From contig NC_034009.1 in the NCBI RefSeq assembly GCF_000346465.2, positions 16,714,078-16,778,077 of the forward strand: a stretch of DNA of 64,000 nt. The letters are read 5' to 3'. The position numbers and the translations under genes were made by a program. The notes beneath the pieces were generated by a model that worked only from the letters and a program-made list of their open reading frames with translations, was not told the origin of the DNA and ran no database searches. The stretch's first letter is position 1. Every line of letters starts with the position of its first letter. Positions 1 to 64,000 of this stretch are shown piece by piece. This stretch comes from Prunus persica. Its lineage: Eukaryota; Streptophyta; Magnoliopsida; Rosales; Rosaceae.

Positions 1-944
1 NNNNATTTATTGACTCATATTGCAATCGTGTTGTGCTTATAGTATGGTTTTATTGCTGCTTTATGGATATACACCTCATATTATAGCCTCTACATCTGAG
101 TACTGATAAACAGTGACTCTAGCAACGGTCGTATATATGAAGGGTTTCGGACAGATCGATGGTTCTGACGCGCGAAATATCCATGGAAATATGGGACATA
201 TATCGATTCCAATAACAATTGGATACAAACCACGGACACTGTAAATACATGAAATTTTTTACTAACAAGACAAATAAAGTTATGAAAGCAATAATTAAAT
301 AGGAACAAAAAAAAGGATTATCGACATTTAAGTAATGAAGTAACAATTTGAAGGGATAGATGGTAATATTCAGTACTTATTAAGTTCAGTAGTTATTCAT
401 TTCAGTACTTATAATGAACATTGGAAGTAAATAAGCAATAACATGAAATGGATGAAATAGGAAAGAAATGAATGACATTAAGTAATGAATTTTGTGAGCA
501 ACAATATAGAACACTAATAAATGACTTTGTTATTTTGCAAAACAGGTTGGATTGGAAGACTTATAAATACCAGAGTCCATAGGCACTAATCACACACCGA
601 TGGGGTGTGCGTGTGGGGACGTAGCTCAGAACCTAGAAGAGGGGAAGGGTTTCTACCTCTGTGTGTGTGACTTGAATTGAATAATTAACTATTTGAAAAG
701 TCCATATCACGATAGTAGCGATGTGTTCACCATGTGTAGCTGCATGGATAGTTTCCCAAAAACTATATATAGTTTGGTCTATGGCAATCAGAACAATGAG
801 AAATCATTAAGTACAACGACGCTCCCAGTAATTGCATAACATTTGCATTTGAAGGAGTTTTATGTACGAGATGCAATTTTAGTTAGCCTTCTAGGCCCTT
901 TCATTTTGGACACAAACCGTTTTCATTACACTACCAATAGGCGT
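1..944. other. AT-rich stretch without a recognised gene
   Basis: The window opens with four unknown bases. Both strands contain only short open frames that resemble no known protein. A small hairpin-capable stretch lies near 590-615 (CACACACC facing GGGTGTG). Most of this is probably flank or outer sequence of the MULE that follows, but I could not find its terminal inverted repeat. Confidence 0.5.
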
Positions 945-1043
945 GCAACAAAGTTACAATACAATACCAATACGGTGGCAACAAAGTTACAATACAATAC
1001 CAATACGGTGGCAACAAAGTTACAACAGCATGACAATAGTGTG
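945..1043. repeat. 33-bp tandem repeat, about 2.7 copies
   Basis: The unit begins GCAACAAAGTTACAATACAA and repeats with a period of 33 bp (starts at 945, 978 and 1011). The two full copies are nearly identical and the last is partial. It lies downstream of the MULE transposase and may be subterminal to that element. The open frame across it is an artefact of a period divisible by three. Confidence 0.85.
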
Positions 1044-1448
1044 AATATAAAGACAGGAATACATAACGTTGTCTAGGAAAGGAAACCAAGTGATGCCAAC
1101 GTGACTACAATCACATTTCACAACACCAAATCGAATACAATTTAAATGAAAATAAAAGGTACATCAGAAACGAATAGAAATGCTAATCTGTAAGACACAT
1201 TGGCCAGTGGAACACTGTTAAATAACAACTGGTTTCCTTTTCACAGGTGAAACTGTATGTTCACCAATTTGTACTAATAATAGGCTCTCATTGCAAGGAA
1301 CTTGTTACCTTGTTCCATATGCCTCACATGACCGTTTAGTTGACGGACTTCCATCCCTGCAGCATCACCGAACCTATTCATGAACTTCACAGTTGATGAC
1401 AACTGAGGTACAAACTGAACAACTGTAAAATCTGCCCAAATTGACACT

Positions 1449-3901
1449 TCAGTTCTTGAGAGGGACAGATTGTTTGCATGTATTTCGGTAGTGGCCCTTC
1501 ACACCACACCTTGAGCATTTGTTTTGCCGGGAGTCCTCTCCTTTGGAAGGTATTCTTTGCATTTTGCGACGGCCCGGCATAACCTTACAAACAGGAGGAA
1601 GGATTTTGACATTGTTCAAATGTTCGAGAATAACCCATGTGCCTTTAGGTGGTACAAGATAAATAGATTCAGCATATGCAGCTGCCCATGTAGCTCGTGT
1701 ATAATAAGAAGAGGCAAAGGAGTAGGGGTTCAATTTCAAGTGCCGACATACCGCAATAGCATGCTTGCACGGGAGTTGCTCCAAGTCAAACTTCCTGCAC
1801 GTACAACTACGGTTTGCCAAGTGCACCAGACCGTTCAAATCACCATCCAGAACATTATACTCGACATCATTGATTTTGACCACATTCATCCTTGACGCAG
1901 CGTCTAACCTCTTCCTTAACTTCTGTTCACCCAAATCAGGGCACAATGTAGAATGACATTTCATTGCTAAATCTCGACGTTGACTAAACCAAGTGAGAAG
2001 TAGATTTGTGATTTCATCGATCAAGTGTAGCACCGGAAGCATCCTTGCAAAACGAAGAACTGAATTAATGGACTCCACATTATTCGTTGTCATCACATTA
2101 TATTGTCGTCCATCACAGTGGGCCCGAGACCACTTCTGGACGCCTGCACGTAGTAGATAAGTTCGCACTCGCTCATTGTTTATCATCGAGAAGTGACGAT
2201 TGAACTCCGCTAGACGATAAGACTTCGCTGCCCTTACAAAATACCCCAATATCGGATCCTGTTGCTTCAAGTGAAATGAGGCTTTCATATTGCCCTTCAA
2301 GTGATAAAAGCAAATACCATGGCTTGCCCCAGGAAAAACTCTACGCAACCCATGTTGTATGCTAACATTGCGATCAGATATGACAACAAGATTCGAGCAA
2401 TCACCAATTGCACAATGTAATTTTCTCAAAAACCACTCCCATGCTGCATCCGTCTCCTAATCTCCAATCCCAAAGGCAACAGGATATATGTTGCGATTTC
2501 CGTCAAATGCGGTCGCAACAAACAAAACACCTTTATACTTGCACTTCAAATGGGTAGCATCAACAGCAATCACGGGCCGCATTGACGACTTAAATCCTCG
2601 TATGCATGCACCAATTGACATAAAAAAAAAATATAACTGGTCGGCTGCATCAGTCTGAATGTATGCCAAAGTTCTCGGATTTATATGCTCCAATTCATAA
2701 CAATAGGAAGGGAGAAGGGAATACAACTCTTCTGCAGACCCTCTCATTGTTTTGAAAGCTAACTCTTGGCTTCTCCAAGCTGTAGAGTAGCTTATGCTGA
2801 CACCAAATTTTTTTTCACATCTGTCTTTATATCAGCTGCAGTGTAAATGCTGCGCGAATCCTGAAATCTCCATTTAACACAGTCAGACACCAATTCGGCC
2901 GTAGCTTGAGGATGGTGATTACTTACAAACCTCAGATCACATTCATGAAGTGGATCGTATTTAACAACCTTAAACTCATGTAATCCAACTTTATATGCCC
3001 GAACTTTCCAAGGGCAAGGCACCTGCCAACAGCGAACACACAACCGACGCTTCCCAGATTGGACTGTTCTGAACCAAAAGTGGCCTCTAATTGCTGCTAA
3101 ACTGATGGTTTTTAAAAGGGCAATCTTATTTGGATAAACTCGGCCAACCTTCAAATTTGCTTCCCAATTTATGCACGAAAGGCCTCCACCATAACCAATA
3201 TATTCCACACTCTCACCATGCTTCGAATCAACCCGAATTGTATGCATTTCACTCGAACTTGATTGCCGGGGAGGTTCAGATTGCACCTGTCTACACTGCA
3301 CAGTGGAGGGTTCCGCATTGCTGTCCTCATGAGGATGCACAATTGGTGCAGAGTACGGTTCCTCTTCATTGCTAGGTTGATACAAATCAGCAACTATGTT
3401 TTCACCGCTTTCAAAATGAACTTCTTGAACCCAATCACTCCAATTAAAACCATTCCCACCATTTTCAGTTTCATTGTCCGAAATTACCACATGTCTTTGT
3501 TCCACAACAAAGGTAGCAGGAGCATTGCTACTCTCAACGTTTACAATGCCATTGCACCCTTCAATACCATGACCTTTGATATTTTTCAAGCTTGCTACTA
3601 AAGGGGTTACTTTAGAGGCCATAACATCTGTGTTGTACTTGAGAAAATATTGAACATCATCATTGTCTTCAACCCTTATGTGCTTACTGACAGATGCGGA
3701 TACAGGAACTGAATACTTCAATGTGACACTATATTTCGTGGGCTCTGCATCCATGATCTTATAAATGCGTTGAACAAGGTCGGAAAACGTTACGTTCCGT
3801 GACACTATTATGCCTTTAGCCTCCCCACCTTCATGACTCTCAATATTATCCTTCTTAACCCAACTTCCATTGTAGCATACCAAAATTCTAACTGTATCCA
3901 T
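1449..3901 (-). pseudogene. MULE (MuDR-type) transposase, inactivated by one frameshift and one stop
   Basis: Read on the minus strand, this is a near full-length MuDR-family transposase. The start chosen is the ATG at 3901, just after a likely splice acceptor. In order it shows an N-terminal PB1-like region, a MuDR DNA-binding region (the HFWFRTVQSGKRR area), the DDE core (AVDATHLK, then ISDRN, then C-x-x-H in GICFYHLKGN, then an E in TTNNVESINS), a SWIM zinc finger (CTCRKFDLEQLPCKHAI) and a C-terminal CCHC knuckle (CSRCGVKGHYRNTC). Two lesions break it. An A-run near 2807-2814 appears one base short, which shifts the frame before SISYSTAW. A TAG at 2457-2459 interrupts the frame just after FGIGD. 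Frame resumes perfectly after each lesion, so decay is recent. It is distinct from the Kaonashi-type transposase at 12.7 kb. No terminal repeats were found. Confidence 0.9.
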
Positions 3902-5253
3902 TTCTGCAAATAACATAAATAATTACTACACCGATTCATAACACTAAAAAAGAAAAAATTGATGAATAAAAACATACACAACAATCATTCCACTACACAT
4001 ATCATCTTCTAAATCCTCAAATCTTCAAACTGAAATTGTAGCTGCTTCAACAAGGAACTTTTATTCCTTTTTGTTTTTTCTCTGATTTTGTACATATCTG
4101 TGGGTTCCAAGTTATTAACAAACTAACATACACATACAATGGCAGAAATATGAACCCTCTAACCCTCCAAGGCTTTTGCACAAATGTAAACACCTTCAAC
4201 AAAAGGATCAGGTTGTGATAGAAAACGTATAATGTAGTACAAGCTCAATTACCAAATTCGAAACCAAAACACACAAACTATACTTCTTACCAAAACAAAC
4301 CTAGAATGCCAATAAATTCCCCACATTAGCATCTAAATTGAGCCTAACACTAGCCGTATTTACAAATTTTTAGGCCAGACAAAGTTAACATATGATTTTT
4401 CTGTGTGCTGTTATTTTCACCATTATCAAACACATTGCACTACATTATACACGCATTCGGTCAAATTTTAAACAAAATTCAAGTTCACCAGACAGATCCC
4501 ACTGCAGATAATATCACAAACTATGAATTTCAACATATCATAACTCCTTCAAACTGAAAATTTAAGCTTTTAGGCCCTCTGTGGTGAAAAGGGGATTTCA
4601 TAATACACATACACTACCAAACCAATATCACAACTCACATCCGTTCACAACGACGCAGGAAGTCGCCACTTTCGCTTCTCTGTGGACTCGCAGCAGTCAC
4701 CTCGATCTGGAGGTCAACAATGGAGGCCGTGCCTTCCGGCTTCGCTGCGCCCAAACTAGGGTCCCAAATTTGAGGACATCTGGGTTATTACGATGGATGG
4801 GTTGCGAACTGGATTGCTCAGTGGCAACATGTCTCACAACCTGGAGTTCCCCCAATTTTTGTCAACCTTCCAACACAAAGGAGAGAGAGTTTTAGGAGTT
4901 CAGACAAGTTCCCTTTCAGAAAAGGGGTGGCAAAGGGTTGCTACATCTGCTTTTATATGGAGGGCAGTTTGGTCATTTCACGTCCACAAGGGATTATATC
5001 GGAACACAATTTGTAACCTGATCATTTCAGAACACCACTTGTGAAAGGTGATTATATCAGCATATTTCCGAATATTTTTCTCCTTAGGGATTTTTTAAAA
5101 ATACCAAAAAATTCTGAATTGTTTTCTATAAAAACCTACCAATAGTTTTCACTTTCCACACCAAATCTTCATACAAATTCATCTCCTTCCAATATTATTC
5201 ACTTTCCACACAAAATTTTCTACACTAAAAATTTCATTTGTGTAAAAATACAA
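3902..5253. other. 5' flank of the MULE transposase
   Basis: A probable splice acceptor lies just upstream of the ATG at 3901 (TTTGCAG on the minus strand). A GC-richer patch at about 4650-4800 looks like the 5' untranslated exon or promoter of the MULE. I see no protein-like frame and no clear element end. Confidence 0.4.
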
Positions 5254-6156
5254 ATGGTCTCTTCCATCGAAGCCGAAAGCATGTGGACAACCATGGAAAA
5301 TATTTTGTTGTGTGAGTGTTGGGTCAAAGTTGGTAATTGCTCGACCACATGAAGTTCTCTCATATGTGGAGAAAAATTCATGGAGAATTTTGTCAAAGAT
5401 CAATCGGGTTCAGCTCGAACGGAAATGGGATTAGTTAGTAGGTGGAAAATTTTGAATAAAGAGTTAGGGAAATGGAGAGATGCGTTGGCAAAAGCAAGGG
5501 ACAACATTCGAAGCAGTCAAAATGTTGCTGACGAGGTAAAATATTTATAAATGCCGTTGTATTCAATTTAATGTCACTTTGTATTTTCTTGCATTTCCAT
5601 TTGTTAAAATATGTTCTTGCATTTCCTTTTTTTTTTTTTAATTTTCTTGCATTTTCAATTATTTTTTTAATAGATTATTCAAGCACAAATGTGGTTTGGT
5701 GCCATTGGCCAAGGCAAAAAAAGTTTCAACAATCACGAATGTTGGGATGTTGTGAAGAATTGTTCTAGATTCAAAATTATTTCCATTGGTTCGACGGTTG
5801 TGTTGAATGAGATGCCACTTCACGATTCACTAGTAACCGATTCGCCATTGGACTCCCCAATCCAATGTGAGCCGAGGTCTATTGGGAGAAAGGCGGCAAA
5901 GGCCAAGAGAGGGAGCACTTCGAACACTGAATGTGCAAACTTTTGGAGCAAATTACTAAGAACGGCACACTGAGAATTGAGAGAGACTTGAAAAGAGAAT
6001 AAGCTGACAAGCCACAATATGAAGCATATGCAATTGAAAGGCAGCAGGATATGAGCCATATGTCTCTTGAAACAAAGTCCTATTGGAAGCTAAAACGAAG
6101 GGATGTTATGAGAAGAAAGTTTTTCCATGACGATGGACCTAGCAACACAGATTAGT
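5254..6156 (+). pseudogene. PIF/Harbinger ORF1 (Myb/SANT-like, NAM-associated C terminus), broken
   Basis: This is the accessory DNA-binding protein that accompanies Harbinger transposases in plants. Exon 1 (5254-5535) contains CECWVKVGNCSTT and SRWKILNKELGKWRDAL, a Myb/SANT-like trihelix region. It ends at GAG|GTAAA. Exon 2 starts at 5674 after TAATAG and reads IIQAQMWFGAIGQGKKSF, followed by a basic GRKAAKAKRG patch and a charged coiled-coil-like C terminus. Lesions seen: an in-frame TGA after STT in exon 1; a one-base frameshift near 5940, where AACTTTTGG should continue as a leucine-glutamate frame; and a TAA near 5992. The transposase lies tail-to-tail with it on the minus strand, the usual layout for this superfamily. 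Confidence 0.85.
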
Positions 6157-6587
6157 TAAATGATCAAAACCATTAGGTTGTATTGAAAGAGTTGTCATAT
6201 GTATTAATTTTTTGTATTATTCCTCTTTTATTTAATAAAGAAACTATTAAATAATATAGCTATTTATTAAAAACATTTCATACATCAAAACAAACCTTAA
6301 TTCATTACAAACCACACACAAAACAAAGCATAATTTAAAACAAAGCATAATTCCAAATAAAGCATTAAACTTGACTTCATCTACCGTGATTGCCCTTTAT
6401 CTCCCATACATGCTCAATTAAGTCAACTTGACGTCTCTCGTGAACATATGAAGATTGCATTTCCTGATAACGGTCATTTCCTAAACCCTAATCAACAGTT
6501 CATACTCCAGTGGTTGTCCATTTGCTCCCACGAGCCGTTCATAAATTCTTGTCAATGCCATGTTTATGGGACAAGGTTCGAACATCT

Positions 6588-7560
6588 CTAGGCATCATAA
6601 TCATACTCATCCTCCACAATCATGTTATGGAGGATGATGCAAGTCATCATAATGCTCAAAAGCACCTCCTCATGAAACATACGAGCATCACTCATAATAA
6701 TTCCCCAACGAGCTTGCAGGATACCAAAACACCTTTCCACATCTTTCCTATAACCCCCTTGAAAGGCAACAAACCTTTTTTCCTTCTCCAATTGGGGATT
6801 TGGAATTGTTTTGACCAATGTCGTCCGCCTCGGATAAATTCTGTCGGCTAGGTAGTACGCACCTGAGTATGCGGTATTATCGATTTGATACGTGATCTTG
6901 GGGGGATGACCTCTCAAGACAACGTTGAATACTGGGGATTGACCCGCACATTAAGATCATTTTGAGATTTGACAACTCTAAAAAAGGCATGCCAAACCCA
7001 AGTATTGAATGATGCAACGGCCTCCAGAATTATACTTTTTTGGCCCTTCATATTCCCATACTCTTTGCCAAGTAGTTAGGCAACTCTTCCACTATCAGTG
7101 CATGCAATCGATGCTTCCAATCATGCCTGGGAAACCTCGAGTCTCCACTTTTTGTAGAAATCTTCGGAGGTCCCTAGGCGTAGGTTTGTGAAGGTACTGC
7201 CTCTCGTAGAGATTTTCTATTGCATCACAGAATCTGACTAAGCACTCTAGGGTAGTTGATTTCCCTATCCTAGCAATCTCATCCACCTGGTCTACAGATG
7301 CCCCATACACAAGTAGCCACAAAGCAGCTATAAATTTTTGCTTTCGGAAAAAGACCCAAAACCCCAAGAGCAACGTACTTCTGAATGAAGTATGTGTTGT
7401 AATTACAAACACCCTGCATGATTTTTTGGAACAAATAAGGCTACATTCTATATCTCCCTCGAAAATAAGAAACATGATATAACGAATTTGGAATAAAGTA
7501 ATCTTCCATGAGATTCTTACCCTAAGAGTGTCTATGTCTGTCCACGTTCGGGACACGATG
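6588..7560 (-). pseudogene. PIF/Harbinger transposase (DDE_4), multiply broken
   Basis: The minus strand encodes a HARBI1-like DDE transposase. Recognisable parts are the helical segment SVDQVDEIARIGKSTTLECL, FLQKVETRGFPGMIGSIDCM (first catalytic Asp), SGAYYLADRIYP (second Asp) and RKDVERCFGILQARWGII (catalytic Glu). It ends in MIVEDEYDYDA. After SIDCMH there are TGA and TAG codons. The homologous middle part (REYGNRKGQKS- and LEAVASFNTWV-like) can be read only by changing frame, so there are frameshifts between about 6930 and 7100. The N-terminal 7400-7560 part is also degraded. It pairs with the ORF1 pseudogene at 5.25-6.16 kb as a two-gene Harbinger element that is no longer autonomous. 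Confidence 0.9.
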
Positions 7561-8093
7561 ACAGTGGTGTTTCCTTGATTGATTAAGCATACCCACTGCT
7601 AAAACAACTTCTTCCTCCTATTCATCCAACTCACAATCTTTTTCAGCACGTCTGCGCCTAATTTCTTCACCTTCTCGCTATTGACTCTCCAACACCCTCC
7701 TCAAGTTAGACATTGTGAGAAGAATGTGTTTTGTAAAATCTGAGAAATAAAAGGATAGAGAAGATGTGGTGTGAGAGGTCTAAGTTGAGGGTGTAAAAGA
7801 TAGAGATGACACGTGGAGCAATTTTAAAGGGTGAAAATCTTATCTGAAATCTGATATTATAATTTTATAATAAATATCGACACATAGCAACTGAGAATCT
7901 TATCTGAAATTTGAGATCTGAATGTTATAGCAAAATATGGACACGTGGCAACCAAAAATCTTATCTGAAAATTTTATCTGAAATTTTAGGTGAGAATTTT
8001 ATAATAAATAGTCACACGTGGCAACCAAAAATCTTATCCAAAAAGCTTATCAAAATTAAAGGTTTAAGTATAAAAAATATAAAATAAATTAAA
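7561..8093. other. Non-coding right flank of the Harbinger element
   Basis: AT-rich. It contains a loosely repeated phrase (variants of AAAATCTTATCTGAAATTT followed by GACACGTGGCAACC) three or more times between about 7835 and 8035. This looks like a subterminal repeat block of the Harbinger element. No gene is visible. Confidence 0.5.
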
Positions 8094-8225
8094 GTGAATA
8101 GTAATTGCCATTGCCATTGCCCTTGCCCTTTGGGGTGAAAATAAAAAGGCAAAGGCTGCCACTATTCACGTAAATAGTTACAACCTTTGCCTTGCCTTTG
8201 CCTTTGCCTTTGCCTTATCCTTTGA
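8094..8225. repeat. Hairpin plus TTTGCC-rich end, probable Harbinger terminus
   Basis: GTGAATAGT at 8094-8102 faces a perfect ACTATTCAC at 8161-8169. The arms continue as ATTGCC-rich and GGCAAAGGC-rich sequence. A run of CCTTTG/TTTGCC hexamers follows at about 8180-8215. The layout resembles the terminal region of a Harbinger element or a related MITE. I could not find the opposite terminus near 5.0-5.2 kb. Confidence 0.55.
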
Positions 8226-9222
8226 GGTGGAAGTGACCTTACTAATAAGGAATTGAATTCCACCAATGGAGGATTCCTACGTTCACTTCACATCAATGAA
8301 TGAAGAGTAAGTGGGGCCTACACAAAATTAGGAATTGAGTTCCTTATTTCGGAGGAATTCAATTCTTGGGTGAGAGGTGGTATTCTAATTCATGGAGAAC
8401 TAACACATTAGGAATTCATCTTTTTTACCTATTATATCCTCACACAATTTTCAAAATTTCAAATTTGTCATCTACTTTAATCCAACAATGAAGACATTTT
8501 AGTAATTAGGACCACTCCTATCTCAATTTCATATGGTTTAGTAGACAACTTCAATAGAAATCCGGAATCCAACTCTCTTCAATCTATATGGTTTAGTAAA
8601 CAACTTCAATAGGAATCCAAAATCTAATTCTGCTCAATCCAACTCCTCCTCAATTCAATTCCTCTAAATCCAATTACGGATTAGTAAACATGTCATCAGT
8701 GTATTGGGTTTGTATTTTTAAACTGATTGCCTTTTCTCTTTCTTAATATACAAGAAACATTGAGGGGATGAGGAAAGGCTTTTCAGTGTATCGAGTTTGA
8801 ATTTTTAAACCTAAAGCCTATAATTAGGTATGTTTAAACATATTTTAAATAACATAAAAATATATATTTTATACCTAAACCCATGTCCGGAAATGACGAA
8901 TTCATGAATTTTTCAGGAGAAGTGCAATATTTAAAAGGCTAAAAAATAAAAAATAAAAAATAAAATAGATAACCAATACTATGACTAATTGGCAAAGTCT
9001 ATATCAATTAATATGAACAAAATCCATATCAAATTACATATATTAGTATACCAAAATTCATATCAAATTATCAATTAATCTAACAAACATTAATATTAAT
9101 TAATCTAATGAAAATGTAAATCAAATTATCAATTAAACAAATAAATTAGAAAATAATAATAATAATAATGAAAGACATATTTTATTTTTTTTTATAAAAA
9201 AAAAACAGAAGGAAAAAACCCA
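8226..9222. other. Non-coding, with short duplicated phrases
   Basis: GGAATTCAATTC-like phrases recur in both orientations between about 8250 and 8400. A phrase containing ATGGTTTAGTA(A/G)ACAACTTC is duplicated near 8530 and 8587, which suggests a decayed MITE. The rest is AT-rich with (AAT)n at about 9155. No gene is seen. Confidence 0.45.
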
Positions 9223-9231
9223 TAAAAAAAA

Positions 9232-9581
9232 GGGAGATTCACTATTATACCCAATATGGGGGCCAAAATTATAAAAATACCCTATATAAAATGGACTTTA
9301 GAAACACACCCAAAGCCCATTTACAACATAACAAAAAAGCTTTTAACTTCTTATAAATTACAAAACTGCCATCAATTTCTTAAAACAAGCCCAACCCCAA
9401 AATCTCATAAAAATACCCAAAGCACTCAATAGGGCATCAAAGTAATTTAATAATTAATATTAAATTCAATAAGGCCAGCTATCATTTTTTGGGTTTTTTT
9501 TGGGTTTGTTTATAGGAATTCAATTGTGTAGGGTTTATTTATAATATTAGTGCTAGAAATGGGTATATCACTAAATATCTC
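9232..9581. mobile_element. 350-bp MULE-type MITE with 9-bp target duplication
   Basis: The left end (GGGAGATTCACTATTATACC) and the reverse complement of the right end (GAGATATTTAGTGATATACC) are related long inverted repeats. Both run on through blocks of the type ATTATAAAAATACCCTA. The flanks are identical 9-mers, TAAAAAAAA, at 9223-9231 and 9582-9590, the length expected for Mutator elements. The ends resemble those of the 14.7-kb MULE that begins 2.2 kb downstream, so this may be a non-autonomous relative. It contains no coding sequence. A-rich duplications can arise by chance, which lowers certainty slightly. Confidence 0.8.
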
Positions 9582-9590
9582 TAAAAAAAA

Positions 9591-10444
9591 TGCATTCGAA
9601 GTCGAACTTGCAACTTGGTGGAGAGGGATGGGTCTGCTGCATCAGCAAGAGCCTACTCCCCTTCAACGCCACGCCCAAGCCAGGCTTCTTTTTTTGGGTA
9701 ATTAAAATCAAATTAAAGTCTTCTTTCAAGACTCCTCTGCATGGAAGGTAAGTTTCTTCTTCATCTAGCTTTTTTCTTTTTCTTTTTCTTTTCTTTTTTT
9801 TTTTTTCCAAATATTTGGCCTGATCCAAAACGCATGCGTTTTGGCCAGGATTATTTTTATAAATATAAAAAAAAAAAACAAAAAAAAAAAAAAAAAAAAC
9901 AGAGATGCGCGCAGCGTGCACAGTAAAGAAGAGAAAAGGAAGGTCCCTCAGTCATTTGCTCAAACAGTTGGTGGGCACCTGTAAAGGAGCAACATCCGGC
10001 GACTCCATAGCTTTTTCCGGCGAGGGGAGTGCAGCTGTAGGTTCGCCAGACCTAAATCCAATACGTATCCGACGCGTATCGAAGAGTATACCATGTATAT
10101 CGTATCCAAAGGCGTATCCAACAACCTATTATAATTTATAAATAAGAGTATCCTTGCTTCATAAGTGGATATAAAGAAAAAAGCTAGAACAAGAGGAAAC
10201 AGTACTGATCCCATGTAGACAAAGAAGAAACAAAAAACTTATTCAGCATTAATATATTGATGGGATGTAGAAGAAGAAGAAAAGAAATACAGAAATATAA
10301 GAAAAATAACATTCAGATTCAGAGAAAAGTTCAAGTGTAGGAGCTCTGGTGGCCATAAATCTCCAAACCATACATCTCAGTTTTTGTTTTCTTCTTGCAA
10401 ATTTCAGCCTGTCTATTCAGCAGCCCCTTACCTTTTGATCTTAT
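9591..10444. other. 3' flank of the small membrane-protein gene
   Basis: Homopolymer T and A tracts lie at about 9780-9900. From about 10145 to 10385 the sequence matches, with divergence, the stretch at about 28020-28205, which lies at the same relative position behind the paralogous gene. The duplication therefore included the 3' flank. No separate gene is seen. Confidence 0.6.
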
Positions 10445-11039
10445 TTATATTTTCTTCTTGTTCGTACCGCTAGCTTCGCTATATATATTATATATAGCAA
10501 AAACTAAAATAATAAGCCCACCAAGAAAGAATGATACGTTCGACATGGAGTAGTTGTTGCCAAATTTGCCAATCCCCACACGCTGGCCTTTGTTTGAATG
10601 GATTTTATTGTCCTTAATGTCGTAGTTTCGAGCCCTCCTTGCTTTAAGACCATCAATATAACCTGCACGATAGTCGTTGTTGAAGTCGAAAACCCCAACT
10701 TCTGTGGCTTCAGATGAGCTGATTTCATTCCTATGAATCTTCCAGGTCTCACTATTTTCGTTCTCCGGAAGCTCTTGTTCATTTCTTTCTCCAGTGGACT
10801 CTTCTCCAGAATTCTCCTCGGGGCTCTTGTTCAGTTGTTCAGCTTCAGTTCGAGATCCATCTTATATTTATATATATATGCAAAGAGAAAAATGAAAAAT
10901 AATCTTCAAATAATCTTCAAAATAATCTTCAAAAATGCAAGTTACTATTGTAAAATAAGTACTAAATTCCTTAGGCATGCACGCATAGAATCACATCAAG
11001 GAGAAGATCTTGAATCAAATAAATTTACATACCTGCCAT
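10445..11039 (-). CDS. Small two-exon protein with C-terminal membrane segment (paralogue 1)
   Basis: This gene appears only after splicing. Exon 1 contributes seven coding bases, ATGGCAG (11039-11033), followed by the donor GTATGT. Exon 2 is 10860-10445, preceded by AAATATAAG. The join gives 140 codons without a stop. The protein starts MADGSRTEAEQLNK and is acidic and hydrophilic to about residue 60 (PEENSGEESTGE). A region with DYRAGYIDGLKARRAR follows, then one hydrophobic helix at residues 111-128 (VSFFLGGLIILVFAIYNI) and the tail YSEASGTNKKKI. The last four residues fit a KKXX dilysine motif, which suggests (inference) an ER/Golgi membrane protein anchored near its C terminus. The paralogue at 28344-28910 keeps the same exon layout, start and membrane segment, which supports the model. 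I do not recognise the family. Confidence 0.7.
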
Positions 11040-11789
11040 TGATGAAAGCTGTAGAGTTCTTATGTTCAACAGGCAATACAGACTAGATGTTTTGAATGTG
11101 TGTTTGGAATAGAGGATGGATCTCTTTAAAACCAGTAGAAAGGCACTGTTTAAGCCTTCATCGATAAGTTTCAATAAAATAAATAAGTACTTTGTGTGGA
11201 GAAGGTTCCATTGACTGAGCAGCTAACTTAATAGGAAGGTTTTTCTTTGAAAATGAATGACTTATAGTTTATTGAAATCCTAATATTGTTCTTGTTTTTT
11301 ATTTCAAACCTAGGAACTATATTTACAGATTAACCATAATCCAAACAGAAATTAAGGCAAACCAAATCAATAAAATCAATTCTGGTAACAAATTAGTGCT
11401 TGCAATTGTCACACAACAAAGAAAGGTGGCCTGGATAATGGATTAGGTGAAACTGCTCATATTAAAACGGAGAATAAGACAAGACAATCTAAACAATCTA
11501 GATATTTTGAACGTGTGGGTCCAAGAGAGCATGGACCTCCTCTTGAAAATGGAATAAGTTGCTATTATAAACATGGATTTATTTATTAGTCTTTGGTATA
11601 TCTGCAATATATTCCTAATGATCAGCTTGGGAAAGTCTTTGCAGCAAAGACCAAAAAAAACTTGGAAAAGTCTTTTAAAAGAGGACCACTCTTGTCCTAA
11701 TGCAAAGGGGGCCGGACAGACTTTTTTAAGTGGCCATGCTTGTGGAAAAATTCTACAATACATTGAACATCAAATTTGGAAAGCAGCAA
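11040..11789 (-). promoter_or_regulatory. Upstream region of paralogue 1, with a block repeated at four places
   Basis: About 11050-11100 (GTAGAGTTCTTATGTTCAAC) and 11495-11720 (AGAGAGCATGGACCTCCTCT through GGAAAGTCTTT) match the upstream region of paralogue 2 (28940-29150) and partial copies at 29600-29760 and 33615-33860. It is a duplicated 5' flank and probable promoter. The 14.7-kb MULE inserted just beyond its outer edge, at 11799. No TATA box can be assigned with confidence. Confidence 0.5.
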
Positions 11790-11809
11790 TTTGAATAATA
11801 CAAAATTAG

Positions 11810-12727
11810 TGAAATACCCAATTGTAGACATGAAACTATAAATATACCCTACATGATTTAATACATATAAACACACCCAAAACACACCCAATTGTAGAAA
11901 GCTGTCTATTTTTGTATTTTATTTTCTATGTTAGATTACGTTTTTGACCTTTTGGTTCGAATATTTTGAAACATGCCCAAAACTCGCCAGCTAGGATAGG
12001 AATTTCTTGAAATTTACGTTGGTGACCTCGTAACAGAAACCTGTTTGGCAGCCTCAGCAGATCGAATATTCCAAGCGAGCTTCGTTCACTTCTTCGAACG
12101 AAGGAAGCTTCGTTCATCTCTTTGAACGAAACGAGTTTCGTTCACCTCTTCGAACGAAGCTCAGTATGATGTGGTTCCAGATCTTCTTTTTCGATTCTTC
12201 TGAGCTTAGTATGGCGTAGATTGGAGTTCTATTGCTTCAATTTCTTTTTCTTTCTTGTTTGATTTGGTGATTTTTGGATTGATATGCGCTGCATGAGACT
12301 CGATTGGAGCTTGGTGAGATCTGTGATCTTCGATTTTTGAGGTATTCGATTTTTTCTTGTGAATTCATATTCGTTTTTGGAGGTATTCGATTATATTGTA
12401 GTCTGCTTTTTGGTGATTTGATGCTCGATTAATTAAGTTGCTGATTAGGTTTTCGTTTCTCTTTGTTTATAATTTGGATTGATTTCAGATTCGTTTTGAT
12501 TGTGGATTTGCTCTTGTGTTTTGGTTTGAGCTGTGGTGAACAATTTGTGTTATTCGATTTAATTGAGGTATGCTTTTTCAGTTGAATCTGAGTATATTCG
12601 TGTTTTTTCTGTTTATGCGCTATTGGTTTTTGAGTCGACTATAATTCATTGTTAATGCACTCGGCATCCACTGTTATTACTAGTAGTCATTTTTGTTTTG
12701 TTTGTTGTTTTTTTTGTAGAGATATAT
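11810..12727 (+). promoter_or_regulatory. 5' terminal and leader region of the MULE
   Basis: The left inverted repeat is followed by a T-rich leader. A motif (GAACGAAGC/GAACGAAACG) recurs at about 12075-12160 in both orientations. The sequence TTTTTTTTGTAG ending at 12719 looks like the acceptor of a 5'-UTR intron directly in front of the transposase start codon. No protein-like frame is visible in the leader. Confidence 0.45.
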
Positions 12728-15259
12728 ATGGATGATTCGAGAGTGGCGAAGTGCACCTATGGTGCTGGAACTTTAATGCTTATTTTGTCTTCAACTACTA
12801 CTTTTGATTGGTTGTCCAACGAGTTGTGTAGTAGGTTTAAGCTTAAGTTAGGTCATTTTGAGTTAAGGTACTCTTTTATGGATTGCTCCAATTGTTTGTT
12901 GGAATCGGACGATGATTTGAAAATCATGTTTATGGTATGTGGACTGATGAAGGATCAATTAATTCACATTGCTGTTAGGGATAAGGCTGTAGTGAAGCAT
13001 GTTCAAACTGTTAATACGAACATGATTGCTTCTCCTTTTTTGTTGGAGTCTGCTCCTAACAATTACAGTTTTGCACAAGATGAGGATACATGTAAAGATT
13101 CAAGTCAAACTGGTAGTATTGTTGATTCAAGTGCTGCTTCTTCTTCTTGTTTGAGTATGGATTTTGATGGTATTAGCAGTGAGTTTGGAAATGAATATTT
13201 AGGCAAATATGGTAGTTGTGGAGGGCGTAAATATTTGTCTACTGATTGGGAGGGTTATATTACTCATGAGGGTCAGAAGTTTGAGGGTGGAGTTTGTGAA
13301 TTCCGTGATAAGTTGGCTAAGTACGCGATTGAGAATGGTTTTAAGATGAAGTATTTGAAGAATGAGCCTCGTCGTGTTACTGCTGTGTGTGCTAAGAAGG
13401 AATCAAATGGCTGTGAGTGGAATGTGCATGCTGTTAAGTCCAATGTAAATGGATTTTTCTATATTAAGAATTTAAATAATGTACACAGTTGTAGTGGTTT
13501 GATCCGTGAGAAGAGAAATAAGGCAATGGGGTCTCGTTTGGTGTCTTCAATTGTCAAAGATAAAGTTCGTAGCAATCCTTTGGTAAGGCCTATTGAGCTA
13601 ATTACTGATTTGAAAGAAAATTATGGATTGGATGTCCCTTATCATGTTGCGTGGTATGGGAAGGAGTCGGCTACTAAGGATTTACATGGTGATGAGGAGT
13701 TGTCTTATGCTCACCTGCCTTGGTATGTTGATGTTTTGAAGGCCAGCAATGTCGGGTCTCATTGTGTGCTTGACTGTGGCGAGGATGGTTCTCGTTTCCA
13801 GCGGATCTTTATATGTTATAAGGCCTCCATTGATGGTTTTCGATGGTGTAGGCCTATGCTGTTTATTGATGGTACTTTCGTTACAAACAAGTACAAGGGT
13901 ACTCTTCTAGGAGCTACTGCAAAGAATGGGAATAAAGGTATGTAATGTAAATGATTTAGTTGTTGACTTCCATTGAGTAGTATGAACAGTATAGGTATGC
14001 AAATGTAAATGCTGTAGTTGTTGACTTCCAGTTAGTGGTATGAACAATTGTTATACTGTTTGTTGACTTCCATTGAGTGGTATGAACAGTTTCTATACTG
14101 TTCATACCCTGCATCTGAGTATTTTTATGCATTGTAGTTTTACTCTGCTTCATGTGGTAACACTGTTAGCTCTTGCAATGTTCAAACTAACTAATATATT
14201 TCTCTGTTTTTTGTAGAGGTATTCCCTTTTGCCTTTGCTATTGTATCCGGTGAAACTGCTGACAATTGGAGGTGGTTTCTGCAAAGGATATCTGAAGTTT
14301 TGGTGGATGAAGGTAGGCAACTTACATTCATTTCTGATAGGCATGGTGCTATTATCGATGCTGTTAGGACTGTTTTTCCTGCTTCTGCCCATGGTTTTTG
14401 TCTATATCATTTGAAAGAGAACTTGAAAAAGAAGTATCCGCATTCTGTTGGTTCCTCTTTCAAGGATCATATTTTATGGCTTTTTTGTAAGTTGTTGTAT
14501 GCACCGACTGTTGAGGAATATCAAGATATTTTGAAAAAATTAAGAGATGATGGCGGTTCAAAAATAATTGATAAGTTTTTGGCTAATCTCCCTGTCCAAA
14601 ATTTTGCTAATGCATTTTTTCCGGGAAAGAGGTATGGGGAGGTTAGTAATGCCTTGTCCGAGTCGTTTAATTCATGGGTTAAGGATGTGCGTAGGCTTCC
14701 AATTTATGAGATGATTGACACTATTAGGGTCAAAATGATGGAGATGATTTCTAGGAGGAAGCTTGCATCCGAGAAATGGTGTAGTGTTTTGTGTCGGGTT
14801 ATTGAGGATGAGTTGAAGAATTTAGCTGCAAAGGGTCGTCATTGGAGGATATGTCGCGCGAGTGAATCTATATTTGAAGTTCATGCTGATTTGAGTGTTA
14901 TGGTCAATTTGGACGAGAGGTTTTGCTCCTGTTATCAGTGGCAATTGCTTGGGTTTCCGTGTCAGCATGCGATTCAAGTTATCCAACATTCCGGGTTATG
15001 TTTGTATAACTTTGTTGATGAGTATTACAAGGCAGACTTTTATAGGGCTACTTATGCAACCCCTATATTTCCTATACCTGATATTGAGAAGCCTCCTGCT
15101 GGAGATGTTTTTCTTCTACCTCCGCATACAAGAAAGCCTCCGGGACGACCTCCGACAAAGCGCTTCAAGTCAAGCAGTGAAACTACAAGGCAGTTGAAGT
15201 GCAAGAGATGCGGTTCTTGTGATCGTCATAATAGGAGGACTTGCAAGGCTCCTATTTGA
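12728..15259 (+). CDS. Intact MuDR/MULE transposase, 750 aa, two exons
   Basis: The protein catalyses cut-and-paste transposition of the surrounding element. Exon 1 is 12728-13937 (donor GTATGT) and exon 2 is 14217-15259 (acceptor TTTTTTGTAG). The junction restores the reading GNKEVFPFAFAIV. The ATG at 12728 (MDDSRVAKCTYG) is chosen because it follows a likely acceptor at 12718-12719. Domains: a PB1-like N terminus (about residues 5-80), a MuDR DNA-binding region (about 186-255), and the RNase-H-like DDE core with Asp about 381 (FIDGTFVTNKYKG), Asp 444 (ISDRHG), C-x-x-H (GFCLYHLKEN) and Glu 552 (NALSESFNSW). A SWIM zinc finger (CSCYQWQLLGFPCQHAI, about 640-660) and a C-terminal CCHC knuckle (CKRCGSCDRHNRRTC) follow. 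No stop or frameshift is present, and all catalytic residues are kept, so it could be active. Confidence 0.93.
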
Positions 15260-15859
15260 TGTAAAGGTTTTGGAGTATAAAGACTTGAATGAGAGTAGTT
15301 AGTCTTTAACTAGTTAAAGTGCTATGTGATTGATTAGTGACAATCATAGTTGAAAGGAATAGAAATTGATATGCAAGTTGTTAATACGGTGAAATAGCAG
15401 TCACTGCATATGAATACTGTTTGAATTTTCGGTATTAATACATAATATGTACCATTTTTGGTATTTTGGAAATTTTGGTTTTGAAGTTTGATATGAATTA
15501 AGCATTACTGCTGTTTGAATAATCTATAAATGAAGGAACACTGTTTTAATACCCACTGTTTATGTCATTGTTGAAATTAAAAGATAGTTCTATGACATGG
15601 TATTAACAATTTATTTCTATCAAATAGGATTAACATTGTATTGAGAGTGCGTTGTTATTTGTTGGAGTTCACCTTTTTAGTTGTTTTAGTGTTATGGAGA
15701 CCATTATTTCAGGTTACATACACTGTTAATTCACGTAAATAAACTGATTTTTGAATAAGTACATAACTTGAATTTGAAAATCACTTTACTTCAATGTTCT
15801 AAACCTACACAAATCCTAAGAAACTACAATATAAGCAAGAATTTTTGCAAAATATTTGA
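15260..15859. other. Intergenic spacer between convergent MULE genes
   Basis: AT-rich, with several copies of a short phrase related to GTTAATAC/GTATTAAC (for example near 15379, 15435 and 15600). It separates the 3' ends of the transposase and the first Ulp1-like gene and presumably holds both poly(A) regions. No gene is seen. Confidence 0.5.
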
Positions 15860-18800
15860 TTACAACTTCGTTCCTTTGCATTTCTCTCCTCTTTCTTTGA
15901 TGGAAATCCAACTTCTTTCATTGCTCATAATTTTCATGAGAACTTCTTTTCTCATTTCCCAGACCTTTTCTTTGTTGAAATCTGATTCTATTTGTTGGTC
16001 TTTGGAAAGCTGCTTCATGAAGTGCATGACAAAGACGCCACAATCATTGCTGCATAATAGAGATACGCATGCAGGAGTTAGTTCAGTATTTTTTTCAGTT
16101 GAATAGGATTAAAGTTTCACTGTTATTGCGTAACTTACGAATTGTTTGCTTGTTGGGGGCATTCTCTGTTCTCAGTCAGCTTGAAGTTAGTAGTATCATG
16201 ACGAATCAGATACTTCAATGTCTGAGCATATTCCGGTGTAAGTTTGTTGCTGGCAAGCATTTTTGCTATCATTCTAGCTGAAGCTTCATTAAGCCCTCTC
16301 GGCTTCTTGGCATCAAAATCAGGAATTTGGACGAGTTTTGTTTTCAGTGATGCTGCAGCACATTCCTTAAGAAGACAGAGGAATATATTCGCTGTCTCAA
16401 CCTGCATCATAGTCATAGTCAAGTATGTGCGTAGTTTCCTTTAAATTTAGTGTCCTATGTATTAACAGTGTTAATCACCAGTTTTACTTACCAAAACAAT
16501 TGCCTTCTTGTGATAATATTCGAGAGTTTGTTCTGATGTCCCCCTGAATGAGTTGAAGTGTGTCCATTTTGCTGCACCGGTGTCAAAGACAAGCAGCGTA
16601 TGGTGGTTCTCATCTGTAATTGGTATGAACACTCTATCAACGCTTCCAATATTTTCTAGGAGTGGCATATAGAAAGCATGATATGTCAGCTTGTGTGAAG
16701 CACCTCGCAAAAACATCTGCATAAGTCATGTGTTGGTGATTAGTAACTATGTTGATGATATAATATTGATGTATTATATGTGATCTTACATAGTTATTGG
16801 CGGACAAATATGCATTTTTTTGTTTCTGAGGGTTCTGCTTCGCATCATCATTAAGTGCCTCTCCATAAGCATCGATGATTAGTGCAGAAATTGGATCATC
16901 TCCCATCAGCTTTTCAATGTTATGTTTGTACAATACTGTCCTATTGTGTAGGTAAAAAGCGCCCCTGAACAATAATGTTGTTTAAATAATAATTCAGCAA
17001 ATAATAATGTCATAACAGTTTAATAGCAAGACAGTTCTACGGCATAGTATTAACAGTGTAATTCTATGACAGTTCTACGGCATAGTATTAACAGTGTAAT
17101 TCTACTACAGATTGGCTTACTCATCGGAATCAGATGCAGATATCCAGTAATTTTCCAAATTCTTCTTTGATTTTTCATCCAGCCTGTTGTAGACCTCATA
17201 CATGCGCAACTGAAGGTATGTATCTTTGTCCTTCTTTTTTTTGTTGGGTGCTTCATCTTCGCTTTGGCTTTCTCTTTTTCGGGCTTTCTTATGTGCTTCG
17301 GGGTATGTGTAATCTGGTTTCTTTGCAGGCTTTCTGTCTTTTCTGTCTTTGATGATTTTGATGCCAGAACGTAATTGCCTGGTTCCTACTTCTTTCGCTT
17401 GCAGGAGAACTGACTTTTCAGGAGTTTTTTCATCAGCATTCTCATCTTCATCATTAGGAGTTTCTTGCACCTCCAATTCACTTTCTTCTGCTATTCTCTC
17501 ATCTTTTTTCTCCTTATTAGCTTGTTCTTTCATTGTAATTTCTCCTTGTTCACCTTGTGTGAAATTTTTTCCCATCACATGTTTCAAAGAGGCAATAACA
17601 GTGTCTTTTTCTTTCATGCTCTCAATGCAGGACAACTTTTCCCCTTCAAGTAGTTCATGTTGTTCCTGTAGCTGTCTCTTGTTTGTTTTGAGTGCATGAA
17701 GTTCCCCTTGTAATTTTGCACCTTCTTTTTTCTCTTTCTCAAGCTGCTTTTTCAGTATTTCAATTTCTTTCTCCAACTCTTCTTTTTCTGTCCATATTTG
17801 TTGAATGAATGATTTTTTCTTTATGCAGGATTCTATAGCACTCTGCATCATATCCCTTCGAGTATCTGCCTTTTCAATCCAATAGTCGACTGCTTCTTTT
17901 AGCTGTTGGATTTTCTCATGGGTAGAGACTATTTCATGCTTGTAGTACTCTGGGATTGAACCCACTATGTCCTCAAAAATGGTGTTGAAGTCTTCTTCCT
18001 GGCCGTCAAGGTCTGGATGCTGTTGCTGGACATTAACAGTGTCCCCCTCCGTCATTGAGTCTCTGCTAAGGTCAACTGCTTGTTCTTCAATTTCATCATC
18101 TGCTTCGCATCCCGGTGCTTGTGCTGGTGGTTCTTCAATTTCATCATCTGCTTTGCATCCCAATGACTCTGTATTGTCTTCATTTTGCTCCTGTTGTGGA
18201 GTGTTTGTCTGGGTTGCACTTTGGTCCACATTTTCATGGAAGTTGAAGTTCTGTTTCTGGGTAATAACAGTCTGCTTTTTTCCTTTTTGTGTTTGACTCT
18301 TTAACTGTCACAAATATTAGAAAGGAAAAAAAGATCATTAGCAAATTTATATACATGTATATGTGTGTGTCCACCATCAATTCAGTTTTGAAATATAAAT
18401 GTTGGGTCATTGTAGGTTATCTTACCCAATCTTTAAGTGTGATAACAAAGTCATCATCCTCTTCATTTTCTTCTTGTTCTTCATGGTCTGCGTGATCAGT
18501 CGTTGCTTCTTCTTCTTTTTCATTGTCTGCAGCTTTTATCTGTTGAATTATTGGAGTCAGTAGTAATTATGGTGTACTAACATTATATATGTTTATGGAA
18601 GTAAGAAAAATGCCTTAATGTTTTCATATTTTGCAATATTCAGCTTGATATTGAGCTCCGGAAGGCTCCATTTGACAGCCGCTGGTTTATGATCTTCTCT
18701 TCCAGGAATTGGACTGATCAGGTTAGTTCTTTCACACAGCCAATACTGCAAACATGTTTTTCAATATAAAGTGTTAATGCACGTGAAAACAAATAATATA

Positions 18801-20251
18801 ATAGGATTAACAAATAGATGTAGTTTCTTACCAGGATTAGCACAAGGCAACCACTGACACTTGGTTGATTTGTCTTGTGCTTTTTATTTTTCATGGCTTG
18901 GTCCAGTCCAAAATGCATGTAATCTAAGACTCCTTGTGCCCAGTTGTAGCTGTTCATTGCTTCTAAGGTGTCAATCATAGTCAAAAAGGTCCAAGCCATT
19001 GTCGCCCCCGAGTTGCAAAAGAGATTTGTGATGAGGAGCTCTAGGATTAACAACCTCACAACATCCATTGCATTGTTCTTTCTGTCATCTGCTATTGCTG
19101 TGTTCAGGCACCTATCAACCTCAGTTTTTGTGATTTTTTTTGAATTCTTGAAGTACTTCTTTTCAAAGCCCAAATTTGTTCTTGTGGAAGTTGTTGTGCT
19201 TGGCAACTTGTTTCCTTTGTTAGGCAATCCAAAGATTTCAGACACATCATTGCTTGTAATTTCATACTCGTTGCCTTCACTGAATTTGAATTTTTTGGTT
19301 TCGGGGTTGTAGAACCTGATTAGTCTAATTATTTGATAATTAGACTTCTGGCATTCTACCTTGGTGAGCTGACCTTCCATGTAAGCCTTGATGATGCTCC
19401 AGAATGGCGTTTTTTGTAGGATCTTGAGGACATCCTTTCTTGCTGCAAGCTTGTCTTTTACCGTTTGCAATGTGTTGTCAAATGTGAGCATGTTGCTCTT
19501 GATCTGCACATAATTTGGGTTATTGCGTCTGCTTGGTTTGGCTTTTGCTGTTGTTGGTGGTGTGCCTTGTGTGTTTGTTGATTTTTTTTTGCTCTTTTTC
19601 TGGCTTGGGATACTTTTGTATGCTTTTTTTTTGAATTTCAACCCGGTTACCTTTTTCCATATGATCACCTGCAAAGTGAAACAAATATGTTATTTTAACT
19701 AAACAAAAGAAAGATGAAACATAAGTATTAATACTTCTATGACATGGTATTAACCATTTACTTCTATGCATTTGAACCTCATATGCATTTCTAGTGCATG
19801 TTGCACTAGAAGAGCAAAATGCATAGAAGTCCCAGATTTTGATTAACAAAGGATGCTACATATGTTGGTCTTCAAGTGCACTCAGTGCACTAGAAGAGCA
19901 AGACACATAGCATGCTATATATTTTGGTCTTCTAGTGCACTGCAAGCAGTGCACTAGAAGAGAGAGATGCATAGCAGCCACAGATTTTGATTAACAAAGC
20001 ACTGCACTAGAAGAAAGGATGCTACATATGTTGGTCTTCAAGTGCACTCAGTGCACTAGAAGAGCAAGACACATAGTATTAACAGTTGTGACATAGTATT
20101 AACAGTTCAAGTTCTATGACATAATATTAACAGTTGTGAAACATATACATCGCAGTCAAAACATGCGTTTTTTCAGAACATTTCTATCGGACTTTGAAGT
20201 TAAGAGATTTTTTAATACCTGGGAGTTTGATTGTGATGCTTTTTCAGCCAT
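15860..20251 (-). CDS. Ulp1-like C48 cysteine protease carried by the MULE, copy A (1050 aa)
   Basis: Nine coding exons join in frame: 20251-20219, 19668-18832, 18745-18614, 18539-18426, 18304-17121, 16964-16790, 16716-16492, 16401-16139 and 16049-15860. The start is ATG at 20251 (MAEKASQSNSQ), with an untranslated exon likely upstream (ending 20430). Residues about 12-300 are a basic, plant-mobile-domain-like region (TPFWSIIKAYMEGQLTKVEC, NDVSEIFGLPNKGNKLP). Residues about 370-740 are acidic and coiled-coil. The C terminus is the Ulp1/adenain fold, which removes SUMO-type modifiers in known relatives: His863 (NHHTLLVF), Asn880 (WTHFNSF) where Asp is usual, Gln983-984 and Cys991 (NDCGVFVMHFM). 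One intron has a GC donor at 18613. The ORF is intact, and activity of the H-N-Q-C set is plausible but unproven. Its role in transposition is unknown. Confidence 0.85.
19785..20070. repeat. Cluster of palindromes in the 5' intron of Ulp1-like gene A
   Basis: A perfect 16-bp inverted repeat with a 2-base loop occupies 19928-19961 (arm TCTTCTAGTGCACTGC, loop AA). Similar shorter ones lie near 19790-19812 (TTCTAGTGCA arms) and near 19878-19895 and 20040-20060 (GTGCACT arms). They are linked by repeated phrases (AGAGCAAGACACATAG, GCTACATATGTTGGTCTTC). The cluster sits in the intron 19669-20218 and could form hairpin RNA. Confidence 0.8.
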
Positions 20252-21125
20252 TTCTGAAGCTTCTTCGTTTGATTTGGGATGGTCTTCTGTGCTTTTGCAT
20301 CTTGACTGTTTGTTTCTGTCATTGTTGGCCCTTTCGTTGGTTACCTGTATTAAACGTCGTACTCTTGCATTAGTTAGCAGAATCTTAAGATGAAAGTAGA
20401 AAGTGAGTTTGGGTTTTTGGGATTGTACCTTATGTCGATGTTTATGGTTGAAATTTTCTTCCTTTTTCCCTGGGTTGTCCTTGTGCTCAGTTGCTTTTTT
20501 CCTGGGTTTTGTAGTGTCGATTTTGAAGACTTGTGGCTATGGCAGAATATAACTTCGATTCGCCGGCTTTCTCGTAATGGAGTTTGTCTCCTGTCTGGTG
20601 GTTATGGAGGTTTTCGCCTGCTTTTGGAGTTGGTGTCGCAGAGATTGGGGTTAGAGGTGAGTGGGTTTTCGGCTTTTGGGTGCCTGCGTGTACTGTTGTT
20701 TATCTAGGCTTAGATTTTTTTTGTCTTTCAATGGGCTTAGTTAAATTGGGCTTTATTGGCTTGTTGAGTTTTCTGGGCTTCTTTTTTTATGAGACTTTTT
20801 TAGTTTATTTAGTTTATTTGCTTGATTTGTTTTGGGCTTTATTTCGTTTCTGAACTTGATTTTCTGAAGTTGGGCTGGGCTTTTTGAAAGTCACTGTTAA
20901 TACGCATTTTGAACATTGTTAATGCGCAGTTTGAAATTTAGAAGAAGCTACACAGTAACAATTTTTTACATTTGAATCTCACTACACAGTAACTATTAGA
21001 CATTTGAAAGTTAAGAAGCAGCAAAAGATTTTGTTTAGAAGCTACATATTAACACTTTGACATTTGGAAGTTAGAAGCCGGACATTTACTATTTTATAGT
21101 TCTAAAATTTGTGAAATCCATGCTT
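20252..21125. other. 5' region of gene A and spacer to gene B
   Basis: On the minus strand there is a likely untranslated exon ending at 20430 (donor GTACAATCC) and the 5' part of the next exon (20344-20252). Upstream the sequence is T-rich, with GTTAATAC-like phrases near 20890 and 20920, and holds the presumed promoter of gene A and 3' end of gene B. No Met codon in frame was found upstream of 20251. Confidence 0.5.
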
Positions 21126-24100
21126 TCATCCTTCATTCCCTTTTGTGAAATACCAACTTTTTTCACTTTCCATTGTCTTCAATAAAACTTCTTTTCTCAT
21201 TTCCCACACATGCGCTGTACTCAAGCTTTCTTCAATTTTTTTTCCTTGTGACAACTGCTGGATGTAGTACATGACAAATACTCCACAATCGTTTCTGCAA
21301 ATTCAGACATATGTATATGTAACATTTAGTGAATCATAGTTTAATTTGAATTGGGGGAAGAAAAGTGTTATTGTGACACTTACGACTTTTGGGGTTGTTG
21401 GGCGCATTCCCTGTCCTCCTTAAAGTTGAATTTTGTGGGATCATGTTTCATCAGATATTGTATTGTTTGAGCAATTGCTGGTGTAACTTTCAAGTTCGGA
21501 AGAAGTTTTGCAACCTCGTAGGTGAATTCTTCATTGTAGACGGGCTTCTTGAACTCAAGAAGTGTGAAGCTGTTTTTTTCTAAAATTGATGGAGCACATT
21601 CCTTGACACTATTGAGGAAGACATTTGATGCGTCTGCCTGCATTTTAGGCAAGTATGTTGTTAGCTTCACTGATTAAATGTTTTGTTCATGCATTGTATT
21701 AACAGTTCATATTAGGAGTCTGTCTTACCAAAATTATTGCTTTTTTGTTGTAGTATTCAACGGTTTGCTCAGTTTCCCCCCACAATGAGTTGTAGTGCGT
21801 CCATTGCGATGAATTGGTGTCAAAGACAAGCAGGGTGTGGTGTCCGCCATCCGTTATTGGTATGAACACCTTTGAAGTCTTCCCTATGCATTCAAGGAGT
21901 TTGACAAAATATTCATCGAATGCTCTTGGGTGCATTTTACCTGTGAGATACCTCTGCAAGATTAATAGTTTCGGCATTAGAGAGAATGTGAAAAATATAG
22001 GAAGATGAATAATTTGTGATTTTTACTAGAAGTAACGGGATAGGTATGATCTTTACGTATGCGTAGCACGTGATGTATGCATTCTGTTGTCTTGCAGGAT
22101 CCTTCTTTTCATCATCATGAAGTATCTCGGCATACGCATCTATGATTTGTCCATAAATTTCAGTATCTCTGAATAAGCTTTGTATGTCATCTTTGAACAA
22201 AATGCTTGTCCCTTGCCAAAAAGCAGTGCTGTAACAGTATTTGTAGTTAGAAAAAATGTCAATAAATTGAAAGAACTGTTCAATAGAGTTCCAGTATAGC
22301 GTAATAATACTGCTTGTTTCCTTAAAAAAACCTTTTCCTAATGCATGCCTACCATGTAAAGTTCCAGTATAGGGTAATAACACTGCTTGTATCCTATGAA
22401 ATCCTATATCTAATGCATGCCTACCATTGTAAAGTTCCAGTATAGGGTAATAACACTGCTTGTATCCTATGAAATCCTATAACTAATGCATGTCTAACCA
22501 CTGTAAAGTTCCAATATAGGGTAATAACACTGCCATATTACTCTGAAATCCTATAACTAATGCATGTCTACCCGCTGTAAAGTTCCAGTATAGGGTAATA
22601 ACACTGCCATATTACTCTGAAATCCTATAACTAATGCATGTCTACCCCCTGTAAAGTTCCAGTATAGGGTAATAACACTGCTATATTACTCTGAAATCCT
22701 ATAACTAATGCATGTCTAGCCCCTGTAAAGTTCCAGTATAGGGTAATAACACAATGAAATCCTATTTTCTAATGCATGTTCAATAATAGCATCTTGCATT
22801 GAAAATGAATGAAACACATTGCCTTACCCATCAATTGAACTTTTCCAGTAATTTCTCAGCTTTTCTTGTGAGAGTTCATCCAGCATGTTGTAGACCTGAT
22901 ATGTATTCCATTGCAGGAATGAACCTTTGGCCCTCTTCTTTGATTTGGCTGGTTCTTGAGGTTGTTTTGCAAGCTTTCTCTTTTGTGCTCTTGTCTCTGC
23001 TTCAGGGAATGAGGAATCTGGTTTTCTTGATTTTATCTTTTCTGCTTCACCTTCTTTCTCTTCTACTTTATCTTCTTCACTCTGCAGTTCTTGCGCTAAT
23101 TTTTGATCCCTCAATAGGGCAATAACAGCTTCCTTTTCATTAATAATTTCCAAGTAGGAAATCTTCTCCGCAAGAAGTTGATCATTTTCTAGCTGCAGCT
23201 TTGTCATGTAGGATTTTTCCTCATACATATCAAGTTGTATGGCATTCTTGTGATATGCTGCTTCCTTAACCATCTTCTGCAGTTGCTGCTGATGCTTCCT
23301 TAATTCTTCTTTTTCATTGTACAGCATCTGAATCAATTTATTCTTTTTTATGCAGGATGCTATTGCATCATGGATCTTTTGATGCTCTCCTTTCTTTGTC
23401 CAATATTCAGCAGCATTGTTGATCGCAATCATGTATTCTTTTGTAAGCTGTATTTCATCCTCCTTGTATTCCGGGACAGATCCAACATTTTCCTCAAATA
23501 ACGTTGAATTCCGGTATTGCTGGTGGTGTTGCTGGTGGCCTTCTTGTAGCTGATGGTGTTGCTGGACTTGATGTTCAGCAGCATCATCATGCTCTTCATT
23601 CATTTCAGCATCCTCCTCTTCATTTTCTTCTTCATCAGCATCACCATGCTCTTCATTCACCTCTTCAGCAGCATCATCATGCTCCTCATTAACTTCTTCA
23701 GCAGCAGCATCCTCCTCTTCATTCTCTTCTTCAGAATCATCATCCGGCTCTTGAGCTTTAGTGCTTTTTATCTGTTTGTTGAGTAGAGTTAGCATTAAGA
23801 GTGACATGGTATTCATAGTTTACTTCTATGACTGGAACTTGACAGTGGTAGAAAAGCACAAGAAATAGGATTTCAAAGAGAACTAGTAGTGTTATTACCC
23901 TATATTGGAACTTTGCAGTGGCAGACATGCGTTAGAAATAGGATTTCCTAGGGAACAATCAGTATTATTACCATATACTGGAACTTGACAGTGGTATAAA
24001 AGCACAAGAAATAGGATGTCTATGACATGGTATTAAGAATGTATGTCTATGACATGGTATTAACAGTACCTTTATCTGGTTGTTCTCTAGATGATGAAGC

Positions 24101-25071
24101 TTCGCGCTGAGTTCTTGAAGACTCCATTTGACAGCTGCTGGTGTCATTTGTTCTCTTCCAGGAATTGGAGTGAGCAGGTTAGATCTTTGACACAGCCAAT
24201 ACTGCACAATATTTTATTGCAATATCATGTGTCAATTCATATCATTTAAAGTAATGCTACGAATTTGCAGTTTGGAGATTGGTGTTCTTACCGGTATTAG
24301 GATTAGGCAGCCACTCACGCTTGGCTGCTTCTTTTTGTCTTTCTTGTTCTTCTTTGCTTGTTCTAATCCAAAATACATGTAGTCCAAAACTCCTCGAGCC
24401 CAATTATATTTCCCCATCTCTTCTAAGGTGTCTATTGTGGTTGTATATGTCCAAGCAAGTGTACAACCAGAGTTGCAGAAGAGATTGGTCATGAAGAGTT
24501 GTAGGATTATCAATCTTGTTGTATCCATAGCCCCCTCTTCTGTTTCATCTTCAAGTGCTAAGTTCAAGCACTTATCAATTGAAGTCTTTGTTATCTTCTT
24601 ATAACCCGAGAAGTACTTCTTTACAAAATGGAGATTTGGCCTTGTTGAGGTTGTTGTGCTTGGTAGCTTCTTGCCTCTGTTTGGCAAGCCAAAAATTTCA
24701 GACACATCTTGGCTTTTCATCTCACTGTCACCATCACCAAACCTGAACTTCTTTGTCTTCGTGTCATAAACTTGTATGAGTCTCACAATGTCATAGTTAG
24801 ACTTCATGCACTCTACCTTCGTTAACCTTCTCTGGATATATGCTTCTATCAATGTCCAAAAAGGTGTCTTTGATAGCAGTGTTAAGACATCGTGCCGTTG
24901 TTCAAGTCTTTGTCTGATGTTGTCAATTGTTGTTGCAAAAGAGAGCATGTTGCTCTTGATCTGGACATAATTTGGGTCATCCCATCTGCTTGGCTTCTTG
25001 TTTGTTTTTGTTATGGCTGATGACTGTTGTCCTTTTGGTTTGGAGGTTCTTCTGGTTTGTATTTTCTTCAT
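21126..25071 (-). CDS. Ulp1-like C48 cysteine protease carried by the MULE, copy B (891 aa)
   Basis: Seven coding exons join in frame: 25071-24292, 24201-24070, 23771-22828, 22228-22057, 21953-21729, 21637-21384 and 21294-21126. The ATG at 25071 (MKKIQTRRTSKPKGQQSS) follows an in-frame TAA, so it is the first usable start. An untranslated exon ending at 26015 lies across a 927-nt intron. The layout matches copy A: a mobile-domain-like part (DVSEIFGLPNRGKKLPST), then a strongly acidic E/D/H-rich and glutamine-rich coiled coil, then the Ulp1 core with His714 (GHHTLLVF), Asn731 (WTHYNSL) and Cys839 (NDCGVFVMYYIQQ). The exon corresponding to A exons 4 and 5 is single here. The 75-codon exon is the same length in both copies, but the sequences differ widely, so the duplication is old and both copies stayed open. 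Confidence 0.85.
22285..22790 (+). repeat. Minisatellite, about 74-bp unit, seven copies
   Basis: Units start with GTTCCAGTATAGGGTAATAA at about 22289, 22361, 22434, 22508, 22582, 22656 and 22730, with a period of 72-74 bp. Each unit also carries AATCCTATAACTAATGCATG. The array fills the gene B intron 22229-22827. The same unit occurs inverted in two other introns of the gene. Confidence 0.92.
23817..24069 (-). repeat. Inverted copies of the 74-bp minisatellite, short array
   Basis: Reverse-oriented units (GTTATTACCCTATATTGGAA near 23890, then TATTACCATATACTGGAACT near 23966) alternate as two subtypes. They lie in the gene B intron 23772-24069, in opposite orientation to the array at 22.3-22.8 kb. 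Confidence 0.85.
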
Positions 25072-25087
25072 CTTTTAATTTGTATAC

Positions 25088-25990
25088 CTGCATTAGAAAT
25101 AGGAACATGACAGTAAAGTATCGATGTTAATACCCTATACTGGAACTTGACAGTGGTAGAAATGCACAAGAAATAGGATTTCAAAGAGAACTAGTAGTGT
25201 TATTACCCTATATTGGAACTTTGCAGTGGCAGACATGCGTTAGAAATAGGATTTTCTAGGGAACAATCAGTATTATTACCATATACTGGAACTTGACAGT
25301 GGTAGAAATGCACAAGAAATAGGATTTCAAAGAGAACTAGTAGTGTTATTACCCTATATTGGAACTTTATTTACAGTGGCAATATGCGTTAGAAATAGGA
25401 TTTCCTAGGGAACAATCAGTATTATTACCATATACTGGAACTTGACAGTGGTAGAAAAGCACAAGAAATAAGATTTCAAAGAGAACTAGTAGTGTTATTA
25501 CCCTATATTGGAACTTTATTTACAGTGGCAGACATGCGTTAGAAATAGGATTTCAGTGTACAATCAGTATTATTACAGTGGTAGAAAAGCACAAGAAATA
25601 GGATTTCAAAGAGAACTAGTAGTGTTATTACCCTATATTGGAACTTTATTTATAGTGGCAGACATGCGTTAGAAATAGGATTTCAGTGTACAATCAGTAT
25701 TATTACCATATACTGGAAATTTACAGTGTTAGGCAAGCATTTCAAAGGGGATTTCATAGGAAACGAGTAGCGTTATTACCCTATACTGGAACTTTATTTA
25801 CAGTGGCAGACATGCGTTAGAAATAGGATTTCATAGTGTACAATCAGGGTTATCGACCCTAGATTAGTGACTAGAATAATGCTCCTATGCATTTATTCCA
25901 GTAGTGAATCCTATATAGTTTCAAGATTTTGTCCTTCATTCGAATTTAAAATACTGTTATTACCCTAGACTGGATCTTTATAGCAAATAA
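25088..25990 (-). repeat. Inverted 74-bp minisatellite, long higher-order array
   Basis: Two subtypes alternate (one with CCCTATATTGGAACTTT, one with CCATATACTGGAACTTGACA), making a higher-order unit of about 145-150 bp. Copies of the first subtype start near 25199, 25349, 25496, 25625 and 25773. Spacing becomes irregular toward the right. The array fills the 5'-UTR intron of gene B (25088-26014). Confidence 0.88.
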
Positions 25991-26511
25991 TCAATATTAC
26001 AGTAAATGTCTTACCTTTGAAGCGTTTTCTTGTCGAAATTGTTCTCTGAAATTTTGTCTTGGTTCTGAAGGTGGAGGTCAGTGTCTGGTGTTCGTTTTGA
26101 AAGTAGATGAAGCTTCGTGGTGATTATGGAGTCTCGGTTTTGCAGACGATTTGATGAAGACGAAGAGTGAAGAGACGTTTTGCAGAGATAGCTTAAATGA
26201 AGGCGCGCGTGCTGGCAGTTAAGTTACTGTTTGTTTACTTTTACGGTTTACTTTTTTTTTTTGGGCCGAAAGTTATGGAATACGAGATGGTACAATGTTT
26301 GGGCTTGTTTATAAATTTGGGCTGGGTTTGTTTTGGGTGTTTTTTGAGTTTTTTTCTGTTGGGCTTGATAGTGGCAGTGCTGTAATTTATTGGAACTTCA
26401 ACACTAATTTGTTATTTAATAAATGGATTTTGGGAGTGTTTATGAAGTGTTTTCCATGTGGGGTTTTTTTATAATTTCAGCTCCTATTTTAGGTATATTA
26501 GTGAAGATCCC
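25991..26511. promoter_or_regulatory. Promoter side of gene B and right MULE terminus
   Basis: On the minus strand an untranslated exon ends CTTCAAAG|GTAAG at 26015. Upstream (26.1-26.4 kb) is T-rich and contains no protein-like frame. The right inverted repeat runs from about 26425 to 26511 and ends next to the TTTGAATAA target duplication. Confidence 0.5.
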
Positions 26512-26520
26512 TTTGAATAA

Positions 26521-27553
26521 TCACCAGTGTTAACCAGGGCCGGCCAGGGCAACTAGGTCATCTTCCGGGGCCCACAATTGAGAGGGGCATAAAAAAATAT
26601 ATGTCCATATATATATATGGGCATATGCAAACAAATAAAAATAAAAGTCCTCATAACAAAACAAAATTAAAAGTCCTCATAAAAAAAAAATAAAAAAAGA
26701 GTCTTACTTGGTAGTTCAAAACAATAATAAAAAAAGAGGCTGGAGTTAATTTCCATGTTTGTTAGGTGGAGCAGTTTGCTCTAGTTTTGCTTCTTTCTAT
26801 CTTTCTTTTTTTTTTCGCTTTCCTTGTTTGTTGTGTGACAGTTTATTGACAGAACTGATCTGACAATGTTTCTTTTATTCATGTATGATTAATTATTTAT
26901 TTACACATTAAATTTAATTTTTCATATGTCATGTCAAAGAGTTAAACTGATATTGAAATAAACAGACTGAACTTAACAACTTGTATTTGTTGGGTTTAAA
27001 AGGATAAGATGAGATAAATGGTATAATTTAGTTGTGGCCTTCATTTCGATTTTTTTTTTTTTAAACTGAATTTTGATATTAGTTTTTTTAAATTCGGTAT
27101 ATTAATATGACGTTTTAATATGTGTTTAAGTCAGTTACCATGCCGGTATTGTATATGTATGAAATATTTCTTAGAATGAACAAGAATTCTTTGTAGAGAT
27201 TTGTAACTTTCTTGTTTTGTTTATAGTACTGAAAATGACTTTCTGTTTTTAGGTATTTTAGCTGCACTGCATCCATATGGAAATATATATATATATATAT
27301 ATATATGATTTATCTACATTTCCAGATATCAATCATTAATCTAACCAAAAATCATCTGATGACTACAATTTGTGGCTTATCCACTTTCCTTCATTGGGGT
27401 TTCTATTCAAGCAATGCTGGTAGTAAGGTAACATGCCAACAAGTTCATGAACAAAATTAGAAAAGGTCATTTGCCTTGGAAAGCAAGACTCCAACACGCA
27501 ACTTCCGTCTCTGATTGTCTTACACGAATTAATGATATGGTTCAAGACTTTAA
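26521..27553. other. Non-coding sequence right of the MULE
   Basis: A GC-rich phrase at 26530-26585 (GGGCCGGCCAGGGCAAC) resembles one at about 52688-52745 in the Helitron region and could be a shared transposon remnant. An (AT)n microsatellite lies at about 27283-27306. No gene is seen. Confidence 0.5.
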
Positions 27554-27909
27554 CCCTCCGTTTGGATGAAGGAATTGAAAATTACATAGAATTCTAAAAT
27601 GACAGAATTTAGATTTCCATCATTTCAATTTCTAGCAATTGAAAATTCTAGTGCTTAGATTTATATATGTCGAATTTTGTAAACGACAAAATTTTGTAAA
27701 TAGCACTATGAAAATTGTGAAATAACGCCTATTTTGATGGAAGTTAATTAGACTCAGGAATTTGATGCCCCAATTTCCACGATTTTTTCCGCGTGTCATT
27801 TAATAAATTTCGTGCTTAAGTTGCCAAACAAGAAAATTGTTAATTTCTTCTCTTAAATTTTCGACTTTTAGTTAAATTCTAAATTATTTTCCTTCATCCA
27901 AATGGACCA
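27554..27909. mobile_element. 356-bp Tourist/Harbinger-type MITE
   Basis: The left end CCCTCCGTTTGGATGAAGGA and the reverse complement of the right end (TGGTCCATTTGGATGAAGGA) match at 17 of 20 positions. The flanking TAA at 27551-27553 and 27910-27912 is the 3-bp duplication typical of Harbinger. There is no coding capacity. Confidence 0.85.
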
Positions 27910-27912
27910 TAA

Positions 27913-28343
27913 ACATTTCTTAATCTCCTTCTCTCTTTTTCTTTCTTTTGCTTTCTCTGTATGAATTTTCTCTCGTTTTGGTTTTGCTTACTCTCACTCC
28001 TGATATACTTTAGTGGCTATGAAAGAAAAAGGCTAGAACAAGAAGAAATAATACTTACTCAGCATCTATCAATATACTTATGGCATGTAGAAGATGAAGA
28101 AATACATAAATATATATAAGAGAAATAAGATTCAAATTCAGAGAAAGGAACGCAAACAAAAGTTTGAGTATAGGAGCTCTAGTGGCCATACATCTCCAAA
28201 CCCTTCCGCTATGTAATAGTACGGGAAACTCCAAGCCGAATCTTTCTTTCTCACTTATTGATTTTTCTCTTCTTTTTCTTCTTGGTCGTGCCTTCTTTTT
28301 CAATCAAGCCGCTTGCTTCATTTTTTGCTTTGCTTACTCACCT
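27913..28343. other. 3' flank of paralogue 2
   Basis: From about 28020 to 28205 it matches the 3' flank of paralogue 1 (about 10150-10385), including AGGAGCTCT(A/G)GTGGCCATA. T-rich elsewhere. No independent gene is seen. Confidence 0.55.
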
Positions 28344-28910
28344 TTAATATATATATATAAAAATAAAAATAAAAATAAAAAAAGCTAGAACAAGAAGAAC
28401 AAGAAGACCAAGAAGAAATGGTACGCTCGAGTTGTTGTACTTGTTGTCGACATTCCTAATCCCAACATCTGTGCTATTAATTGCGGAGATATTATTATTA
28501 TTAATATTGTTGGTCTCATTGCTTCCATCAGTATTTTTTGTTTCACGATTTTCATTTTGTTGGGGCTCTTGTTCAGTTATTTCTTCTTGGGGATCTTGTT
28601 CAGAAAGCGTTCTAGGATGACCAGGAAAGCGATTTCGTACCCCCTTTTGGGGTCTTTGGCTCAGTTGTTCAGCTTTAGATCGAGATCGAGACCCATCTTA
28701 CATATATGCAAAGATCAAAATGGAAAGATATTCAAATAAGTGGAGGCAAATACTCCAAAATCAGATGGAAGACAATCTTTCAATAAATGGAAGCTACTAT
28801 TGTAAACTAATTACATAAATTCCTTAAACCCTATACACACGTAGAAATCGCATCAAGGAAAGATCTTGAATCAAATAAAAATATTAATCATAATAGTACA
28901 TACCTGCCAT
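28344..28910 (-). CDS. Small two-exon protein with C-terminal membrane segment (paralogue 2)
   Basis: Exon 1 supplies ATGGCAG (28910-28904) before the donor GTATGT. Exon 2 is 28696-28344, after the acceptor ATATGTAAG. The join gives 119 codons and a TAA. The protein starts MADGSRSRSKAEQLSQRP and continues with a basic then Glu/Gln-rich segment (SEQDPQEEITEQEPQQNE), an Asn-rich linker (NETNNINNNN) and DVGIRNVDNKYNNSS. It ends inside a long hydrophobic stretch (residues 94-119, VPFLLGLLVLLVLAFF then alternating F/I). It shares start, splice layout, linker pattern and membrane segment with paralogue 1 but lacks the KAR-rich insert and the KKKI tail. The (TTTAT)n tail codes for part of the membrane helix and may be length-variable. 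Family unknown. Confidence 0.68.
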
Positions 28911-29760
28911 TGATGAAAGCTCAAAAGAAAGTCTTCTACTCTCTGTAGAGTTCTTATGTTCAACTAGCAAGAGGGACTAGATGTTTTGAACGTTTCTGTT
29001 TCTAAGAGAGCATGGACCACCTCTTGACAATGGAATAAGTTACTATTATATACATGGATTTATTTATTACTCTTATATCTGCAATATTCCTAATGATCAA
29101 CTTGGAAAAGTCTTCCCAGCCAAAAAAATAAAAAAATAAAAAATTGGAAAAGTCTTGTAAAAAAAGGACTTAATTTGTGTGTGGAGAAAGGTTCAAGATT
29201 TTCATTTTTTGTTCAAATCTCGACTGTGTGAGTATATTTAATAAAAATAAAATAAAATAATTAGAAACTAACAATCCAAAAAGAAATTAAGCAAAATCAA
29301 ACTTAGGCAAACCAAATCAATCCTAAAGATACCAATGGAAAGAAGCTTCAAATAAGTTGATTTTTAAAGTTAATGTCTGTTATATATCTGCAATAATCAT
29401 GGGGCATTCTAAAAGACTCTATTATCAAAGAAATCCTAGCCTCCCCTCTGTCAAAAAAAGCCATTTTCACTTTTAGGAGGGAGGAAGTCACAGTTCTTCC
29501 TTCCCTCCCCCATCTTCTATTCCTCCCTTCTCCTCTTTTCCTATTTTCAAAAAACAGAAAGTTTTCTATATTTGTCTTAGTTTTGTTATAATTTTCCTAA
29601 TAGATTTATTTATTAGTCTTTGTTATATCTGCAATATTCCTAATGATTAACTCGGGAAAGTCTTTCCAGAAAAAACCAAAAGAACTTGGAAAAGTCTTGT
29701 AAAAAGGGACCCCTCTCTTGTCCTAATCAAAGAGGGACCGGACAGACTTTTTCAACCCGA
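28911..29760 (-). promoter_or_regulatory. Upstream region of paralogue 2, with a second partial copy
   Basis: 28935-29150 matches the 5' flank of paralogue 1 (GTAGAGTTCTTATGTTCAAC, AGAGAGCATGGACCACCTCT, TATCTGCAATATTCCTAATG). A further partial copy (TTATTTATTAGTCTTTGTTA through AAAGTCTTGTAAAAAGGGAC) lies at about 29600-29720. A pyrimidine-rich stretch at about 29490-29560 separates them. Confidence 0.5.
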
Positions 29761-30010
29761 GGGGTCGATGTGGTGACATTACAGAGCTGTGGTTTTAGTG
29801 CTCGTCTGGTTCGACTGGTCAGTCGTCCGCCTGAGCTAGTGTCGGTGTGGGCTTTGAGTCCACATCGTGGTGCTAGTGGTTAATTCGGCTCAGTCAGCCT
29901 CCTGTGTCAACTACCACCATGTATACAAACATGGTACAGACAACCGCTTTTTCTGTAGCCCTTTGAGCCAATACAATAAGATTTTGTAATTTAGTGTAGG
30001 CAAAGCAATA
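29755..30010. repeat. Partial copy of a block present three times
   Basis: It begins CCCGAGGGGTCGATGTGGTG and ends near CTTTGAGCCAATACAATAAG. It matches about 34115-34360 and 35885-36075. It is too GC-rich for its surroundings and is probably a decayed retroelement part, but I cannot name the family. Confidence 0.6.
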
Positions 30011-30227
30011 ATTTAGATTCCTTGTCAAATTCCAATAATACGCATGTCGAAAAAATTTGTTGAACTGTCACACCCCATACTTTGAGCAAATATTCCAAAG
30101 CAAATTCAAAGAAATATTTCACTAAATTAACATTGGTATATATTTGTTGACCTGAAAAATTATCAACATTTATTAATAATAAAAATAATTAAATACCAGC
30201 CTAAGCTGTGAGTTAATAGCAACTGAA

Positions 30228-31566
30228 GGCCCTGTTTGGTGGGCTAGACTGGACTGGTTAGGATTGAACTTTGAGTGTTGGACTGGTTTGGCTTGGATTG
30301 GGTTGGACTTTAATAAGTTGTTTGGCACATTAAGTTGGACTAGGCTACATTGGACTAAAGTCCAGTCCGTTGTTTGGTACAAGTATGGACTGGACAGCAT
30401 TGGACTTCAAATAAAATTTATTTTAATGTTTATTAAAATTATTTAATATCAGAAATAATTATATTTAATATAAAAAAACATGTATAGAAAATTAAAAATA
30501 AGAAATCACATGAAGAAACCCTAAAAATAGTCCAAAAATTCACAAAATTAATAATAACACGAAAATTCTTTTTAAGTACATTCAAATGATCAACAAATAC
30601 TTATGTTATGTTGGTCTATTTGCCATCCACTCATTAAACATCTCAGTAGCTAAATTATCCCTCCATGTAGACCATTGGTCGGATGCGGCAATGGTATCAA
30701 TAGTGGCATGATCTACATTGTTCTCAATGAGGGGATCATAATAAATTTCTTGCTCTATTGGATCTATAGACATCTCTCTCCTAATTAAGTTGTGTAAAAG
30801 ACAACAACCCATTATTATTCGGCATTGTGTTTGTATTGGATAGAACGATGGACTCCTTAAGATTGCCCAACGCATCTTAAGAAGTCCAAAACAATGTTCC
30901 ACCACATTTCTTGCTGATGCATGCTTCATGTTGAAGTGTTCTCGATGGTTCAAGGGTTCACATCCTTCTCTCCATTCCGATAAGTGATATCTCATTCCTC
31001 TGTAGGGCGCAAGAAATCCCTCACAATTTGTGTAACTAGCATCCACAAGGTAATAATATCCTAAACAATAAATAGGAGCTAATTAAAAAATATAATTCAA
31101 ATTTAAGATGATTTACACCTACACTACAGGGAATCTACATTAATCTTACCCGTCGGAACCTTTAACCCATGTGGCCTCTATATCGCATCTCGAAGTACTC
31201 TAGAGTCTGATGCTGAACCTTCCCAACCTGGTAAGACAAATATGAACCTCATATCTCGGGAACAAACTCCTAATACATTAGTGGCAATGTCACCTTTTCT
31301 TGTTCGATATCTTGGCTTGTCAACATAGAGCACATGCACCTTTATATACGTCCCATCTAAAGCTCCCAAGCAATTCTGTACAAACAAAACATAGATAGTT
31401 CAATTCATGAAACAAAATTCTAAAAACTAGATCGCAATTAACACCTCAATATATGAACTTATAAACATACCTTAAACCATTTCCATCTTTCCTCAGTGCA
31501 ATTATTAGGCATAGGATTTGGCAATTGTTGTTTAAAATGTTCTCTTAAACATAATGGATTTCTAAT
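30228..31566 (-). pseudogene. Truncated PIF/Harbinger element with HARBI1-like transposase
   Basis: The left end at 30228 (GGCCCTGTTTGGTGGGC) is followed by many GGACTGG/GGACTA repeats, a typical subterminal region. The transposase is on the minus strand in three exons. Exon 1 is 31566-31471 (truncated at its 5' end; ends EERWKWFK). Exon 2 is 31375 to about 31150 ([13 protein letters not shown] with the first catalytic Asp, [21 protein letters not shown]). Exon 3 is about 31060-30606 ([18 protein letters not shown] with the second Asp, [19 protein letters not shown] with the catalytic Glu). An in-frame TAG lies at 31177-31175, and the exon 2-3 join is one base off the expected frame. The N-terminal half and right terminus are missing, so it is inactive. 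Confidence 0.88.
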
Positions 31567-32713
31567 GCTTGATTTTAGGTTTGACAACAAAGGATTTGAT
31601 TAGAGAATTAGACCAGACTCCATGGCTAAATTATACATTAGAGAGAATCAATCTTTTTACTTGAATTGAACTTGTTAACATGATTGTTTGAGACTTAGAA
31701 TTGGATTGTTCCCTAGTGTCTTTTTTCTTTGTTTGTCTAAATTTTTGTTTTCAATTCATGTACTCTTGTCAATCATCTTTAACCCTTGTTTCCGTTTCTC
31801 TTTTGCAGGGAATCCAATTAAATCAATCTATCAACAATCCTCGTGGGATCGAGCTTGCACTTACATATGTTATACTACCCAACGGCTAGTGCACTTGCGA
31901 GTATCACAAGTTGAAGATGCAGCTGAATCAATTTTGGCGCAGCTGAATCGATAACAACACTTTGCCAGCCCCTGTCTAGGAGAAACACTTACCTGAAACG
32001 GGAATAGCACTGCTATTCTCAGCCAATCACATTATGCCATGCGTGATAACTTTTTCACATGCAGTATGTGGTTTACCGGGATAGCAAAACAGTTCTATTC
32101 CTGTTTCATACAAGTTTTTATGCCTATCAACTAACTAATTATGTTTTTTTTTCACTAGTTAAGGGGCGAGGCGGGGGGACGAGGTTTTACTCATACATGC
32201 CTATGGATGGGTTTGAACCTCAGACATCTCAAGACAAACACACTTGGCATGGTAGAATCCCATGGGCACTAGTCATGTATTTTTCGCATACATTATCCTT
32301 TCTCGAAAGTGAAGTTTCGAAAGATAAAGCAACCAATTGGAAATGGTGTTGTGCCCAACAAGTCGATTTTCTGCTATGATAACATGAAGAACGTTAAAGT
32401 TTCATCCTAAAATTAATGAGTTATAAACTTATGTTAAATGCGTTTAACTTTTCATTGTGTGACATACTCTTAACAATCCAAATGCACCATCAAAGTGGAG
32501 GCCCACCTAACTAAGTGTTAAAAAGCACGAAATAGTGTATTTGAATATTATCATTACGTATTTTCTGCAATTAGATTTAAAGTACCATCTAGTGAATGCA
32601 ATAATCAAGAATTACAAATTAACATCCAAAAAAGAAATTAAGCAAAAATCAAAATTAGGCAAACCAAAATCAATCATAATCACACCCAAAAATAATAATA
32701 AATACACCGGCCA
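31567..32713. other. Unassigned sequence, possibly retroelement remnants
   Basis: No coherent protein is visible on either strand. A stretch at about 32190-32275 (GGTTTGAACCTCAGACATCT followed by CAAGACAAACACACTTGGCA) has a B-box-like look and could be a SINE remnant, but the evidence is weak. The rest is AT-rich. Confidence 0.35.
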
Positions 32714-32721
32714 TTTCCTAG

Positions 32722-33301
32722 TAGGGGTGGGCATCGGGACCGGAAAACCGGAACACCGAACCGAACCGGTGAAAAAAAACCGGAAAAAAAACCGATTGAC
32801 CAAAAAAGTCAACAAACCGGACCGGAACCGGACCGAACCGGTTCCAACCGGTTCCGGTTCTGGTTTTACATCTCTCCGCACCGGACCGGACCGAACCGGA
32901 CCGGTCATATATTTTATATTTATATTTTTACAAAATTTTAAAATCTAATGCCATTTTTTAACTTCTATAATAACTAATTTTCCAAGTTCAACTTCAAAAA
33001 ATTTCTAAATGTATGAATTGGATTATTTGTTCATTTTTAAGCTAAAAAAATAAGTTATTTATTATAATTTTTTTATTAAAAAAATTTAAAATTTTTTTTT
33101 TAAAAAAAAAACAAATAAAAAAATAATAAATTAATAATCCGGTTCAAAACCGGAACCAGTCAGAACCGGACCGGAACCGGTTAGAACCAAACCGACCGGT
33201 TTTCAAAATTTTTTTTGCCTAAACCGGACCGGTTAAATAATACCGATTTCGGTTTCGGTTTGAGGTGAGAACCGGACCGAACCGGACCGCGCCCACCCCT
33301 A
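32722..33301. mobile_element. 580-bp hAT-type MITE (GGTTCCGG-rich family), copy 1
   Basis: The termini are TAGGGGTGGGC and its exact complement GCCCACCCCTA. They are flanked by perfect 8-bp duplications TTTCCTAG at 32714-32721 and 33302-33309, the length expected for hAT. The ends are rich in ACCGGACCGG/CCGGTT repeats in both orientations, and the centre is AT-rich. No protein is encoded. A related copy lies inverted at 37900-38439. Confidence 0.92.
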
Positions 33302-33309
33302 TTTCCTAG

Positions 33310-33610
33310 GAGTTGAGATTAAAGGAGGTAAAGTCGTTGTGGAGCGTAGAAATATTCAGAGGACCCCATCATCATTGGGGAAAGGAATTTTAAAGTCGTC
33401 GTGGTTGTTCACTCTAATCTTTTCATGGTGTGTTTAGAGCACTTCTACTGCAAGGGGGGAAGGCAAGCAAAAGGGGGCTCGTGGCCCAAAAAACCCATCC
33501 AACGCGCAAGGTATAGTTCGGGTAAGGGGTGGGAACCACCAACTCAAGCAAGAATCGCCTGAAATGTGGCCCGAAGGTTGTTCATATAGCGTGACGTCAC
33601 GGCAGATGTC
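33310..33610. other. Non-coding spacer
   Basis: Contains GAGCACTTCTACTGCAAGGG and GGCCCGAAGGTTGTTC, GC-rich phrases suggestive of a MITE remnant, and GTGACGTCAC (33592-33601), a perfect palindrome that is a bZIP-type TGACGTCA site by sequence. No gene is seen. Confidence 0.4.
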
Positions 33611-33870
33611 AGCAAAAGAAAAGTCTTCTATTCTCTGTAGAGTTCTTATGTTCAATTAGCAATAGGGACTAGATGTATTGAACATGTGTGTCCAAGAGAG
33701 CATGGACCTCCTCTTGGAAATGGAATAAGTTACTATTATATACATGGATTTATTTATTATTCTTTGTTATATCTGCAATATTCCTAATGATCAACTTGGA
33801 AAAGTCTTTCCAGCAAAAAAAACAAAAAAACAAACAACTTGGAAAAGTCTTGTAGAAAAAGAGGTTAATT
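33611..33870. repeat. Orphan 5'-flank copy of the small membrane-protein genes
   Basis: The sequence from CAGCAAAAGAAAAGTCTTCT through GTAGAGTTCTTATGTTCAAT, AGAGAGCATGGACCTCCTCT and AAAGTCTTTCCAGC matches the upstream regions at 11.05-11.7 and 28.93-29.15 kb. No coding exon is attached: the ATGGCAG exon and everything downstream of it are absent. It is a remnant of a third copy. Confidence 0.75.
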
Positions 33871-33939
33871 CGTGGATAGTCATGAATGCTTTATGCAGTT
33901 TCCTAAGGCGACGGTGCTCCGAATAGTCTCTTACCTCCG

Positions 33940-34505
33940 TTTTGTCATGTGTGACATGTCTTGTCCTAGAAGTGGCCCAATGGTGATCAGATACGTGGAG
34001 GTCTTCAATCATTTGCGGCTCCTAGGTCTCTGAGTGAGCCATCCCTCAGGGTGGTTGACCGGGACTTTCCAAGGTATGTAGGAAGATACCCTTGATTTCT
34101 CCTAACCATATAGGCCAACCCGGCGGGTCGATGTGGTGACACTACGGAGCTATGTGGTTTTAGTGCTCGTCCCGTTCGAGTGGTCAATCATAATGGTCCG
34201 CCTCAACTAGTGTGGCTTGTGTGGGCTTTGAGTCGATATCGCGGTGCTAGTGGTTAATTTGGCTTGGTCAGATCAGTCCCTTATATCAACAACCCCCACC
34301 ATGTACAAATACATGGTACAAATAACCACTTTTTCTGTAGCACTTTGAGCCAATACAATGATGAAGATGAGCCACGGAGCATCAAATGATGCTTTTGAGA
34401 GGAAAAAGGTCTGGGACAATCCAAAAGCATCCAAGGCTGGAACAAAAAATATATAAAAAAAACTATATTTTTCATATCCGTACACATAAAACAATCGCCA
34501 AACAC
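33940..34505. repeat. Duplicated block, copy without insertion
   Basis: From about 34010 (TTTGCGGCTCCTAGGTCTCT) to 34505 it matches 35780-36200 closely, and in part 29755-30010. It contains CATGGTACAAATAACCACTT and GAGCATCAAATGATGCTTTT. Its right end (TACACATAAAACAATCGCCA) is the uninterrupted version of the site that holds the Pack-MULE in the second copy. No protein is recognised. Confidence 0.8.
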
Positions 34506-34704
34506 ACAACTTTCATAATCCCACTCATTACTCTATTGGTACAACCCTAGCTCAGTCCAAACTCGAAACTTTAGGATTGGGTCAGCCTAGCCCAGCGCAA
34601 TGATGAACCCTATCTGTTATAAGATGGGTCTCCAAATGAACTTGAACAACTACACAAGGAGATGACAACAAGACGACCTATTCCTCCTTGTTAGTACGAA
34701 ACTT
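34506..34704. other. Short unassigned spacer
   Basis: Contains CCCTAGCTCAGTCCAAACTC. Nothing protein-like is visible, and it directly precedes the CACTA end at 34705. Confidence 0.35.
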
Positions 34705-35465
34705 CACTACTACAAAAAGTGAAAAAGGCGACCAGAAAAAAACGACGGTTTAACAAAAAACAATCGTTGCGTTTGAAAAGACGACAGTGCTATAAAATCA
34801 CCGTGTATGAGTAACTTAAACACTAAAAAATAGAGATTCCAATTCGTGTTTTTAAAAAACGACGCACTAAATTAAAAAAGTGTCTTCTTATTAAAAAGGT
34901 TTTCCTCAGAGTTAAACTCTAAGCCCAAAAACAACGGCAGAAGGTATGAATCCACCAACGTAGAAAGTAAAGGCAACGGTGTGCAATAACAGCCGCCGTT
35001 TTTACTCCATAATTAACATGACCAAGTTTTCGTATTCGGCGCCGTATAATTTCAAAAAAATCCACGTCGGTATATTACAAAATACCGACGTACAACGATG
35101 GTAAAGATAAATTTATCGACTTATTATTTTGTAGTGTACTACAACGGTATCTATAACTCTAACTACGTCGGTTTGTTTAATTAACGCCGTATAATAAAAT
35201 TTACCATGTCGTGAAGTTAAAATTACCGTCGTATTTATTCACTTTATACGGCTAACCTTATATCTAAACCGTCATCTTAATATTAATTTTTTTAAAAAAG
35301 ATTTATTTATTGGATTTTGGTAGCCTACGACGGTAGATCAACATAATGACAAGTATTGAGAATAACCACGATGGTTTATATAGAAACCGCCGACAGAATC
35401 AGATTATTCTGAGATCCCAAGAGATATGAAATCTTACCATAGGGAACTTTGTTCCTCATCATAAT
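34705..35465 (+). mobile_element. CACTA (En/Spm) end fragment
   Basis: It starts with the terminal motif CACTACTACAAAAAGTG, followed by about 700 bp crowded with ACGACGGT, CCGTCGT and ACGTCGG motifs in both orientations. These are the subterminal sites expected for CACTA elements. It is homologous to the first 720 bp of CACTA-2 (60354-61075), up to the shared phrase CTGAGATCCCAAG...CATCATAATC. Homology then stops, so this is a truncated copy with no transposase. Confidence 0.82.
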
Positions 35466-35475
35466 CGGACCACCA

Positions 35476-35755
35476 ATGTGAGAGAAAGACAATATTTTAG
35501 ATGTTGATAATGCATGTGTTTTTGTGTCTTTCAGATACACAAAAGCACATACGCATCAAAATCCAAAAATTTGCCTATAAAATTTGACGACAGCAACACA
35601 TCAAAATCCAAAAAAATTGCCTCTAAAATGTGAGAGAAAGACAATATTTTAGACATTAACGATGTGTGTGTCTTTGTGTATGTCTTTGAGATACACAAAG
35701 ACACATACACATTAACATCCAAAAAATTTGCCTCTAAAAATTGACGACAGCTCTG
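35476..35755. repeat. Tandem duplication, about 152-bp period
   Basis: The phrase AATGTGAGAGAAAGACAATA at about 35475 recurs at about 35627, followed in each by GTGTCTTT-rich sequence, AGATACACAAA and CATCCAAAAA-TTTGCCTCTA-like text. It lies directly after the CACTA fragment. The function is unknown. Confidence 0.75.
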
Positions 35756-35764
35756 TGATTTTAG

Positions 35765-36213
35765 TGCTCGTCCCGTTCATTTGCGGCTCCTAAGTCTCTG
35801 AGTGAGCCATCCCCAGGGTGGTTGACCGGGACTTTCCAAGGTATGTAGGAAGATACCCTTGATTTCTCCCAACCATATAGGCCAACCCGACGGGTCGGTG
35901 TGGTGACATAACGGAGCTGTGTGGTTTTAGTGCTTGTCCCGTTCGAGTGGTCAATCATAACGGTCGTTAATTCAGCTCGGTCAGATCAGTCCCTTATATC
36001 AACAACAACCACCATGTACAAATACATGGTACAAATAACCACTTTTTATGTAGCACTTTGAGCCAATACAATGATGAAGATGAGCCACGGAGCATCAAAT
36101 GATGCTTTTGAGAGGAAAAAGATCTGGGACAATCCAAAAGCATCCAAGGCAGGAACAAAAAATATTAAAAAAAACTATATTTTTCATATCCATACACATA
36201 AAAAAAAAAAAAA
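35765..36213. repeat. Duplicated block, copy carrying the Pack-MULE
   Basis: Matches 34010-34495 (GCTCCTAAGTCTCTGAGTGA, GGGACTTTCCAAGGTATGTA, GAGCATCAAATGATGCTTTT, TTTTCATATCCATACACATA). Its continuation ACAAATCGCCAAGCACACAA is found only after 37684, so the 1.47-kb element inserted into this copy. Confidence 0.82.
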
Positions 36214-37684
36214 GGCTTATTTACTATAGTGCATCCTGAAACTTTGGTCAAATTTCACTTTACCCCTTGAAAGTTAAAATGACCCAAAGTACCCTTTTAA
36301 CCAAAGTTTTGTAGTTCACTTTGCCTCCCACTCTTAACTCTGTTAAAAATTCTATTAAAAACACTGATGTGGCACAAATAGAACCCACTTTTTTTGTTGA
36401 AATATATGTCACCTAAGTGCCACATGCAAAAAAACAATAAAATATTTTATTTAAAATTTTTAACAAATTGAAAAAAATAGAAAATTACATTACTTCTCTC
36501 TTCCCTCTCCCTCTTCCTATCTCTGCTTGAGTCCCGACCTCCTCCCCCACCAACCCACGCGGGGTAGCCATCACTGCCCCACCAGCTACTCCCCTCGCTT
36601 TAACCAACTTAGCTGCCCCAAAACCCTCAAACCGCCTCCTTCCAAACGGCGCTGGAGCATACCGACTCTCTACTGTGGATGGAGTACAGGAAGATGAAGA
36701 GGCATGTGGCGTTTACGAGAGCGACAGGGGACAACGTTTTCAACGCGATCATATGGGACGTGGTGGTCAACCCCTCGTTTCAGCAACTAGGGCTGGGGCT
36801 AGGGCTAGGTTTGGGGAAGGCGGTGATGGAGAAGTTGGTGGAGGAATTGGTGGCGAAAGGGATTTGTAATATTGCTTAGCAAGTAAATGTTCATTTGATA
36901 GGTTATTTGTAAAGATTTCTTTTGTATGGTAAACTTAATGGTAAAGATAAGCAGCAAAGCACATGCCATTAAAGAAATTCTTGTCCTTCAATTTTAATTA
37001 CTGAAATTCTGTGCTTGAATTTTAAGCAGCAAAGCACAGCCCCAGATAGAAAGTCATACCAATTCAAACATCATACAAATCAAGAGGGAACCCAAAACCA
37101 TTCAAGAAATCAAAACCAAGAGGCTTGGGGTGCTCCTTTTGTTTATAAATTAAATTTTGTTTTTGTTTTATGGTTTAGAAAGTATTTGGAGTTTTTGGGT
37201 TCTGTTTGGTAGACAATAAAATTTCAACAGGAAGTTGAGATTTTGGAGGTGGGTTTGGTTGGGGAAGGAGTGGTTTTGAAGATTTTTGGGCTGCGAAGCT
37301 GGTTAGATAGAAGGGAGGAGTTGGTGGGCCAGTGATGGCTACCCAAGTGGGTTGGTGGGAGGAGGGAGTCGGGTACAGAGAAAGAAAGAGGGGGAGAGAA
37401 GAGAGAAGGGGAGAGAGAAGTAATGTAATTTTCTATTTTTATTAAAATAAAATATTTTATTATTTTTTTTCACATGTTGCACTTACATGGCATATATTTC
37501 AACAAAAAAGTGGATCCTATTTGTGCCACATCAGCGTTTTTAATAGAATTGTTAACAGAGTTAACAGTGAGGGGCAAAGTGAACCACCAAACCTTGGTCA
37601 AGGGCATATTCTGGGTCATTTTAACTTTCATGGGATAAAGTAAAATTTGACTATAGTTTCAATGGGCACTACAGTAAATAAGCC
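36214..37684. mobile_element. Pack-MULE with long terminal inverted repeats
   Basis: The left end GGCTTATTTACTATAGTG and the reverse complement of the right end GGCTTATTTACTGTAGTG begin inverted repeats about 350 bp long. They include matching GAAAGTTAAAATGACCCA, TTAACTCTGTTA and GATGTGGCACAAATAG blocks and purine/pyrimidine-rich inner parts. The insertion lies in an A-run, so the target duplication cannot be fixed exactly. The duplicated block at 34.0-34.5 kb supplies the empty site. Between the repeats is a captured GNAT gene fragment. No transposase is present. Confidence 0.88.
36646..36879 (+). pseudogene. Captured GNAT acetyltransferase fragment in the Pack-MULE
   Basis: Read in the plus frame of the ATG at 36679, with upstream in-frame residues LEHTDSLLW, it gives MEYRKMKRHVAFTRATGD, NVFNAIIWDVVVNPSFQQ and KAVMEKLVEELVAKGICN. 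This is the acetyl-CoA-binding core of plant plastid-type GCN5-related N-acetyltransferases (the family normally reads V-D-P-S-F-Q-G-x-G-L-G-K-A). The R/Q-x-x-G-x-G/A loop is distorted by an extra GLGLGLG expansion caused by a tandem GGGGCTAGG repeat, and the second half of the domain is missing. It is a captured, non-functional piece of a host gene. The parent gene is not in the window. Confidence 0.82.
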
Positions 37685-37717
37685 TAAAAAAAAACAAATC
37701 GCCAAGCACACAACTTT

Positions 37718-39018
37718 CGGTATAACCATGTCAGCTGGTGATACTCCCACTCAAAATATAACACATGTCAAATTTTAAAAAATAATTATATTTTTTTCAT
37801 AGTTGTACTTTGTCTCCCAACTTTACCCTGAATAAATTTTATTTAATTTTATTTATAAAAAACATGAAAAAGAAAACAAGATTGTAGCAGTGTCGCACCT
37901 AGGGGTTGACGTGGTCCGGTTCGGTCCAGTTCTTACCTCAAACTGGAACCGAAATCGGTACTATTTAACCGGTCCTTTTCGGTCTGATTTCGACAAAAAA
38001 AATTTCAAAAACCAATCGGTTCGGTTCTGACTGGTTCCGATTTTGAACCGGATTATTAATTTATTATTAATTTAATTATTTTTTTTAAAATAAATTTTTT
38101 TAATAAAAAAATTATAATAAATAACTTATTTTTTTGGCTTAAAAATTAACAAATAATCCAATTCATACATTTATAAAATTTTTGAAGTTGAACTTGAAAA
38201 AATAGTGATTATAAAATTTAAAATATGGCATTAGATTTTAAAAATTTGTAAAAATAAAAAATATATATATGACCGGTCCGGTTCGGTCTGGTGTGGTGGG
38301 GTGTAAAACCAGAATCGAAACCGGTTGCAATCGGTTCGGTCCGGTTTTGGTCCGATTTGTTGACTTTTTTGGTCAACCGATTGTTTTTTCACCGATTCGA
38401 TTCGGTATTCCGGTTTTTCGGTCCCGATGCCCACCCCTAGTCACACCTAGATCCCATTGGCAATCTGGCTTCCACGCACTGCCATCCCTTGGCTGCAGTC
38501 CCTCACTATGAATACCAACATCAAACAACACCACCCAAAAAGTGGTTGATAAAATTAACAGAAAAATGCAAAAAAAAAAAAAAAAAAACTGATTTACTTG
38601 GTTGCCCGTAACATCCATCATTACCTTTCTTTCAGTAGTGGGTTGTCAACTTATCACCATAGGAGATGCTTTTGAAGATTTCTAATTTGCACTTATATAT
38701 ATTCAAGATTTTTGGCTTTTTCTTAATGCGTTTAACTTTTTTATTGAGAATGAGAGGGAGGGAAAGAGGGGTTGGAGATGTTGGATGAGAAGGGAGAGAA
38801 AAGCTGGGGTGGGTGGTGAGGGAAAAGAGAAGACAACTTGGTGGTAAGGGACAAGTGAAGCACAGGGAAGACGGTGGGAGAGGGGTTAGGTCTAATTAAT
38901 GTTGAAGGGGTATACTTGGAAGACAAAAGTTCAGGTGTAATTGTTTTCTATTTTTTTTTAAAAAATTGATAGATGTTAGATTTGAGTGGGAGTATCACCA
39001 GCTGACGTGGTGATACCG
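37718..39018. mobile_element. Element with about 60-bp inverted repeats, hosting a hAT MITE
   Basis: The left end (CGGTATAACCATGTCAGCTG) and the reverse complement of the right end (CGGTATCACCACGTCAGCTG) match, and both continue GTGATACTCCCACTCAAA. No clear target duplication was found and no protein is encoded. The centre carries purine-rich sequence (38740-38890), and the hAT MITE at 37900-38439 sits inside, so this element is the older of the two. Confidence 0.65.
37900..38439. mobile_element. 540-bp hAT-type MITE, copy 2 (inverted relative to copy 1)
   Basis: The termini are TAGGGGTTGAC and CCCACCCCTA, flanked by 8-bp duplications that differ at one base (GTCGCACC at 37892-37899, GTCACACC at 38440-38447). 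The ends are GGTCCGGTTCGGT-rich, as in copy 1 at 32722-33301, and the AT-rich centre is recognisably the reverse complement of that copy. The mismatch implies an older insertion. Confidence 0.88.
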
Positions 39019-40928
39019 TATCACTCTATAATTTCTCGGAGGATGGCACGCATTGCTTCATGATATCTTGAATACTTAATATTCGTATTATATATAACCG
39101 TTTAACTTAGTAGTATACTTCTCCTCAAGATTTCAACAAGAGAAATCACCCTCCGATTATCTCAGGTTCAAAGTACTAACCCACAACCACATACTTGCAT
39201 AAGATAGTTTTGCGCAAAGTAATATGAATGACAATATTCCGCCATGTAAAGTGCACCAGATAAGTAATATCTTGAGAACACAACAAAGGAAACAGAAAAG
39301 TACTAAACTTGGCATAACTGAACCTAACAAATAAGCCTAAACTTGCGGCTGCACCTAGGCTAACCTAGGTCACCTACGTACCCCTACTGAGGGATCAAGC
39401 CACACGTAATTCTTTTACTGATAGACACAATTCCTAAAATATAATATAATGTTGAAACAACCTTACGTTTATAACCCGACTCTTAAATTCTTTAATTTAT
39501 TATTACAAAACAAACCAAATAAAAAATCCGTAACTTTTAAATCAAACCTTTTATCTAAAACTATACCTGTAACCATCTGCATAGCATCCTACTATCATCC
39601 ACTAAGGGGTATATGGACCATATAGTTTCATCCGAACGCAACCGATATATTTTATGAAGGCAACAATATAATTTTCGGCGGCAACCAATATATATTTTCC
39701 GAAGGCAACCAATATATATTTTGTGAAGGCAACCAATATATATTTTCTGAAGGCAACCGTGGGATAGAGGAAAACTAGCCAACCACCCATGCAGACAAAT
39801 TGAGTAGGTGGCTGGGGAAAGATCCTGGGCGGACACCTGCAGAGTAAACTCAATGTAGGTTCAGGCAATACACTGGTCGGAACTTACAGAGTAATCTCTA
39901 TGTAGGTATAGGCAAGGCAACTTGTGAATGGGAAACTGTCCAACCACCCGTATAGACAAATCAGGCAGGTGGCTAGGAAAAGATCATGGCCGGACACCTG
40001 CAGAGTAAACTCAATGCAGGTATAGGCAATACACTAGTCGGACACCTACAGAGTAATCTCCATGTAGGTATAGGCAAACCACTGGTCAGACACTTGCAGT
40101 ATGGCCTAACTACAGGTACAGGCAATACACTGGTTTGACTCCTACCACCGTAGGTACAGGAAATATTCAATCATATGCACAGACTTTACCGAAGGCAATT
40201 GTATTCCCCAAAATCCTTTCTCACTTTTCCTAGAACTTTAACTTACATTAACAACCCCAAATCCCATCCATCCCAACTCAAACTAAACCAGGCTACTCCA
40301 ACCATTTATAACCCATAAGCAATACCTTTCCAGATTTGTTCCCAACTGAATTTGAACACGTATAATATACTAATCCGAGACTGGTATTCATACTTCAATA
40401 ATTCCAACCATAATTGAATGATAATAACAATCACAATAATAGAACAATAATAATAATAATGACAAGATACACACGGAAAAATCTCATGTCACATGGTAAA
40501 GGCCGAAATCGAACCGATAGCACGTTTGTATAACCTCACTAACTAAAATATCAATTATCAAACAAGTCAGTTTCCCACCAATATCACCACCACTCCCTAT
40601 ATCACAATATCATAACAAATCCAAGTTTTCAACATCATGCCATAACCACAATTCAAATTCCATGTATTTATCATTGGCAATTGTAGGGGTCTTTTTGTTC
40701 CAGTAGCCTGACGAATGGGCTTGGGCTGCTGTAAGAAGAAAATGAACAAAAATTCCCAAGTACCTGAGTTCGAGAACCAATCTCCCAAAAGAGTTTTTGA
40801 AAAGTTTGATGAAACTTTAGAAAAACACTCTTAGGTTCTTTTCACCAATAGCCAAATAAACATAATAAATCGATCAGTGACTTAGCTTGAGGAGCTTGTG
40901 GCATGGGAGCTAAGCTTTCATAAGGTTA

Positions 40929-40959
<31 letters not shown>

Positions 40960-43677
40960 AGCATGAAATTCTTATAGAAAGCGAAGGTTTGGAGCAGGGT
41001 AGAGGAAATTAGAACGATTTCTATCTTAAGGGAAGAAGAAAACAAACGAAGAAGAAAATTGGGTGGCTTGAGTAAATTCTCAGTTGCTTGACAAAGCTTG
41101 GTCAGGCCCTGGATCCTGATTTTGCTAGGTAGAAGAAGCTCCCTTTTATAGGCACAAAGAATCCCTAATTTTGTCTAACCTCCTTCTTCCTTTTTCTTTG
41201 CTTCTTTCCATTCAACCCTATTCGGTGAAATTTTCCTATCCAAGGCTCCTGGGTAAGGAGCACTCTGGGGTTCCAAGGTTTTGACACAGCTGGTCTTCTC
41301 CATAGGGGTAAGGCGCCACCCACGTTCTTCCTGGTTTTTCCTATGGGAGCTAACAGAGGAAAGGGAGAATGGACATACGGTTTGCCCAACGAGTATCCTT
41401 CTTGCTCGTATGAATTTCCTTTGGTTTTTACATTGGCTCCTGTTGACTCTGTCATAGAACTTTGGGCAAAGGCTGAACACGCTTGCTAGATATTTTGTAG
41501 AGCACTGGGCTGGGCTTTTCCCAAGGTTTTGGGTCGGTGATACTCTATTCTACAGCGACCAGTTAGCTTGTTTTCGTCAAGCTGCTGGAAGCAGTTTGCA
41601 TGTTGCGTTTTTAACAAAGTATTTGGGTGCTCTAACCAACATAGGGTTTCCTAGGCAAATTACTGTATTCTTTCTAAGGCATTGGGTCATTTTCTCTCAT
41701 CTCTCATGCTAACCCATGTGTTTGGGCTCAAGAAATGGGCTTGAGTTTTGGGGCTCCCAAGCAGCCCAAAACTTCCATTTCTTGGCTCACCAATGGGCCT
41801 CATGAAAGCTCGTTACCATCCATACCACAACCCACTCAAGCAAGCCCCGAGTATTTTGCGTGACTTGGGCCCACTTAAGCTTGTGGCGTGGCTAGGTGTA
41901 AATGATTTTCTCTTGGCATTGCATGTCGCTTGGCGTGGTTGAATTTGTTGCTTTGAAGAACGGATATGAGCATGACGGGATAATTAGCTTGGGCTCGTAA
42001 AGCCAGTGCTTATTTCAACTCTTAGCATGACAGATCGCATATTTATTTGGCATGGCACGTGGGTCATGACTCGTTCGAGCGTGAATGACGAAATTTCACG
42101 TGCTCCAAATCGGGTCTTTTCTCAATAAGGCATTGCATTGGGTCGAGAATTTATTTGGGCCCAACCATGGATTTTTGGGCCTCAACAACAATCAACTCTA
42201 GTAATACTAACCGGTACTGTAAGGCCACAGTCAAGACATACACATAATCCCATAATCATAAGAAAAATCTCATCATATGGATGTCGTTCAATACTTGGAA
42301 AAATAAGGCATCTTCAAAATAAAAGTCCACCCACCAATACTACTCATTAGTCGACCTCAACTGAGAATTTAAATTCAAACCCTAGTTCTCATAAAGTTAA
42401 CGTGTGTGCACAACTTTAGAAAGGTCCTAAAGCCATTCTAGTAACTTCCCATTTTTTGTCAACCAGGCCCACCCAGGCCCACAGGGCCCACTACCTCAGA
42501 TTTCCTATCCAAACATTCCTAAAAGTCCCACAAGGTCTACACAACAAGTCCCGAGAATTTGGTCTTGATCGAGCGATCAGATCGCTCTTGTTTGCGTGAT
42601 CAAACCCCATTTTACTTAACACTAAACTCCATAATTCGGGGTATCCGAGACTCTGATTCTCAATTTGTGAGTTCCAACACGATCCTAGAGGTATGGAGAA
42701 CAACATATTTGAAATTTGAACCGATCGAACGGTCCGAACCTATCGAACTCAGATATCGCCTAATAGGCATAATATCCGTTCGATAGTCAAACAATACCCA
42801 ATTTCTAATCCAAGCATACCATTGTGCTAGAGCGACATGGGGAGTATTTTGGGACTCAATGGGCCACCACGAAGTAGGCCACACCCCTCCACCCACCACC
42901 AGCAGTGGTGGGTGACTTGAGTAATTTTTGACGATCAGAAAATCTCCAAATCACCAGTCAAGTCCTATACCAAAAGAACCATCTCAACTAGGGGAACATT
43001 TTTTGGTCTTGGTTCTCTGCCAAAACCAAGCCGGAACTACCCAAACACCTTATCCAAAAGCCTGCCAAATTGAGGGTTAAGAATCGATCTTCCAAACTCA
43101 AAATCAATCCACAATACATATACCAATAGCTAGAGCATAAGGAGTGGATGAAGATTAATACCTAGATTGACGAAAATCGTCACCGAAAATGCCGAAAAGA
43201 ATTCCGCCCTTTATCAGGCTCCAGCACCGCCGTCAGTGGCCCCCGAGATGGAGCTCCAACCTAGACATGATTGCCAGACTCTGGCCATCAGTTCCCAACC
43301 AGTCCCATGCCTTGGCGTCACCGGATGGGGCCAATCTCCTTAAAGCCATGGCGCCCCCCCTCTCCCCAAAATCGAGTTCGCCGTGAGAGAGAGAGAGATA
43401 GAAAACTGAGAGGGAGCGGGGTCCACTCATGGGCCCAATCGATTTTACTATTTTTTAAAATAGTTTTTAAAATGACGAAAGTGCCCTTTTCATTTTTAGA
43501 TCTCGGAATTGAGCGTGCCACCTATCTACGAACTCGTTTCAAAGAGCCCGACGCAACGGTGCAACTCAATTCTCCAAATTCTTTCCCAAACAAAAAGTAA
43601 CTAGAATACCCTAAACTCCAAGGGAAAAACTGTAAATTTAGAAATTAAATAATAATTAATTTGGGTCGGGATGTTAC
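39019..43677 (-). mobile_element. Retrotransposon-like stretch, possible LTR ending TGTTACA
   Basis: The right edge, read on the minus strand, is TGTAACATCCCGACCCAAAT, a start typical of plant Ty3/Gypsy LTRs. The other edge was not found, nor any gag or pol frame, so a solo LTR or a non-autonomous element is possible. Inside are AGGCAACCAATATATATTTT repeats (39656-39765), a diverged phrase around GACACCTGCAGAGTAAACTC and TGTAGGTATAGGCAA repeated between 39830 and 40160, and a (GA)n tract at 40936-40960. Boundaries are approximate. Confidence 0.4.
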
Positions 43678-43967
43678 ATTAAGATTTCAAGGCAGTGTAG
43701 AGTTTCGATGCTATTAGTAGTGGAACTACTCATTATGTAGTGTATTTGATTTCGTCAAGTTTCCAATGTGAGACTTCATAATCTTTAACACCCTTGGCCC
43801 TGTATCAATGTCAATATGCTTTCTTACTGTCCCAAGTTATACACAAATCCTTGATGTCACCTCAAAATTGTGTCAAAATCCTAACCTCAATCCTGCACAT
43901 GTCAATTTGAAACCTAGATTTCCCCCAAGGTCATTAATCCCTGAGTGCAAAGGTTTGACCCTAATCT
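43678..43967. other. Short spacer before CACTA-1
   Basis: About 290 bp of AT-rich sequence with nothing recognisable. It ends at the CACTA terminus at 43968. Confidence 0.4.
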
Positions 43968-44137
43968 CACTACTACAAAAAAGAAAAAAGACGACGGTAA
44001 ATCACCGTCGTGTATTCGGTTTTTCAATGGTCGTGGAATCCACCGTCATCTTTTCCCTCATAAATCACGACGCTAAATCACCGTCGTTGTTAAAATATAC
44101 AACGTCATCAACAAATACAAAACGACGTCTTTGTACT

Positions 44138-45125
44138 GCAAAAAGATCTAAAAAAGCAGTCGAGGTGAGAATAGACGACCAACTCTCTAAAAAAACCATC
44201 GTTAAAAAGGAAAAATATGACACATATTAACAGAACAAGGCCGCAAGATAGACATACAACGACGAAAATTAAAACAAGACGCCGTTAAATATCATTTTCA
44301 CGACAATAAAAAATATGACGTCTTTAAATACATTAGAAGACGACGTTATTGATACCTACTACGTCGCCCATATAAAAACAACCGTCGTAAAATAAATTTT
44401 CCAATTCGATTTTTCTATAAAAGATGACGTGAAAATAGTTGTCAGTGTCATTATTTACGACGTATGTATTTATAGAGTAGACGTTGAACAACGAAACAAC
44501 GTCGGTTACAAATATATGAGAGTCGTATTACAAAATTTATACGTCCTATTTTCAGAAACAAACAACGACGATAAATATTAGACGTTGTTAAATAAAACAA
44601 CGTCGAAAACAAATAAAAACAGACGTGTTTAGTCTGCTAAAGTTCTAAAAAATAGTCAAGGATGAGAATAGACGACCAACTCAAACAAATCACCGTCGTT
44701 AAAAGGGAAAAATATGACACATATTAAAAGAACAAGGCCGCAAGATAGACATACAACGACGACAACTAAAACACTACGCCATTAAATATAATTTTTACGA
44801 CAAGAAAAAATATGACGTCTTTAAATACATGAGAAGACGACGTTATTGAAATATACTACGTCTCTTATTTACAAACAACCGTCGTGAAATAAATTTTCCA
44901 CTTCGATTTTTCTAAAAAAGATGACGTGGAAATAGTTGTCAGTGTCATTATTTACGACGTATGTATTTATATAGTTGACGTTGAAATGCGAAACAACGTC
45001 GGTGGCATTTATATAGTCGACGTTGTATTTATATGTATTCATTACTCACGACGCACTTATTAATATAGACGACGTTGAACTTCTAAACAACGTCGGTTCC
45101 AAATAAATGAGAGCCGTATTACAGA
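44138..45125. repeat. About 490-bp tandem duplication in the CACTA-1 subterminal region
   Basis: The segment from about 44165 (GATGAGAATAGACGACCAAC-like) to 44600 repeats from about 44660. Shared phrases include AAGGCCGCAAGATAGACATA, TATGACGTCTTTAAATACAT and GATGACGTG(A/G)AAATAGTTGT. It doubles the number of ACGACG-type motifs at this end. Confidence 0.82.
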
Positions 45126-45186
45126 TCATATAGACGGCGTTGATTATGATGAGAGCCGTATTACAAATAACGTCGTTTAATTGATA

Positions 45187-45232
45187 CTAGCCTCCCTGCA
45201 CGTGCTTCCGCGCGTGCGAGAGGCTTTTTTTT
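45187..45232 (-). other. Helitron 3' terminus: hairpin and CTAG
   Basis: Minus-strand GCACGCGCGGAAGCACGTGC forms an 8-bp stem with one mismatch around a GGAA loop. AGGGAGG and the terminal CTAG (45190-45187) follow, next to host T at 45186. Confidence 0.85.
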
Positions 45233-47014
45233 AATCACGCGCTGCGCACGACTTACATAGTTTGACAAATATTTTTTCGCAACTGTATTTATATAGATGT
45301 CCGTTTCAATAGTTTCATATTTTAATCGCGTGAGTCTGATGCATGATCGTCTTAAAAGTTTTCCTTTTATCGCCCGTATTTTTCTAGATTTATGCACTAA
45401 CATTTTACACATCTCCTTACATAACGACAATGCATTAATATTTGATTTTTGTTATAAAAAAATATATTGTTCACGTGCAAAAATATTTCTTCATGGCTAT
45501 ATAAACCTTTCCCAAAAAAAAGGTTGTATATCTTTTTTAAACCTTTACTTAAAAATTGAAGTTAAGGCATTAACTCATACATTGAAAATGAACTTCTTAT
45601 ATATAAATCAAATTAGGGTACATCGATTATTAATACAAAAGATTGGTTATTAATACAAATGATTAATTAATTAAAAAATATAATACATATATTGCAAAGT
45701 TCAATCTTGAGCATGTCCAGGTTGTAGTCTTCATTGTTTTGGTTGGTATAATACTAATCAAATACAAAGGAGCAAGCAAAATGATTTTCTCTGTTCAATG
45801 TTTTCATTGTTCTTTTTTGAGCTGCTTGTTACTTTATTAGGTAAAAAAGTATGATTAGCAAACAAAGAAAGTAATGTAGAGGTAGGTGAATGCGGGCATA
45901 TACCCATACCTAGCAATGGATAGATCGTTGGAAGAGAATCCTGCAACATGAGATTAGGAGCAGCATTAAAATGGGGTTAATTTCAATTCAGCAAAAACAA
46001 AAGAAAACAAAACCCAAAATTAAAAACATTTGCTTCAAATTGGACATTTTTGTTTGGGTGGTGAAGACAACTGGTTAAAGTTGAGAAATTATGCTAAAAT
46101 TTGTTAATTAAATCGGGGGAAAAAAACAGAAAGAGAGAGCAGAAAACACGTAATAGTAGAGCCAAGTCAAATTTTGTGAAGGAATTTTGAGGGAACCCAA
46201 AAGAAAAAAAAAATGTCAATAAAACAAAATGAAGAAACATTAACCTGAAAATTATCTTTGCTTCTTTGCTTCAGTGAATAAGTCAGAGATGTGACAGACA
46301 ATTTAATCTGTTGAGATAAAATTCCAAAGTTTCAATAAGACATGTAGATATGAAAAACTTATTAATTTTCATATATCATACCTGAAGCAATTGGACGACT
46401 GCTTAACTATGATTCATACTAAAAAAATAAAATAAACAGTAATTAGAATGAAGCACAACAATCACATAATTATATAGCCTCAAAATACCTCATTCATTCC
46501 AACTTGAAGCAAATGCAATTTAGGTAAGCAAAAGCAGAGATCGAGAGATAAGGAAATTTGTTAATTTGATAACAATATCCAGAAGACACAATATGAAACT
46601 GTAAATCTCCTTCTACTCACTACAATGGGGTTGGCTTAACCAACAAAGTAGAAAAAGAAATGCTACCAAGAGATGAAAAATATGTTCAATTGTTGAAACA
46701 AATACCACTGAGTTCCAAATCCAAGGTTTTGGCAACTACCCACTAAAAAGTCCAACACAAATCAATGGCCAGTGTGGAAACCCCTACATCTATTAGCTGG
46801 AGAAACAAAGGAAAACGCCAGAAAACAGAATCAAAATTCTTACTTTATAAATTACCATAAAGAACTTTTTTTTTTTTTTTTTTTTTTGTAGATACCATAA
46901 AGAACTTAAGCAGACCAAGTACGTGATTTACACCAAGTCAAATGCTGCTAGCTGATAATATCATTAAACCCAGCAAAATTAATTCACAAAAAAAAATTTC
47001 AAAAATCCCAAACC

Positions 47015-47054
<40 letters not shown>

Positions 47055-47100
47055 CATACCATTGACATCAAACACATCAAATCTAAATGCTTTCTTCATT
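45233..47100. other. Helitron body, no recognised gene
   Basis: AT-rich, with a long T tract at about 46866-46887 and a (GA)n microsatellite at about 47018-47051. Short frames here are not protein-like. A sequence at about 46800-46920 (GAAAACGCCAGAAAACAGAA, CCATAAAGAACTTAAGCAGA) recurs at about 48270-48380 and 48965-49020. Confidence 0.5.
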
Positions 47101-47453
47101 GGTGCTCTAGCGAAACAACATCTATATATAATCAAAGAAATTCCATTATGATCAAAAAATTAGAGATTAGTGATAGTAAACATATCAAAAAGAGGAAGAC
47201 ATGGTCTAATATATGAGAAATTCAAATATCACAACAAAAAACAGGTTCAAAGAACAACAACATTGAGCAAATTCCAAGCAAATTCCAAGCAAATTCCAAG
47301 TGGACCATGAGTTGCAACCATGCAGTATCAATTAGAAAGCAAGTTAAAATATAAATAAAAATAGCCTAACAGATATACGTTGCTTATAAATAGCAATCTG
47401 TGAAAATAAAAGATGTCCAAAGCAGAGCAGTCAATGAAAAAGTAAATGCTCAC

Positions 47454-47530
47454 TTTACGCATTCACTCAATTTCCCTGTATTCTGGCTCTCAACGATCTT
47501 CAGAATCAATGACTTGTTCTCGTCCAAGTA
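47454..47530 (-). pseudogene. Captured GIF (SSXT-domain coactivator) exon, copy 1
   Basis: On the minus strand, after an intact acceptor (TTTACTGCAG), the exon reads YLDENKSLILKIVESQNT then GKLSEC. This is the core of the SSXT domain of GRF-interacting factors (GIF1/AN3 family), which bind GRF transcription factors. It ends at a GTGAG donor and keeps flanking intron bases, so capture was at the DNA level. The last codons read CVK rather than CAE. It is a single exon only, with no function expected. Confidence 0.85.
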
Positions 47531-47898
47531 CTGCAGTAAAATTTAATGAAATCAGGAACAATTAATTTAAACCCATATATATATATATATAATCAAAGAA
47601 ATTCCATTAGGATTAAAAAAAATTAGAGATTAGTGATAGTAAACAGATCAAAAAGAGGAAGACATTGTCTAATATATGAGAAATTCGAATATCACAACAA
47701 AACACAGATTCAAAGAACAACAACATTGAGCAAATTCCAAGTGGACCATGAGTTGCAACCATGCAGTATCAATTAGAAAGCAAGCAAAAATATTATTAAA
47801 AAAAAAAAGCCTAACAGATATACGTTGCTTATAAATAGCAATCTGTGAAAATAAAAGATGTCCAAAGCAGAGCAGTCAATGAAGAAGTAAATGCTCAC

Positions 47899-47975
47899 TC
47901 TGCGCATTCACTCAATTTCCCAGTATTCTGGCTCTGAACGATCTTCAGAATCAATGACTTGTTCTCGTCCAAGTA
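47899..47975 (-). pseudogene. Captured GIF (SSXT-domain coactivator) exon, copy 2
   Basis: Same 77-nt exon as copy 1, 445 bp away. It reads YLDENKSLILKIVQSQNT then GKLSECAE, with acceptor and GTGAG donor kept. It differs from copy 1 by a few substitutions (VQS for VES, CAE for CVK), which shows the two copies have diverged since duplication. Confidence 0.85.
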
Positions 47976-48401
47976 CTGCAATAAAATTTAATGAAATCAT
48001 GAACAATTAATTTAAACCACATATATATATATATATAATCAAAGAAATTCCATTAGGATTAAAAAAATTAGAGATTAGTCATAGTAAACAGATCAAAAAG
48101 AGGAAGACATGGTCTAATAAATGAGAAATTCGAATATCACAACAAAACACAGATTTAGAGCAAGCATATTGATGAAATTACTTCATCGACTCTTAAGCTA
48201 CATATTTTTGGGGAAAATCACAGCTAATCAGTAACAACAACACTGAGATTCAGAGTGATTAACTGGAATTTAGAAACAAAGGAAAACGCCATAAAACAGA
48301 ATCAAAATTCTTACTTTATAAATTACCATAAAGAATTTTTTTTTTTTTTGGGCCAGATACCATAAAGAACTTAAGCAGACCAAATACTATCTGCAACGTA
48401 G

Positions 48402-48669
48402 GTTGAACATGTTAGAGCTAAAAGGGATTTGCTTGCAGAGGTTGCTAGTCACTACATTGTAAAACTCTACTATTCCTTTCAAGATGTGAAACTCTACTAT
48501 TCCTTTCAAGATGCTGACTACTTGTATCTAATCATGGAGTATCTACTGGTGGCGACATGATGACTTTGCTTATTAGAGAAGAGACTTTGACTGAAATTGT
48601 TGCAAGATTTTACATTGCCCAAAGTGTTATGGCTATAGAATCTATTCATAAACATAACTACATTCACAG
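48402..48669 (+). pseudogene. Captured NDR-type AGC kinase exon, copy 1 (damaged)
   Basis: Plus-strand reading [51 protein letters not shown] and IESIHKHNYIHR matches NDR (nuclear Dbf2-related) kinases from the alphaC helix to the catalytic-loop HR. A 27-nt internal duplication repeats [10 protein letters not shown] one-base deletion (CTACTGGTGG against CTACTTGGTGG in copy 2) breaks the frame. The exon ends CACAG|GTTGG with intron bases kept. Confidence 0.85.
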
Positions 48670-49042
48670 GTTGGTTTATCCAGTTGTTTACAGGCTTGCC
48701 AACATATTAGAAGCTGGATTCTCTTGAACAGCAATATTATATTAATAATTGTGCATCAGGAAGACATGGTCTAATATATGAGAAATTCGAATATCACAAC
48801 AAAACACAGATTCAAAGAACAACAACATTGAGCAAGCATATTGATGAAATTACTTCATGGAATTACTTCATCGACTCTTAAGCTACATATTTTTGGGGAA
48901 AATCACAGCTAATCAGTAACAACAACATTGAGATTCAGAGTGATTAACTGGAATTTAGAAACAAAGGAAAACGCCATAAAACTGAATCAAAATGCAGATA
49001 CCATAAAGAACTTAAGCAGACCAAATACTGTATGCAACGTAT

Positions 49043-49284
49043 GTTGAACATGTTAGAGCTAAAAGGGATTTGCTTGCAGAGGTTGCTAGTCACTGCATTG
49101 TGAAACTCTACTATTCCTTTCAAGATGCTGACTACTTGTATCTAATCATGGAGTATCTACTTGGTGGTGACATGATGACTTTGCTTATTAGAGAAGAGAC
49201 TTTGACTGAAACTGTTGCAAGATTTTACATTGCCCAAAGTGTTATGGCTATAGAATCTATTCATAAACATAACTACATTCACAG
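49043..49284 (+). pseudogene. Captured NDR-type AGC kinase exon, copy 2
   Basis: Same exon as copy 1, 641 bp downstream, with an undisturbed frame: [66 protein letters not shown]. The exon stops at CACAG|GTTGG, just before where the DxKPxN catalytic segment would follow. Without the N-lobe lysine and the C-lobe it cannot be a kinase. A 25-bp insertion resembling a Helitron start (TCTATATATATAAAGCAAAA) lies just downstream at 49355 and is absent from copy 1. Confidence 0.88.
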
Positions 49285-49524
49285 GTTGGTTTATCCAGTT
49301 GTTTACAGGCTTGCCAACGTATTAGAAGCTGGATTCTCTTGAACAGCAATATTATCTATATATATAAAGCAAAAGATCATATTAATAATTGTGCATCAGG
49401 AACATAATGTAACTCTTGCATTTGTATTAATAATTGTGCATCTGTAACTCTTGCATTTGTTACACCAAGTCAAATGCAGCTAGCTGATTATCATTGAACC
49501 CAACAAAATTAATTCACAAATTAA

Positions 49525-49830
49525 AAAGAAAGAGACAGAGAGAAACCAAGATAAAATTAGCCAAAATAAAGAAGATTAAACTTCGAAAATCAAACACCCA
49601 AATTCAGAAATCCTAACAAATTCACAAATTAGAATGAAAGAGACAGAGAGAAACCAAGACAAAATTGGCCAAAATAGAGAATATTAAACTTTGAAAATCA
49701 AACACCCAAATTCAGAAATCCTAACAAATTCACAAATAAGAATGAAAGAGACAGAGAGAAACCAAGACAAAATTAGCCAAAATAGAGAAAATTAAACTTC
49801 GAAAATCAAACACCCAAATTCATACAATCC
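49525..49830. repeat. Tandem repeat, about 112-bp unit, three copies
   Basis: The unit starts AAAGAGACAGAGAGAAACCA and ends AATCCTAACAAATTCACAAA, with copies at about 49527, 49638 and 49748. The third is partly replaced at its end. Non-coding, within the Helitron. Confidence 0.85.
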
Positions 49831-49869
49831 TAACAAACAATCTAAAACTTGGAAGAGCACGTGTGATGA

Positions 49870-50410
49870 CAAAAAAGAAATAGGATTTGAAATAATAACC
49901 TGATAAATAACTTGAACACTATCCCTCCTGTACGAATTTAAATCTTCTCTCTTTCTGAGTGTGAACCCTACCTCCTTTATCTGAGCACAAAGGACTTTAG
50001 TTATACCAGCACCAACAAAAAACACATCATAAGAAAAGCAACAAAAATTGGGGGAGACTATATTGAACCCAACAAAATTAGAAATATACATGCATTAAGA
50101 CAAAAAAACGGATGCTTTACCTTCAGTTACAGGATAGCAGGTGTGGTGCGGAATGAGAAAGGAAGTTTTTCGAGTCTGGCCAGTCTTTACACCGGGTGCT
50201 CTTGGGTGATTACTCGCAATTTCGGTTTCGATTTCTGAAGCAGAAAAGGTGCCAATGAAGTGGACGAAGAAAAATATAGGTAACATGGTGGTGATGGGTT
50301 CTAAAATTGTGGAAACCGTCAGCTTCGTGGGTTCTGAACCCGTGCAATTTTTCTCCACGTTCTTCAGCTTTTCTTCTTTGAGAGAAGCACATCACGACTT
50401 AGGTTTGTGA
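49870..50410 (-). pseudogene. Exon-like segments of unidentified captured genes
   Basis: On the minus strand, about 50035-49905 reads DVFFVGAGITKVLCAQIK then EVGFTLRKREDLNSYRRD, ending in a CAG|GTTATT donor-like junction. About 50360-50100 reads an open frame with a hydrophobic part (TMLPIFFFVHFIGTF). They look like pieces of real exons by composition, but I cannot name the parents. They could also be chance frames. Confidence 0.4.
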
Positions 50411-50519
50411 GTTTGTCTGTGGTGCGCCGGGTGTACCTGTACAGCCCATCACGTGGCCTTTTTTTAAAAACAATGAAAACTGGTTCTTTTGGTTAACCAG
50501 TTAAACTAAGGAAAATAAA

Positions 50520-52160
50520 AACTCCCGCTCGTTCAAAACCTAGGCTGCACACAGATCGATTTCGTCTATCTCCTCCTCCATAGCTTTGCACAGCCACAGC
50601 TCTATTTCGGTGAATTCATAGCTGCACAGCTTCCTACAGCCTGAAGAAGCTCCCCCCACTTCGTCTTCTCCATCTGAGGAGCAGATTTCAGCCAAAACCC
50701 AGAAACCCACTTCGTCTTCTCCAGCTGCTTCCTCCATCTCGGTAAGTTCGTGTGTTGATTTTCGTTATGTGTAATTGATGGTTCTATTTAATTTATTCTT
50801 CTAGTGATTTTGAATTATTGTTTCAGTTTTTTCATTGAACAATTCCAGAAATTAATGATTCAAATTTTGTATTTCTTTTCCCACTCTGCATTTCTGCTGG
50901 GTTGTTATAGTGCCTCTTGATCTGATTGTATATATAAATACCCATGAGGCCTCTGATTGTGTATGATTTAATTGTGGTGGGTTTGTGATTCTGAAAGTGG
51001 CGTGAGGTGAAGTGGGTATCTGACATTGATGGCTGTAATGTTCATGCAATTGCATATCTCTGTATGCAATTACTAATAGCGTGTATGCAAATCCAATTCA
51101 TTGAATGCAATTAGAGTATATAGTTTTTTTTTTCCAAAGTATGCACGTATCTCACATTCATAGTTGTAATGTTCGTGGAATTGCATAGCTCAATATGCAA
51201 TTGCATAGCTCAATATGCAATTGCATATCTCTATATGCAATTACTAATAGCCTGTATGCAAATCCAAGTCATTGAATGCAATGACAGTATATAGTTTTTG
51301 TTTCAAATTATGCAACTCAGGTGATTTCGTGGTAGGTAGGTAGGTTTGACTGTGCTTTAGAATAATTTGTTATGGGGATTAAAGTGTTCCGAAAGTGTAA
51401 TGTGAGGATTGGTTAAGATTTGTATTGGGATTTGAAATGAGTAAGAATCCCGACCCAATAGAGAAATGCATGGGTGGGTTGTGTGCATTATCTGTGCAAT
51501 GTAATAATCGAGGGCTGATGCACTTGCAAGTAGTATCGAGCAATTGCATATCAGTATATGCAATTACTAAGCTACTGTATGCAAATCCAGGTCCCCCTAT
51601 GTTTTTAATTAAGCAATGTGATGTTGTGGTGTTTACGGGGTTTAGGGGGTATTAGGCTTTGGATTAGTATTCAAATTCTCGGCGCTAGAGACAATTGCAT
51701 GATAGTGTTTTGTACTTGATTTGTGCAAGTTATGGAAGCTCAAAAAAGGGGATCAACAAAAGGAAAGCGCAAAGTCGACAGTAATGTGCAACAATCAAGA
51801 GTTGGCCAGGATGCATTTTTTAATTTCATGTAAGTTACACGTACATCTAAAAATCGAAAATGTAGTTGCTTAATATTATGATGGTTTTTTGATTAAAAAT
51901 AAATGATTTACAAAAAAAAAAAAAAGACATAAAATGGGGAAAGTGGCAAATGCAAAGTTGGACAATAAGGTGAGAGATGGCAATGGATTGGGTTAGTTTA
52001 TTAATTATTTTATTAAAAAGGCTCTTTTAATGAGATTTTTTTTTCCAGGTACAAGAAGAGATTGCTAATAAATGGAGGAAATTAAACCTTAAAGAGAAGG
52101 CTACATATGGTTCAGCCTTGGAAGGTTCGAGTGGGCCAAGGATTAAAATATCAACCATGT
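50520..52160 (+). pseudogene. Captured gene fragment, HMG-box-like, with 5' UTR
   Basis: 50540-50750 looks like a 5' UTR exon ending CATCTCG|GTAAGTTCG. An ATG at 51732 begins MEAQKRGSTKGKRKVDSN then VGQDAFFNFM, stopping at a GTAAGT donor (51830). A further exon-like piece around 52050-52160 reads VQEEIANKWRKLNLKEKA then TYGSALEGS. The latter resembles helices II-III of a plant HMG-box (A-N-K-W-R-x-L), and AFFNFM fits helix I. The middle part is degraded, so this is a decayed captured copy. Assignment to HMG-box is tentative. Confidence 0.45.
51040..51310. repeat. Dispersed ATGCAATTGCAT palindromic motif
   Basis: CAATTGCATA(T/G)CTC and TATGCAATTACTAATAGC are repeated several times here, and a longer unit (GTATGCAAATCCAA...) is duplicated. 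Similar motifs recur near 51540, 55660-55790 and 56690-56755. The purpose is unknown. Confidence 0.6.
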
Positions 52161-52169
52161 AAATAATAT

Positions 52170-53140
52170 AGGGCCTCCAATTTACGGATATTTCGGGGGA
52201 TATATTATTATCGTCTTAGGTACCGGAAAAAAGAAGAAGACAGATATAGGTATTGAAACACATAATTTTGGTATAAAACTTTCATAAATGTTATGTACAT
52301 TATCAATGAATGTATTGAACAAATAAAACTCAAAATTTACTAATAATAAGATATACATATGATGAAATATAAGTGGTATGTAATGTGTGTTAATGAAAAG
52401 TTTGAAAATAAAATGTTGATTAGAATGAATAAACCATGCATAAATCCATAGTTTGTTTTAACATTGAATTACAATTTAGATAAGTGTCCATCTACATAAA
52501 TGAAGAGCTCCAATGAGGTTCAAACAATGAGGAACAACCATCTAGATTCATACAATAGTCATACCAAGTTACGTAACCCGAGCAGTTTGTAAGCCATGTT
52601 TGAACATGGTGCACATAGGTCTCTCTTGAGCTCTCTACTATCTTCCCATATATGAGATAGTTAAGATTAACCCAACTAGTAGAAAAGGGCGGCCCTGAAA
52701 TAGTGCAAGTGGCGCCAATGCACAGGGCCCCTGATTTTTGAGGACCCCCTAAAATTATTTATTTTACATAATTTATATTATTATTATAACAACTGTATAT
52801 ATACTCCAACGTGCAACAAATTGACACAAAAATTTATTTAGTGGAGTTGGTTTCTAGTGCATATCCCTTGGTACAAGGCTTACATGAAAAATTTTAAGAA
52901 CCACATTTTAAATAGTTTTAAAAAAGAAGCACCTGAAAAATATCAGGGGAAAGATCCAATTAAATTAACAATACTATATATCACACCCATACGCTTTTTC
53001 TTTAAAATAATAATAATAATTTCTTCAACTCAAAACAAAACAAAACAACATAAAAAATAAAAAATCATGTCTTCTTCTTTCTCATGAACTCTTATTTTTT
53101 TTCTTACCGAACACACCAACATTTAACTTTATCAAATGAA
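52170..53140. other. Non-coding Helitron body
   Basis: Contains a phrase GGGCGGCCCTGAAATAGTGC (52689) similar to 26.53 kb, perhaps a transposon remnant. The stretch at 53065-53150 (CATGTCTTCTTCTTTCTC, CTTACCGAACA) recurs at 56505-56590, so the two edges of the 53-56.5 kb region are repeated. Confidence 0.45.
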
Positions 53141-53144
53141 CACA

Positions 53145-54860
53145 ACGTACTCAACAAACGCAATCTTTGCGTTCGCGTGAAAAAATAGTGGGTTTGTTTA
53201 AAAAAGAAATTTAGTAGGGTCCATTTTTCCGGGGAACGGGCAACTTTACCCAACGAACGCACTCCTTGCGTTTGCATGAATAAATATCCCGTTTGTTTGA
53301 AAAAGTAAGTTCATTTGGCCCATTTTTTCGAGGAACGGGCAACTTTACTCAATGAATGCAACCCCAACGTTCGCGTGAACAAATCGCCCGTTTGTTTGAA
53401 AAAGTAAGTTAGTTGGGCCCATTTTTCAAGAAACGGGCAACTTTACTCCACGAACGCAACCCATCGCGTTCACGTGAACAAAAAGCCTGTTTGTTTGAAA
53501 AAGTAAGTTAGTTGGGCCAATTTTTCCGAAGAACGAGCAACTTTACTCAACGAACGCAATCCCTGCGTTTACATGAACAAATAGCCCGTTTGTTTGAAAA
53601 AGTAAGTTAGTTTGGCCATTTTTTCAGGGAACGGGGAACTTTACTCAACGAACACAACCCCTGCATTCGCGTGAACAAATAGCCTGTTTTCTTGAAAAAG
53701 TAAGTTAGTTGGGCCCATTTTTCGGAAGAACGGACAACTTTACTCAACGAACGCAACTCATTGCGTTCGCGTGAACAAATAGCCCGTTTGTTTTAAAAAG
53801 TAAGTTATTTGGGCCCATTTTTTCGGGGAACGAGAAACTTTACTTAACGAACGCAAGCCTTGCGTTTATGTGAACAAATAGCCCGTTTGTTTGAAAAAGT
53901 AAGTTAGTTTGGCCCATTTTTCTGGGGAACGGGCAACTTTACTCAATGAACGCAACCCCTGCATTCGTATGAACAAATAGCCTGTTTGTTTGAAAAAGTA
54001 AGTTAGTTGGGCCCATTTTTCAAGGGAACAGACAACTTTACTCAACGAACACAACCCCTGCGTTCGCATGAACAAATAGCCCGTTTGTTTAAAAAAGTAA
54101 GTTAGTTTGGCCTATTTTTTCGGGGAACGGGTAACTTTACTCAACGAACGCAACCGATGCGTTTACGTGAACAAATAGCCCGTTTGTTTGAAAAAGTAAG
54201 TTAGTTTGGCCCATTTTTTAGAAGAACGAGCAACTTTACTCAATGAACGCAACTCATGCGTTTACGTGAACAAATAGCCCGTTTGTTTGAAAAAGTAAGT
54301 TGGTTGGATATATTTTTTCGGCGAACAGAAAACTTTCCTCAACGAACGCACCTGTTGCGTTGGTGTGAAAAAATACCCCGTTTGTTTGAAAACGTAAGGT
54401 GGTTGGGGCATGTTTTCGGCGAACGGGTAACTTTTTTTAAGGAACGCACGTATTGCGTTCGTTTGAACAAATACCCTGTTGGTTTAAAAAATTAGCTATG
54501 TTGGCCTTCTTTTTCGGCAGAACGTCGAGTATTTTTGAACGAAAGCAAATCCTTACGTTCGTTTGAACAAACTCCCCATTTGTTTGAAAAAGTAAGTTGG
54601 TTTGGCCAATTTTACGGGGAACAGATAACTTTACTGAACGAACGCAACCCTTGCGTTCACTAGAACAAACACCCCGTTTGTTTGATAAAATATTTTAGTT
54701 AGTCCAATTTCTCGGGGAACGACTAGCTTTACTCACCGAGCGCTCCCCTTGCGTCTTCGAAGTAAAATACCTTTTTTGTTGAGTAAATCAAGGAGTTCGT
54801 TGGGTAATTTGGTCAACGAACAACATTATTTACCCGACGAACGAGTCGCTTAGCGTTCTT
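53145..54860 (+). repeat. Minisatellite, about 99-bp unit, about 17 copies
   Basis: The unit contains CAACTTTACTCAACGAACGC, TGCGTTCGCGTGAACAAATA, GCCCGTTTGTTTGAAAAAGT and TTGGGCCCATTTTTCGGGGA. Starts are spaced about 98-101 bp (for example 53241, 53340, 53438, 53538, 53637). The right end is more diverged. Short frames across it in both strands are artefacts of repetition. It lies inside the Helitron. Confidence 0.95.
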
Positions 54861-57180
54861 TAGGTAGGTTTGTTGGGCATAAATTACTGAATATAACTTT
54901 CATGATTTACTACTAATTTAACCCAATGAAGTATTGAGAATAAAATTGAACTTTGTTGATTATCTCCAATTATTCCTATATTGTTAATTAAAAAAAAATT
55001 CAATAAAATCAAACATATGATTGTTGGTACAAATATAAATTTAAAAGCTTTCAACAAAAATTATTACTTAATGGTCGATTGATTGAGTCACATTGAATTG
55101 ACGAAAAAGAAAATTGGACCTTTTCGATTATGATCAATGCCCAATTGATAATATATGACCACGAAGTGAAGTGGAAATATGAGAAGTCTTCTTATATCCA
55201 ATCTCATTGCTTAGCCCACATACGAATCATATTCCAAGGATTGTTGTGCTATTATGATTGTAGACTAAATAACATAGATGCAAACAATGATTTTGCCCAT
55301 AAATGATGGTGAAATATCCAAAAAAGAACGCAATATCACATGTTTGGCTTTAAGGCATATATTTAATATCCTTTCATATTATTTAATGTTACATAATTCA
55401 ATTATGTTTAACGTATGAAATGATCAATGTGCCCTCATATTTAATGACAGATTGGACGAAATGTTAGGGAATTAAACGGCAGGGGAGACATTGGTGATAA
55501 AGAAAATTCATATCCGTAATATTATGAAAAAAAAGGTCATGCGATAAATTGAAAACTGGATACAAGTTCAAGGACTAAATCAACAATTTAACCATGTTAA
55601 TGGTTTTTGTGGGCATATATCGCATATTTGATAGCACGTGTGCAATTCTCAATTTATAGTATCCATATGCATATGCCTGTATGCAATCTCGTAGCATCTA
55701 TGTGCAATCTCATTTTACAATATGCAATTGCATATATATATACGCAATTTCGTAACGTTTATTTGCAATTATTAGTTTACAATATGCAATTGCCTTCCGC
55801 CCTTTTTTTGGTTTTTAACTTCTTTCGTTTTTACTAGAAGGCTCATTGGCTCACACTCTTATAACGTATGCAAAGATCACCAAATTTCCTCTTTTTGGCT
55901 AGAGGGCCTCTTTTGTGTGTGTGTTCATTTGCATGACAATACGGATAATCTACTACTACCTAAAAGCTATAGAAAATTATATGTGATATCATCTATTTTC
56001 TCTAACCAAGACTACATGTCACATAAATAAGAAATAAGATCTCAAAAAAGAAACATAAACAAAGAAAACACTTCACCTAAAATATTTTGTAATACGTTTA
56101 GCTCAATTTATAACTTGTAGAGTACACAAATGTTAGCCCCTAAATATTAGGCTCTCAGAAGAAGGTGAGAATCTCACCAAGTATGCATGAAAAGTCCAAG
56201 TGAGCATACCCCTTTCTGCAAATGAGAGGGAGGTAGAGAGAGATTATTCAAACACTGTGATGGTATCTCAAAACACATATTTCAGTGTAACAAAAATGCA
56301 CTTGTCTTAACTGCTCTTTTCCTGACTCCTTAGCCAGAGCAACCAATATATAGCAATTACGGCAATCACAACAACCAATATCAATCATGAACATCACATT
56401 TAAACCATACACTTACAGATTTAGCAATACAATCTTTGAAATGGTAATGGCAACCCAAGACACTTCACCTAAAAAAAAATTATATATATATATATATATA
56501 TATCATGTCTTCTTCTTTCTCGTGAACTCTTATTTTTTCTTACCGAACATACCAACATTTAAATTTATCAAATGAACGCAACATACTCAACGAACGAAAC
56601 CTCAATTGTTACTAGATTGTTAATGGGTAAATAACTCAATGACATAGCATTCAAGTCAAACGTTTCTTTAAACATCACACTGTCGCTAATTGCATACAGG
56701 GGGTCAAAAATTGCATAAACTGTATGCAATTGCACAAAAACTATATGCAATTGCACATAAGAAATAATATAGCCAAAACCAAAACCAGTTATGAGGTTTC
56801 TTAGTTAAAGAACTCATCTTTCTCTTTTGATGCCAACCTCAGTTCTCCACTAACAAGCCCGAAAACTCCAATTGGATTCATCATGACCAGAGTTCTTGAG
56901 TAATAAAACAAATCTCAAATTGAATAAAAAAAAAAAGAGTAGGAATTCAAGAATCCAAGACTTTAAAGAAAATCAACAACCTGATTGTTCAAAATTTCAT
57001 ACCTTATTTTGAAGCACAAATCCATAACCTCACACATGGAAGAAAACAAATCCTCCATCAAACGAAAATTACATGGGTTTGATGGAGAAAGGATCACAGT
57101 GGGTCTGATGCTGTGATGAAATTAAGAGAAAATATTAAAATATTAAAATATTAAAAATTATTAAAAGAGGGAAAAAAAAA
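54861..57180. other. Non-coding Helitron body
   Basis: AT-rich, with ATGCAATTGCATAT-type motifs at 55700-55790 and 56690-56755, an (AT)n tract at about 56480-56500, and a repeat of the 53.07-53.15 kb segment at 56505-56590. No gene is recognised. Confidence 0.5.
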
Positions 57181-57662
57181 TCACCAAGATTCAGTCCAAG
57201 GCGTTGAATTTTTTCTCCCATCAAAGGCTCTGCAACACAGACATCCTCACTCCAGATTCAATACTAAGTCGTTGAATTTCTACCCAAAAAAAGGCCTTTC
57301 ACACCACCCCCGTCGAACTCGACTGAATCACCCCACTCTGTCTCCTCTCCGATGGTTCTTGCATCGCAGTGTCGGCAGAGAGGAGATGCATCAGATTCCA
57401 ACTTGGGGACAAAGATGAGGATTGGATTTGAGAGAGAGAGAAAGAGAGATATATTGCAAAGATGAAGCAGCTCCCAGTGCACGCGATGTCCGATGACAGT
57501 TGCATCTCAGCGTCGGCAGAAGTGAGACGCCCAGATTCTGATTTGGGGACATAGATGAGGATTGGATTTCCAAGAGAGAGAGATCGATCGCAGAGATAAG
57601 CAGGTCCAATGCACGCCAGGGCTTCCGCACGTTGAAGCTTTTCACTTGTTTTCTCAGTCACG
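57181..57662 (-). repeat. About 140-bp duplicated segment near the Helitron 5' end
   Basis: 57345-57440 and 57485-57570 share (G)GATG-(A/G)CAG/TTGCATC, AG(C/T)GTCGGCAGA and GGGGACA(A/T)AGATGAGGATTG, followed by GAGAGAGA runs. The minus-strand frames across it are not recognisable. It may be a captured 5' UTR. Confidence 0.6.
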
Positions 57663-58382
57663 TGTATGTCACGTGATATTTAATAACAAAGGGCTCAACA
57701 AGTCTTCAGGTCATTCAATCTCAGCCCTTTATTTTTAAGATGCAATACTGACCCTTGGATAACTGGCTGTACCGATACAGCTGAGGCACCACAGAATTTT
57801 CCTAGGTTTGTATAGCACGACTCGCTTTTTCTATTTCTTTTTTCTTTTTATTCTTTTTTAAATCAGGGGTGTTTTACTATTTCACCCTCTTTTAATTAAA
57901 ATTGTGTGCTCTTATTTTTTTGTTTAACAAAGGGCATATTCGGAATTTTTGAATGTTTCACCATTCTCTTCCTTTTGCTTTATATATATAGATGAGACGG
58001 CGGTTATAATGAATTACCGTCGGAATTCATTTCGTTCCTCTTCGTTTATAAAAGAACTTGCGACTTGGAAAATGTATGATGACGTCGTATTTTTTAACGT
58101 TCAGATTATATATCTCGTTTTTTAGACGTCGGTATTATGGGATTGGAGTCGTGTTATTTTGAATTACGTGGCGGTTCTTAATCCTTCCCCGACGTGATAT
58201 CCTGAATAATTGCTTCACAATAGCGTCTTGGTTCTTCATTGTTACGTTGCTTTAAGACGTCGGTAAATATGCTGAATAACTGGTTCACAATAACGTCGTG
58301 TTTTATTTGAACGTAGAAAGTGAAGAAATCACATTACAATATATTACAAAATTAATGTCATACACTGCCAATTACATAAGCA
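57663..58382. other. Helitron 5' end and CACTA-1 3' subterminal region
   Basis: 57663-57992 is the Helitron 5' part (minus strand start TCTATATATATAAAGC at 57992). From 57993 the sequence switches to ACGTCG/CGTCGG-rich CACTA-1 sequence that continues 45186. It leads into the 3' end of the transposase gene. Confidence 0.6.
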
Positions 58383-60353
58383 TCATTCAATCCATATATC
58401 TTCACACCCATCTCGAATATTTTGACCACCTAACTCACCCACCAGTTCATCAAATGTGTCAACATTTGGCATCCCTCTAGTAAATGGCTCACACTCAATT
58501 ATCACATCACCTAAGACTTCATCACTAATAACATCATTATATTCTCTATTAGGCATTGATAACACTACCGACCAACCACGATGCATCGGGTCGTCAACAA
58601 AAAATATTTGTTTGACTTGAGAAGCCAAAACAAATTGGTCATTCCTATGTCCAATTTTACTCAAATCTACAAGGGTAAATCCAAGTTCGTCGACTACAAG
58701 ACCAGAACTATCTATCCAATCACACCTAAAGACTGGGATTGTAAACTTTTGGTAGTCAAGGTCCCAAATTTCTTGAATGACACCATAGAAACCCATATTT
58801 GAGAGAATTGGGTTTTTATCCTTGGCACTAGCAACTTGCATAGTATGTGCAAGTAAATAAACTCCACTATTTTGAGTTGTCCGCACATCATCTTGTGCCT
58901 TGATATTGAATTTAATACCTTTAATAAGATAGCTCCTATATAATGGCACTGCCATGTTTGGACCAGCTGCTAGCCACCTTAAATTTTCTGATACGCCATG
59001 ATTGTCTTCCTCAAGTTCACTTTGAACCTGCAAATTAATCATATCTTAATTCAATCTAACATAGAAATAAGAAGAAAATTAAAAGAGAAATATGTTATTC
59101 AACAACATATACCTTGAAGCGTAGCCATTGAATGAAAGTGCTATTGTGCTTATCCTGCAGCCACTTTGTTCTCTTTCTAAATTTTGGATAAGCAGTCTTG
59201 ATGTGGATCATATGTTGCCTACATGACACGAAAAATTCAAGCATTACGGTCCCAAATATAGAAGATAAACATAAGAAATATTTTAAAATGGAAACTTAAA
59301 GAATAAAACTCATACGTACTCGATATAAGGTAGGACTTCCTCCGTATTCTCCAAGACATATAGATGTGCTTGATTCAACAGGTCCTGATCAACTACGCTC
59401 ACTGTGCAACCTGATAATGGCTTTGAAAGTCCCATCTTTTGGCTTGAAGGCACTCCAACTGTACTAACATCAGATAAATGCTGAGTACAAAACTCTACCG
59501 CTTCTTCAGCTATATACCGCTCAGCAATGCAACCTTTGGGACGAGTACGATTCTGAACATACCCCTTCAGCACTTTCATATATCTTTCAAACGGATACAT
59601 CCACCTAAAATATACTGGCCCACATAGACGAACTTTTCTGACAAGATGTACTACTAGATGAACCATGATATCAAAGAATGAAGGGGGAAAGTACTTCTCA
59701 AGCAAACACAGAGTAACTACTACATCTTCTTCCAACTTATCTAGCTTGGAAACATCAACAGTCTTTGCACATATAGCATTGAAGAAGAAGCACAAACGAG
59801 TTATTGCATACCTTGCAGGCTTCTCCAAAACAGAACGAATTGCCACAGGGAGCAATTGTTGCATTAAGGTATGACAATCATGTGATCTAAGGCCAAGATG
59901 TCTTGAATCTTGTAAAGATACAAGATTTTTAATATTTGAAGAATAACCTTCAGGGACCTTCATACCATAGAAAGAATTGCAAACCTCTCTCTTCTCTGCT
60001 CTTGACAAATTCCAAGGCCCAGGAGGCAAACGAGTACGTCTTTCTCCATACTCGGGTTGCAAATCAGTTTGGACCCCCATGTTCAATAAATCTAATCGAG
60101 CAGCAATCCCATCTTTATTTTTTCCAGGGATCTCCAGCAATGTACCAATGATACTATCGCAAACATTCTTCTCAATGTGCATAACATCTAGGGCATGCCT
60201 CACAGGAAGGTATTTCCAATACTCGAGATCAAAGAATATTGATTTCTTCTTCCAACAAACTCTGTCACCATTTTCAACCATATGCAGCACTTCTTCTCTG
60301 GTTAATGGCTCGGGAGGTATGTCATATTCAGGTTTCCCATTAAAAGCTGCACG
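58383..60353 (-). pseudogene. CACTA transposase (TNPD/TNP2), C-terminal part, truncated by insertion
   Basis: Three exons join on the minus strand: 60353-59320 (donor GTACGT), 59218-59113, and 59027-58383. The junctions read YIEQHMIHIKTAYPKF and WLRFKVQSELEED. The first exon carries the end of the Transposase_21 region (KYLPVRHALDVMHIEKNV, SIIGTLLEIPGKNKDG) and the DUF4218 domain (LPVAIRSVLEKPARYAIT, YPFERYMKVLKGYVQN, RPKGCIAERYIAEEAVEF). The last exon is DUF4216 (QEIWDLDYQKFTIPVFRCDW, VKQIFFVDDP). No stop or frameshift was found in what remains. The N-terminal half is cut off at 60354 by CACTA-2, so the gene is interrupted rather than decayed. Confidence 0.9.
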
Positions 60354-61440
60354 CACTACTACAAAAAGTGAAAAAGACGACCAGCAAACAACGACGGTCT
60401 AAGTGAAAACCGTCGTGGTTTATAAAAAGACGACGGTTCTAAAAACACCGTCGTGTAATACAACCTTAGACAACTAAAAAATGGAGTTTCAAATGGCTGT
60501 TCAAAAATAACGACGTACATAATTAAACAATCGACGTCTATTTGAAATAGATTTCCGCAGTGTAAAATCAATGCCAACAAAGAACGGCAGAAGTTATGAA
60601 TCGACCGACGTAGAAAGTAAAGACGACGATTTCAATAAAAACTGCCGTTTTTACTCATAAAATAACATGACGAGGTTTTCGTATAAGACGCCGTATAATT
60701 ACAAACAAATCCACGGCTTTAAAATACAAAATATCGCCGTATTAAATTAATTTACAACGACGGAAAATATAAATATATCGACGTCATTCTCGTATAGTTC
60801 TACGACGTTATCTTTAAATCGTACAATAAAATTTATCGTCGTATTTATTCATTTTATACGTCGTACCTTTAATTTTAACGGTCGTCTTAATAAGAATTTT
60901 TGTTAACAATTTTTTTCTTTGATTTTCTTATCCTACGTCGGTAGATCTACTTAATGACAAGAATTGAAATAACCACGACGGTTTATATAGAACACCGCCG
61001 ACATAATCAGATTTGTCTGAGATCCCAAGGGTTACGAAATCTTACCAGATGGAACTCTGTTCCACATCATAATCTTAACAGATGACACAGATTTGCAAAT
61101 ATTGCGTCGTGTTAGTTTACAAATTCTAGAACATTAATTTCCCTCATTTTAAATTTCCTCGGGAAAGAAAAATCTATTTATCACGCTTTGGAATTGAAAA
61201 CTAAAACTGAAAGAATACGGGAAAAAAAACTCTATTTATAATTTAAAATTAAAATCCACGTCGGTTGTAGTACACTTAACGACGTTTAACAAAATAATCT
61301 ACGTCGGTAATTATAAATCTACCGCCATCTTAACTTAATATAGACGACGAGAAAAGACGACGGTAGAACAGAAAACCGCCGTTGTTTCAGTTTCTTTAAC
61401 ATATCTTTCTGCAGGACTTGTATAGTTCAAAGCATTGACA

Positions 61441-61848
61441 ATGTCTTCATCATATCTCCCAGAAACTACTGATTCAATTGCTCATGCTTTAGAGGCCATC
61501 TGAAGCCATTTCTATTCTTTATCGCATTCTTGAAACCCATCTTCTTCTTCTGAAGCTCTACGGATAAAGGAAGAGGCTATCACAAATCCGACGGATCTTC
61601 TTAGGCAAGAAAATCAAGCAGAGGATCAGGCACATCTGATCTTCAGATTTCCCTGAGAAGCGAACTTTCCTTCGACAGCGAGTGGAGGCCAGGCTTGCAT
61701 CTCTTTTGATGGAAAGCAAGGAGTATTCAGAAGCACTAAGTGTCCTATCAGGCTTGATCAAGGAAGTGAGAAGGCTAGTTGACAAGCTTCTTCTTGTGGA
61801 CATATATTTGATGCGAGTAAGCTCAATTTCTCTTTGAGAAAACATCCA
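61441..61848 (+). pseudogene. Captured fragment of 26S proteasome subunit RPN6 (PSMD11)
   Basis: The plus strand gives MSSSYLPETTDSIAHALE, then after a frame change EALRIKEEAITNPTDLLR and QENQAED, then a short GTSDLQISL-like piece, then KRTFLRQRVEARLASLLM, ESKEYSEALSVLSGLIKE and DKLLLVDI. These are the N-terminal residues of plant RPN6, a PCI-domain lid subunit of the 26S proteasome, in the correct order. Segments between the pieces are deleted, and there are frameshifts and a stop (after LEAI). The pieces lack introns here. The fragment lies inside CACTA-2 between subterminal repeat blocks, so it is a transposon-captured host sequence with no expected protein product. Confidence 0.85.
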
Positions 61849-62628
61849 AATTATTGTCTTTGAGACATGAGAGACTGAGAGAGGAAGAACTTGGAACGTA
61901 AACCGAAAATGAATGAAAGCGACAAATTTATAGAATAAATTTTTAAAACCAACGGCGGTCCTTACAAAAAAACCGCCGTTTAAATTGTAAAATCAACGTC
62001 GGTATGATCGACGTATATTACAGAAATCCACGTCGGTAAATTAATAAAAACGACGTGTTAAATAATCTACCATGACGCGAGTTATTACTTATGTACTTTA
62101 ATTTTTGAGTTTACTACGACGGTACCTACAAACTACTGTCGTATTTATTTACCACGTCCGAAGTTAAAAGTACCGTCGTATTTTGTAATTTATACGTCGT
62201 AGTTATATGTAACCGCCGTATTATTTTTTTGAAATGGTTTTATATGTAAGCAACTTTTCGTCTACTTGACTTACACATTTGTTGTTTTTATATTCTTATT
62301 TTATTTAAATCTGTCATCCAAAAAAGAAACTTTACATATTGCAGAATATTAATTTCCTTCGTTTTAAATTTCCTCCGGAAAAAAAACTCTATTTATAACG
62401 CACTGTAATTGAAAAATAAACTGAAAGGTCACGGGAAAAAAAATTCTATTCATAATTGAAAAATTAAAATCCACGTCGGTTATATTAAACCTAACGACGT
62501 TAAATGAAATTATTCCACGTCGAACGAAAAATATTGCGTCGTGTTAGTTAAAAACGACGTAGTTAAATGTAACCGTCGTATTATTTTTTTGAAATGGTTT
62601 TATATGTAAGCAACTTTTCGACTTACAC
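61849..62628. other. Internal CACTA-2 repeat region
   Basis: Rich in CGTCGGT, ACGTCGT and ACCGTCGTA motifs. A stretch (TTGAAATGGTTTTATATGTAAGCAACTTTTCG) is duplicated at about 62230 and 62590, and CACGGGAAAAAAAA-type phrases repeat at about 61220 and 62430. No gene is seen. Confidence 0.6.
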
Positions 62629-64000
62629 ATGCACTGTTTCCAAACCCGATTAAAAATTTCAATCTCCCAGAGAAACCTTTTCGTCTTTTTTCCTTGTCAG
62701 AGCATTGTAAGAGTTTCTCATCGTCTTCCTCTCGTCTTCTTCGTCGTCTCTGAACTTAAACATCGATCATCTTCCTCTTGCTTTCATTGCACGCAAAAGG
62801 TAAGCTTTCATTTTCACTATTTTGGTTACTGTTTTGCATGCTCATACGTTTTTTGTTTGAAAAATCTTTTTACCTTTTTTCTGGCCAAAATCATTTTACT
62901 TCTTTCCAAGTTTGATAAAATATACAGACAAAGAGGGAAAGTTTCCAACTTTGAAGACAACTACCTCAACTAAATAAGACGACGGTAGACCACGACGGTT
63001 CGTCAGTTGTTCTAGCGTCGTCTGAAAATTGACAAAGTTATTTTTAAAATAATAGTCTTTTTTTATATGCTTGTTTAATTGCAGGTTTGATTTCTCTGAA
63101 CAATGGTTTTTGTTTTTCCCTTATTTGATAAAATATAAAGAAAAAGAAACTAGGGTTGGTATCTAATATAGACGACAAAATATCTTATTGTTTTACGTCG
63201 TGTGAATGTTAATACCACGACGGTGTATTACTATTGACGTCGTATGAACATAAATACCACGACGTTATATAAATAATAGTTTACCACGACGGTGTATTAC
63301 TATTGACGTCGTGTGAACATATATACCACGACATTATATAAATAATGGTTTTAAACATTTATTACGTCTGAGATTATTTCATTGCGTCGTCTAAAATCAT
63401 ATCATACGTCGTATTTTTTTAATACCGTCGTTTGTGTTCTTAATGTTTTCCTGAAATATTTTCACTTGCAGTTTTGTCTGTTAAAATGGTTTCTCAACAA
63501 CAAACTAAGGATTCTGGCTCCAAGAAGCTTGGAATGGTAGCTCCTCAAGACAAGTCTTCGAAGGAGATGAAGTCTTCGAAGAAGATGAAGTTTGCTTCAT
63601 CATCTGCTGAGATAGAACAAACCAGCCAGACAACAATCTCTGATGATTCAAAGACGGGTCGAGGTATGAGCACAATGCCTCGTGTTGTGAAGAGAAAGCT
63701 TCAGAAACTGAGGCCAATTGTTGAGTACAATAAAAGGGGGATAGGTGTTGGCCAAGCACATATTGAGATGCAGTCGTATATTGGTGTGTTGGCACGCTCC
63801 AGGATCTCACTTGTGGACAAGAAATGGTCCCAAATCCCCAAGGATATAAAGGAGCAGATTTGGGAAGCAGTTGACATGGCTTTTGTTGTAGCCAAGGGGG
63901 CAAGACCTCTGTTTTAGCTTCTGCTTCAAGAAATGGACGATTTCAAGTCTACACTAACCGAGGCATTATATGCTTTCATACACCAATGACAGGGAGAATT
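62629..64000 (+). pseudogene. CACTA TNPA-like gene (Transposase_24 type), 5' part, frameshifted
   Basis: A leader exon at about 62640-62799 ends GCAAAAG|GTAAGC. The coding exon follows an acceptor (CACTTGCAG) with ATG at 63486. It reads MVSQQQTKDSGSKKLGMV, a Ser/Lys-rich N terminus, then PRVVKRKLQKLRPIVEYN, GIGVGQAHIEMQSYIGVL and SQIPKDIKEQIWEAVDMA. The last part is typical of the plant En/Spm TNPA-like family, which binds the subterminal motifs. A G-run near 63896 is probably one base short, giving the frame an early stop TAG at 63915-63917. Family-like residues (LASASRK, then FKSTLTEALYAF) continue in other frames. The 3' part lies outside the window. Confidence 0.8.

Follow-up and report, generated by a model that had tools for sequence, protein, structure and literature searches.

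A complete, autonomous-looking MULE in the peach (Prunus persica) genome carries, besides its transposase, two ancient paralogous genes, A and B, whose predicted products join a plant mobile domain (PMD) resembling DUF1985 to a linker and an Ulp1-type protease domain. Judged from its sequence, at least one of these products is probably a VANC-like factor that would unlock only the family bearing a particular short motif. The motif fills the non-coding DNA of the element, which together with the accessory genes suggests a self-made escape from plant silencing. All coordinates are positions within the window, the whole 64,000-nucleotide stretch of DNA that was analysed.

A complete MULE with an unbroken transposase

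The element spans positions 11799–26511 (14,713 bp), bounds that are set by the presence of the 9-bp target-site duplication TTTGAATAA at both 11790–11798 and 26512–26520. The two copies agree at 9/9 positions, in keeping with the perfect duplication and the 14.7-kb MULE reported in a preliminary description of this DNA. Among nine other elements, seven have 9/9 duplications, one has 8/9 and one has an N in its flank. The related long inverted ends that had also been reported show real similarity but are degenerate, with 54/73 alignment columns identical. Inverted similarity was compared with 500 simulated pairs at end lengths of 100, 150 and 200; the ends of the window element scored 60–62 against a simulated maximum of 57–59 (0/500 pairs reached the observed score). 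For the ends of a non-autonomous copy, L038, the observed score was reached by 1/500 simulated pairs, and the ends of copy C8a were not above chance (120/500). A MULE-type transposase and a 9-bp duplication, two of the criteria for a MULE, are both present in the window element.

The transposase gene lies on the plus strand. Exon 1 (12728–13938) encodes PB1, DBD_Tnp_Mut and the start of the MULE domain, and exon 2 (14218–15259, stop included) encodes the rest of the MULE domain, SWIM and a CCHC-like knuckle. Joined, they yield the unbroken 750-residue protein described earlier, with no stop. The Pfam matches are PB1, DBD_Tnp_Mut, MULE (PF10551, E = 1.6e-23) and SWIM. Of the SWIM and CCHC fingers previously noted, the former is therefore recovered, whereas the latter (CX2CX5HX4C) is not among the Pfam matches and is recognised by eye only.

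Two PMD–Ulp1 genes in tandem

Genes A and B run antisense to the transposase, on the minus strand. Conceptual splicing, with stop positions computed from exon lengths, gives 1050 codons for A and 891 for B with no internal stop, as had been predicted. The earlier label 'Ulp1-like' covers half of each gene: both predicted proteins begin with a plant mobile domain that resembles DUF1985. In gene A, a short exon 1 (20219–20251; start MAEKASQ) precedes exon 2 (18832–19668), which encodes the PMD, and exon 3 (18614–18745), which encodes the end of the PMD and is followed by a conserved GC donor. Exons 4–5 (18426–18539 and 17121–18304; 17121–18539 overall) encode an acidic linker, and exons 6–9 (16790–16964, 16492–16716, 16139–16401 and 15860–16049; 15860–16964 overall) encode Peptidase_C48. 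In gene B, the PMD is encoded by exon 1 (24292–25071) and its end by exon 2 (24070–24201), which has a GT donor; exon 3 (22828–23771) encodes acidic repeats and exons 4–7 (22057–22228, 21729–21953, 21384–21637 and 21126–21294; 21126–22228 overall) encode Peptidase_C48. A weak structural model of an apricot homologue suggests a long helix in the region of gene B exon 3, and we assume, by analogy, that exons 4–5 of gene A contain a helical stretch.

The model of gene A requires GC, not GT, as the splice donor at the end of exon 3. This donor is GC in 6/6 two-gene copies, whereas the corresponding donor in B is GT in 6/7 copies, the seventh being unaligned; the GC donor of A is therefore inherited and not a fresh mutation.

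In Pfam, the PMD is matched with E = 2.5e-14 in A and 2e-12 in B, and Peptidase_C48 with E of about 3e-8 in both. DUF1985 overlaps the PMD stretch, below its curated cut-off of 35.1 bits, in exon 2 of A (E = 6.5e-7, 29.9 bits) and exon 1 of B (E = 9e-4, 19.6 bits), and it is matched at E up to 0.01 in 10/21 PMD proteins scanned. DUF287 was not found in A or B in Pfam up to E 10. A fold match to VANC21 (9lnj) is not relied on, as the PMD-exon model has a mean pLDDT of 52.9 and no Foldseek E was below 0.9.

The catalytic set of a C48 SUMO protease is His, Asp, Gln and Cys. The window A and B share identical His, Asn and Cys, the Asn standing where Ulp1 has Asp, and in the putative protease Gln lies 7 and 8 residues before the Cys. 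A profile of relatives matches SENP1/2 and aligns the Gln with SENP1 with a one-residue insertion; the B protease domain, when used as a single-protein query against PDB sequences, had no match. In a genome-wide Peptidase_C48 profile search, none of the 150 places listed falls inside the window element, because 150 of 973 candidates were scored.

A short motif fills the non-coding DNA

The core TAWKAACA occurs at 35 sites in the window element, compared with a mean of 4.6 and a maximum of 13 in 300 order-1 simulations. Of these sites, 31 lie in 6.6 kb of non-coding DNA and four in 8.1 kb of coding DNA, and the flanks hold 0.24/kb. When sites with like flanks were merged, 20/24 contexts were non-coding (p = 1e-4).

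Each of the three genes has the motif in its introns, and the spacers hold it too; every gene zone has a main variant of its own. The transposase intron carries four sites of TATGAACA in repeats (13981–14106), and the introns and spacers around gene A carry ten non-coding sites of TATTAACA (15379–21054). On the B side, TAATAACA accounts for six sites in an intron array of 73–74-bp units (22287–22752, plus strand), one of two sites in intron repeats (23831–24065) and five of six sites in a non-coding array upstream of the coding start (25125–25962, minus strand), the remaining site in each of the last two being TATTAACA. Four other copies show the same zoning as the window element. One 73–74-bp unit makes up much of the B-side count (10 sites, one context); once like flanks are merged, TATTAACA contexts in the B zone are about as many as TAATAACA contexts, and the A zone of three copies holds one TAATAACA site. 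A and B could be two specialised anti-silencing proteases, each reading its own variant (A zone, TATTAACA; B zone, chiefly TAATAACA; transposase intron, TATGAACA) and desumoylating tethered silencing complexes, and the genes of the element would then be unlocked separately. We consider such a division of labour unlikely.

The motif extends beyond the window. Its density in the diverged copies C8a, C8b and C3 is 2.6–3.9/kb in non-coding DNA versus 0.36–0.49/kb in coding DNA, and the five non-autonomous copies examined have 6–14 sites each. The motif-bearing repeats of one copy, L028, match the full element in short stretches only. Genome-wide, GTAWTAACASTG occurs 581 times versus 150 for the reversed pattern, and 83 of the first 100 matches listed (of the 581) are clustered. 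Six large motif clusters on C1 had not previously been tied to the family, and all four of those examined carry the family right end. In the sister family, TAWKAACA is replaced by another motif, GAAACTGCA: the non-coding DNA of that family holds 0–0.6/kb of the former and 5–8/kb of the latter. The VANC21 motif YAGTATTAY, with six occurrences in the window element, seven in C6b and one or two in C8a, C8b and C3, was rejected on these counts as the motif of the family.

The motif might instead be bound by the transposase or some other mobility protein, with A and B serving transposition itself, and TnpA of En/Spm offers a precedent for mobility-protein binding of element motifs. Among the copies that carry the motif are mobile non-autonomous ones whose duplications agree at 8 or 9 of 9 positions, and motif density tracks the family ends: on C1, 12/17 end matches (a set that includes the window's own and two that belong to a single element) have a full motif within 3 kb, against a random mean of 0.16. 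The window sites, however, are not subterminal: 873 bp separate the left end from the first site, and 556 bp the last site from the right end. Their spread over the introns of all three genes and the spacers, zone by zone, also speaks against this explanation, which we regard as rather unlikely.

Divergence and selection across the family

The peach genome holds five further two-gene copies. Identity between A and B is 49%, with dS of about 1.2 and dN/dS of 0.34 (0.26–0.42). The two genes form separate groups with 100/100 support, which agrees with the earlier proposal that the gene was duplicated, diverged strongly and was kept in both copies; each group includes other Prunus species, and A and B apparently separated before the sampled Prunus species arose. 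Between the window element and the diverged two-gene copies, dN/dS is 0.53–0.61 for A and 0.39–0.43 for B, and in neither gene does the bootstrap upper bound reach 1. Against C6b, the youngest two-gene relative, dN/dS is near 1 in all three genes, with few changes. The selection on both genes that the preliminary description proposed is therefore supported across the history of the family, but none is demonstrable since the last jump. Separately, the C5 locus is a possible case of domestication.

A neutral origin of the arrays through tandem duplication, with the accessory genes as passengers, is very unlikely. The single unit behind much of the B-side count, the dN/dS near 1 against C6b and the stops in A of 5/5 and in B of 4/5 other two-gene copies would fit that explanation. 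Set against them are the recurrence of the core in 24 flank contexts, most of them non-coding, and in the L028 repeats, the family-wide dN/dS below 1 for A and B, and the open homologues present in other Prunus species.

A probable local anti-silencing function for A and/or B

A non-coding motif that is kept in diverged and non-autonomous copies and swapped in a sister family is the published signature of a VANC target and, with the DUF1985-like domain, suggests the VANC-like reading. A and/or B would bind GTAWKAACASTG, the longer form of the motif, in introns and spacers and would lift silencing, presumably with loss of methylation, from their own family and its non-autonomous relatives only. 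The protease domain, once tethered, may strip SUMO from local silencing proteins.

The role in host-SUMO interference suggested earlier does not fare as well. On that account, A and B would be SUMO proteases with different substrates, disturbing host SUMO signalling in general, and the arrays would be incidental. The PMD/DUF1985-like domain and the dense non-coding motif, which it leaves unexplained, argue instead for local, sequence-specific anti-silencing. It gives no account of the motif swap in the sister family or of the motif in copies that lack the genes. In gene B, moreover, dN/dS is higher in the protease part than in the other two (0.58 versus 0.50 and 0.33), and with Asn at the Asp position A and B may or may not be active proteases. 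We hold general interference to be quite unlikely.

Relation to known systems

How a transposon can lift silencing in a sequence-specific way has, according to the accessible literature, been worked out for Arabidopsis VANDALs. The peach element brings together, in a crop tree, what a test of such a system needs: two candidate factors that are paralogues, a motif of defined sequence, naturally occurring non-autonomous copies in which the motif is present but the genes are absent, and, to control for specificity, a related family that has another motif. The host proteins with a plant mobile domain, MAIN/MAIL1, are needed to silence transposons, and the element connects this domain to a candidate system for countering silencing.

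In the accessible portions of PMC5735166 and PMC10398659, VANDAL21/Hiun and VANDAL6 of Arabidopsis are likewise MULEs whose inverted ends are degenerate and which have accessory genes, an accessory protein with a DUF1985-related domain, and a short tandem-repeat motif in introns and spacers that is replaced by another in a related family. Within its accessible text, Hosaka 2017 (PMC5735166) marks DUF1985 and DUF287 in VANC proteins and reports that the short motif bound by VANC21 lies in tandem repeats of non-coding parts and differs from family to family. By contrast, A and B have no detected DUF287 and have an added C-terminal Ulp1-type protease domain; they are recognisable paralogues of each other, a kinship that VANB and VANC may share; and the peach motif is TAWKAACA, not YAGTATTAY or AGTTGTCC/AC, its factors being predicted from sequence.

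The PMD-carrying MULE groups of PMC6446971, as far as its accessible text goes, share a PMD gene that is often antisense, 9-bp duplications and a SWIM transposase, whereas the words protease, peptidase, Ulp and C48 are absent from that text, and no mention of paired PMD genes was found in it. MAIN/MAIL1 share the plant mobile domain but, in the accessible parts of PMC7156037 and PMC8616336, are host proteins needed for transposon silencing, with a standalone PMD and no protease; the latter, a review, raises the possibility that transposons make their own PMD proteins against silencing. No literature pairing 'plant mobile domain' with 'Ulp1' was found, although overlap with Sasaki 2022 and Fu 2013 is possible.

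The Kaonashi/KIU elements are described in the accessible parts of PMC13317346, PMC6117577 and PMC2528002 as MULEs without clear TIRs and with an Ulp1-type domain opposite the transposase. That domain is found here in the same orientation, in the minus-strand genes A and B (Peptidase_C48, 3e-8). The accessible text of the review PMC13317346 counts three genes in Kaonashi/KIU elements, with the Ulp1 gene among them and regarded as a form of VANC, and gives the Ulp1 domain on such MULEs no known role. The two predicted PMD–Ulp1 genes in tandem, with a family-wide GC donor in A, are a departure from the one-gene arrangement of these elements.

Structure of the element and its copies in the peach genome

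The 14,713-bp MULE at 11799–26511 is bounded by the perfect 9-bp duplications noted in the preliminary description, and re-splicing reproduced exactly the gene sizes given there. A domain search of the 750-aa transposase identified PB1, MuDR DNA-binding, MULE and SWIM domains. On the opposite strand lie, in tandem, two Ulp1-like genes, each comprising a plant mobile domain (PMD), a linker and a Peptidase_C48 domain. Conceptual splicing yields nine coding exons (1,050 codons) for gene A and seven (891 codons) for gene B. Exon 3 of A ends in a GC donor in all six A copies; at the corresponding position, six of seven B copies have GT and the other is unaligned. By eye, the A exon-3 junction is read across in the gene models of almond (P0014) and P. 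campanulata (P0008), an apricot model (P0010) has exon 3 shortened, and a second almond model (P0013) skips exon 3. The window also holds a second Mutator-like transposase stretch close to its left edge (1470–2489, minus strand); it is approximately 32% identical and contains one TAG.

Protein and end searches for further copies carrying both genes recovered five: C6b (C6:24.08 Mb), which is 98–99% identical to the window element, C8a (C8:9.65 Mb), C8b (C8:9.68 Mb), C3 (C3:11.15 Mb) and C6c (C6:19.12 Mb). Among the six two-gene copies, all three frames are stop-free in the window copy only. Counted over alignable codons, with frameshifts left out, C6b, C8a, C8b, C3 and C6c contain 2, 6, 6, 5 and 8 in-frame stops in A and 0, 7, 14, 4 and 4 in B, respectively. 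Of the four copies tested for duplications (C6b, C8a, C8b and C3), the last three are flanked by duplications matching at 9/9 positions; in C6b (L010), the flank by the element's left end reads N, hiding any duplication. B-type sequence is present at five more loci, with no separate A-type match beside it among the matches listed, and a decayed B-like piece lies at C1:15.25 Mb. At C1:14.59 Mb (L033, 236–1198), a 964-bp stretch shares 99.5% of its bases with the window's left end; the 9.9 kb read there contains no more element matches, and the stretch is a truncated or rearranged young copy. Peptidase_C48 matches occur at no fewer than 150 genomic places, in most cases with a 142–145-aa open frame and one TAA within the match, and these are probably another abundant Ulp1-carrying repeat family.

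Selection on A and B

A and B are 49% identical over 885 aligned residues, and the dN/dS between them is 0.34 (0.26–0.42; dS 1.19, dN 0.40); their PMD parts are 61% identical, with a dN/dS of 0.21. The proposal that both protease genes have been kept by selection is borne out against diverged copies. Between the window and the four diverged two-gene copies, dN/dS is 0.35–0.45 for the transposase, 0.53–0.61 for A and 0.39–0.43 for B, and against five B-only loci it is 0.33–0.54 for B; bootstrap upper bounds are below 1 throughout (highest 0.88, for A), and the decay of dead copies shifts such ratios toward 1. Against the youngest copy, C6b, ratios are near 1 in all three genes (13 to 21 changes each, wide intervals). 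With copies pooled, the PMD, linker and protease give 0.61, 0.62 and 0.46 in A and 0.50, 0.33 and 0.58 in B.

In a tree of 31 PMD rows, A and B form two groups with 100/100 support, the former including P. campanulata and almond and the latter apricot and almond, with P. speciosa within the B branch; linkage of A and B in one element is seen in the peach copies. A third lineage (C5 and almond P0012) adjoins B with modest support (86/81). Three protein searches, which reach only relatives with short words in common, returned open homologues from several Prunus species and, beyond Prunus, just more distant proteins from Rosa, Fragaria, Rhododendron and Vaccinium.

A zoned motif in the non-coding DNA

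Word counts in the non-coding DNA of the element brought out words that are strongly enriched there. Of the 35 sites of the core TAWKAACA, non-coding sequence (6.6 kb) holds 31 and coding sequence (8.1 kb) the other 4; the density is 2.38/kb in the element versus 0.24/kb in the 49 kb of flanks. In 300 simulations each, the mean count was 4.6 (maximum 13) at order 1 and 6.6 (maximum 16) at order 3. Merging like-flanked sites left 24 contexts, 20 of them non-coding. The transposase intron carries the variant TATGAACA, the zone around A carries TATTAACA, and the B zone mostly TAATAACA, being mixed when counted by context. The core is kept in the diverged copies (2.6–3.9/kb non-coding versus 0.36–0.49/kb coding), and each of the five non-autonomous copies read (2.1–2.4 kb) has between 6 and 14 sites. 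Three 2.37-kb copies that are mutually close relatives (L026, L038 and L039) share with the full element its ends, the B arrays and intron sequence of A and of the transposase, and match no exon. At about 160–1300 of each, approximately 1.1 kb is unmatched to the full element and is possibly captured host sequence.

Genome-wide, GTAWTAACASTG occurs 581 times versus 150 for the reversed pattern. Among the first 100 of these places, all on C1, 83 are in clusters, there are 57 neighbours within 1 kb (random maximum 3), and 13 clusters hold at least three sites. Two of the 13 are inside the window element, and at least five, among the matches listed, have a family end no more than 3 kb away. The right end is present in all four clusters fetched from the other six (scores 105–125; the highest of 60 null pieces scores 74). 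For L040 (duplication 9/9, run of T) and L042 (8/9), a left end was assigned by position and duplication, because their scores (68 and 73) are below the null maximum of 79; L041 and L043 contain no left end within the stretch fetched.

A related MULE family (L029, L030 and L036), whose transposase is 47% identical to the window's, carries one PMD–Ulp1 gene per locus within the 9.9 kb read, and many of its transposase matches are stop-free inside. Its non-coding parts contain the window motif at 0–0.6/kb and GAAACTGCA, a word picked on these mutually similar loci themselves, at 5.3–7.9/kb (1.3–2.0/kb in coding parts); GAAACTGCA is absent from the window element. The non-coding motif (AGAAACTGCA, AATGCAGTTT) of this family, relatives included, is its own. 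Five other loci were scanned over their whole length, and two of them, L031 (3.1/kb) and L034 (2.3/kb), also contain GAAACTGCA. L024, L032 and L035 have each motif at no more than 0.7/kb, and arrays of these two motifs are therefore not universal among relatives. L024 (C5:1.389 Mb) contains a PMD gene at 4536–6699, without motif arrays (0.42/kb) and with no Ulp1 match in the stretch read. Peach P0024 (named NST1-like) and almond P0012 (isoform names) look like this lineage, possibly a domesticated gene from this transposon group.

Proposed function and relation to known systems

Transposon silencing in Arabidopsis requires SUMO ligases. Most likely, A and/or B would bind the motif arrays through their N-terminal part and act locally there, the Ulp1 part presumably stripping SUMO from silencing proteins. 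The element may thereby work like the VANC anti-silencing systems of Arabidopsis VANDAL transposons. As far as literature searches show, the tandem, anciently diverged PMD–Ulp1 paralogues and their link to a zoned motif are new, with possible overlap with Sasaki 2022, which reportedly deals with such systems in eudicots. Earlier papers describe MULEs with Ulp1 genes (PMC2528002), PMD genes opposite MULE transposases (PMC6446971) and VANC forms bearing Ulp1 (PMC13317346). The DUF1985 match in A and B is below threshold; because of this, because DUF287, a domain of Arabidopsis VANCs, was not found among their domain matches, and because the function is a prediction, we do not class the element as a VANC member. 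Like VANC21 and VANC6, for which Hosaka 2017 (PMC5735166) describes motifs exchanged between related families, the window family and the L029/L030/L036 family differ in their motif.
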